Assembly: GCA_001769835.1 (NCBI GenBank)
Contig: MEPR01000076.1
Coordinates: forward strand, 666-36,718
DNA: 36,053 bases
Source of the DNA: Bdellovibrionales bacterium GWB1_55_8
GTDB lineage: Bacteria > Bdellovibrionota > UBA1018
Direction: 5' to 3'
Made by a program: the position numbers and the translations under genes. How positions within the stretch are numbered: position 1 is the stretch's first letter; each line of letters opens with the position of its first letter. Shown here one piece after another: positions 1-36,053 of this stretch. The notes under the pieces are model-generated. The model worked only from the letters and a program-made list of their open reading frames with translations, searched no databases and was not told the origin of the DNA.

Positions 1-287
1 TAGCTTTTGAGTTGCCTGTATTGATCACGCTACTTGGGTACCTTGGGGTGATTGACGCAGCGTTCCTGAGAAAGCACCGTCGGAATGCGATCATGGGTAT
101 CACCGTTGTTTCGGCGTTGTTCGCTCCGCCGGACGCCATCTCCATGCTGATACTGGGCATCCCGCTCGTTATTCTGTACGAGGGGTCGATCTGGGTGGTT
201 CAGTGGCTGGGTGTGCGGCGAAAGCGGGTATCTGATTCTGGCGTACCTGCCCCGTTGACGGGTCAATCCCGGCCGCCCGAACTATAG
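1..287 (+). CDS. tatC: Sec-independent translocase TatC, C-terminal end (partial)
   Basis: The reading frame is open from the left edge (codons from base 3) to a TAG at 285-287, so only about the last 94 codons are present. The visible protein has the TatC end: a helix beginning FELPVLITLLGYLGV, the loop FLRKHRRNAIMG, then APPDAISMLILGIPLVILYE, which matches the TatC pattern RKYRR...TPPD...LLYE. TatC is the multispanning inner-membrane receptor for twin-arginine signal peptides and works with TatA/TatB to export folded proteins. A short hydrophilic tail of about 25 residues follows the last membrane segment. Family assignment rests on these motifs; the start and upstream tat genes lie outside the window. 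Confidence 0.88.
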   Translation, partial: AFELPVLITLLGYLGVIDAAFLRKHRRNAIMGITVVSALFAPPDAISMLILGIPLVILYEGSIWVVQWLGVRRKRVSDSGVPAPLTGQSRPPEL

Positions 288-352
288 CTCTTTTAAGCTT
301 GGGGGGAGTAGCCCCTTGTGCTAAACATCTCGAATTCCCTAATCGGGTACAA

Positions 353-437
353 CCTTGCTCGGCAAGGACCAGGACCTCGGTCCTGACCGGCCGGGCTTTT
401 GGGTTGTTTGGTTCAGTTACCATCCACCAAACTTCCC
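353..437 (+). promoter_or_regulatory. Structured 5' leader of rpsF operon
   Basis: Three consecutive inverted repeats lie just upstream of rpsF: CCTTGC/GCAAGG (353-358/362-367), CAGGACC/GGTCCTG (370-376/379-385), and GTTTGGT/ACCAAAC (406-412/426-432). The last is extended by GGG/CCC (401-403/435-437) across a TT/TT internal loop. CCGG-rich sequence (387-396) and a short T run sit between the second and third. The stem-loops end 11 nt before the Shine-Dalgarno sequence. In many bacteria the bS6:bS18 complex represses its own mRNA through a 5' leader; that this leader does so is only a suggestion. Confidence 0.45.
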
Positions 438-458
438 ATTAACCAAAAGGAGCAAAAG

Positions 459-941
459 ATGGCTAACACTGCATCCGCAGATATTCGTGCGGGTTATGAA
501 ACCACGATGATCACGCGGTCCGAGCTCTCGGACGACGCGTTGAAAGCACTTCAAGAAAAACTGGCCGGTGTCGTTACTGAATTCGGTGGCGAAATCGTGT
601 TGACCGAAGACTGGGGTCGCAGAAAACTGGCGTATCCGATTCAGAAGGAATCGCGCGGCCATTACAATTATTTCGTTTATTCCGGCAAAGGCGAAATCGT
701 GCACGAAATCGAGCGTCACCTTCGTCTGCACGAACACGTTCTTCGCTTCCTGACCGTGAATCTCGAAAAAGAATTCAATGCTGAGAATTTCCGCAAGCAA
801 CGCGCTGAAGTCCATGCCGCTGCGAAACGCCGTGAAGAAGAGCGCGAAGCGCGTCGCGAAGAGCGCGATTCACGCCGGTCGTATCACGACCGTGGTGAGT
901 CGTCTGGCGACATTCAAGGCGTCGAAATTTCGGAAGAATAA
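459..941 (+). CDS. rpsF: Small ribosomal subunit protein bS6
   Basis: bS6 binds bS18 on the platform of the 30S subunit. The 160-residue product begins MANTASADIRAGYETTMITR and carries the family core (YETTMITRSEL, WGRRKLAYPI, HYNYFVYSG, IERHLRLHEHVLRF) in about residues 12-110. The ATG at 459 is chosen because AAAAGGAG lies 5-12 nt upstream; an upstream in-frame ATG at 399 falls inside the structured leader and has no ribosome binding site. The last 50 or so residues are a strongly charged Arg/Glu-rich tail (RREEEREARREERDSRR) followed by an acidic end, longer than in the roughly 100-135-residue homologues I know. It is the first gene of rpsF-rpsR-DUF2232-rplI-dnaB, a conserved arrangement. 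Confidence 0.96.
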   Translation: MANTASADIRAGYETTMITRSELSDDALKALQEKLAGVVTEFGGEIVLTEDWGRRKLAYPIQKESRGHYNYFVYSGKGEIVHEIERHLRLHEHVLRFLTVNLEKEFNAENFRKQRAEVHAAAKRREEEREARREERDSRRSYHDRGESSGDIQGVEISEE

Positions 942-968
942 TCAGCGAGCCATAGAAGGAGATCAGTC

Positions 969-1340
969 ATGGCTATTACTAGCGTAAAAGGTTCAGGTTC
1001 AGAATCCCGTTCATTTGACCGTTCGGATCGCGGCGATCGTGGTGATCGTGGCGACCGCGGTGACCGCGGTGACCGTGGTGACAGAATGGATAAAGATGGA
1101 GACGATCGCGGCCGCCGCGGTGGATTCCATCGCAAGAAGGTCTGCCGCTTCTGTTCGGATCAGGATTTCGTCATGGATTACAAGGACGCCCGGATGATGC
1201 AGTCCTTCGTCACGGAACATGGTAAAATCGTTCCGCGCCGTATTTCGGGAAACTGCGCAGAGCATCAGCGTAAGCTCACGTCGGCCGTCAAGAGAGCCCG
1301 GAACATCGCCTTGGTTGGCTATGTGTCCATGGGCACCTGA
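969..1340 (+). CDS. rpsR: Small ribosomal subunit protein bS18 with GDR-repeat extension
   Basis: bS18 sits next to bS6 on the 30S platform. The product has 123 residues against a usual 70-90. The bS18 core is about residues 53-123 ([42 protein letters not shown]) and keeps a zinc-type set C59, C62, C96 and H99. Before it lies a low-complexity extension: residues 19-39 are SDR followed by six GDR units, encoded by an imperfect 9-nt tandem repeat. The start at 969 has GAAGGAG about 8 nt upstream. A shorter start at ATG 1086 ([11 protein letters not shown]) would remove the repeats but has no obvious ribosome binding site, so the long form is preferred. The gene is 27 nt downstream of rpsF. Confidence 0.95.
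1023..1085 (+). repeat. 9-nt imperfect tandem repeat encoding (S/G)DR
   Basis: Seven successive 9-nt units of the type g-g-y/c-g-a-y-c-g-y encode SDR and then six GDR triplets inside rpsR (residues 19-39). The units differ mostly at third codon positions, so selection seems to hold the peptide rather than the DNA. The reading frame is kept throughout. Confidence 0.85.
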
Positions 1341-2337
1341 GACGTCCGCGTCCACGACTAATGAGCGTGAGACGGGAGCGGGAAGAGAGCAATCTCCGCC
1401 AGCTCCCGTCGATCGTTCGTCGAAACGAAACGTTCATTCGCCGATGTGGATCCGGGTTCTTCCGTTTTTTGCGAGCGCTCTGCTTTTCATGAGTGCTTTT
1501 TTCGCGATATTCACTCCATTTCCCTTGCTTACGACACGTTTGCGCCTGGGAGCGAAGTGGTTCGCCCTGGCGGTTTTTACCAATGCGGCGCTGGTGGTGT
1601 TGGCATCGGGTTGGACCGGTCTGGGTGGATTTCTGATTTTAGGTTTTGTCGTCGCGTCAACGCTCGCAGCGGGCTTTGAACGCGGCTGGCGTGTTGAAAA
1701 AACCGCTCTGGTCTCGTTTGTCGGGATCCTGATGTCTGGAATGGCATTGCTTGCTGTTCACGCAGTCATTCACCGCGTGGGTATCATGGCCGAGCTTCAG
1801 GCCCAGCTTGCGGTCGCCGTTGAGATGATGTCAGAAACGGTTGTTTCGGGTCCGGAGGGGCTTCGGACAGGAATTTTAGGAGGAGCCGACCTCGCTGAAT
1901 GGAAAGAGGGGCTGCGTACCGAACTTCCTGGTGCATTGTCTGTTTTCTGTCTGGTCCTCGTGGTTCTGAACATGATTTTGGCCATTCGCCTGAATCCTGC
2001 AGGAATTCGCGAGAAAGGCGGAATTGGTTCAGGTTTTCTGCTACATTGGCGGGCCCCTGAATATCTTGTCTGGCCAACATTGCTGGCTGGTTTCTTTTTG
2101 CTGGTTGATATCCATGCTGCGGGGTGGCTCCCCAGCGCGGTTTTCAAGACTTTGATGGCCGTTTATGCGCTGCAGGGCTTGAGCATTTTGGGCTTCTTTT
2201 TGGAGCTTTGGCGTATCAGGGGTGCTTTCAGAACTGCAGCCCTGGTTATCGCGATTTTTCTGATGACTCCGCTTCTTTTAAGCTTGGGGTTCTTTGACCT
2301 CTGGTTTGACTTTCGGAGTAAGTTCAGGCAATCGTAA
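1321..2337 (+). CDS. DUF2232 (YybS-like) polytopic membrane protein
   Basis: The protein has about eight hydrophobic segments (for example [107 protein letters not shown]) and looks like a DUF2232 family inner-membrane protein. That family commonly sits between rpsR and rplI in deltaproteobacteria and their relatives; its function is unknown. The start is uncertain. ATG 1321 overlaps rpsR by 20 nt and would be translationally coupled, adding about 41 hydrophilic residues. ATG 1444 (MWIRVLPFF) begins directly at the first membrane segment but lacks a visible ribosome binding site. The neighbours argue for a role near ribosome or envelope biogenesis, but nothing in the sequence shows one. Confidence 0.75.
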
Positions 2338-2365
2338 TACTCTTCAAATTTATCAGGAGTGAGTC

Positions 2366-2812
2366 ATGTTAGTCATTTTGCGTGAGAATGTTGATAATCT
2401 AGGACGTATCGGTGACGTGGTGAAGGTCTCTGACGGTTATGCGCGTAATTTCCTGTTGCCGCGCAATCTGGTGGTCACAGCTGACGAGAAAAACGTCGCG
2501 ATGATCGAGCATCACAAGCGCTCGCTCGAGAAAAAGCGCCTCGCCCAGAGGGGCGCCGCTGAAGAACTCGCGAAGAAGCTGAATGACTTCTCCTGCACGA
2601 TTACTCGTAAAGCCGGTGAACACGACAAGCTGTTCGGCTCTGTCGGCTCTGGTGACATCGCCGATGCGTTGAAAAAAGCGGGTTATCAGATCGAAAAGCG
2701 CGTGATCCATCTTGAGCACGCCATCAAGACTCTTGGGGTTCACCCGGTTACCATAAAGCTCGAGCCGGAAGTGACCGCCACACTGAAGGTTTGGGTCGTC
2801 AAAGAGGAATAA
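2366..2812 (+). CDS. rplI: Large ribosomal subunit protein bL9
   Basis: bL9 is an elongated protein of the 50S subunit near the L1 stalk. The 148-residue product matches the family length. It opens with the N-terminal RNA-binding domain (MLVILRENVDNLGRIGDVV, then KVSDGYARNFLLPRNLVV), continues with a long charged connecting helix (about residues 45-75), and ends in the C-terminal domain (KLFGSVGSGDIADALKKAGY ... KTLGVHPVTIKLEPEVTATL). CAGGAG lies 8 nt before ATG 2366. It stands 28 nt after the DUF2232 gene and 7 nt before dnaB, consistent with one operon. Confidence 0.97.
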   Translation: MLVILRENVDNLGRIGDVVKVSDGYARNFLLPRNLVVTADEKNVAMIEHHKRSLEKKRLAQRGAAEELAKKLNDFSCTITRKAGEHDKLFGSVGSGDIADALKKAGYQIEKRVIHLEHAIKTLGVHPVTIKLEPEVTATLKVWVVKEE

Positions 2813-2819
2813 TCCTCAA

Positions 2820-4286
2820 ATGAGCGGGGGAGATGGCAGTTGGGATCGTCCCCCTGATGGTGGCGGAACTGCGTTCGCGGGTGCCATGAAGCACTCAGGT
2901 GGACGTCTTCCTCCTCATAATCTGGAGGCGGAGCGGTCGGTGCTCGGCGCTGTCCTCCTGAACAATGAAGCCATTCATCGTGTTCTCGAGCTTGGACTTG
3001 AGGCGCGTGATTTTTATCGCGACACGCACGGAAAAATATTTGAGGCCGCATTGGGTCTTTCCGAGCGGGGCGAGCCCATTGATCTGGTGACGATCACGTC
3101 CGCGCTCCGGGACCGTGGCTCGTTCGATCAAATCGGCGGTACGGCTACTCTCACGGGCTTGTTCGAGGATAGTTTTGCCACGAGTAACGTGGGTTATTAT
3201 GCGAAGATTGTTCGGGAGAAGGCGCTTCTTCGCCGCGTGATTGAAACGGCAAGTGAGATCGCTGCCGACGCTTTTGAAGGTGTTTCCGACACTGAGGCTT
3301 TCCTGGATGAGGCCGAGCGAAAGATTTTTTCGGTAGCGGACACGAAACTCACGAAATCATTCGCAAGTATTCAACGCATTCTTGTTGAGAACATGCACAC
3401 GATCGAGGAGCTCTCGCAGCAAAAGAGCGAGGTGGTCGGTCTATCCACAGGTTTCAATGATTTCGATAAACTCACGGGTGGTCTGCGCCCAGGACAGCTC
3501 ATCATTCTCGCTGCACGACCGGCAATGGGCAAAACCAGTCTCTTTCTTTCGGCGGTACAAAACATCGCAATGAGTGGGAAGGGTGTATGTGCGATTTTCT
3601 CGATGGAAATGTCGCAAGACGAACTTGGCTTCCGCTTTTTGTCCGGTATGGCGCGCATTGACTCCAAGCGATTGAAAATCGGCCGCCTTGCTGATCGTGA
3701 CTGGCCGAGGCTGGCACAGGCTGCGGATCAGCTGTCGCGGGCAAAGATTTTCATCGACGATTCGGGTGACCTTACCGTGATGGACATTCGTGCGCGTTGT
3801 CGACGATTGATGAGCACCGAGAAGAAGCTCGATCTGATTTGCGTCGACTATCTGCAGCTCATGAAAGGTTCAAAAGCGGCTCAGAAAGGTGATGGATCGC
3901 GCGAGCGGGAAATTTCCGAGATCAGCCGTAATCTGAAAAATCTCGCGAAGGAACTCAGGGTTCCGATCATCGCGCTGTCCCAGCTGAATCGCGGAGTGGA
4001 AAGTCGCCCGAACAAACGGCCGATGCTGTCAGACCTTCGTGAATCCGGCGCCATCGAGCAGGACGCCGACATGGTCTGCTTTATTTATCGCGACGAAGTT
4101 TACAACAAGGATACGGAGCAAAAAGGGGTGGCTGAGCTGATCGTCGCCAAACACCGCGCGGGTGAAACCGCGACTGTGAACCTGGCGTGGCTCGCCGAAT
4201 ACACTCTTTTCGCGAATCTCGCGGGTGATTACCCGGGCACGCCAGTGCCGACGCCACGTTATGACAAGGGCGACGTGAACCTTTAA
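2820..4286 (+). CDS. dnaB: Replicative DNA helicase DnaB
   Basis: DnaB is the hexameric 5'-3' helicase that unwinds DNA at the replication fork and contacts primase. The 488-residue product has the N-terminal DnaB domain (PPHNLEAERSVLGAVLLNNE onward, about residues 31-133), a linker, and the RecA-like C-terminal domain. That domain has a P-loop (ARPAMGKTS), the conserved FSMEMS, the Walker B region (LICVDYLQLM), and the SQLNRGVESRPNKRPMLSDL segment. No intein or insertion is visible. The first 30 residues are Gly/Asp/Pro-rich and not conserved, so ATG 2886 (MKHSGGRLPPHN) is an alternative start. Its TAA overlaps the stop codon of the convergent gene. Confidence 0.96.
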   Translation: MSGGDGSWDRPPDGGGTAFAGAMKHSGGRLPPHNLEAERSVLGAVLLNNEAIHRVLELGLEARDFYRDTHGKIFEAALGLSERGEPIDLVTITSALRDRGSFDQIGGTATLTGLFEDSFATSNVGYYAKIVREKALLRRVIETASEIAADAFEGVSDTEAFLDEAERKIFSVADTKLTKSFASIQRILVENMHTIEELSQQKSEVVGLSTGFNDFDKLTGGLRPGQLIILAARPAMGKTSLFLSAVQNIAMSGKGVCAIFSMEMSQDELGFRFLSGMARIDSKRLKIGRLADRDWPRLAQAADQLSRAKIFIDDSGDLTVMDIRARCRRLMSTEKKLDLICVDYLQLMKGSKAAQKGDGSREREISEISRNLKNLAKELRVPIIALSQLNRGVESRPNKRPMLSDLRESGAIEQDADMVCFIYRDEVYNKDTEQKGVAELIVAKHRAGETATVNLAWLAEYTLFANLAGDYPGTPVPTPRYDKGDVNL

Positions 4287-6019
4287 ATTTTTGCCTGGAA
4301 AATAAAAGGATAGATGACCGTTGTCGGCTGACCATTCTGAGCGGCTGGAAATTTCATTTGCTTGATGACTTCAAGCACGCAGCTTTCGAGTTGTGCGGAT
4401 CCCGTATTTGATGTGGTGACTTGCGTAGTGGTGACGGGCCCCGCCGGAGAAATGTTCCATCGGTAGCTGACGCGGCCCGCGAGATGCGGGTTGGACAGGA
4501 GCGCCTTTTCGTAGCACGCGCGAATCTGATTCCGAGTTTGCGCTATGACTCTTCGGACCGTTTCACGATCAAGCCCTCCTGCCACGCTGAAAGCGCGAGT
4601 ATCCAGTCTTCCGAAATCCCAGCCCGGTGCAAGGCCCTCGCCGCCGGTGGCCAGGGAGTTTCCAGCTTTATAGCCCGGGTTCTTGTTGCTGAGTCCGATT
4701 GCTCCAATCGACTTTGGATCGTAGCCTTTGCCGCCTTGAAGAGTGGTTGCCGCCCTTGCAAGAGAAGAGGATCCGCCCGGCATCTTGACGCCTTGCTTGC
4801 CGCCGCCCAAGTCGGCCTGGGGTGCTGTTTTGAGAACGATGCTGCCTGAATTCGCGGAAACGGATTCCGTGATAATACCTTGGTTCAAAATCCGATCCGC
4901 GCTGATCCCGGCGCCTTTCGGGCCTGCGGCCTTCGATTTCAAGGCTCCCAGCAGTCCGATCATATTGACGTCCCTGACGTCGGCGGGAGAATTGAGGCCG
5001 GCCTTTTCAACTTTGCTCGGCTTCGGTGCCTGGCGAGCCGCAGTTACCAGCCCCGCTGGTTTGGTCTTGGGTGTCTTTGGCGCGACATCCACTACAGTCT
5101 GTGCTGGCGGTTCCTGCGCTTCCGACTTCGGCGGTTCGCGGTACGCTTCGGGCGGGGGCTCTGGAACGGCCTTGATTTCAACGGTGGCAATCCGCGGAGG
5201 TGCCTCAGGCCGTGGTTCTTCCTGAGGACGAAAAAGCAGGGGTACGACTCCAAGTAGGACGACGCCCAGAAATGTGCCGGCGCCAAGCAGTTTCAAAAGG
5301 AGCCGGTCCCTGAGTGGGGCACGCTTCGGAGAGGGTACCCGAATTTCCCGGACGAACCGCAGAAAGAAAATATGCCCTTTCCAGCTCAATTTGAGAAGCT
5401 CGTCAGCAACAAGTTCCACGCTTGTCTTCTCTGACACCGGAGCCCCTCTGCGATGGATTTCCGCGCCGGGCATTTCCTCCAGCAGAACCCGAAGGATGGC
5501 GTCCTTCTGTTCACGAGGGACCATCACCCTGAATTCCGGAATGGAAGAGAGAGGCCGAAGCTTCTTTCCGGGCTTGGGCTTCATATGAATGACTTCTTCG
5601 AGCGTTCCCGAATCAGAGCGGACATGGATCAGTTCGATCATGCGAAGGCTTAACGCGGCCGTCGCGCCATTCTGATCATCCAATGAGGCGCGAATCGCCC
5701 CGCCGATCTCGGGCAGGTGCTCCAGCGAATCTTCAACCCATTCGAAAGTGAATCCGCCGAACTGTTTCGACTGATCCTCTAGCAAGACCCCTTCGCCCGA
5801 AACGTCGCCTGCTTTGGATACGTTAAAAATGGACCAGCTCCCTTTTGAGGCGTCGAACTGTCCGACTCCGACCCATTCAAGCACAAACTGCACGGCTTCC
5901 ACGCCCGGGGCTCGAAGTACAACATCGCAGGCGGGCGAGCGCCCGATAGTCGCCATCGAGCGATGCAGATGCGCTCGGGCTATCTCCAACTGGCCGCGCG
6001 AGATGCTCAGAATTTTCAT
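4283..6019 (-). CDS. FHA-like / TonB-like trans-envelope protein (AgmX/PglI C-terminal domain)
   Basis: The 578-residue product reads as a cytoplasm-to-periplasm connector. Residues 1-100 look like a degenerate FHA domain (ATIGRSPACDVVL). Residues 100-235 are a further cytoplasmic region, 241-263 one membrane helix, and 265-345 a Pro/Lys/Glu-rich periplasmic spacer as in TonB. Residues 346-480 are Gly/Ser-rich, and 483-578 match the AgmX/PglI-type C-terminal domain (IRACYEKALLSNPHLAGRV, then KFPAAQNGQPTTVIYPFIF). In Myxococcus, GltG has the same FHA-membrane-TonB plan and links the gliding motor to the outer membrane; that role here is inference. The start ATG overlaps the upstream gene's stop (ATGA), with AAGGGGAAAAG before it. 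It is the last gene of the operon. Confidence 0.82.
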   Translation of the reverse strand: MKILSISRGQLEIARAHLHRSMATIGRSPACDVVLRAPGVEAVQFVLEWVGVGQFDASKGSWSIFNVSKAGDVSGEGVLLEDQSKQFGGFTFEWVEDSLEHLPEIGGAIRASLDDQNGATAALSLRMIELIHVRSDSGTLEEVIHMKPKPGKKLRPLSSIPEFRVMVPREQKDAILRVLLEEMPGAEIHRRGAPVSEKTSVELVADELLKLSWKGHIFFLRFVREIRVPSPKRAPLRDRLLLKLLGAGTFLGVVLLGVVPLLFRPQEEPRPEAPPRIATVEIKAVPEPPPEAYREPPKSEAQEPPAQTVVDVAPKTPKTKPAGLVTAARQAPKPSKVEKAGLNSPADVRDVNMIGLLGALKSKAAGPKGAGISADRILNQGIITESVSANSGSIVLKTAPQADLGGGKQGVKMPGGSSSLARAATTLQGGKGYDPKSIGAIGLSNKNPGYKAGNSLATGGEGLAPGWDFGRLDTRAFSVAGGLDRETVRRVIAQTRNQIRACYEKALLSNPHLAGRVSYRWNISPAGPVTTTQVTTSNTGSAQLESCVLEVIKQMKFPAAQNGQPTTVIYPFIFQAKI

Positions 6020-6309
6020 TTCCGCTTTTCCCCTTGGCTCGCCGGCATCAAAGCCCGGGGCTCATAATAGCCGGGGCGCCACCTCCTGCTTGAAGCATGG
6101 AAGTCATTGAAGTCCTTCCGCAGGTAAAGTACGGGACCCATTTGTTGCGCTTGGCTGCCCATTTGCACGAAAATATCCGGCCGGAGTCGTTCCCCTTGAA
6201 TGACATCTGCCTCGAAATCCATCACTGCCGCATTTGAAGCATTCTCCTGGCCGGCAAATGCGCCGCATTCGAGGTGCCAGGCAAATGCGAGTATCCAGAA
6301 AAGGTTCAC
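6016..6309 (-). CDS. Small exported protein of the gliding-type operon
   Basis: This 97-residue protein starts with an apparent signal peptide (residues 1-19, MNLFWILAFAWHLECGAFA) and has a conserved-looking body, MDFEADVIQGERLRPDIFVQ, followed by LYLRKDFNDFH and a basic end. The start is GTG 6309, not the ATG 18 nt upstream. AAGGAGG lies 7 nt before the GTG and overlaps that ATG, and the GTG forms a GTGA overlap with the stop of the preceding TPR gene. Its own stop forms ATGA with the next gene. Such strict coupling suggests fixed stoichiometry with its neighbours. I recall similar short proteins with a 'DFE..VIQGE...P' core in related motility clusters, but I cannot name the family; the function is unknown. 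Confidence 0.78.
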   Translation of the reverse strand: MNLFWILAFAWHLECGAFAGQENASNAAVMDFEADVIQGERLRPDIFVQMGSQAQQMGPVLYLRKDFNDFHASSRRWRPGYYEPRALMPASQGEKRK

Positions 6310-9300
6310 TGCACCGCCTCCTTCCACTCATCGATCACATCCTGCGACTTGCTCTGCATCAGTTCTTCCCAGACGTATCTTTGCATCAGCTCAGAGGGGC
6401 TGCCTATCAGTAATATTCCGGCGCGTACCTGGTAGTACTCCTCGGTGTCTTCGAGTAAGTCCTCTCTGAGCAGGTCTGCCAGGATCATCGCAGCGATCGC
6501 GTTACCCTGTTTCAGAAAACCGAGCAGAACTGACAGTGGGGGCTGATTCTTACGCCCAGGCCAGGACCATTGTTCGAACGAGGGAAGTGGGATGGTCGAT
6601 CTGGCCTTCAGTTCCGCCTCCTTGTTTAAAATATCAGAGGCCGAGGTCTCGACTTTTCGCCATTCATCGGCCTGATCGGAAAACTCCCTGGCGATCTCAC
6701 CGAGTCCTTGCTTGTATTCCACTGTCTGAGCCTCTGTAAGTCCGGCCGGCAGGGGAGAGCTCAGAATGATCGAGGCGATCTTCTCCTCATTATTTCGAGC
6801 CGTTCGCAATAGGCGCAGTTGCGAACTCACCGGAAGAGCCTTTAAATCCTGAAGGAGTAAGGGTCTGATTTTTCGCGTCTTCTCGATCAGGACCTGAAGC
6901 CTCTTTGTGAATTCCGCTTCGGCATTTTTCACCTTTTTCGCGGGATCCGGGAATCGTAACTTAAGGAGTTCCCGTTCGCTGCGAACCTGTGAAGCCGTGG
7001 GCGCAGCTTGTGGTGCCAGATTTCCCAGCCAGGCTTTTTCCTTCGTGGTCGGAATGAAGTCCCAGTTGTTGCGGTCGAAGCGGAGCGCCGTTAGGGCGAT
7101 CACCCTCTCGTTTTCTGAACTCGGCGACTGTTTGTTGAAAACGTTGATCACGAACTTTGGCTGCAGTAATGCCAGAAGTCCAAGGAGGTATTCCTGCTTT
7201 GTCTTCGGCAGCATCAGGAAATCGGTGAAATCAGGCTGCCCGTTCTTCGCGGTCCTGGCGAGTTCAAGAATAGTGGTCAGTTCCTGCTTTCGCTCCTTTA
7301 CTTCGGAAGGGAGGAGGTCAATCACGGCCTGGAAGTCGCCATGTTTTAGATGATAGAGACAGGTGGTTTGCAGGAAGTCCGAATATTCGGATTCTCTTTG
7401 CGCCGGCCTTATTCCGGCGAGATTCCTGGTGATCTCCGCGAAATCACTCTTTTCCAGCAGGAAGCTGATGTAATCCCTGCGCGCCATGGTTGCCTTGCCC
7501 GGATCCAAGTTCGTGGCCAGGAAGATCGACAGAAATTTGGAATAATTCTCGCTTTGATCCTCACTTCGCGCTGATACAGCGAGTTTCAGAGACGATTCCC
7601 GGACAATGTCGGTGACGCGCGGGTCTCTTTTCGCGGGTCGAGGAGGGTCGACGTTCTTCAGGACATCCTCGTATCTCTCATCGAGAAATCTTGCCCATTG
7701 CAGGCGATAGTGACTGTCGGACGAAAGATCCTTCGCGAAGATCCGCTCGAGGAGTGCAATGGCCGCATCGAGGTCTTTTCTCTGGACCAGTAGCTCGCCG
7801 AGACGTTTCGCAGCCTGGGTCCAGGCGGGCGATGCTTCGACTTTCTCCACGAATACCTGCAATGCTTGCATGAGCTCGTCAGACCTTTTCGGATCCTGTT
7901 TGAATAACTCTTCAAGTGCCGCGATCCGATCGAGTTCCGCCCTTTGCCGCAAAACCTCCAGAAAAGGATCCGCCGCAATCGCCAAGGCAACTGTGTTCAC
8001 GCATCCCCAATCTTTGAGGTCCTGGCAAACGTCGAGCCACAGCGAGAACATGGTCTTCTTCACTGGTGAGGCAGGAAAATACCTGTCGTAATCAGAGAAT
8101 AGCTGCTTGAGAACCGCTCCGATGCGATCACGTGTGATGGCTTCGGGGGATCTCACGCGACCGGCGAACGTCTCAACGAAACTTCGGATCAGCTTCTGGC
8201 TCTCGAAGTCCAATGCCGGACGCACGGGATCCAACTCTTTGGCGTTGAGGCTGATTTTGCTGGCCTCAATCGAACTTTTCACCATCTCATAATTCGCAAG
8301 CTGTTTCTCGGAGGCGTATTCCAGGCGGCTGGCACTTAGTACCGAAAGGTGCAATTGAATGTGGCGAATGGGGTCTTGTTCCAGCTCCAACAGGCGTTTG
8401 AAAATGGGCGTATTTCGGGATGCTTTTCCCTGAACCTCGAGAATGCCGAATACCGCACGCAAGAAATCGAGATTCAGTTTGGGTTCTTTGAAGAGCTTGT
8501 CCGCAAGCCGAAGGACTTCGTCGTCTTTCTTTGATTTCAAGCTGACGAATGCGAGATCTCGCATGGCGTCTCGGCCAATGTCGGTTCCAGGAAACGCCTT
8601 TGGCAGCCAGGAAAAGACCTTTTCGGCAAATTCTTCGTTGCCAGCGTTCAAATACGCCCATGCGAGCTTGTATCCCGCCGTGCTCCTGATTTTGGGATCG
8701 CCGCGATTCACGCATTTCCGATAATGAACGATGGCCTCCTGCAATTTGTTTGCCTCGAAATATTCTTCCGCAAGATAAAAAGCCATCCAGGTGGCGTCAC
8801 GGGATTCGGGGTCCGCAGCAAGGGCTTTGCGAAACGCGGCCATGGCGCGGGGCGTGTCATTGGAGTAAACCGCTGCAAGTCCTGACACGTAAAGGGCACC
8901 TGAAATGGTGGCTCTGTCCGCATTCGGAGAACGAAGTAATATCTCGGCATCCTGCTTTGCCGCCTTCAAAAAAGAGGTGGCGGATGCGCTAATCCCTGTC
9001 CCGGGCGGAGCCGAAAAAAGACTCAGCTGGGCAAGTGACAAGTTGCTTTTCGCGCGGCTTAAAATCAGCTGGTTCGCAACGGGACCGGGCTTGGAGCGGC
9101 TCAAGATCACGCTGAAACTCTGGACCGCCTTGATGAGATCTTCCTTTCTTTCCTTGCCGAGGTCAGGAATGAGAGCGCGATACTGCTTGCTCATCTTGGG
9201 TTGGGCTGGAGGGGGTTTGGGCGCACTGCCGGGTTTCAGGCTGGAACCGAGGACGGACCCGTCCAGACGACCCGCCCAGCTGGTGCCGGGTAAACTAAAA

Positions 9301-9335
9301 ATGATTGTTGCGAGGACTATCGATCTGACGAGCAC
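6306..9335 (-). CDS. Large periplasmic TPR-repeat protein
   Basis: The 1009-residue product carries a signal peptide (MLVRSIVLATIIFSLPGTSWA, cleavage near 21-22) and then an almost wholly helical chain with many TPR-like pairs. Examples are SGLAAVYSNDTPRAMAAFRK, YLAEEYFEANKLQEAIVHYR and KLAWAYLNAGNEEFAEKVF (about residues 150-270). More degenerate repeats continue to about 700, and the rest is rich in charged helices. No enzyme motif is seen. The GTG start has GGAG about 8 nt upstream and overlaps the preceding TPR gene by 19 nt. In Myxococcus gliding clusters, long TPR proteins (GltD/AgmU, GltI/AgmK) form periplasmic parts of the machine; this gene probably plays an equivalent scaffold role, by position and architecture only. 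Confidence 0.8.
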   Translation of the reverse strand: MLVRSIVLATIIFSLPGTSWAGRLDGSVLGSSLKPGSAPKPPPAQPKMSKQYRALIPDLGKERKEDLIKAVQSFSVILSRSKPGPVANQLILSRAKSNLSLAQLSLFSAPPGTGISASATSFLKAAKQDAEILLRSPNADRATISGALYVSGLAAVYSNDTPRAMAAFRKALAADPESRDATWMAFYLAEEYFEANKLQEAIVHYRKCVNRGDPKIRSTAGYKLAWAYLNAGNEEFAEKVFSWLPKAFPGTDIGRDAMRDLAFVSLKSKKDDEVLRLADKLFKEPKLNLDFLRAVFGILEVQGKASRNTPIFKRLLELEQDPIRHIQLHLSVLSASRLEYASEKQLANYEMVKSSIEASKISLNAKELDPVRPALDFESQKLIRSFVETFAGRVRSPEAITRDRIGAVLKQLFSDYDRYFPASPVKKTMFSLWLDVCQDLKDWGCVNTVALAIAADPFLEVLRQRAELDRIAALEELFKQDPKRSDELMQALQVFVEKVEASPAWTQAAKRLGELLVQRKDLDAAIALLERIFAKDLSSDSHYRLQWARFLDERYEDVLKNVDPPRPAKRDPRVTDIVRESSLKLAVSARSEDQSENYSKFLSIFLATNLDPGKATMARRDYISFLLEKSDFAEITRNLAGIRPAQRESEYSDFLQTTCLYHLKHGDFQAVIDLLPSEVKERKQELTTILELARTAKNGQPDFTDFLMLPKTKQEYLLGLLALLQPKFVINVFNKQSPSSENERVIALTALRFDRNNWDFIPTTKEKAWLGNLAPQAAPTASQVRSERELLKLRFPDPAKKVKNAEAEFTKRLQVLIEKTRKIRPLLLQDLKALPVSSQLRLLRTARNNEEKIASIILSSPLPAGLTEAQTVEYKQGLGEIAREFSDQADEWRKVETSASDILNKEAELKARSTIPLPSFEQWSWPGRKNQPPLSVLLGFLKQGNAIAAMILADLLREDLLEDTEEYYQVRAGILLIGSPSELMQRYVWEELMQSKSQDVIDEWKEAVQ

Positions 9336-10462
9336 AGACTTGCTCCAATAAAGCGATGTTTCCCAACTTCGTCGATCCAGACTTCGGAATCGTCAGCTGG
9401 CCATATTTCGAGGTTCTGCCGGAAAAGCTCGGATCGGGATGGAAGCTTCTCAATCGCCTTCAGGCCTGATCCAATCCCGGGAGTGGCAGCCAGGCGGGCA
9501 TAGGCTTCAATTAGTGTCAGATGTTCGGAAAGCCGTGCGCGATAAAATCCGAATTCACGAAGCAGAAACGAGCGGACCTTCTCCCGTTCCGCTGTGCGCT
9601 CGGCAATTGTCACCGGCGGGAGGTTCGGCAGAACCGCGGTTTCGGCAAGATTGGCAAGTGCGCGCATCTCGAAATCTGATTTCGCCCACTCCAGGTAATC
9701 ATACGTGCCTGATTCGAGTTGGCTCTTGAATTCGCTCACCTCGGCCAGGGTGCCTTTGAGATCTTCATCCCGACACAACGCTTTATAAAGATAGACCTGG
9801 ATCAAATATGCTTCAGGATTCATGAACCTGGAAAAAAATGCGCTCCGCTGAGATGCGATTGCCCCGAGCGCCACGTCGACCTGTCCAGCTCGCAGTGCTG
9901 ACCACATTTTTTCAAAAAGGGTTTGTCGAAAGCGGGGATACGAAGGCGTGAACCATCCATAAACCGTCAGTGCGTCAGCGAACCTGCCGGAGGCATACAG
10001 TGCGCGCCCCATGCCGTGAAGGACATACGGATACAGCAGGTCCGCATTGCGCCCAACTCGTGCGCGAAAGCGGGAACGTTTTTTCAGCCACTGCGCGCAC
10101 TTTTGATACAAATCGAAAGCTTCACCGCTCTTGCCGGCCAGAAGAAGTTCGTCAGCTCGGTTCAGGGTTTTCTCAACAGGCGTTTGTCCCGTCTTGTCTT
10201 TTCCTGTGACTGGCCTGATGCGCTCCCAGCCAAGCACAAGGTCATTTCCAATTTCCGGGTGTTTCAGCAGCAGGGTCCGTACCGCGTTCCAGGTCCCTAT
10301 ATCCTTTTTGTGGACGGCCAATTTTCGGGCAAGAACACGCACGGCAAGAAAGTCACGGGCTGCGGCGCTTGCCCTGATCGGAGCCAGGAGGTCCGACGCC
10401 GCGATCCGGACCGGCGTCAGAGAAGACACGCAAATGATGAGGACCATTGCGGCATGCCGCAC
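9317..10462 (-). CDS. Periplasmic TPR-like protein
   Basis: The 381-residue product has an N-terminal export signal (AAMVLIICVSSLTPVRIAAS) and a helical body with TPR-like units, notably GMGRALYASGRFADALTVYG and ADELLLAGKSGEAFDLYQKC. The C-terminus (EVWIDEVGKHRFIGAS) resembles a small strand-forming domain. The start is GTG 10462, with GGGAGG 5 nt upstream, one base after the stop of the ExbD-like gene; an in-frame ATG at 10447 is a possible later start. By place and type it could correspond to the GltE-like TPR protein of myxobacterial gliding machines, which is inference. No catalytic residues were recognised. Confidence 0.75.
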   Translation of the reverse strand: MRHAAMVLIICVSSLTPVRIAASDLLAPIRASAAARDFLAVRVLARKLAVHKKDIGTWNAVRTLLLKHPEIGNDLVLGWERIRPVTGKDKTGQTPVEKTLNRADELLLAGKSGEAFDLYQKCAQWLKKRSRFRARVGRNADLLYPYVLHGMGRALYASGRFADALTVYGWFTPSYPRFRQTLFEKMWSALRAGQVDVALGAIASQRSAFFSRFMNPEAYLIQVYLYKALCRDEDLKGTLAEVSEFKSQLESGTYDYLEWAKSDFEMRALANLAETAVLPNLPPVTIAERTAEREKVRSFLLREFGFYRARLSEHLTLIEAYARLAATPGIGSGLKAIEKLPSRSELFRQNLEIWPADDSEVWIDEVGKHRFIGASLCSSDR

Positions 10463-10463
10463 G

Positions 10464-10946
10464 TCACCCTCCCGGACCTGAGGCGATGAAAAGCATCGCT
10501 TCGAAACCTGATTCTCTCATCACCTTAACGACGTTGAAGATATCGCGATAGGGAGTCTCAGCGTCGGCGACGACGCTCAGGAGGACGCCCGATTTAAGCG
10601 CGTGGGACGGCAGATTGGCCACAACTGTTTTCAGTTCCTGCCTGAGTGCTCGCACCCCATTTTGATCTTTTGCATTCGGATCGAACAAGGGAAGGGCTAT
10701 GCCTCTCGGGATCATGGAAATGCGAACCTCACCTCCCCCGATCACGGCGCTCGGGGCTGTTTCCACGGCTTCCTTGCTGAAGCTTGTCGGAAGATGCAGG
10801 TCTTTCGGAATCTGGACATCCGACACGCCAAAGAACGTCCCCTTCACGAGGTAGATGATAATGAGTGCAAAGACGTCGATCATGGCCGTCAGTTGCAGGG
10901 AAAATATGTTTCGACGGCTTCTGGAGGGCAGTGGAGGAAACATCAC
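10464..10946 (-). CDS. ExbD/TolR-family motor protein (second copy)
   Basis: ExbD/TolR proteins have one membrane helix and a periplasmic domain, and with TolQ/ExbB they use the proton gradient to move envelope partners. The 160-residue product has a short basic cytoplasmic start, a helix from about 20 to 40 (LTAMIDVFALIIIYLV) with the membrane aspartate D24 expected for proton transfer, and a periplasmic domain ending VVADAETPYRDIFNVVKVMR, which matches the ExbD fold signature. Its ATG overlaps the stop of the first ExbD-like gene by 4 nt. Two different ExbD-like subunits with one TolQ-like subunit match the AglR-AglQ-AglS layout of Myxococcus gliding motors. Confidence 0.86.
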   Translation of the reverse strand: MMFPPLPSRSRRNIFSLQLTAMIDVFALIIIYLVKGTFFGVSDVQIPKDLHLPTSFSKEAVETAPSAVIGGGEVRISMIPRGIALPLFDPNAKDQNGVRALRQELKTVVANLPSHALKSGVLLSVVADAETPYRDIFNVVKVMRESGFEAMLFIASGPGG

Positions 10947-11482
10947 GATCCTCCGTCTTGGTTTGAATCGCGTTTGCTTGTACGGTTTCGGTCGGCCTCG
11001 TCATAGGATACAAGGACGATATCCGGAACGTTTTCACGGATTCCGTCCATTATCGAGATGAGGCCCTGGTATGGCACATCTGAGCCGAGTCCGAGCTGGA
11101 CGCTTCTTTCCAGGGGATATTTTGCATGGAAATTTTTCGAAAGTTCCAGTGAGGCCGAGCGAAGAGATTCGGGGAGTTCGCCGGGCGTCGCAATTGTAAT
11201 GTCTTTCGTTTCCTCCCCTGGTTCGGCGCCGCCCCAGAGCATGGATAGTGAGTAGCCCTCTTGATTTCGAACAAGAAAGACCTTGGGCGCGACGGGTGGC
11301 GGAGCCAGGGGATCAGTACTCGATATCACCCTGGACGGCGGTACCGTGACTTTTGTGAATGCCACGAACGTTGTGGATAAAAGAATAAAGAAAATCACCG
11401 ACGTGAGCATGTCGATGATCGGCACCAGATTCAGCTCAAGCGTGCCGCGCTTGGGTGGTTTAGCGAAAAGATCATCAACCAT
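10943..11482 (-). CDS. ExbD/TolR-family motor protein (first copy)
   Basis: This 179-residue protein begins with a short cytoplasmic part and a single membrane helix (LNLVPIIDMLTSVIFFILLS), with the conserved aspartate at D24. The periplasmic region contains the ExbD-type end SVQLGLGSDVPYQGLISIMD, and the last 20 residues are polar. A Pro-rich stretch (PLAPPPVAPK, about residues 57-66) lies between the helix and the folded domain. It differs clearly in sequence from the second ExbD-like gene, so the pair is not a recent duplication. Its start overlaps the TolQ-like gene by 8 nt and its stop overlaps the next start, so the three motor genes are translationally coupled. Confidence 0.87.
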   Translation of the reverse strand: MVDDLFAKPPKRGTLELNLVPIIDMLTSVIFFILLSTTFVAFTKVTVPPSRVISSTDPLAPPPVAPKVFLVRNQEGYSLSMLWGGAEPGEETKDITIATPGELPESLRSASLELSKNFHAKYPLERSVQLGLGSDVPYQGLISIMDGIRENVPDIVLVSYDEADRNRTSKRDSNQDGGS

Positions 11483-12116
11483 CGCGTTTCATCCGCTCTG
11501 ATTGTTCGATCCAGGCGATTACCTTGTATCCCACATCCTGCGCGTGGCCGACGATCGAGTCCGATTTGGACATGCACACGGTGTGGACGACCAATGCGGC
11601 AATGCCCACGAGCAATCCGGCCGCTGTGGAGTACATTGCCTCGGAAATCCCGAGTCCAAGTAATTTGGCTTTTTCGCTGGCGTCGACGTTCGCGATGGCG
11701 CCAAAGGTCTTGATCAGGCCCGTAATGGTTCCAAAGAGGCCCAGCAGGGTTGAGACGTTGGCGATCAGTTGAAGATACTGCAGTCGCGATTCGCATCTGT
11801 GCGTCACCTCGAGGAGCGATGCTCCCAGGCCGGACCTCATCGCTTCTCGGCCATTCTCGACCGACATCAACGCGGATTTGATCACCGAAAGATCCGGGGC
11901 CTGGGGATTGGCGTTACAGACCTGAAGCGCGTTTGTGTAACGCTTCGCCACTACGTGCTCCCGAACCGATTCGACCGATGCATCAGTGTTGTAAGAAAGT
12001 CGGAAGAACAGTGCAATGATGCGCTCCGTTCCGATCACCAGGAATAAAAGACCAGCGATCACGATCAAGTAGGTGCCGACGCCGCCTTGTTGCAGAAAAG
12101 ATGTAAATCCGCTCAC
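11475..12116 (-). CDS. TolQ/ExbB/MotA-family proton channel protein
   Basis: The 213-residue product is a three-helix TolQ/ExbB-type inner-membrane protein: a first helix at about 14-36 (TYLIVIAGLLFLVIGTERII), a cytoplasmic loop, and the conserved pair LQLIANVSTLLGLFGTITGL and ISEAMYSTAAGLLVGIAALV. The polar residues of those helices line the proton path in the family. Here it would form the stator of the motor with the two ExbD-like proteins. The GTG start at 12116 has AGGAGG 5 nt upstream, the strongest ribosome binding site in this operon. The AglR-like name used for Myxococcus would fit the context, but TolQ and ExbB are close relatives, so no symbol is given. Confidence 0.9.
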   Translation of the reverse strand: MSGFTSFLQQGGVGTYLIVIAGLLFLVIGTERIIALFFRLSYNTDASVESVREHVVAKRYTNALQVCNANPQAPDLSVIKSALMSVENGREAMRSGLGASLLEVTHRCESRLQYLQLIANVSTLLGLFGTITGLIKTFGAIANVDASEKAKLLGLGISEAMYSTAAGLLVGIAALVVHTVCMSKSDSIVGHAQDVGYKVIAWIEQSERMKRDG

Positions 12117-12125
12117 ATTTGCCTC

Positions 12126-12836
12126 CTAAAACAAATACAGGACATAGCCCGTTTCGAGTACCAGCGCAGGGCTGAATGATTTGAGACCATCGACGATGGT
12201 CTCCATGTAATTGACCGAGGCAGTCACTCGAAGCCCGGCCATTCGTCCAATGAAATAGGTTTTGCCGACCCCAACATGAAATTTCATTCCGGTCGGCCCG
12301 CTGTAGTCGATCGATGAGAAGCCAACCTTGAGGAAAGTGTCGCTTCGGATGATCGATCGAATTCCCAAGCTGTCCTTTCCGTAAAGAGGCGCCCATAACA
12401 GCTCCAGCCCATATTCACGTTTCGGCAGAGCGGCCGTGATGGTTGCCTGCTGATTATCGGCGAGTTGCAGACTCTCGACCTTCTTCACGATCGAACGTTT
12501 GTTGTTGAGATAGGCTGGCGCGAGGTTCAGGTATATTTCCCAGAAATCGGATAAGGCATATCCGATGTTCGTATGAATGCCATACATCGAGTACGGACCA
12601 TCCGAAAAGTCCATCGCGATATTGTTTGAAAACAGTACTTTTCCTGACTTGATCATCGCTTTGCGTTGAACGACACCCATCTCCTTGAAAATGGCAGGAA
12701 TGTCTTCCTCCGCTGTGGTTGCAGAGAACTCGGGCTTAAGATTCTGGTCGAGTTCGGACGAGCTTCCATTTGCGTATGCGTGCAGCGGAATTGTCGCGAG
12801 AACGACGAGCGATATCCGTGTTAACAGTTGAGTCAC
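12126..12836 (-). CDS. Outer-membrane beta-barrel protein (OMP_myx_plus-like)
   Basis: The 236-residue product has a signal peptide (MTQLLTRISLVVLATIPLHAYA). After about residue 70 it has alternating amphipathic strands with aromatic ends: NNIAMDFSDGPYSMYGIHTN, ALSDFWEIYLNLAPAYLNN, YGLELLWAPLYGKDSL, and a final LVLETGYVLYLF ending in phenylalanine, as outer-membrane barrels do. The pattern fits the 'outer membrane beta-barrel domain-containing' family of Myxococcus and Bdellovibrio. The start chosen is GTG 12836, preceded by AAAGGGAA and placed directly before the signal peptide; longer in-frame extensions would run into the divergent gene. It is the first gene of the operon and likely the outer-membrane anchor of the machine. 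Confidence 0.8.
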   Translation of the reverse strand: MTQLLTRISLVVLATIPLHAYANGSSSELDQNLKPEFSATTAEEDIPAIFKEMGVVQRKAMIKSGKVLFSNNIAMDFSDGPYSMYGIHTNIGYALSDFWEIYLNLAPAYLNNKRSIVKKVESLQLADNQQATITAALPKREYGLELLWAPLYGKDSLGIRSIIRSDTFLKVGFSSIDYSGPTGMKFHVGVGKTYFIGRMAGLRVTASVNYMETIVDGLKSFSPALVLETGYVLYLF

Positions 12837-12864
12837 CGAATTCCCTTTCGATGTTGTTATTTCA

Positions 12865-12889
12865 GCATAAAGGAAACCGGCTTTTATGC
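12865..12889. promoter_or_regulatory. Inverted repeat in the divergent intergenic region
   Basis: GCATAAA (12865-12871) and TTTATGC (12883-12889) form a perfect 7-bp inverted repeat with an 11-nt spacer. It lies in the 69-nt gap between the envelope operon (GTG 12836, minus) and the PilZ gene (ATG 12906, plus). The size and spacing suit a dimeric regulator acting on both promoters, but no matching regulator is known from the window. Confidence 0.35.
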
Positions 12890-12905
12890 CGAAAAGAAAA
12901 ATAAG

Positions 12906-13487
12906 ATGTGGCATTTCTTCCACGTGATCGAGCGTCAGTATATTGACCCGTTGGACACAGCTGCGGCGCGTAGCTTCGTTGCGCAGCTGGATGCCTCTGA
13001 AAAGGAGTTCTGGTTTCTCTGGCGCGATGGCTACCCGGATTGGGTGAAGGTGAGCGACCCCCATGATCTTGCGGAGTTCCAGAATGCGAGCCCCCCTTCG
13101 GTCATGGCCAGTTCGGCGATTGCGCGCGCCATAGCAGGCCTCATGAAAGATCCGGGGAAGGATCGGCGCAAACATGAACGGCTCGCGTTACGACTGAAGG
13201 TTGTTATTTTGACCGAAGACAAGAAGACTTTCAGATCCTTCACGAAAGACGTTTCGTTGGGAGGACTGCTTCTTGAAAATCCACTTCCGTGGCCGGTGCC
13301 GGAACAGGCCTGCGAAGTATTTATTGCAGCGCCAGGTGAGGTGGAAGCAATTCAATTTCGCGCAAAAATTCTGTCCGACCTCAAGAATCCACTTCGAATT
13401 GAATTTCAGGACTGCGACAAGGTCTTTCTGGAAAAACTAAATCAGTGGATTGCGGCAGTCGCGCAAAAGAGCCTAAAAGCAGCCTGA
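12906..13487 (+). CDS. GYF_2-like plus PilZ domain c-di-GMP-binding protein
   Basis: The 193-residue product has two parts. Residues 1-58 fit the GYF_2 (DUF4339) pattern, with a leading Trp, IDPL, and a terminal FLWRDGYPDWVKV. Residues 86-190 are a PilZ domain with both cyclic di-GMP motifs intact: RxxxR as R88-R92 (RKHER) and DxSxxG as D115-S117-G120 (DVSLGG). It therefore probably binds c-di-GMP and passes the signal by protein contact. ATG 12906 is chosen because it is where the GYF_2-like Trp begins; an in-frame start at 12828 would overlap the divergent gene. The ribosome binding site is only A-rich. It is divergent from the envelope operon, so it may regulate that machine (inference). 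Confidence 0.85.
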   Translation: MWHFFHVIERQYIDPLDTAAARSFVAQLDASEKEFWFLWRDGYPDWVKVSDPHDLAEFQNASPPSVMASSAIARAIAGLMKDPGKDRRKHERLALRLKVVILTEDKKTFRSFTKDVSLGGLLLENPLPWPVPEQACEVFIAAPGEVEAIQFRAKILSDLKNPLRIEFQDCDKVFLEKLNQWIAAVAQKSLKAA

Positions 13488-13512
13488 TTTTTTATCGATA
13501 GGGGGAAGCTCC

Positions 13513-13530
13513 TGTGTCTGGTCGGACACA
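13513..13530 (+). terminator. Small hairpin after the PilZ gene
   Basis: TGTGTC/GACACA with a 6-nt loop lies 25 nt past the PilZ stop codon. No T run follows, so it is at best a weak or factor-dependent terminator, or part of the leader of the next gene. Confidence 0.25.
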
Positions 13531-13618
13531 CTTAGTTTCCTCTGTTCGCAGTGCTATTGTTAAGAGGAATCTGAGCGGCACGTCTGTAATGTAATCGCAT
13601 TCTTAGTGGGGGAATCTT

Positions 13619-14437
13619 ATGACAAATCGACATTTTTCGACGTGCAGTGCGCTTTTGATTTCAGTTTTTTTCCTGGTGGGATGTGAGCAGGAATACGGAC
13701 TCGCGACTTTTGGCGGCGATCCGTTAGATTCTGCGCCGAATCATGAAGAGATCGGCAATGGAGATCCTACGATTGTTCGCCCTGCATTTGCTTCCCCTAC
13801 AGTTGTGCCAATGGCTCCAGACAATCCCCAGCTTCCGGGGCCTCAACCCGGCGTACAATCCGGGCCGCTATCCGGAACTGAAGATGAGCCTCAGGACGAT
13901 TCAGTATCCAACCCCGTTTCTCCGGCTGCGCAACCGCAGTCCGCGAACAATTCGGAAAGCGTCGCCGTCGTCCCGTCTCCTTCAGGTCAAGTTCCCGCGA
14001 CTCTGGCCGATGGGGGTTCGCTGTCAAAAGGAAGAAAAGTGATCGTGAATGTTGCAGTTGTTGTCGTGACGATGAGACAGTCCAATTCAGCGGTAGATAA
14101 ACGCACCGTGGTTGCTGAAAACCTGGGGAAACTCGATCTTCTCCAGCTGCCGCCGGAAGTGCTGGGCAGCTTCCAGGCCGAGTCCGGATCCGTCCTTCAG
14201 GAAGTGGAGCTGAGGCTCCATGCGGACGGCCACGAACTGATCGAAAATGGCGTCGTGGTCTGCGGTATCAAGGTTCCCGGGCAAAAGGTGCAACTAAAGC
14301 TGCATGGAACCGAAATCCGTTCCGGTATCAGATACTCGATCAAGATGCCTCAAAGCGAGATCGCGGTGCATCCGACAGCGCAGGGCTGCAATCTGCGCCC
14401 GGTCGCTTTTCCTGCGCTGAATGAATCCACGCTTTAG
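13619..14437 (+). CDS. Hypothetical lipoprotein
   Basis: The 272-residue product has a lipoprotein signal (hydrophobic core ALLISVFFLVGC, lipid-modified cysteine at C22). The next residues are EQ, not an Asp at +2, so outer-membrane sorting is plausible. Residues 40-135 are low-complexity Pro/Ser/Asn/Gln-rich, probably a flexible tether. The folded part is about 140-272 (KVIVNVAVVVVTM, LQEVELRLHADGHELIENGV, KVQLKLHGTEI), which looks beta-rich. I do not recognise the family. GGGGGAA lies 5-11 nt before ATG 13619. It is separated from the PilZ gene by 131 nt and faces the small gene at 14447 tail to tail, with only 9 nt between the stop codons. Confidence 0.78.
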   Translation: MTNRHFSTCSALLISVFFLVGCEQEYGLATFGGDPLDSAPNHEEIGNGDPTIVRPAFASPTVVPMAPDNPQLPGPQPGVQSGPLSGTEDEPQDDSVSNPVSPAAQPQSANNSESVAVVPSPSGQVPATLADGGSLSKGRKVIVNVAVVVVTMRQSNSAVDKRTVVAENLGKLDLLQLPPEVLGSFQAESGSVLQEVELRLHADGHELIENGVVVCGIKVPGQKVQLKLHGTEIRSGIRYSIKMPQSEIAVHPTAQGCNLRPVAFPALNESTL

Positions 14438-14446
14438 GCTGTATTA

Positions 14447-14737
14447 TCAGACAAGCGTATCGTTGATAACTCTGTCGGAGGAGCGGGCGCTCTGATTGGC
14501 GACCGTTGCCTCAAGTTCTTCAACGCGAGCGCGCAGTGACTGAACTTCTTCCTGCGTCGCCACGCCGAGCTTTTTCAAGCTGGCAAGAATCTTTTCATTC
14601 GTGAGTTCCTTGGGATTTGAGGGGAGTTTTACAAAAGTTCTGGCGACCTCGAGAATCTTCAGGGATTCCTTTGCCTGGCTGAGTACCTTGTTTACCTGCT
14701 CTTTAGCTGCTGTTGATACGGTTTTCTTGTTGGCCAT
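14447..14737 (-). CDS. Small phasin-like / coiled-coil protein
   Basis: This 96-residue, Lys/Ala/Glu-rich protein is mostly helical. Residues 1-40 are basic (MANKKTVSTAAKEQVNKVLS), and residues 57-85 (KLGVATQEEVQSLRARVEEL) match the short coiled coil at the end of phasin-like and related small proteins. AGGAGA lies 6 nt before its ATG. It is 24 nt downstream of the M4 protease gene on the same strand, so both may be on one mRNA. A granule-associated or structural role is possible, but nothing decides it, and no polyhydroxyalkanoate genes are visible nearby. Confidence 0.72.
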   Translation of the reverse strand: MANKKTVSTAAKEQVNKVLSQAKESLKILEVARTFVKLPSNPKELTNEKILASLKKLGVATQEEVQSLRARVEELEATVANQSARSSDRVINDTLV

Positions 14738-14761
14738 TTTTCGGTCTCCTGTTTTTAACGT

Positions 14762-16390
14762 TCAAAGTCCTACACTTTCAAAACCCTGCGCAATTGCTTC
14801 GCAGGTATCATTTGGCATGGATGCCTGGCATTCATCGAGGAGCTGGTCGCGATAATTTTCGAAATCCGAGCTCGCAAGAAGCCGGTTCGTCAACACTCGG
14901 TAAGCCAGGTCCATGATGCTTTCCCATCCTGATTCAAGAATGGCAAGTGATAGAGCGCGATTGGGGACGCCATTCAAAAGATGCACCCCGCAATTGTCAT
15001 TACCTTCGTTGGATACGCAATCTGGTCCCATTTCCCTCGGTATTTCAGCCATGTGCGCGGGTTGGGCGAATTCCGGTGCGTTCGGGCGTCCGAGGGCGCG
15101 CTCCGCGTTCAAGCTGTTGTGAGGATCGAGCATGTCTCTGAGGCCTGGAGCGCCTGATTTTTTCAATTCTCCGCGCAGGCATTTCTCGCCGATGATGAAC
15201 GGGTTTGCCGAGGGCTCGAAGTGCCGCTCAGCGGCCGCGCCAAAAAGGTCGGCTAGATGTTCGTTCAGTGCGCCGGGCTGTCCGGCGTACGTCAAGTCGG
15301 CTGTGCTTCCAACGACTGCATGCGTGTACTCGTGTGCCACGACGTCGAGAGCTTTCGTGAAATTTCCGAGCATGCTTCCGCCTGCTCCGAAGATGAACAT
15401 TTTCCAGGGACCCATCCAGGCGGCGTTCTGGCGCATGCCGAACGGATCCAGAAGTCTGCTGAATTTTCGTCCGACGTTCACGGATGCTATGAGCGAAGCG
15501 CCGTTTCCGTCGAAGCTATCGCGGCCGAACGTGCTCAGATAATAATCGCTCGCCTTCTGAAGGGACGCGTGCGCGAGCTTTGCTTCGGCGGGTTTTTTCA
15601 GGAGCCCGGCCCAGCGGCGCTTGCCGTTTTTCAAGACCTTCAGGCCTTTATAAATCGGATTGGGAATGATGAGAGTGACCGAGGCGTCGTAGATAACGAT
15701 GTCGCCTGAAATGCCGCTCTCGAGAGATATTTTCGAAAAAATTTCGCCTTTTTTAGCGCCCGCCGCGAACACCTGCACCTGCATCGGCCGTGATGCGTCG
15801 GCTCCTTCGCGAACAGAGAATTGCCAGACAAGTGTCGCACCATCTGCGGTGTTGACGATCTGGAGACCGTCTTTTGACCCCTCTCCAAGTTCCGCGTTTT
15901 CGTACCCGAGTTCTCGGGACGCGATTGCGAAAGCCTCTTCGCGTGTGATTTCCGCCGCGCCTGGTGGGCTGGACAGAGAGATCAGGGACGAGTTTACGGC
16001 TTCAAGTTCGCCGTTGGCATCAAAAACAGCGATGAGTTCAGCACCTGAAACTGGAATCCCCTTTTCAATCTGGGTGAAGCGGAGGGTCTTCCCACGCGAG
16101 GTTTGCCGAATCTTCTTGAGGGATAACTTCTGGTCGCCGGGGTTTTCCATTCCGAAGGTCAGCTTGTTATCAGCGATGAATTCATAAACGATCTGCTCTT
16201 CCGAACGTTTCGGAGCATTTCCAAACAGACCGAAGACACGGGAAAGGATCTGGGGGATCTGTGGTGGACTTTTGAGAATTGTCGGAGGCTGTTTGAGCTG
16301 AAATACCCGAACAGACGCCAGGGCCGGGTGGGCGCTCAATGCGATCGATAGCGCGATAATGGAAGTGAATGGAACTTTTTTAAACGCCAT
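14762..16390 (-). CDS. Secreted thermolysin-type (M4) metalloprotease
   Basis: The 542-residue preproprotein has a signal peptide (about 1-26, ending HPALAS), an FTP propeptide domain (about 75-140, with RGKTLRFTQIEKGIPVSGAE), a PepSY-like region (150-230), and an M4 catalytic domain. The zinc site is HEYTH at 353-357 with the third ligand E377 in GALNEHLADLFG; H470 (NCGVHLLNGVPNRA) is the expected transition-state histidine. All catalytic residues are therefore present. The ATG at 16390 precedes the signal peptide and has GGGGGA upstream; an in-frame extension of 12 residues is not needed. It should be secreted and self-processed. It lies 145 nt downstream of the M16 pair and may share a degradative role with it. 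Confidence 0.93.
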   Translation of the reverse strand: MAFKKVPFTSIIALSIALSAHPALASVRVFQLKQPPTILKSPPQIPQILSRVFGLFGNAPKRSEEQIVYEFIADNKLTFGMENPGDQKLSLKKIRQTSRGKTLRFTQIEKGIPVSGAELIAVFDANGELEAVNSSLISLSSPPGAAEITREEAFAIASRELGYENAELGEGSKDGLQIVNTADGATLVWQFSVREGADASRPMQVQVFAAGAKKGEIFSKISLESGISGDIVIYDASVTLIIPNPIYKGLKVLKNGKRRWAGLLKKPAEAKLAHASLQKASDYYLSTFGRDSFDGNGASLIASVNVGRKFSRLLDPFGMRQNAAWMGPWKMFIFGAGGSMLGNFTKALDVVAHEYTHAVVGSTADLTYAGQPGALNEHLADLFGAAAERHFEPSANPFIIGEKCLRGELKKSGAPGLRDMLDPHNSLNAERALGRPNAPEFAQPAHMAEIPREMGPDCVSNEGNDNCGVHLLNGVPNRALSLAILESGWESIMDLAYRVLTNRLLASSDFENYRDQLLDECQASMPNDTCEAIAQGFESVGL

Positions 16391-16535
16391 GGAATCCCCC
16401 GAGGCTCGGCTCTGTTGTGGTGGCATCTAACACGGCGCGTTAGCGGTGTCACGAGTTTTCATTTCATGGGGGGGTCCAGGGGTTCGGCGAGTTCTGCCGT
16501 AAACCATGGAAGTCAGCGGGAAAATATTATCGCAA
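16391..16535. other. Intergenic region between M16 and M4 genes
   Basis: This 145-nt gap holds no gene. It contains an inverted repeat CTAAC/GTTAG (16427-16431/16439-16443) about 40 nt before the M4 start, and a CCGA/TCGG hairpin close to the M4 ribosome binding site. No clear sigma-70 promoter was seen. Confidence 0.4.
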
Positions 16536-17900
16536 TCATTCCTCGGTATAGGGTTTTACCAGGACCCGGTTCTCCGGTATCTTCGCAGCCTCAGCCAAGG
16601 GGGCCTTGAGATCTTTTGCGGTTCCGAGAACTGCGATCGCCAACTTGTCCGTATGCAGAAACTTCCGCAAAGCTGAATTCACATCCTCGAGAGATATCCT
16701 GCTGATTCGCCCGGCATACGACTTCATGAACCCTTCCGGCAAATCGAGAGTCTTTTCGAGGAGATCGTTTTCGACGCGTTTCGCCGGCGTGTCGTACATG
16801 AATCCAGCACCATTCATGAGACTGGTTCGCGCGAAATCGAATTCCTCCTGTTTAATGCCGTCGGCTTTCAGTTTTCCGATCAGTCCGAGGGTCAATTCGA
16901 GCGCCTCGGGCGAATTTTTAGAAGCGGGAAACAGGTGAACATGCCAGGAGCGGGGCTGAAGGCCTGCGCGGAAAGAGCTGGTTGCGCCATAACTCCACCC
17001 TCGTTTCACCCGGATTTCTTGCATCAAACGGGCGGAAAAAGATCGCCCGCCGAATGCATGGTTGCCAACGTAAAGCGGAAAGTAGAGGTCGTCTGTGAGG
17101 CGAATGCCGATTTGTCCAAGCAGGATCTGGGTTTGCGTCCGGTCGGGTTTGTCGATCAGCAGAAGCCTTCTGACGGCCGCGTTTTCCGGGGCGGCAACCA
17201 TGACTCGTTCCCGTTTCGCCTCAGCAGGGCGCGCTTGCGCAAGGCCCTCTGACCATTTCTGAAGCAAGTCCTCCTCGGCATCGCCCGTCCCGATCACGAG
17301 CAGCAGATTGTCCCGGACGATTTTATCGTAATGGGCCACGAGATCGTCGCGCGTCAGAGACCCGACTTCGCGAATGGTTCCGACGATCGGTCGGCCATAA
17401 GGATGATCCTGAAACAGGAAACGCGTAAACTGCCTCACGGCCAGACTGGCGTCATTTCCGAGTTCGGCCAGGATCTGCGAAGAGATCTCCGATTTCAGTT
17501 TTCTGACCTCCGTGTCGGGGAATGTGGGTTGTGTGAGGACCTCGGAAACAAGAGCCAGAAAGGGCTCCAGCTGGGATGCCAGAACAGCGCCTCGCAGGAT
17601 CATCGCTTCAGCGCGGGTCTCGACGGCGAGTTCAGCGCCCATCTGGTCGATCGCGAGGTCCAGTTGTTCCTTGCTGCGGGCCTTGGTTCCGCGCAAAAGC
17701 ATCTCGCCCATGAAATTTGTGAGACCGGTTTTCTGATCAGGATCCGTCACGGACCCGGCCCGGATCGCGACGTTCAGGTAAACAAGTGCGAGGCGGGGAT
17801 CTCTCTCAAAGCTGACATCCATCGCGAGTGAGGCTGATGGAAGCAGGTTCAGGGAAAGGAAAATGGTTGTGACAAGGACTGCGACTTTTGTTGATTTCAT
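16536..17900 (-). CDS. M16 peptidase-like protein lacking the zinc motif
   Basis: The 454-residue product has a signal peptide (MKSTKVAVLVTTIFLSLNLL... SLA) and the two-domain M16 fold. The segment where an active enzyme has HxxEH reads GLTNFMGEMLLRGT, so both zinc histidines are missing. The second-half R/Y motif is present (RVKRGWSYGATSSFRAG), which in processing-peptidase pairs shapes substrate binding by the non-catalytic subunit. It overlaps the active M16 gene by 4 nt, so the two probably form a periplasmic heterodimer. The loss of the motif agrees with known alpha/beta-type pairs and is not a sign of a pseudogene. Confidence 0.9.
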   Translation of the reverse strand: MKSTKVAVLVTTIFLSLNLLPSASLAMDVSFERDPRLALVYLNVAIRAGSVTDPDQKTGLTNFMGEMLLRGTKARSKEQLDLAIDQMGAELAVETRAEAMILRGAVLASQLEPFLALVSEVLTQPTFPDTEVRKLKSEISSQILAELGNDASLAVRQFTRFLFQDHPYGRPIVGTIREVGSLTRDDLVAHYDKIVRDNLLLVIGTGDAEEDLLQKWSEGLAQARPAEAKRERVMVAAPENAAVRRLLLIDKPDRTQTQILLGQIGIRLTDDLYFPLYVGNHAFGGRSFSARLMQEIRVKRGWSYGATSSFRAGLQPRSWHVHLFPASKNSPEALELTLGLIGKLKADGIKQEEFDFARTSLMNGAGFMYDTPAKRVENDLLEKTLDLPEGFMKSYAGRISRISLEDVNSALRKFLHTDKLAIAVLGTAKDLKAPLAEAAKIPENRVLVKPYTEE

Positions 17901-19273
17901 GACTGTCTCCGCTTCAGGCCGACGACGACACTTCGGGTTCTTGCATTCAGATATCGCTTTGCGGCCGCCTGCACCTGTGCCGGCGTGACCGCAAGGGTGC
18001 GATCGCGCAGTTTCAGTCCAGCCCTGAAGTCCCCCGCGATCGCTTCATAATGTCCCAAAAAGCGGGTTCTTCCGGAATTTGAACCGAGGCTTGCGAGAAA
18101 GCTGAACTGAATCTTGTTCTTCGCGGTTTCAAGTTCCTGATCGCGCACACCTTCGTGCGCGATCCTCTCGATTTCTCCCAGTACCACCGTCTCGGCCTGT
18201 GCCGCCCGCATTTTGTCCTGCATCGTCACTGAGACGAGAAACAGGCTCGGATCCTTGTTTTCCATGGCCCAGGTGTTCACTGAGGCCGCGATGCCGGTGT
18301 CGACCAGGGTGCGGTTGAGGCGGCTGCTCTTCCCGCCGGCCAGAATAGTTGAAAGGACCTCAAGAGGGGCGAAGTCCTCGTGCGTGACTTCCGGAATATG
18401 GAATCCCATGAGCAGCATTTCCACCTGGATATTCAGGTTCATCAGCTTTCTTCGTGGAGTCAATTGAGGAGGTTCGCGCTCGATTTGCCTCAGTGCCACG
18501 GGCTGTGGGGGGATCGAGCCATAGTGTTTCTCAAGGACCGCCCGCAGGGTTTCCGAATTCAGATCTCCGGAAACAATAATCGTCGCGTGGTTCGGACTGT
18601 AAAAGGACCGATAAAACTCCAATGCGTCGGCGGCAGACATGGCTTCGAGATCTTTTTGATAACCGATTACCGGCCAGCGATAAGGATGTTTCCGGTAGGC
18701 GAGCTCAAAGAGTTCCTGAAACATCAGGCCTGAGGGGTTGTTCTCGTTGCGGAAGCGGCGTTCGTTCTGGACCACTTCTGTTTCCGTCTTGAAGGCTTTT
18801 TCATCGACAATCAGGTTCACCATGCGATCGGCCTCCAATTTCGCGATCAGATCGAGACTCGCCTTGGGGAGTTCCTGAACATAGGCCGTGTAGTCGTGAC
18901 TCGTGAACGCGTTCTCTCCTTCTGCTCCGGCGCTTTCCAGGATTCGGTCAAACTCCCCATCCTTCAGTGACTTTGTCTGCTTGAACATCATGTGCTCGAA
19001 GAGATGAGCGAGACCGGTCCGCCCCGGTTGTTCATCGCGCGATCCCACGCGGAACCAGGTCTGGTACGCAAACGTGGGAGAAGTCGTATCGGGGACGAGC
19101 AACACCCTCAATCCATTGCCCAGCGTGAATGTTTGTACCTCGAATGCACCTGCCAAAAGTTCGCTCTTCGTATCGTGATCGACCTTTCGCGGAGCCTTGC
19201 CTGAGCAGGCGGCTAGGGGCGCGGACAAGGTGACGAGGACGAGGATTGCCGACAGTTTTTTGGAAACGTTCAT
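17897..19273 (-). CDS. M16 zinc peptidase, lipoprotein
   Basis: The 458-residue product begins with a lipoprotein signal (LVLVTLSAPLAAC, C23), so the enzyme is probably tethered to a membrane in the periplasm. The active-site motif is HLFEH at 90-94, in GLAHLFEHMMFKQT, and the downstream glutamate is probably E171 in TEVVQNERR. The C-terminal M16 half follows, with GGKSSRLNRTLVDTGIA. It degrades or processes peptides. It is the first gene of the pair with the inactive subunit, and its start is 62 nt from ftsQ on the other strand, so promoters for both may lie in that small gap. Confidence 0.93.
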   Translation of the reverse strand: MNVSKKLSAILVLVTLSAPLAACSGKAPRKVDHDTKSELLAGAFEVQTFTLGNGLRVLLVPDTTSPTFAYQTWFRVGSRDEQPGRTGLAHLFEHMMFKQTKSLKDGEFDRILESAGAEGENAFTSHDYTAYVQELPKASLDLIAKLEADRMVNLIVDEKAFKTETEVVQNERRFRNENNPSGLMFQELFELAYRKHPYRWPVIGYQKDLEAMSAADALEFYRSFYSPNHATIIVSGDLNSETLRAVLEKHYGSIPPQPVALRQIEREPPQLTPRRKLMNLNIQVEMLLMGFHIPEVTHEDFAPLEVLSTILAGGKSSRLNRTLVDTGIAASVNTWAMENKDPSLFLVSVTMQDKMRAAQAETVVLGEIERIAHEGVRDQELETAKNKIQFSFLASLGSNSGRTRFLGHYEAIAGDFRAGLKLRDRTLAVTPAQVQAAAKRYLNARTRSVVVGLKRRQS

Positions 19274-19335
19274 GGGAGGGAAGCTAGCATGGACCGCACG
19301 GGTAGTGGTAGCATGCCGGGTAGGAGCGGGCAGTC

Positions 19336-20091
19336 ATGAGAGGGTTTCGGCGTTTTCTCATTGTGTTCATGTCGGTGTCGGCATTCATTGCCGTGGGTGC
19401 GGCGGTTTTTCTCACCACGCGATCGCCTCTTTTCGTGATTCAGGCAGTCGAGTTGGCTGAACAGCCGGACGAAGCGCCGGTTGACGCGCAGACGATCCTC
19501 CGTCTGGCGGCCGTACCGACTGGGAAAATAAGTTTGTTTGAGCTGGATCTTTTCGAGGTCGAACGACGCATTCTGGCGAATCCGTGGGTCGAGGAAGTTT
19601 ATCTTCAGAAACGCTTTCCTCAGACTCTTTCAATCGCCGTCAGGTATCGCGAACCAGTAGCTCTCATTCAAACGAAAAAGCAGGGTTTGCGTTATGTGGA
19701 TGTCCGTGGCGGTGTTTTCGGCGCCGTCACCCTGATGTATCAGCCTGATCTTCCCCTTCTTTCCCATTTTGACTCTGCAGAGCAGCGAATTCCTGAGGCG
19801 ATTCAGTTGATTCGCGACTGGCAGAATTCGCCTGTGGGAAAAGATGCTGAGATTGCCTCAATTGTCTGGGATGGGGAAAAGGGGTTCCGGGCACTGACGA
19901 GTTATTTGTTGAGGGGTGGCAAGCATCGGGTGATGGTCGATTTGGGTATGGAGTCGGGATTGGTGCTCAAATCAAATCTGGAGCATTTGGCGCGGGTTTT
20001 ACGTTATTTGAGTCATCGGGGTATTGCGGCGCGTCAGGTCTGGGCTGATGCAGGAAAAAAAATAGTTGTCAAAACCGCTAGGGGTTCTTAA
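19336..20091 (+). CDS. ftsQ: Cell division protein FtsQ
   Basis: FtsQ is a bitopic membrane protein that links early and late divisome parts (FtsB/FtsL, FtsW/FtsI). The 251-residue product has a short basic cytoplasmic end, a membrane helix at about 6-27 (FLIVFMSVSAFIAVGAAVF), and a POTRA domain at about 32-105 (LFVIQAVELAE, KISLFELDLFEVERRILANP, WVEEVYLQKRFPQTLSIAVR). The FtsQ beta domain follows (YREPVALIQTKKQGLRYVDV). GTAGGAG lies about 9 nt before ATG 19336. ftsA follows after 63 nt. The usual murC, murB and ddl genes are not upstream; an M16 peptidase gene is there instead. Confidence 0.93.
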   Translation: MRGFRRFLIVFMSVSAFIAVGAAVFLTTRSPLFVIQAVELAEQPDEAPVDAQTILRLAAVPTGKISLFELDLFEVERRILANPWVEEVYLQKRFPQTLSIAVRYREPVALIQTKKQGLRYVDVRGGVFGAVTLMYQPDLPLLSHFDSAEQRIPEAIQLIRDWQNSPVGKDAEIASIVWDGEKGFRALTSYLLRGGKHRVMVDLGMESGLVLKSNLEHLARVLRYLSHRGIAARQVWADAGKKIVVKTARGS

Positions 20092-20154
20092 GATTTTTCT
20101 GCAGCTCGGTATTTTTTGCCGGCTGGTCGCAGTCCCATGGGAGGGATTCGTCGT

Positions 20155-21390
20155 ATGTCCAAAAAGGACTTTGTTGTCGGTCTCGATATCGGAACCACGA
20201 AAATTTGCTGCATCGTCGGTGAGGTGAGCGAGGGCGGACCTCAACCGGTGATTGATATCGTCGGAATTGGTACGGCGCCATCCAGCGGCCTGCGAAAAGG
20301 CGTGGTCATCAATATCGATTCCACGGTTGAGAGCATCACCAAAGCCGTTGAAGAAGCCGAACTGATGGCTGGTATGGAGATCTCGACTGTCTACACGGGC
20401 ATCGCGGGCGGCCACATCAAGTCCTTTAATTCGACCGGCATCGTTGCGGTCAAGGACAAGGAAATCACTGAGAGTGATGTCCAGCGGGTGATCGACGCTG
20501 CGAAGGCCGTGGCGATCCCGCTCGACCGTGAAGTGATTCACATCATTCCACAGGAATACATGATTAATGGCCAGGACGGCATTCGCGATCCAATCGGAAT
20601 GAGCGGCCTGCGTCTGGAATCAAAAGTTCATATCGTGACCGGCGCTGTCTCTTCCGCGCAGAACATCATCAAATGCGCGAACAAGGCGGGCCTCAACGTT
20701 GCTGAGATCTGTCTTGAGCCGATTGCATCAAGTGAGGCCGTTCTCTCGCAGGATGAAAAGGAGCTTGGCGTCGCGCTGGTTGATATCGGCGGAGGCACGA
20801 GCGACATCGCTATCTTCAAGGATGGCGCCATTGTTTACACCGGCGTGCTCGCCATTGGTGGCAATCACGTGACGAATGATATCGCGGTTGGACTTCGCAC
20901 TCCTCAGAACGAAGCGGAGAAGGTTAAGATCCGCCATGGCTGCGCGATGTCTTCCATGGTGAAGCCCGATGAAACCATCGAAGTGCCCGGTGTTGGCGGG
21001 CGCAAACCCCGCGTGGTTTCACGCCGGCTGCTGACCGATATCATCGAGCCTCGGGTCGAAGAGATGTTCTCGCTGATTCAGCGGGAGATTCAGAAATCGG
21101 GCTACATGGATGTGCTTTCCGGCGGAATTGTCATCACCGGCGGTGCAACCTTGCTTGAGGGAATGCCTGAACTGGCCGAGTTCATTTTTGAAATGCCGGT
21201 CAAACGCGGTGTTCCCCAGAATATTGGCGGCCTCAGGGATGTCGTGAATTCCCCGAAGTTCGCCACGGCTGTTGGTCTGTTGAAGTACGGAGCGCGGAAT
21301 CTGCAGCGAAGCAAATTCCCGATTCGGGACAAGAATATTTACGACAAAGTCCGCGGATCCATGCGTAGCTGGATCAAGGACCTGTTCTGA
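20155..21390 (+). CDS. ftsA: Cell division protein FtsA
   Basis: FtsA is an actin-like ATPase that tethers FtsZ filaments to the inner membrane. The 411-residue product shows the actin-fold nucleotide motifs: VVGLDIGTTKICCIVGE at the N-terminus, ALVDIGGGTSDIAIF in the centre, and IVITGGATLLEGMPELAE near the end. The SHS2 (1C) region contains GLRKGVVINIDSTVESI. The last residues (YDKVRGSMRSWIKDLF) form the expected amphipathic membrane-targeting helix. ATG 20155 has GGGAGGG about 9 nt upstream; the in-frame extension to 20116 has no such signal. It follows ftsQ in the usual order and precedes ftsZ by 104 nt. Confidence 0.97.
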   Translation: MSKKDFVVGLDIGTTKICCIVGEVSEGGPQPVIDIVGIGTAPSSGLRKGVVINIDSTVESITKAVEEAELMAGMEISTVYTGIAGGHIKSFNSTGIVAVKDKEITESDVQRVIDAAKAVAIPLDREVIHIIPQEYMINGQDGIRDPIGMSGLRLESKVHIVTGAVSSAQNIIKCANKAGLNVAEICLEPIASSEAVLSQDEKELGVALVDIGGGTSDIAIFKDGAIVYTGVLAIGGNHVTNDIAVGLRTPQNEAEKVKIRHGCAMSSMVKPDETIEVPGVGGRKPRVVSRRLLTDIIEPRVEEMFSLIQREIQKSGYMDVLSGGIVITGGATLLEGMPELAEFIFEMPVKRGVPQNIGGLRDVVNSPKFATAVGLLKYGARNLQRSKFPIRDKNIYDKVRGSMRSWIKDLF

Positions 21391-21409
21391 TTTAGGTAAC
21401 GAGGGGGCG

Positions 21410-21502
21410 ATGCCTTCGGGAGACCGGGGCGTCAAAAACGGATTCAGGATGGCTGAGAGGCGTACCTGGGTCGAAGAAGAGGATCTTCTTTATTATGTTT
21501 GA
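21410..21502 (+). CDS. Possible 30-codon ORF coupled to ftsZ
   Basis: Between ftsA and ftsZ, ATG 21410 follows GAGGGGG by 2 nt and opens a 30-residue frame beginning [11 protein letters not shown] and ending [10 protein letters not shown]. Its TGA (21500-21502) lies inside the ftsZ start region, overlapping ftsZ by 8 nt. ftsZ itself has only AGAGG far (about 12 nt) from its ATG, so translation of this frame could feed ribosomes to ftsZ. It may equally be a chance frame; the peptide has no recognised similarity and its tail is highly charged. Confidence 0.3.
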
Positions 21503-22940
21503 AATCGATCAGATCGCGAGTCATGGAGCAAAGATCAAGGTAGTGGGCGTGGGTGGCAGCGGTTGCAATGCCGTGAACACCATGATCCGGATGGGTCTCG
21601 AGGGAGTCGAGTTCATCACTGCCAACACAGACAGGCAGGCGCTGGACGCGTCACTTGCGTCGGTGAAAATTGCCATCGGCCAGGAGCTCACCAAGGGATT
21701 GGGAGCCGGCGCGAATCCTGAAATCGGAAGAAAAGCCGCTCTCGAGGATTATCCCAGGATCTCCGAGATTCTGAGTGGCGCGGACATGGTCTTCATTACT
21801 GCAGGCATGGGAGGCGGCACCGGAACCGGCGCAGCACCTGTCTTCGCGAAAATCGCGAAAGAGATCGGCGCTCTGACAGTAGGTGTTGTCACGAAGCCCT
21901 TCATGTTCGAAGGCAAGAAACGCATGAAGCACGCCCAGGGCGGCATCGCTTTGCTGCGCGAACATGTTGATTCGCTCATCATGATCCCGAACCAGAGGCT
22001 GCTTGCCATTTCCGGCGCGACTCTTTCAATGGTGGATGCTTTCAAAAAGGCCGATGAGGTGCTCCTGAATGCCGTTCAGGGTATTTCTGATCTCATCAAC
22101 CATACCGGCCTCATCAACAGTGACTTTGCCGACGTTCGCACCATCATGCAGAACAAAGGCCTCGCTCTCATGGGTATTGGTTATGGTCAAGGCGAGCATC
22201 GGGCGGTTGAAGCCGCGACGAACGCCATTTCGAGCCCGCTGCTCGAAGACATCTCGATTGATGGCGCCACCGGCATCATCATTAACATCACAGGCGGATC
22301 GAACCTCAAAATCCATGAGGTCAATGAGGCCACGACGCTCATCATGGAAGCCGCTCATGAGGATGCTGAAATCATCTTCGGTACGGTCATTGATGAGTCC
22401 CTTAAGGATTCTGTCAAGGTCACGGTCATTGCCACCGGCCTTGGGGGAGCGAATGCGCATCTCGGCATTCCGAACCTGATTCAAGCCTCGGTTCCAAATG
22501 TCGTCACCGCGCAGCAGGCTCCGGTCACCGTAAGCGCAGTTGCACAGGCTTCGGTTTCCGAACCCGTTCAGGTGGCGCCTGCCCTGAATCCGGCTCCGGC
22601 AGTCATGGTAACTCCGGTTCTTGAACCACGTCCGACTCCGGTCGATACGGCACCTTTGATACCCCCCAAGCCGAATGCCGCGATGATGGCGGCCACGGCT
22701 TATCAGGCGGTGGCGCAGTCGGCAGCGGAGCAGGAATTTGATCGTCTTGATGACGAGGCCAGCGGGCCTTCTGCAAACTCCGTTTCCGGTGCTGTCGTAG
22801 CTGAAACCGCAGGCATCGCCAGCGGGGGCGAGCTTGCCAGGGCGCGGGCCATTGCTCAGCGTCTTGGAATCACCAATCTCACCGATGATGAATATGACAT
22901 TCCGACGTACATGCGTCGGCAGCAGGAGCACGAAGTTTAA
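21495..22940 (+). CDS. ftsZ: Cell division protein FtsZ
   Basis: FtsZ is the tubulin-like GTPase that forms the division ring. The 481-residue product has the N-terminal nucleotide fold ([19 protein letters not shown]), the tubulin signature [10 protein letters not shown], the T7-loop region (NADF-type, here [13 protein letters not shown]), and the C-terminal subdomain to about residue 320. An Ala/Pro/Val-rich linker of about 130 residues follows, longer than in Escherichia coli. The conserved C-terminal peptide [12 protein letters not shown] binds FtsA and other partners. No degeneration was seen. A strong terminator lies just after the gene, so it ends the ftsQAZ transcript. Confidence 0.98.
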
Positions 22941-23258
22941 GCGAACTTGCTGAGTGAAGCGAACAGGGGCTCCGGATTCTTCCGGGGCCCTTTTTTGTTT
23001 TTGAGGCTTGAAAAGGCTGTTGATTACGAAGTTTAGGAACTGCCAATGAAGCGTCTTAGGTGACCTTTGAGGAGGCGCGCTAGACTTTAGTCGAACACTC
23101 CTAAAAAACAAGTAGTTCCAGAAAAAAGAAAGCGCCGTGTCAAATTTGCAAAAGGCCGTTTGGTCTATAAACTGCTACGAACAGCAGACATGTTTTGTGT
23201 GGCGTTTCTGCTGAGTATTTTAGCTTTAAGTGAAATGAACTAGGGGGGAATAGAATCC
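22941..23258. other. Gap between ftsZ and the subtilase gene
   Basis: This 318-nt stretch holds the ftsZ terminator (22965-22999) and then AT-richer sequence. TTGCAA (23146) and TATAAA (23166) resemble promoter hexamers, but the 14-nt spacing is short. CTGCT/AGCAG forms a small hairpin near 23172-23187. A 17-codon hydrophobic frame at 23190-23243 ends 15 nt before the subtilase start and lacks a ribosome binding site. No conserved gene was seen. Confidence 0.5.
22965..22999 (+). terminator. Rho-independent terminator after ftsZ
   Basis: A GC-rich stem (GGGGCTCCGGA pairing with TCCGGGGCCC, one bulge) is followed by TTTTTTG and TTTTT. It lies 24 nt past the ftsZ stop codon and closes the ftsQ-ftsA-ftsZ unit. 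Confidence 0.88.
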
Positions 23259-24746
23259 ATGTCAAGAACCAGGAAGGTCCTACTCCTTGTTTCGGCGTTG
23301 CTTGCGGCGAATCTGGCTAACGCTGATTACAGGTCGGGCGAAGTAATTGTAAAGTACCGTGAAGGCGCTCTTCGGACGCGTACCACGATGAACGCGATTT
23401 ATGACAATGTGGGCGCCCGGAAAATCCGACGCTACGCAGGCCTGATGAAAGGCTTTGAGCACATCACTTTGCGTGATGGCATCAAGGTTCAGGATGCCAT
23501 TGCTGAATTGCAACGCAGCGGCATCGTCGAGTATGCGCAGCCGAACTATATGTTGTATGCGCTTCCGGTGATGAATCCCAGCGAAGGTGGCATCCCTTGC
23601 ATTCCGGGTTTTGAAATCCCCGGCTGCGAACCCGCTGATGGCGGCGGTGGTGGTGGCGGCGGGGAAGTTCCCTGCCTGATCCCCGGTCTTCCCTTTCCTC
23701 CAGGCTGTAAAGATGAAGGCGGCGGCGGCGGCAGTCCGTGGCCTCCCGGCGACCCTGGCGACGGAGATGGCGGCGGAACGCCCCCTCCTGGAAATCGCCC
23801 TGAGCTGAAACCAGCTCCTGCTGAAGTGAATCCTCCAGTTGCGGACCCGCAGCTTTCCAAGGCCTACGGTATCGAGAAAGTCGGCGCCATCGAAGCCTGG
23901 AAAAACTGGAAAGGTAGTAAGGATATGGTCGTTGCCGTGATCGACACGGGTGTCGATTACAATCACGAAGACCTCTCCTTTAATATGTGGCGCAACCCGA
24001 AACCGGGCGCGAAGAATGACGTAGTCGGCTACGACTTCGTTCATAACGACGGACTGCCTTATGACGACAACGAACATGGCACGCATTGCGCCGGTTCGAT
24101 TGGCGGCGTGGGTGGAAACGGTATCGGTGTTTCCGGCGTTTCGCAGCGTGTTTCAATTATGGCGCTTAAGTTCCTGTCCGGTCAGGGCAGCGGAACCTCT
24201 GCTGACGCTATCCGTGCCATCGACTATGCAATTGCCAACGGTGCCAAGGTGCTGAGCAATAGCTGGGGTGGTAAAGGTGACGACGAGAACAAGGCTCTGT
24301 ACGACTCGATCGAACGCGCCAAAAATGCCAACGTGCTCTTTATTGCGGCCGCCGGAAACGACGGTGCCGATAATGATAAGCCCGATCCTTCCTATCCGGC
24401 AGCTTTCGACAATGACAACCTCATTGCCGTCGCTGCTACCGACAAGAACGATAAAATGGCGTTCTTCTCGAACTACGGGAAGAAGACGACTCACGTAGCT
24501 GCGCCTGGCGCCAGTGTGTACAGTACTGTTCCTGGGAACAAGTACTCCTCGCTTTCTGGAACGTCGATGGCGTGTCCGCATGTTGCGGGTGCCGCCGCCC
24601 TTCTGTGGTCCAAGAATCCGACATGGAGCTACAAGAAGGTGAAGCAGGTCCTGATGAATACGGTTGATCAACTTCCATCGCTGGCCGGTAAAACGGTCAC
24701 TGGTGGCAGAATCAACGTGAATAAGGCACTGCAAACGACGGATTGA
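23259..24746 (+). CDS. Secreted subtilisin-like (S8) serine protease
   Basis: The 495-residue preproenzyme has a signal peptide (about 1-22, ending NLANA) and an inhibitor-I9-like propeptide (about 24-102, with GEVIVKYREGALRT and YAQPNYMLYA). A low-complexity Cys/Pro/Gly linker (103-200) and the S8 catalytic domain follow. The triad is D229 (VVAVIDTGVDYNHED), H273 (EHGTHCAGSIGG) and S436 (SGTSMACPHVAGAA); N367 (AAAGNDG) is the oxyanion residue. C277 and C439 lie next to the catalytic His and Ser motifs, as in proteinase K-like enzymes. The protein is complete and should be active outside the cytoplasm. AGGGGGGAA precedes the ATG. The gene stands alone between two strong terminators, so it is probably transcribed on its own. 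Confidence 0.95.
   Translation: MSRTRKVLLLVSALLAANLANADYRSGEVIVKYREGALRTRTTMNAIYDNVGARKIRRYAGLMKGFEHITLRDGIKVQDAIAELQRSGIVEYAQPNYMLYALPVMNPSEGGIPCIPGFEIPGCEPADGGGGGGGGEVPCLIPGLPFPPGCKDEGGGGGSPWPPGDPGDGDGGGTPPPGNRPELKPAPAEVNPPVADPQLSKAYGIEKVGAIEAWKNWKGSKDMVVAVIDTGVDYNHEDLSFNMWRNPKPGAKNDVVGYDFVHNDGLPYDDNEHGTHCAGSIGGVGGNGIGVSGVSQRVSIMALKFLSGQGSGTSADAIRAIDYAIANGAKVLSNSWGGKGDDENKALYDSIERAKNANVLFIAAAGNDGADNDKPDPSYPAAFDNDNLIAVAATDKNDKMAFFSNYGKKTTHVAAPGASVYSTVPGNKYSSLSGTSMACPHVAGAAALLWSKNPTWSYKKVKQVLMNTVDQLPSLAGKTVTGGRINVNKALQTTD
23595..23729 (+). repeat. Duplicated Cys-Pro-Gly linker module in the subtilase
   Basis: Residues 113-157 contain two similar modules: PCIPGFEIPGC (C114-C123) followed by EPAD and eight glycines, and PCLIPGLPFPPGC (C139-C150) followed by KDE and five glycines. 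A cysteine-free Pro/Gly/Asp stretch comes next. Each cysteine pair could form a small disulfide loop between propeptide and enzyme. Confidence 0.7.
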
Positions 24747-24794
24747 GTCGGTACGGGTGATTCACCCGTATCGGGCCAAGGATTCGGCTGAGCG

Positions 24795-24827
24795 ATGGGG
24801 GTTCCGAAAGGAACCCCCATTTTTTTT
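24795..24827 (+). terminator. Rho-independent terminator after the subtilase gene
   Basis: A perfect 11-bp stem (ATGGGGGTTCC, 24795-24805; GGAACCCCCAT, 24810-24820) with a GAAA tetraloop is followed by seven to eight T residues. It lies 48 nt past the stop codon. Confidence 0.95.
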
Positions 24828-24863
24828 GAGACGGTAACTCTGCCAGCATCGCTCTGACAAATT

Positions 24864-24903
24864 CAGGCGGAACGAGGCGATCCCTCAAACCTCGTTCCGC
24901 CTG
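24864..24903. repeat. 14-bp perfect inverted repeat
   Basis: CAGGCGGAACGAGG (24864-24877) and its exact reverse complement (24890-24903) surround a 12-nt loop. There is no T run on either side, only AATTT on the minus strand, so it is at best a weak terminator for the dksA-like gene that ends at 25031. Confidence 0.6.
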
Positions 24904-24982
24904 TGTGCACTCGTTGGCAACCCGTTTAGGTCTGTTCCATGGATTGCGGATCAAGCGCATTCTGTCGCTTCCTTGCGGACCT

Positions 24983-25004
24983 CGTCTCGCTTCCTTGCGA
25001 GACG
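24983..25004. repeat. Inverted repeat, with a second copy of its core
   Basis: CGTCTCGC (24983-24990) and GCGAGACG (24997-25004) flank TTCCTT. The inner dodecamer CGCTTCCTTGCG occurs once more just upstream (24966-24977), so two hairpins with the same loop stand in tandem 27 nt before the end of the dksA-like gene (minus strand). Confidence 0.5.
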
Positions 25005-25030
25005 GTTTCCCTCTCCCCCCCCACTAAAAA

Positions 25031-25435
25031 TCAGGCGAGACGGATTCGTGTGCCCAGACTCTTCGGCTTCCTGCCATCGATATGGGCGTGCTCACTGCGC
25101 TCCTGGCCTTCCTTGCAGGAAACGCACAGTGTGGCGGTTGGGCGGGCCTCCAGGCGGCGCAGATCGATGTCGTCGCCGCAGTCATCGCAGGTGCCGAAGG
25201 ACCCTTCCCGGATTTTGTCCAGAGCCTGATCAATTTTTTTCAGAAACAAGGCCTCTCGATTGCGAAGCCGCATTTTCATGGATGTCTCAAGTTCGCTCGA
25301 CGTGACATCCATTTCATCTGCAAGGTCCTCTTCCTGGAGGCGGAAGTCCTCGCTTGCAAGCTTCCTTGTGCACAAAAGGGCGCGTTTCTGTTCTTCGAAG
25401 AGAGTTTTAAATTTGAAGGTAGTTTCCGAGTTCAT
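25031..25435 (-). CDS. DksA/TraR-family zinc-finger protein, paralogue 1
   Basis: DksA/TraR proteins enter the RNA polymerase secondary channel and modulate initiation, often with ppGpp. The 134-residue product has a helical hairpin (about 5-75) and a C4 zinc finger with C83, C86, C104 and C107 (CDDCG ... CVSC). At the coiled-coil tip the DksA motif DxxDxA reads D40-E-M-D43-V-T45, so both acidic residues are kept but the alanine is replaced by threonine. It shares a nearly identical segment RRLEARPTATLCVSCKE and exact zinc spacing with the paralogue at 26029-26439. AGGTG lies 5 nt before the ATG. A 5' leader hairpin precedes it. It lies outside the dnaX operon, after a terminator. Confidence 0.9.
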   Translation of the reverse strand: MNSETTFKFKTLFEEQKRALLCTRKLASEDFRLQEEDLADEMDVTSSELETSMKMRLRNREALFLKKIDQALDKIREGSFGTCDDCGDDIDLRRLEARPTATLCVSCKEGQERSEHAHIDGRKPKSLGTRIRLA

Positions 25436-25459
25436 GATACACCTCGCCTTTTCCTGGCG

Positions 25460-25482
25460 CGAACCGGATTCCTTCCGATTCG
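25460..25482 (-). promoter_or_regulatory. Hairpin in the leader of the dksA-like gene
   Basis: On the minus strand CGAATCGGA pairs with TCCGGTTCG (one T-G wobble) around an AGGAA loop, about 25 nt before the start codon. It could influence translation of the dksA-like mRNA; no known riboswitch is recognised. Confidence 0.35.
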
Positions 25483-25635
25483 AGCCTCACCTGGACAGAT
25501 GTCTGCCGTGACGATCCTTAGCTGCATTTGATGAAGTCATTCCTAAACTTCCAGATAGCCATCCTGGCCATTCAGATGCTGCTTTGTCCAAAATCAGTTT
25601 TGATTCTTTAAGTCGATTCGTTCAGCGAACGAGAT

Positions 25636-25743
25636 CTATTGGTAGAAGAAGTAGCGCCTGCGGTACTGACCCAAGCGCGAATAGAATAGGCTAGAGGTGG
25701 AGATTCGTGCTTGAAAGCCAGCTGTGGATTTAGATTGTTTCAT
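25636..25743 (-). CDS. Unlisted 35-residue small protein
   Basis: The minus strand reads AAGGAGG, 6 nt, then ATG (25743), an ideal ribosome binding site. The 35-codon frame begins MKQSKSTAGFQARISTSS and ends RLGQYRRRYFFYQ before TAG at 25636-25638. The peptide is basic, has no membrane segment or signal, and ends in an Arg/aromatic cluster, which would suit binding to RNA, ribosome or an acidic partner. It is preceded by a leader hairpin and followed by TCGTTC/GAACGA (25618-25632). It lies between two dksA-like paralogues, about 200 nt upstream of paralogue 1. I do not recognise a family; the ribosome binding site is the main evidence. Confidence 0.5.
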   Translation of the reverse strand: MKQSKSTAGFQARISTSSLFYSRLGQYRRRYFFYQ

Positions 25744-25779
25744 GACCGGCCTCCTTGATCTGGCGGTGGGGTTATTTCC

Positions 25780-25810
25780 CCCTCGCTCATGACTACCTGT
25801 AGTGCGAGGG
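25780..25810 (-). promoter_or_regulatory. Leader stem-loop upstream of the 35-residue ORF
   Basis: CCCTCGC (25780-25786) pairs with GCGAGGG (25804-25810), and inside it ACTA pairs with TAGT, with a 5-nt bulge. On the minus strand this lies about 37-67 nt upstream of the ATG. A TATAGT box at about 25830-25835 (minus) could be a -10 element, but no good -35 was found. Confidence 0.4.
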
Positions 25811-25875
25811 ACGTGCCACGGGGAAAAAGACTATACTTTCGCGATTTAGATGCCGATTCGGTGCAAATCTGACCA

Positions 25876-25899
25876 AAAACATCCCTGAAATAAAGGGAT
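25876..25899 (-). terminator. Second small terminator candidate, minus strand
   Basis: ATCCCT/AGGGAT with a 7-nt loop is followed by GTTTTT on the minus strand. It sits about 70 nt beyond the main terminator of the dksA-like paralogue 2 and could act as a back-up stop. Confidence 0.4.
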
Positions 25900-25964
25900 C
25901 TATCGGGGTGCATTTGGGTTCACCGGTAGCAAAATGGGCCCGGTTTGCCACCCGTCGATGAGCT

Positions 25965-26002
25965 AAATAAAAAGCCACGATCGCCGAAGCGAATCGTGGC
26001 TT
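25965..26002 (-). terminator. Rho-independent terminator of the dnaX-recR-mglA-dksA-like operon
   Basis: On the minus strand AAGCCACGA pairs with TCGTGGCTT, continued by TCGC/GCGA across one bulged base and a four-base loop, and TTTATTT follows. It lies 27 nt past the stop codon of the dksA-like gene. Confidence 0.85.
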
Positions 26003-26028
26003 CAATATCCGACTGGATGCGAAGGGTC

Positions 26029-26439
26029 TTACGCGAACTTCCGCGAGAAGAGCTCTCCAAGGCTCTTGTGTTGGCGACCGGCAGCGGTGAGCACCTCTTT
26101 GCGCTCTTCCTCTTCCTTGCAGCTGACGCAAAGAGTGGCGGTAGGGCGAGCCTCGAGGCGACGCAGTTCGATGTCCTCTCCGCATTCCTCGCATTCGCCG
26201 AAGGTGCCTTCTTCGACCCGCTTCAAGGCCTCCTCGATTTTTTTGATGTAAAGCATTTCGCGGTTGCGCAGCCGCATCCGCATCGACTGTTCGATATCGG
26301 TCGTGGCCTGATCGATTTCGTCATATCGATCATCGGAACAAACCCCGAAATCTTCCCGGACGACCTTATCGTTAAAAAGGATGCTCTTGCGCTGTGCCTC
26401 GAACATCTTTCTGAATTTCTTCAGTCTCTCTTTGTTCAT
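26029..26439 (-). CDS. DksA/TraR-family zinc-finger protein, paralogue 2
   Basis: The 136-residue product has the same plan as paralogue 1: a coiled coil (about 5-75) and a C4 zinc finger with C83, C86, C104 and C107 (CEECG ... CVSC). Here the coiled-coil tip keeps the full DksA motif, D40-E-I-D43-Q-A45, so it is the better candidate for a DksA-like effect on RNA polymerase. ATG 26439 is chosen (MNKERLKKFRKMF): it follows the mglA stop by 4 nt and has GGGGAGG upstream; a start at 26472 would overlap mglA. Its place as the last gene after mglA means both are made from one mRNA. Confidence 0.9.
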   Translation of the reverse strand: MNKERLKKFRKMFEAQRKSILFNDKVVREDFGVCSDDRYDEIDQATTDIEQSMRMRLRNREMLYIKKIEEALKRVEEGTFGECEECGEDIELRRLEARPTATLCVSCKEEEERKEVLTAAGRQHKSLGELFSRKFA

Positions 26440-26443
26440 ACCT

Positions 26444-27037
26444 TCATGCCTCCCCTTCCCCCTTGAGTTCACGAATCACCTGTTGACTGATGGCCTGCAG
26501 CGTCTCCATAACGCCTTGACCTCTGTTAGCTACTGCTTCGAAATACGGTAAATGCGTTGGATTAAAAGTAGCCTCGAGTTCCTTGATGCTCACGGCACCC
26601 GGAACATCGCGTTTATTGTATTGAAAAACGAGGGGGAGCTTCGAAAGGTCGTAACCCTGGAGTTCGAGGCTTTTCTCTAGTGATTCGAAACTCTCGATAT
26701 TGGATTCCATTCGCTCCGGCTGACTATCAACGACGAACACGATGCCGTCCACGCCCTTCAAGATGAACTGGCGTGAGGATTCATAAAAAGTCTGGCCGGG
26801 AACTGAGTAGAGATGAAAGCGCGTCTTGTACCCGTGGACCTCTCCGACACTGAGGGGGAGGAAGTCGAAAAACAGCGTGCGCTCGTTATCCGTACTGAGT
26901 GTGACGAGCTTGCCTTTGCGCGTGTCTTGCGTGTGTTCAAAAATATACTGGATGTTCGTGGTTTTGCCGCCGAGCCCCGCACCGTAGTAGATGATTTTGC
27001 AATTCACCTCTTTATTGGCGTAGTTGATGAAACTCAT
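26444..27037 (-). CDS. mglA: MglA-family small Ras-like GTPase
   Basis: MglA is the GTPase switch that sets the leading pole and drives gliding and type IV pilus motility in Myxococcus, and controls predation in Bdellovibrio. The 197-residue product has the P-loop GAGLGGKT (19-26), the switch-II region YSVPGQTFYESSRQFILKGV typical of MglA, VDGIVFVVDSQ, and the base-recognition motif NKRD. It overlaps recR by 4 nt and is followed closely by the dksA-like gene. No mglB (its GTPase-activating partner) is next to it or elsewhere in the window. It may direct the envelope machine at 4283-12836, which is inference. Confidence 0.94.
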   Translation of the reverse strand: MSFINYANKEVNCKIIYYGAGLGGKTTNIQYIFEHTQDTRKGKLVTLSTDNERTLFFDFLPLSVGEVHGYKTRFHLYSVPGQTFYESSRQFILKGVDGIVFVVDSQPERMESNIESFESLEKSLELQGYDLSKLPLVFQYNKRDVPGAVSIKELEATFNPTHLPYFEAVANRGQGVMETLQAISQQVIRELKGEGEA

Positions 27038-27699
27038 CGGGCGATCTCCTGACCTGGCCGATTGGGGCGGTCGTATTTGAGTTCCATTCGATTTTCGAGG
27101 GCTTTTCCGATGGTCTGACGATCGCTGTATTCCAGCATTCCGCCCACCGGAATGCCGTAGGCGAGCTGGGTGACGCGAATTCCACGTGGTTTGATGAGTC
27201 GGGTGAGGTAAAGCGCCGTAGCTTCGCCTTCCACGCTCGGGTTTGTTCCTAAAATGATTTCCTGGATGGGATCGTGGGTTTCCGTACCAGAATCCGATTC
27301 GCGAAGTCTTGCTAGGAGTTCTCGGATTTTCAGTTCTTCCGGTCCGATGCCGTCCAGCGGGGACAGTACTCCATGGAGTACGTGGTAAATGCCCTTGAAA
27401 GCGCCGCTTTGTTCAATTGAAAAAACATCTGACGGGCGTTCGACCACGCAGATCGTGTGTCTTGTGCGACTTTCATCTGAGCAGATCCTGCAAACGGAAA
27501 GCTCGGTGAAGGTGAAGCAGCGGCTGCAAAGGCCGATCGTCAGTTTGGCCTTCAGGATGGCTTCTGAAAGCGCCTCCGAATAGGATCGGTCCTGTTTCAG
27601 GATGTAGTAGGCGAGCCGAGTGGCTGTTTTTTCGCCGATTCCCGGCAGCTTCGAAAGTTCAAAAACAAGTTTTGAGACAGCATCACGCTGATTATTCAT
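27034..27699 (-). CDS. recR: Recombination protein RecR
   Basis: RecR works with RecO (and RecF) to load RecA at gaps in DNA. The 221-residue product has the helix-hairpin-helix KLPGIGEKTATRLAYYIL, the C4 zinc site CSRC ... CRIC, and the Toprim domain (ICVVERPSDVFSIEQSGAFK, YHVLHGVLSPLDGIGPEEL, LGTNPSVEGEATALYL), followed by the C-terminal QLAYGIPVGGMLEYSDRQTI. It overlaps dnaX by 8 nt and mglA by 4 nt. The dnaX-recR order is widespread; mglA following it is less common. Confidence 0.97.
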   Translation of the reverse strand: MNNQRDAVSKLVFELSKLPGIGEKTATRLAYYILKQDRSYSEALSEAILKAKLTIGLCSRCFTFTELSVCRICSDESRTRHTICVVERPSDVFSIEQSGAFKGIYHVLHGVLSPLDGIGPEELKIRELLARLRESDSGTETHDPIQEIILGTNPSVEGEATALYLTRLIKPRGIRVTQLAYGIPVGGMLEYSDRQTIGKALENRMELKYDRPNRPGQEIAR

Positions 27700-29434
27700 T
27701 CGAGCCCTTTCCCGTGAGTCGGATGGGGCCGAGTTCGCCGCCGAAGAGAGCTTTGGCTTCCACGATCACGGGATGATTCTGAGCAGCGCTCCTTGCATCA
27801 GCTTCTTTTTTCTGGGACTCGCGTTCGCGTTTCTCGGCAGGGCTTTCGCCGCCGTCACGAAGTTCTATTGTAAAACGCGTGGGTCCGCCGAAATATTCAC
27901 GCCCGAACGCCATCAGCTGCTCGTGATAATTGCGCGACTGCAGCTGATCCCGATAGTGAGTGTGTTTTGGTGGAAAGAAGACGGTGATGTCACCGGACGG
28001 AGTGCCATTGCCGCTGACATTTCCATGTTCGAGGATGGATGCGAGTAGTGGACGTGTTTTCCGCGTGTGTTCGATAAATCCTTCCCAGGTTTTCTGGGCG
28101 GAAGAGACGGGAGCTGTCGGAGCTTTAACAGCTGGAGCAGCAGCAGTGACCGCTGGAGCTTCTGCCGGGGCCGAATCCATCTTGCGAACCACTGTTTGCG
28201 GTGGTGTTGCGACCTGGGCTGTTGGAACCGTGGATGTCTGAGGTGCATCGGCAAATACAAGTGCGTCGGCTGTTGCGCATTTGATGAGCAGCACGTCCAA
28301 AACGACTTTTGGCTGAGGCGAACGCGCCACCCAGTCGAGTCCCTGATGCAGGACCTGGAAAATCAACTCGAGCTCTTCCAGTGACCGTGAATCGGCGATG
28401 GTGCGGAGTTCCTTCCATTCGTCTTCCGAGAGTTCGAGCGTGGCGGAGTTCGGCGCGCCGATCTTCGTCAGAATCGCTGCATGCAGAAATTCGATCAGGG
28501 TTCGGGTCAGAACGCGAAGATCGTGTCCCTGCTGGTAAGCCTGCTCCACGCGTTCCAGTGCTTCGAGAGGTCGTCGTCCGAATACTCCGGATAAAACTCC
28601 CAGAATGGTCTGACCCTCAATCAGGCCTACGCTTTCACGAACGGTATCGGCCGTGATGCGATTGCCGGAAAATGCGATCACCTGATCCAGCAATGAGAGG
28701 GCATCGCGCATGCTTCCCTCGGCGGCGCGGGCAATCAGGGCCAGCGCTCCGGGTTCTGCTTCAATTCCTTCGGCCTGAGTAACTTGTGCGATCCGAGTCT
28801 GAATCTGCGGAACGGTCACGCGGCGATAATCGAACCGCTGACAACGGGAAAGAATCGTTGCTGGAATTTTATGAGGTTCAGTAGTGGCAAAAATGAAAAT
28901 GACGTGAGCGGGCGGTTCTTCCAGCGTCTTTAACAACGCGTTGAAGGCGGCCGTCGTGAGCATGTGAACTTCATCGATGATATAGATTTTCCGGGAGCCC
29001 GTGGCAGGGAGGTACTTTGCATTTTCGCGGATTTCGCGAACGGCTTCCACGCCGTTGTTTGAGGCGCCGTCGATCTCAATCACATCCACGCTGTTTCCGA
29101 GCGTCACTTCACGACAACTCGGGCACCCATCACAGGATCGAAGTCCGTCGGTGGTGTTTTCCGCCTTTTGGCAGCGGATCACCTTTGCGAAAATTCGTGC
29201 GATCGATGTTTTCCCAATGCCACGGGAACCGGTAAATAGATAGGCTTGATGGATGCGTTCGGCACGGATGGCGTTGACGAGGGTTCGCACAATATGGGCC
29301 TGGCCCACGATGTCGGCGAATTGCGCTGGGCGCCACTTTCTGGCGAGAACAACGTAAGAACTTGCTGTTGTTTCTGGTTTCTCGGTTGTCACCGGAACCT
29401 GGCCCCCCGACCTTTTGTTTTTAAGAAGGGCCAC
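27692..29434 (-). CDS. dnaX: DNA polymerase III subunit gamma/tau
   Basis: DnaX is the AAA+ clamp-loader subunit. The 580-residue product contains the P-loop GSRGIGKTS, a zinc module (CQKA ... CDGCPSC), the Walker B IIDEVHML, and the SRC motif with sensor region (ATILSRCQRF). Domain III and a collar region follow, then an Ala/Pro/Val-rich linker (about 395-440) and a C-terminal domain (SQKTWEGF region). The start is GTG 29434, the first possible start after an in-frame TAA; its ribosome binding site is poor, and a GTG 14 codons further on is a possible alternative. It heads the dnaX-recR-mglA-dksA-like unit. No signal recognition particle RNA gene was seen upstream. Confidence 0.95.
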   Translation of the reverse strand: MALLKNKRSGGQVPVTTEKPETTASSYVVLARKWRPAQFADIVGQAHIVRTLVNAIRAERIHQAYLFTGSRGIGKTSIARIFAKVIRCQKAENTTDGLRSCDGCPSCREVTLGNSVDVIEIDGASNNGVEAVREIRENAKYLPATGSRKIYIIDEVHMLTTAAFNALLKTLEEPPAHVIFIFATTEPHKIPATILSRCQRFDYRRVTVPQIQTRIAQVTQAEGIEAEPGALALIARAAEGSMRDALSLLDQVIAFSGNRITADTVRESVGLIEGQTILGVLSGVFGRRPLEALERVEQAYQQGHDLRVLTRTLIEFLHAAILTKIGAPNSATLELSEDEWKELRTIADSRSLEELELIFQVLHQGLDWVARSPQPKVVLDVLLIKCATADALVFADAPQTSTVPTAQVATPPQTVVRKMDSAPAEAPAVTAAAPAVKAPTAPVSSAQKTWEGFIEHTRKTRPLLASILEHGNVSGNGTPSGDITVFFPPKHTHYRDQLQSRNYHEQLMAFGREYFGGPTRFTIELRDGGESPAEKRERESQKKEADARSAAQNHPVIVEAKALFGGELGPIRLTGKGSNE

Positions 29435-29531
29435 ACCTTACAGTTGTTAAATAGGTTAAACAAGCGAAAACATTGGTTTTTTGATGCGTCACGCTAGCGC
29501 AGTGCGTGATCGTCTAGTATCAAGGTCTTAG

Positions 29532-29588
29532 GTCGATTTTCTCTGCACTCCGACATTGAATTCCGACCAAAGCGGTGCAAAAATCGGC
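29532..29588 (+). promoter_or_regulatory. Long stem-loop in the leader of the alkyltransferase operon
   Basis: GGTCGATTTT-CTC-TGCAC (29531-29548) pairs with GTGCA-AAAATCG-GC (29575-29588): about 14 base pairs with a 3-nt bulge and a 26-nt loop. It ends 23 nt before the TTG start. No T run follows. It may be an operator or an RNA leader structure. Confidence 0.4.
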
Positions 29589-29611
29589 GCGGGCAACAAG
29601 CGGGGGACTGA

Positions 29612-30184
29612 TTGGGCGAATTCCGGTTTCAAGTTAGCCAAGGCATTATTTCCATCGGGTGGAATCCCGAAGGCAAATTGAGTCATATCCAATGGGCACT
29701 CGCTTCAGACGGCGGAGAGCAGCCCGTGGGGGCTATTCCCGCCGCAGCCCTCGATATGGCCGCTCAGCTTGTCCGCTATTTCAATGAGGGTGTCCCGATT
29801 TCCGATGTTCCCTGGGCTGAGCTCGACCGCACTCAATGGACTGAGTTTCAGAGCCAGGTTTATCGGGCGATCACCGACATCCCACATGGTGAGACGCGGA
29901 CTTATGCGTGGGTGGCGCGGAGAATCGGACGCTGGAGCGCAACACGCGCGGTCGGGCAGGCGCTTCGGAACAACCCTTTTCCGATTTTGATACCTTGCCA
30001 TCGGGTAGTGGCCGCCAGTTCTTTGGGCGGCTTCATGGGTAAGGTGAATCCCGAAGATCCCGAGCTGCAATTGAAGAGCGCCCTTTTGGGATTGGAAGAT
30101 CTCTATCGGCAGCCGATCTTCACTTTTCTTTCCTGCGCAGGTTCGGCGCCTCGCCCTCGTGATGAGGTTCGGGCTTGCGGCTGA
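29612..30184 (+). CDS. Methylated-DNA-[protein]-cysteine S-methyltransferase (MGMT/Ogt type)
   Basis: The enzyme removes O6-alkyl groups from guanine onto its own cysteine in a single suicide reaction. The 190-residue product has an N-terminal Ogt-like domain (1-75) and the C-terminal catalytic domain with IPHGETRTYAWVARRIG, the arginine-finger helix (R112 in ATRAVGQAL), and the active site PCHRV with C129. The last 20 residues extend beyond the usual end and have no clear function. The TTG start at 29612 is supported by CGGGGGA a few nt upstream and by the domain boundary; there is no ATG alternative before the fold. The next gene overlaps it by 10 nt, so the two are co-translated. Confidence 0.9.
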   Translation: MGEFRFQVSQGIISIGWNPEGKLSHIQWALASDGGEQPVGAIPAAALDMAAQLVRYFNEGVPISDVPWAELDRTQWTEFQSQVYRAITDIPHGETRTYAWVARRIGRWSATRAVGQALRNNPFPILIPCHRVVAASSLGGFMGKVNPEDPELQLKSALLGLEDLYRQPIFTFLSCAGSAPRPRDEVRACG

Positions 30185-31452
30185 GCAGGGAATTCGCGGT
30201 TTTCAGTCTTTTTGTAACCGGAATCATCGTAGCGATCGGAACGTTCTGGGCCTTTCAGCGCGGAGGCCATGACTTTGATGTTTTCTATGCCACCTGGCGG
30301 TTTGTGATCGAGGGCCGTGCGCTCGAACTCTATTCCGATGCCACTCCAGATCGATTTCTCTATGCGCCTGGGTTCGCGTGGGTCTTTTCCGTCATCGGCT
30401 TGCTTCCTCGTGATCTCGCACTGGCCGTGTGGTGCCTGGGCAAAGCGGCAGTCATTGGTTACGTGATCCGCGAGTTCGGTCTGAGGCTTTCCGCGAATTC
30501 GTTTTTGCCTCGCGATCGCGTCGTGATGCTGGGATTTGCCGCATGGGGTGTTCTTTTGTTTTCCCGGCCGGTGCTGATCGATTTCCAGTACGGTCAGGTC
30601 AATGTTTTCATCCTGGGTGCCTGTGTCTGGACGCTGTTCGGACGATTTGATAAAAACGTGCGGCCTTGGTTAACCGGCGCCAGGTGGTTTGTCCTGGCAC
30701 TGCTTGCAGTCACGAAGCTTTTCCCAGGGCCGCTGCTGCTTGTGCCGTTTCTGGCGACAACCGGGTTTTCGCGAAAGCAAATTTGGATCGAAAGGGCTGG
30801 GGTTTTTCTTGGCGCTTGCCTGATTCTCGTCATTCCTGCAGTCTCGTTGGGCTTTTCGGGGGCAATCGAACTTCTTTGGAACTGGAAGGACATGCTGCTG
30901 CAGAAGGGGCTTCCGCTTGAGACCCATAATCAAAGTTTCACAGCCTTCTTGATGCACTATTTCAGCGGGGAAGCGGCTCCTGTCATTGCCCAGGGCGGGA
31001 GTCGAATTGAGTTTGGAACAGCACTGTTATCCATGGGCGCCATCCGTGCCATGTCGCTGATCTGGATGGTTTCCGCTCTCGGCGCGCTGCTTGTCTTGAT
31101 TCGCAGGGGCAAGGTGATGCCACCGTTAACCTGGGTGGGAGTGCTGGTGGGCGCGATCATCCTGCCATCCCACTTGATCTGGAAGCCGTATTTCGTTTTC
31201 GCGATTCCTGTGGCGATTCTGGGAGCTCATCGCCTGGTCGGCGCTGTCGGTCGTTATAAAAATCCCAGCGCGTGGGCAGCTCTTGCGCTCCTGTTTGCTG
31301 CAGTCAATCTGAGTGGGTTCGATTTCGTCGGTCACCATTGGGGGGCCCGATTTGAAGCCGCAGCGCTATTGTTTTGGGCTGAACTGGTTCTGATTGCAAT
31401 CGTTCTTTGGCCGAGAAAACCTCTTCTGATGCACGCAACGCCGCGGCTTTGA
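30175..31452 (+). CDS. GT87-like (DUF2029) polytopic glycosyltransferase
   Basis: The 425-residue product has about ten membrane segments and a periplasmic first loop with GHDFDVFYATWRFVIEGRAL and LYAPGFAWVFSVIGLLPRD. This D-x-Y...G...LY.Y.P pattern is typical of polyprenyl-phosphate-mannose-dependent GT87 (DUF2029) glycosyltransferases. The expected acidic residues follow the first helix (D33, D35). It probably transfers a sugar from a lipid donor to an envelope glycan, but the acceptor is unknown. It starts at TTG 30175, overlapping the alkyltransferase by 10 nt, which suggests coupling without an obvious functional link. It faces mltG tail to tail, 25 nt apart. Confidence 0.78.
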   Translation: MRLSREFAVFSLFVTGIIVAIGTFWAFQRGGHDFDVFYATWRFVIEGRALELYSDATPDRFLYAPGFAWVFSVIGLLPRDLALAVWCLGKAAVIGYVIREFGLRLSANSFLPRDRVVMLGFAAWGVLLFSRPVLIDFQYGQVNVFILGACVWTLFGRFDKNVRPWLTGARWFVLALLAVTKLFPGPLLLVPFLATTGFSRKQIWIERAGVFLGACLILVIPAVSLGFSGAIELLWNWKDMLLQKGLPLETHNQSFTAFLMHYFSGEAAPVIAQGGSRIEFGTALLSMGAIRAMSLIWMVSALGALLVLIRRGKVMPPLTWVGVLVGAIILPSHLIWKPYFVFAIPVAILGAHRLVGAVGRYKNPSAWAALALLFAAVNLSGFDFVGHHWGARFEAAALLFWAELVLIAIVLWPRKPLLMHATPRL

Positions 31453-31477
31453 CTATTGGCCCACGGCACCGTGATCT

Positions 31478-32608
31478 TTACGGGGTTCCGAGATCCCGCC
31501 CCGAAGCGGGCTTCGTGTGAAGGTCGCGCCAGCTTTTTCCGCGACGAGCGGCGGGATCCATCTGGAACCTCCTGACTGCTTCCGCGTGCTCTTCAAATGT
31601 GCGCGTGAACTCGTGGGTTCCGTCATTTCTGGAAACGAAAAAGAGATATTCCGTTTCGCGGGGATAAAGCGCCGCAAGGATGGCTTCTTTTCCGGGATTT
31701 GAGATCGGTCCCACCGGAAGGCCACGGATGGAGTAGGTGTTGTAGGGAGTCGAAGTATGCAGATCTGATTTTTTCAGATTGCCGCTGAACTGCTCCCAGA
31801 TGCCATAGATAGTCGTGGGGTCGCTCTGCAGGCGCATCTTCTTTTTCAGTCTGTTATGGAACACTGAGCTGATCACCGGCCGTTCATGTGCCGCACCGGT
31901 CTCTTTTTCAATCATTGAAGCCAAGGTGATGACGTCTCGCGCGGCAAAGCCGATTTCCGCCGCACGCAAACGCTCATTGTCGCTCCAGGCGGATGCAAAG
32001 CGCTTCACCATGCGGCGGGCGATTTCTTCCAGTGGAACCCTTTTGTTTAAAAAATAAGTATCGGGAAAGAGATATCCTTCCAGAGTGCTTGGCGCACGTT
32101 CCTTCATGCCCGCAGCCGCCCAGGAGTTTGCGATGAAGCGGGGGTCACGACAAAGCTCGATGAAGCGAGATTTCGGGCCGAAGCCGCGTAGCTCGATCTC
32201 CGTCGCGATCTCGAATATGTTCTGCCCTTCGCGGATGACCAAGGGTCTATTTACGCTTACACCCGAAGTGATGATTGAGAAAATCTGCAGAGGGGTCATT
32301 GAGGGATTGATCTGATATTCCCCGGCTTTAATGTTTTTCCACTGCCGCATCCATCGTCCCAGGCGAAGGAAGAGTTGCGGGTCTGAGATGAGTCCTTCTG
32401 AGCGAAGGCGTTCGGCGATTTCGTTGGGGCCCAGGCCCTTCGTGATCTCAAGGACTACAGCGTGTGCACCAGGTTGCGTTTTCGCGGATAAGGCAAAAAT
32501 AGCGACCGTACCTACCCGCCAGGCCGCGGCCACCGCGATCAAAAGGAAGCAGGTTGCGATTACGAGGCGCAGGAGGTGATTTCCGGTCTGAGAGTTGCGA
32601 GATTCCAT
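31478..32608 (-). CDS. mltG: Endolytic peptidoglycan transglycosylase MltG
   Basis: MltG (YceG family) cleaves nascent peptidoglycan and limits glycan strand length at the inner membrane. The 376-residue product has a short cytoplasmic end, a membrane helix at about 13-35 (LLRLVIATCFLLIAVAAAWR), a LysM-like/YceG N-terminal part (TKGLGPNEIAERLRSEGLI), and the catalytic domain. That domain has TLEGYLFPDTYFL, SMIEKETG (catalytic glutamate), VFHNRLKKKMRLQSDPTTIY and YNTYSIRGLPVGPISNPG. ATG 32608 with TAGGAC before it is preferred to the TTG at 32629. No terminator is seen after it. Confidence 0.95.
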   Translation of the reverse strand: MESRNSQTGNHLLRLVIATCFLLIAVAAAWRVGTVAIFALSAKTQPGAHAVVLEITKGLGPNEIAERLRSEGLISDPQLFLRLGRWMRQWKNIKAGEYQINPSMTPLQIFSIITSGVSVNRPLVIREGQNIFEIATEIELRGFGPKSRFIELCRDPRFIANSWAAAGMKERAPSTLEGYLFPDTYFLNKRVPLEEIARRMVKRFASAWSDNERLRAAEIGFAARDVITLASMIEKETGAAHERPVISSVFHNRLKKKMRLQSDPTTIYGIWEQFSGNLKKSDLHTSTPYNTYSIRGLPVGPISNPGKEAILAALYPRETEYLFFVSRNDGTHEFTRTFEEHAEAVRRFQMDPAARRGKSWRDLHTKPASGRDLGTP

Positions 32609-32785
32609 GGGTGTCCTATTCTTTAGCAAAACAGGGCTTTTGCAAAAAGTTTAATTGATATTGGGGCCCGAGTGGCTGGGATCTTTTTCCTTTACTCGGA
32701 AAAAAAGGTTTGTTACGCGAGTTCTTGGGCGGCAGTCGCCGTCGGGGAATCCAAACAACACCGAACAGCTTTTACCTAAATGGGG

Positions 32786-32871
32786 CCCCGTCCCCGTCAT
32801 GAACCGACCAGCCTGCAACTCATTGATCACCCAGCAGCTCTACTAAATAGTGCTAAAGCAGTTAAAGCAGT
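32786..32871 (+). promoter_or_regulatory. C-rich, G-poor leader of rho, and a 9-nt tandem repeat
   Basis: Bases 32786-32850, upstream of rho, are strongly C-rich with few G, dotted with TC, CC and AC pairs, which is the character of a Rho utilisation (rut) site. TAAAGCAGT is repeated twice in tandem at 32854-32871, just before the AAGAGG ribosome binding site. Rho is known to control its own leader in enteric bacteria; that this leader does so is inference. Confidence 0.4.
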
Positions 32872-32883
32872 TAAGAGGACCGA

Positions 32884-34137
32884 ATGCATCTCAGGGAATT
32901 GAAAGAAAAGAAAATCGGCGAGCTTGTGGAAATGGGCAAGGAACTCGGCATTGAGAATGCCGGGGGAATGCGCAAGCAGGATCTCATTTTTGCCGTCCTT
33001 CAGAAGAAGGCCGAGAAAGATGAGCACATTTATGCGGACGGAGTGCTTGAGTGTCTGCCGGACGGTTTTGGATTTCTTCGCGCCCCTGATTACAATTATC
33101 TGCCCGGTCCGGATGATGTTTATGTTTCACCTTCGCAAATCCGTCGGTTTGGCCTGAGAACGGGCGATACGGTCAGTGGTTCGGTCCGCGCTCCAAAGGA
33201 AGGTGAACGCTACTTTGCCCTACTGAAGGTGGAGCAGGTTAATTTCCAGACGCCTGAAATGAACGCTGAAAAGGTGCTCTTCGATAACCTGACCCCGCTT
33301 TATCCGAACAAGCGCATCAATATGGAGTACATGCCGAACAACTACAGCACGCGGATCATCGATATGATGGTCCCGCTCGGCATGGGTCAACGCTGTCTGA
33401 TCGTCGCGCCTCCGCGCGCCGGCAAGACGGTGCTGATGCAGGATATCGCCAATGCAATCACGACAAATCACCCCGAAATCAAGCTGATCGTTCTGTTGAT
33501 CGACGAGCGCCCTGAAGAAGTGACCGACATGCAGCGGTCCGTTAAGGGCGAGGTTGTCAGCTCGACCTTCGATGAGCAGGCATCACGTCACGTTCAGGTC
33601 GCTGAGATGGTGCTTGAGAAGGCCAAGCGGCTCGTGGAAAACAAATACCACGTCGTCATCCTGCTCGATTCGATCACCCGTCTGGCTCGCGCTTACAACT
33701 CGGTGGTTCCGCCATCCGGCAAGATTCTGTCCGGCGGTGTCGATTCGAACGCCCTGCATAAGCCCAAACGTTTCTTCGGTGCGGCACGAAACCTCGAAGA
33801 GGGCGGCTCATTGACGATTATCGCCACCGCGCTCGTCGAGACCGGGTCCCGCATGGACGAAGTCATTTTCGAAGAATTCAAAGGTACGGGCAACTCGGAG
33901 ATTCACCTGGACCGTAAGCTCATGGAGAAGCGTATTTTCCCATGTCTGGACATCAATAAGTCCGCGACACGTAAGGAAGAATACCTCCTGCCGAAAGATT
34001 TCTTAAGCCGACTTTGGATTCTCCGTAAAGTGCTCCACCCCATGAACACAGTGGATGCGATGGAATTCCTGCTCGATAAGGTTGCTCATACGAAGAGCAA
34101 CGAGGAATTCATCAAAGCCATGAGCGGTGGCGGCTGA
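32884..34137 (+). CDS. rho: Transcription termination factor Rho
   Basis: Rho is a hexameric RNA-dependent ATPase that terminates transcription. The 417-residue product has the N-terminal helix bundle ([20 protein letters not shown]), the cold-shock-type RNA-binding domain ([20 protein letters not shown], then [18 protein letters not shown]), and the RecA-like ATPase domain. The latter has a P-loop ([12 protein letters not shown]), Walker B ([13 protein letters not shown]), the Q-loop region ([14 protein letters not shown]), and the R-loop [14 protein letters not shown]. The length is usual and there is no long insertion. AAGAGG lies 5-11 nt before the ATG. rpmE follows after 64 nt. Confidence 0.98.
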
Positions 34138-34153
34138 AGCCGTTAATGTGATC

Positions 34154-34180
34154 TTGACCGCAATCTAACTATTTGATACT
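34154..34180 (+). promoter_or_regulatory. Possible promoter of rpmE
   Basis: TTGACC (34154-34159) and GATACT (34175-34180) resemble -35 and -10 boxes, with 15 nt between them, 22 nt before the rpmE ATG. The short spacing makes this a weak call. Confidence 0.3.
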
Positions 34181-34201
34181 TCACATGACCTTGAGGAAAT
34201 T

Positions 34202-34405
34202 ATGAAACAGGGCATTCATCCCCAGTACCGGGAAACTACAATCAGCTGCGCGTGCGGAAGCGTCATTGACAGCCGCGCCACCAAAGAGAACATCAAGGTG
34301 GAAATCTGCGCCAACTGTCATCCTTTCTACACCGGCAAGCACAAGCTGCTGGACACGGAAGGCCGCGTTGAACGGTTCCTGAACAAGTACAAGAAGAAAT
34401 CCTGA
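34202..34405 (+). CDS. rpmE: Large ribosomal subunit protein bL31 (zinc-type)
   Basis: bL31 bridges the two ribosomal subunits at the central protuberance. The 67-residue product is the zinc-containing (C+) type: MKQGIHPQYRETTISCACGS gives one cysteine pair and EICANCHPFYTG the other, so the fold should bind zinc without a second zinc-free paralogue. TTGAGG lies 5-10 nt before the ATG. It follows rho and is followed immediately by a DUF1385 gene; rho-rpmE-DUF1385-prfA is a common order in deltaproteobacteria and Firmicutes. Confidence 0.97.
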   Translation: MKQGIHPQYRETTISCACGSVIDSRATKENIKVEICANCHPFYTGKHKLLDTEGRVERFLNKYKKKS

Positions 34406-34406
34406 T

Positions 34407-35432
34407 TTGAGGCAACCGGCTCAATTCACCAGTATTGGTGGACAGGCGATTATCGAAGGCGTCATGATGAGGGCGCCTCGATTCATTTCGATCGCCGTGC
34501 GTAAGCCGGACCATCGGATTCTCATCAAATCTCAGCCGTACGTTGGTTTTCTCGTACGCTACCCCTGGCTAAAGAGGCCGGTTTTTCGTGGCGTTGTTGT
34601 GCTTTTGGAGTCCATGGTTCAGGGCGTTCAGGCCTTGAGTCACTCGGCTACGGTTGCCAGTGAAGCCGAAGGTGGCGAAGAGCTTTCCACTTGGGCGATC
34701 ATTGTATCAATCGGCTCTGCCATCGCGCTTGGGCTTGGATTGTTCGTCGCACTTCCGCATGTGCTGACGGTGCTCATGACCTCGAGCTACGTTACCGCGC
34801 AAAGCCCGCTGTTTCACCTGCTTGACGGGCTCATGAAGATGCTGATTCTGGTCGCTTACGTGTACGCGATCGCCCTGATGAAGGACATTCATCGGGTTTT
34901 TCAGTACCACGGTGCTGAACACAAATCGATTCATGCATTCGAGGCCGGCGAGGAGCTGATTGTCGAGAATGCGCGCAAGCATACGAAACTTCATCCGCGC
35001 TGCGGGACGGCATTTCTGCTGTTCCTCGTGCTGATCAGCATTCTTGTTTTCAGCTTCGTGTTTCCGGTCCTGAAGCTTACCGAGCTCTCCACGGTGCCTT
35101 TTCTCAATCACGTGCTGATGGTGGCTGTGAAGATCGTGTTGATGCTCCCGGTAGCGGGGCTCTCGTATGAACTCATCAAATATTCGGCATCACACATGGA
35201 CAAGCCTGCTTTCAGGGCTTTGATTTATCCCGGATTGCTGCTTCAGCGCCTTACCACTCGTGAGCCCGATGACGAACAACTCGAGGTTGCCCTCGCGTCC
35301 TTGCGACAGGTTCTCGCGCTCGAGAAGCAGGAGCACGCCGAGGTGGCCGCTGCTGATTCCGAAGTGGAGATATCGCGGCTTGCCGAGATTTCAGCCGTTT
35401 CCGCAGCGGTGGCCGAATTCCCAGAAAACTGA
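34407..35432 (+). CDS. DUF1385 (YqhQ-like) membrane protein
   Basis: The 341-residue product has the DUF1385 features: the N-terminal signature GGQAIIEGVMMRAP, a membrane region of about four helices (AIIVSIGSAIALGLGLFVAL, LKMLILVAYVYAIALM, and two later ones), and the conserved FQYHGAEHKSIHAFEAGE and KLHPRCGTAFLLFL. The His, Glu and Cys residues of these motifs suggest a metal site, but the biochemical role of the family is not settled. It starts at TTG 34407, one base after the rpmE stop; a ribosome binding site is not obvious. The last 55 residues are Glu/Ala-rich. It lies just upstream of prfA, as in many genomes. Confidence 0.9.
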   Translation: MRQPAQFTSIGGQAIIEGVMMRAPRFISIAVRKPDHRILIKSQPYVGFLVRYPWLKRPVFRGVVVLLESMVQGVQALSHSATVASEAEGGEELSTWAIIVSIGSAIALGLGLFVALPHVLTVLMTSSYVTAQSPLFHLLDGLMKMLILVAYVYAIALMKDIHRVFQYHGAEHKSIHAFEAGEELIVENARKHTKLHPRCGTAFLLFLVLISILVFSFVFPVLKLTELSTVPFLNHVLMVAVKIVLMLPVAGLSYELIKYSASHMDKPAFRALIYPGLLLQRLTTREPDDEQLEVALASLRQVLALEKQEHAEVAAADSEVEISRLAEISAVSAAVAEFPEN

Positions 35433-35458
35433 GGGCGAATCGATGAAAGAGGACTTTG

Positions 35459-36053
35459 ATGTTTGATAAGCTCGATGCTGTCGAACAACGATTCATGGAA
35501 ATCGAAAGTCGGCTCTCCGATCCTGAGCTCGCCAACCGACCTGGAGAATTTCGAAAGCTTTCTCAGGAGCGCGCCTCGATCGAGGAAATCGTGGCCCAAT
35601 ACCGACGTTATCGGCAAATCGGCAACGAATTAGCTGAGAATAAAGAGCTGCTTTATGGCTCTGACGCAGAGATCTCCGCGCTCGCAAAAGAGGAGCTTCG
35701 AAGTCTTGAAGCGGAACTCGAGCAGGTGAAAAAAAATCTTCAGCTGCTGTTGCTTCCTAAAGACCCGAACGACGAAAAGAACATCATTCTTGAAGTTCGC
35801 GCTGGAGCCGGGGGCGAGGAAGCCGCGCTTTTCGTTGCTGAACTATTCAGGCTCTACCAGCGCTACTGTGAACGTCAGGGCTGGCGCATTGAAGTGCTTT
35901 CGATGAATCCTACCGGGATCGGCGGTTTCAGGGAAATCGTGGCTGAAATCATCGGAAATAAGGTTTACAGCCGCTTGAAGTGGGAGGGCGGAGTTCATCG
36001 GGTTCAGCGCGTGCCTGCGACCGAAGCCCAGGGCCGGATTCATACCTCAACCG
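35459..36053 (+). CDS. prfA: Peptide chain release factor 1 (partial, runs off the window)
   Basis: RF1 reads UAA and UAG stop codons. ATG 35459 has AGAGGA upstream and opens 198 complete codons, to the right edge with no stop. The protein begins MFDKLDAVEQRFMEIESRLS, and the domain 1 helices run to about 95. It then shows the class I release-factor core NIILEVRAGAGGEEAALFVA and KVYSRLKWEGGVHRVQRVPA. The segment with PxT (stop codon reading) and GGQ (peptidyl-tRNA hydrolysis) lies beyond the window, so RF1 rather than RF2 is inferred from the start, the context (rpmE, DUF1385, prfA) and the absence of a frameshift near codon 25. Confidence 0.92.
   Translation, partial: MFDKLDAVEQRFMEIESRLSDPELANRPGEFRKLSQERASIEEIVAQYRRYRQIGNELAENKELLYGSDAEISALAKEELRSLEAELEQVKKNLQLLLLPKDPNDEKNIILEVRAGAGGEEAALFVAELFRLYQRYCERQGWRIEVLSMNPTGIGGFREIVAEIIGNKVYSRLKWEGGVHRVQRVPATEAQGRIHTST

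Follow-up and report, generated by a model that had tools for sequence, protein, structure and literature searches.

Gene organization of the locus

The window, i.e. the whole 36,053-nucleotide stretch of DNA from Bdellovibrionales bacterium GWB1_55_8 that was analysed (genome G000), carries on its minus strand, in this order, dnaX, recR, the gene of a GTPase that we take to be MglA-like (its Pfam matches are to Arf/Ras), dksA1, a small ORF and dksA2. A subtilase gene (23259-24746, plus strand) is convergent with dksA2. The subtilase gene of G006, a genome of the same family, is likewise convergent, and subtilase-like sequence occurs near three other loci (L017, L024 and L026).

The small ORF (25636..25743, minus strand) starts with ATG and encodes 35 amino acids (MKQSKSTAGFQARISTSSLFYSRLGQYRRRYFFYQ). 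Its Shine-Dalgarno sequence, AAGGAGG (25750..25756, minus strand), is separated from the start codon by six nucleotides (CCGGTC) and is kept in G006. The peptide has a net charge of +7 and ends in RRRYFFYQ. An earlier note had described an unlisted ORF of 35 residues on the minus strand, its consensus ribosome site and this C-terminus, and the sequence confirmed all three; its placement between two dksA-like genes was also correct, as each of the two flanking gene products has a DksA zinc finger and a DksA_N domain. The TCGTTC/GAACGA inverted repeat that the same note reported does sit right after the stop codon, but no counterpart was seen past the ORF stop of the nearest homologue, in G006. 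When the window leader was shuffled 300 times, 11 of the shuffles yielded an ORF as long as this one behind a comparable ribosome site. By itself, the ORF of the window is thus only mildly unusual, and its weight lies in its recurrence in related genomes. The peptide had no match among known small-protein families in Pfam, NCBIfam and PHROGs.

The gene downstream, dksA2 (25031..25435, minus strand), encodes a DksA-like protein of 134 amino acids with a C4 zinc finger (PF01258) and the DksA N-terminal domain (PF21157), both above cut-off; the NCBIfam dksA model scored 100.9, below its cut-off of 115.5. The coiled-coil tip of Escherichia coli DksA contains the residues D71, D74 and A76 (PMC5886539). 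In the tip of the window DksA2 (DEMDVT), both Asp are kept and the residue corresponding to A76 is replaced by Thr.

Promoter box and leader

A sigma54-like promoter box, TGGCACGTCCCTCGCA (-24/-12; TGGCAC-N5-TCGCA), lies upstream of the small ORF (25803..25818, minus strand) and is kept in 32 aligned dksA2 leaders, 22 from loci of the family and 10 from loci of the order families f3, f4 and f5. The sequence TGGCAYNNNNNTCGCAHW has a single match in the window's genome. After a first pass, the search pattern was relaxed to allow T[ACG]GCA and TGGC[AC]. Over the 32 boxes TGG, C4, T12 and GCA are invariant and the spacing is constant, where TGGC, T12, GCA and the spacing were required by the search pattern; the GG and GC dinucleotides at -24 and -12 have this fixed spacing in 32 of 32. 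Similarity to dksA2 was the criterion for picking the loci, and these counts come from the very loci on which the box was discovered. The consensus -12 element of sigma54 promoters is TTGC, unlike the TCGC found in 30 of 32 boxes (C at position 13). C9, C11, T18 and A19 are conserved as well. The box of G016 lies farther upstream and reads TCGCT, and in G009 a box is near a second dksA gene. RpoN is encoded in 31 of the 35 family genomes, with one copy in the window's genome, and TTGC-type sites gave 80 matches against 16 for a reversed control in the 35 genomes. Most of the box matches listed elsewhere lie away from dksA2; 30 sites were fetched and read by eye, and no such layout was seen at those among them that are away from dksA-like genes.

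By the usual sigma54 geometry, transcription would presumably start 12 nt after the -12 GC, at about 25792 (minus strand). The earlier note had read a CCCTCGC/GCGAGGG repeat as a leader stem. The repeat exists; its left arm, however, coincides with the -12 part of the conserved box. The box (25818..25803) ends 11 nt before the expected start, and the CCCTCGC arm should therefore not be part of an RNA stem. A terminator-like hairpin, ATCCC/GGGAT followed by GTTTTTGG (25881-25899, minus strand), parts dksA1 from the promoter.

RNAfold predicted a 5′ leader hairpin with an inner GGGG/CCCC stem at 25759..25792 (minus strand), where most relatives also have small hairpins. Another predicted hairpin, GGAGGCCGGU/GCUGGCUUUC (25713..25754, minus strand), covers the ribosome site and start codon of the small ORF. 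The pairing probability of the Shine-Dalgarno sequence was 0.72 in the window and 0.80 in G006; it ranged from 0.11 to 0.91 over 16 loci, so that an occluding hairpin is not a general switch. No terminator-like site was found from 25636 to 25436 on the minus strand, the interval from the small ORF to dksA2. The trio of promoter, small ORF and dksA recurs as one unit, and the small gene is not isolated as had been supposed.

In a FastTree phylogeny (midpoint root, no support values printed), the DksA proteins encoded behind the box clustered apart from dksA1, and the short second dksA of G009 fell on their side. The dksA1 types retain the tip D-x-x-D-x-A, including the A. The box-bearing paralogues keep both tip Asp, and 29 of 32 have T, S or C in place of A76 (counted by eye).

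Recurrence of the small ORF in relatives

The earlier note had proposed a search of relatives with the 35-residue sequence. A direct protein search against the 35 family genomes returned only the query itself and chance-level hits, but a DNA search of 58 genomes, among which there was no closer species of the window's own genus, gave one match besides the window's own genome, in G006 (86% identity over 48 nt, spanning the ribosome site, the start codon and the first codons). The G006 ORF encodes 45 amino acids (MKNQSPKAGFQAKELDARFANPFAYFFIIRSSLVADGFFPFPQRF) and likewise lies ahead of a dksA gene. Because the protein search missed this homologue, the ORFs were compared by position. For this, 30 dksA loci were fetched for the 35 family genomes and the stretch from the promoter box to dksA2 was read; seven of the 30 are of the dksA1 type (L036, L038-L041, L043 and L044) and served as controls or were left out.

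Under a strict rule (ATG start, 35-75 aa, a ribosome-site match of at least 5 nt), 13 of the 17 loci having a box by the first pattern hold an ORF at the corresponding place. At each of the 13, at most 11 of 300 shuffles equalled the real ORF; the shuffle fractions summed over loci to 0.35, which is a sum of tail fractions and not an expected count of ORFs longer than 30 aa. Four loci failed the rule: the ORFs of G018, G024 and G008 have weaker ribosome sites or overlap dksA2, and G007 lacks one. Further such ORFs were found in G005, G016 and the f3 genome G036 (locus label SJ854). The ORF is absent where the leader is short (G007, G011, G019, G029, G033, f4 and f5), the leaders of f4 and f5 being roughly 50-120 nt and lacking a ribosome-site-preceded ORF of this kind. 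The dksA2 unit therefore does not seem to need the ORF. The f4 and f5 loci suggest that a core of promoter, CsrA sites and dksA2 is independent of the ORF, which would have been gained in, or lost from, some families.

Composition and evolution of the peptides

The 19 peptides (1059 residues) are rich in aromatic residues. F, W and Y make up 17.7% in frame and 0-13% in the two other frames, and 187 were observed against 71 expected from dinucleotide shuffles of the 19 ORFs. The aromatics are more frequent in the second half than in the first in 16 of 19 peptides, and 17 of 19 are net positive, the remaining two being net negative. The Arg/aromatic C-terminus pointed out in the note is thus a real trend that the peptides share; its target may be nucleic acid, the ribosome or the membrane, as the note suggested.

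The prevailing aromatic (W, Y or F) shifts between genera. Several peptides favour one residue (G001, W10/Y0/F0; G005, W11/Y0/F1; G003, F11; G030, Y11), that of the window mixes Y and F, and those of G025 and G008 have few aromatics. A core FWSVFGP is common to G015, G028 and G032, with a near copy in G020. No motif of a leader-peptide end was seen by eye. The codon-level check proposed earlier gave dN/dS below 1 in three pairs within genus g16 (0.40/0.85, 0.52/0.86 and 0.46/0.75); three more distant pairs were also below 1, with poor alignments. The peptides change fast, and what is retained is the composition, the charge trend and the start.

In four small ORFs from two genera (L027, L033, L034 and L037), about 20 nt coding for WSVFGP hardly differ, even at third positions, a hint of constraint on this stretch at the RNA level. 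Two other roles for the ORFs were considered and set aside. As judged by eye, only some peptides are membrane-like (G003) and others are Trp-rich or Tyr/Arg-rich, so that a type I toxin does not hold as a general reading; and the 19 ORFs contain 41 GGA against 37.5 expected, so that GGA decoys within the ORF were rejected.

The start site and frame are conserved in G006, a co-located ORF exists in most family loci and dN/dS is below 1. Therefore, the overlooked 35-residue gene is probably real, in line with the earlier view of it as a small gene easily missed by annotation.

GGA-loop hairpins on both sides of dksA2

A GGA in a hairpin loop is the known signature of CsrA binding. In the minus-strand stretch from the small ORF to dksA2, a hairpin scan found AUGGCCA[GGA]UGGCUAU (25555..25571), GAAGUU[UAGGAAU]GACUUC (25533..25551) and CGAAUCGGA[AGGAA]UCCGGUUCG (25460..25482), and CGCC[AGGAAAA]GGCG, with a 4-bp stem, lies just before the dksA2 start (25445..25459). 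Downstream of dksA2 on the same strand, the scan found CGUCUCGC[AAGGAA]GCGAGACG (24983..25004); a weak hairpin with a 3-bp stem, CGC[AAGGAA]GCG (24964..24980), and a long 3′ hairpin, AGGCGGAACGAGG/CCUCGUUCCGCCU, with GGGA in its loop (24865..24902, -26.9 kcal/mol) follow. No U-run stands behind the long hairpin, so it is not a standard terminator. Five GGA hairpins of the strict kind lie in 24700-25850. The window alone is not exceptional, its best 600-nt count of GGA hairpins here being 3 against 4 elsewhere.

Over 22 family loci, the region upstream of dksA2 (220 nt) has 23 GGA-loop hairpins against 4.35 in 60 shuffles (sd 2.1) and the downstream region (260 nt) has 37 against 7.6 (sd 2.5), whereas the coding part has 11 against 9.0. 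Among loop triplets, GGA ranks first in both flanks; in the coding part it does not. The reverse strand yielded 6, 3 and 3 such hairpins in the upstream, downstream and coding regions. This set includes L028 (G016), the locus with the box farther upstream. Five loci of f5 have a GGA loop in 17 of their 32 downstream hairpins, against 1.1 in shuffles, and in 4 of 16 upstream, against 0.9 (25 shuffles). The neighbouring dksA1 genes were not enriched (4 against 2.8 and 2 against 2.4). Seven loci labelled dksA1-only gave 4 against 1.8 and 4 against 1.3; this set includes L042 (G011), which was counted among the boxes and kept outside the 22-locus test, and which the tree places with dksA2, while L040 was left out. 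Other loci without a box gave 1 against 2.9 and 7 against 4.0, and order-level loci without a box match served as controls only.

CsrA is encoded in 33 of the 35 family genomes. In the window's genome, csrA adjoins fliW (L165, 386-2267) after a flagellar gene that we assigned by eye as flgL-like. Rfam models gave only sub-threshold matches in the window region (CsrB, 14.7 against a gathering score of 71; PrrB_RsmZ, 14.2 against 44), and a known RNA family, including the CsrB/RsmZ small RNAs, was rejected on this ground.

Other structures were noted after dksA2. Three g16 loci (L027, L033 and L034) share a near-identical long 3′ hairpin about 620-640 nt after the dksA2 start, with the loop AAGGGACG and the stem CCGAACGU...ACGUUCGG, and the G006 locus (L003, about 2242-2330) has two copies of a GC-rich direct repeat, GCTTGTGACAGCGAGGCCGGCGGGCCGAGCGTTGTCAT.

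A putative sigma54-type, CsrA-bound dksA2 message

The features brought out by comparison are the promoter box, the recurrence of an ORF behind a ribosome site, peptides rich in aromatics and the excess of GGA-loop hairpins. These would fit a single transcription unit consisting of a sigma54-like promoter, a 5′ hairpin, the small ORF, GGA-loop hairpins, dksA2 and more GGA-loop hairpins. Sigma54 promoters need an ATP-dependent activator. RpoN and such an activator would turn the unit on during starvation or a lifestyle change. CsrA would bind the GGA hairpins, keep dksA2 translation down and itself be titrated, and DksA2 would thereafter retune RNA polymerase. Ribosomes on the small ORF may govern the folding of the long leader and its exposure to CsrA, with the aromatic and basic nascent peptide slowing them. 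That the small ORF is the translated first gene of such a message, with a leader role in cis, is a proposition on which we are evenly divided; this role is the one that we prefer, and a free microprotein is its close rival.

Such a microprotein would act in trans on a target that could be RNA, the ribosome, CsrA, RNA polymerase or the membrane and, being made together with DksA2 from a CsrA-binding message, would act within the same switch. The prevailing positive charge, the aromatics far above those of other frames, the dN/dS below 1 in g16 and the FWSVFGP core agree with it; the lack of a match in Pfam, NCBIfam or PHROGs, the slight sharing of sequence, the genus-dependent aromatic and the two net negative peptides do not, and we consider it possible but lean against it. 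The ORF might instead serve as a codon-based attenuator, in which a ribosome stalls for want of charged tRNA at runs of codons for one aromatic residue and the downstream RNA is switched toward dksA2 expression. DksA fits a response to amino-acid starvation, and the one-residue bias of G001, G005, G003 and G030 is as this mechanism would have it. However, the residue differs by genus, the peptide of the window has both Y and F, aromatics are few in G025 and G008 and, in the window, the minus strand holds no terminator-like site from the ORF to dksA2; an attenuator is unlikely. It is very improbable that the ORF is incidental, i.e. that the stretch is an RNA element or a spacer with a ribosome site and a frame by chance: despite slight conservation at the protein level and the nearly unchanged WSVFGP codons, whose third positions could reflect constraint on RNA, the ORF recurs with ribosome sites more often than in shuffles, its aromatics are enriched in frame and dN is below dS in six of six pairs.

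The promoter box could also belong to a different conserved regulator whose site looks like that of sigma54. The C at position 13 in 30 of 32 boxes and the conservation outside the usual box (C9, C11, T18 and A19) would suit such a regulator, but the exact GG/GC geometry, the presence of RpoN and the placement of the box at leader starts make this doubtful.

Relation to known systems and significance

In amino-acid leaders such as trpL and pheL, a short ORF precedes the regulated gene, often with an abundance of one aromatic residue. The dksA2 leader differs in that no terminator was found from the ORF to dksA2 in the window, the residue type is variable and many of the ORFs are longer than usual leader peptides. 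The arrays of GGA-loop hairpins are shared with CsrB and RsmZ; these RNAs, however, are non-coding, and their Rfam models score far below gathering in the window region. The flaA mRNA of Campylobacter jejuni is a CsrA target that titrates CsrA, alongside FliW (PMC4894983), and the dksA2 mRNA may by analogy titrate CsrA as well. Both mRNAs code for a protein, have GGA hairpin loops in the leader and come from a genome that encodes CsrA and FliW. In contrast, flaA encodes flagellin and has two GGA hexaloops in its leader, while dksA2 has arrays on both gene flanks, a sigma54-like promoter and an extra small ORF, with CsrA binding here being predicted. In E. coli, CsrA represses dksA, and ppGpp and DksA raise CsrB/C (PMC7652899). 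That circuit also links CsrA to dksA, but its sponge RNAs are separate genes, whereas here the GGA arrays flank a dksA paralogue.

For Bdellovibrionota, we found neither the small ORF nor CsrA sites on a dksA leader reported in open-licence literature. Nor did we find a description of the combination of features, of their placement on the two flanks of a dksA paralogue or of the microprotein. The text of a Bdellovibrio bacteriovorus RNA-seq paper has no mention of dksA or csrA (PMC3627812). In the same species, the dksA gene Bd3519 drops sharply on leaving attack phase (PMC2797640). Therefore, a dksA2-type unit may bear on lifestyle switches of the predator type.

The named records of one scan are Oligoflexia, Bdellovibrionales, Bacteriovoracaceae and other MAGs, and the claim is kept to Bdellovibrionota, where the layout appears to be common to related, mostly unstudied bacteria. 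We tentatively propose, with less than even confidence, that the order has a dual-function dksA2 mRNA that is switched by sigma54 and serves as a CsrA sponge, and that some families acquired a gene for a hypervariable, aromatic microprotein that tunes the switch or takes part in it. Outside Gammaproteobacteria, the means by which CsrA is kept in check are, to our knowledge, largely open, with FliW as the best-known answer. A dksA-paralogue message with CsrA-type arrays in several families suggests an RNA-based restraint of CsrA and names a transcript of interest. The small ORFs form a family in which composition persists while sequence is lost, and similarity-based annotation misses such genes. 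An RNA of this kind would couple the Csr and stringent-response systems.
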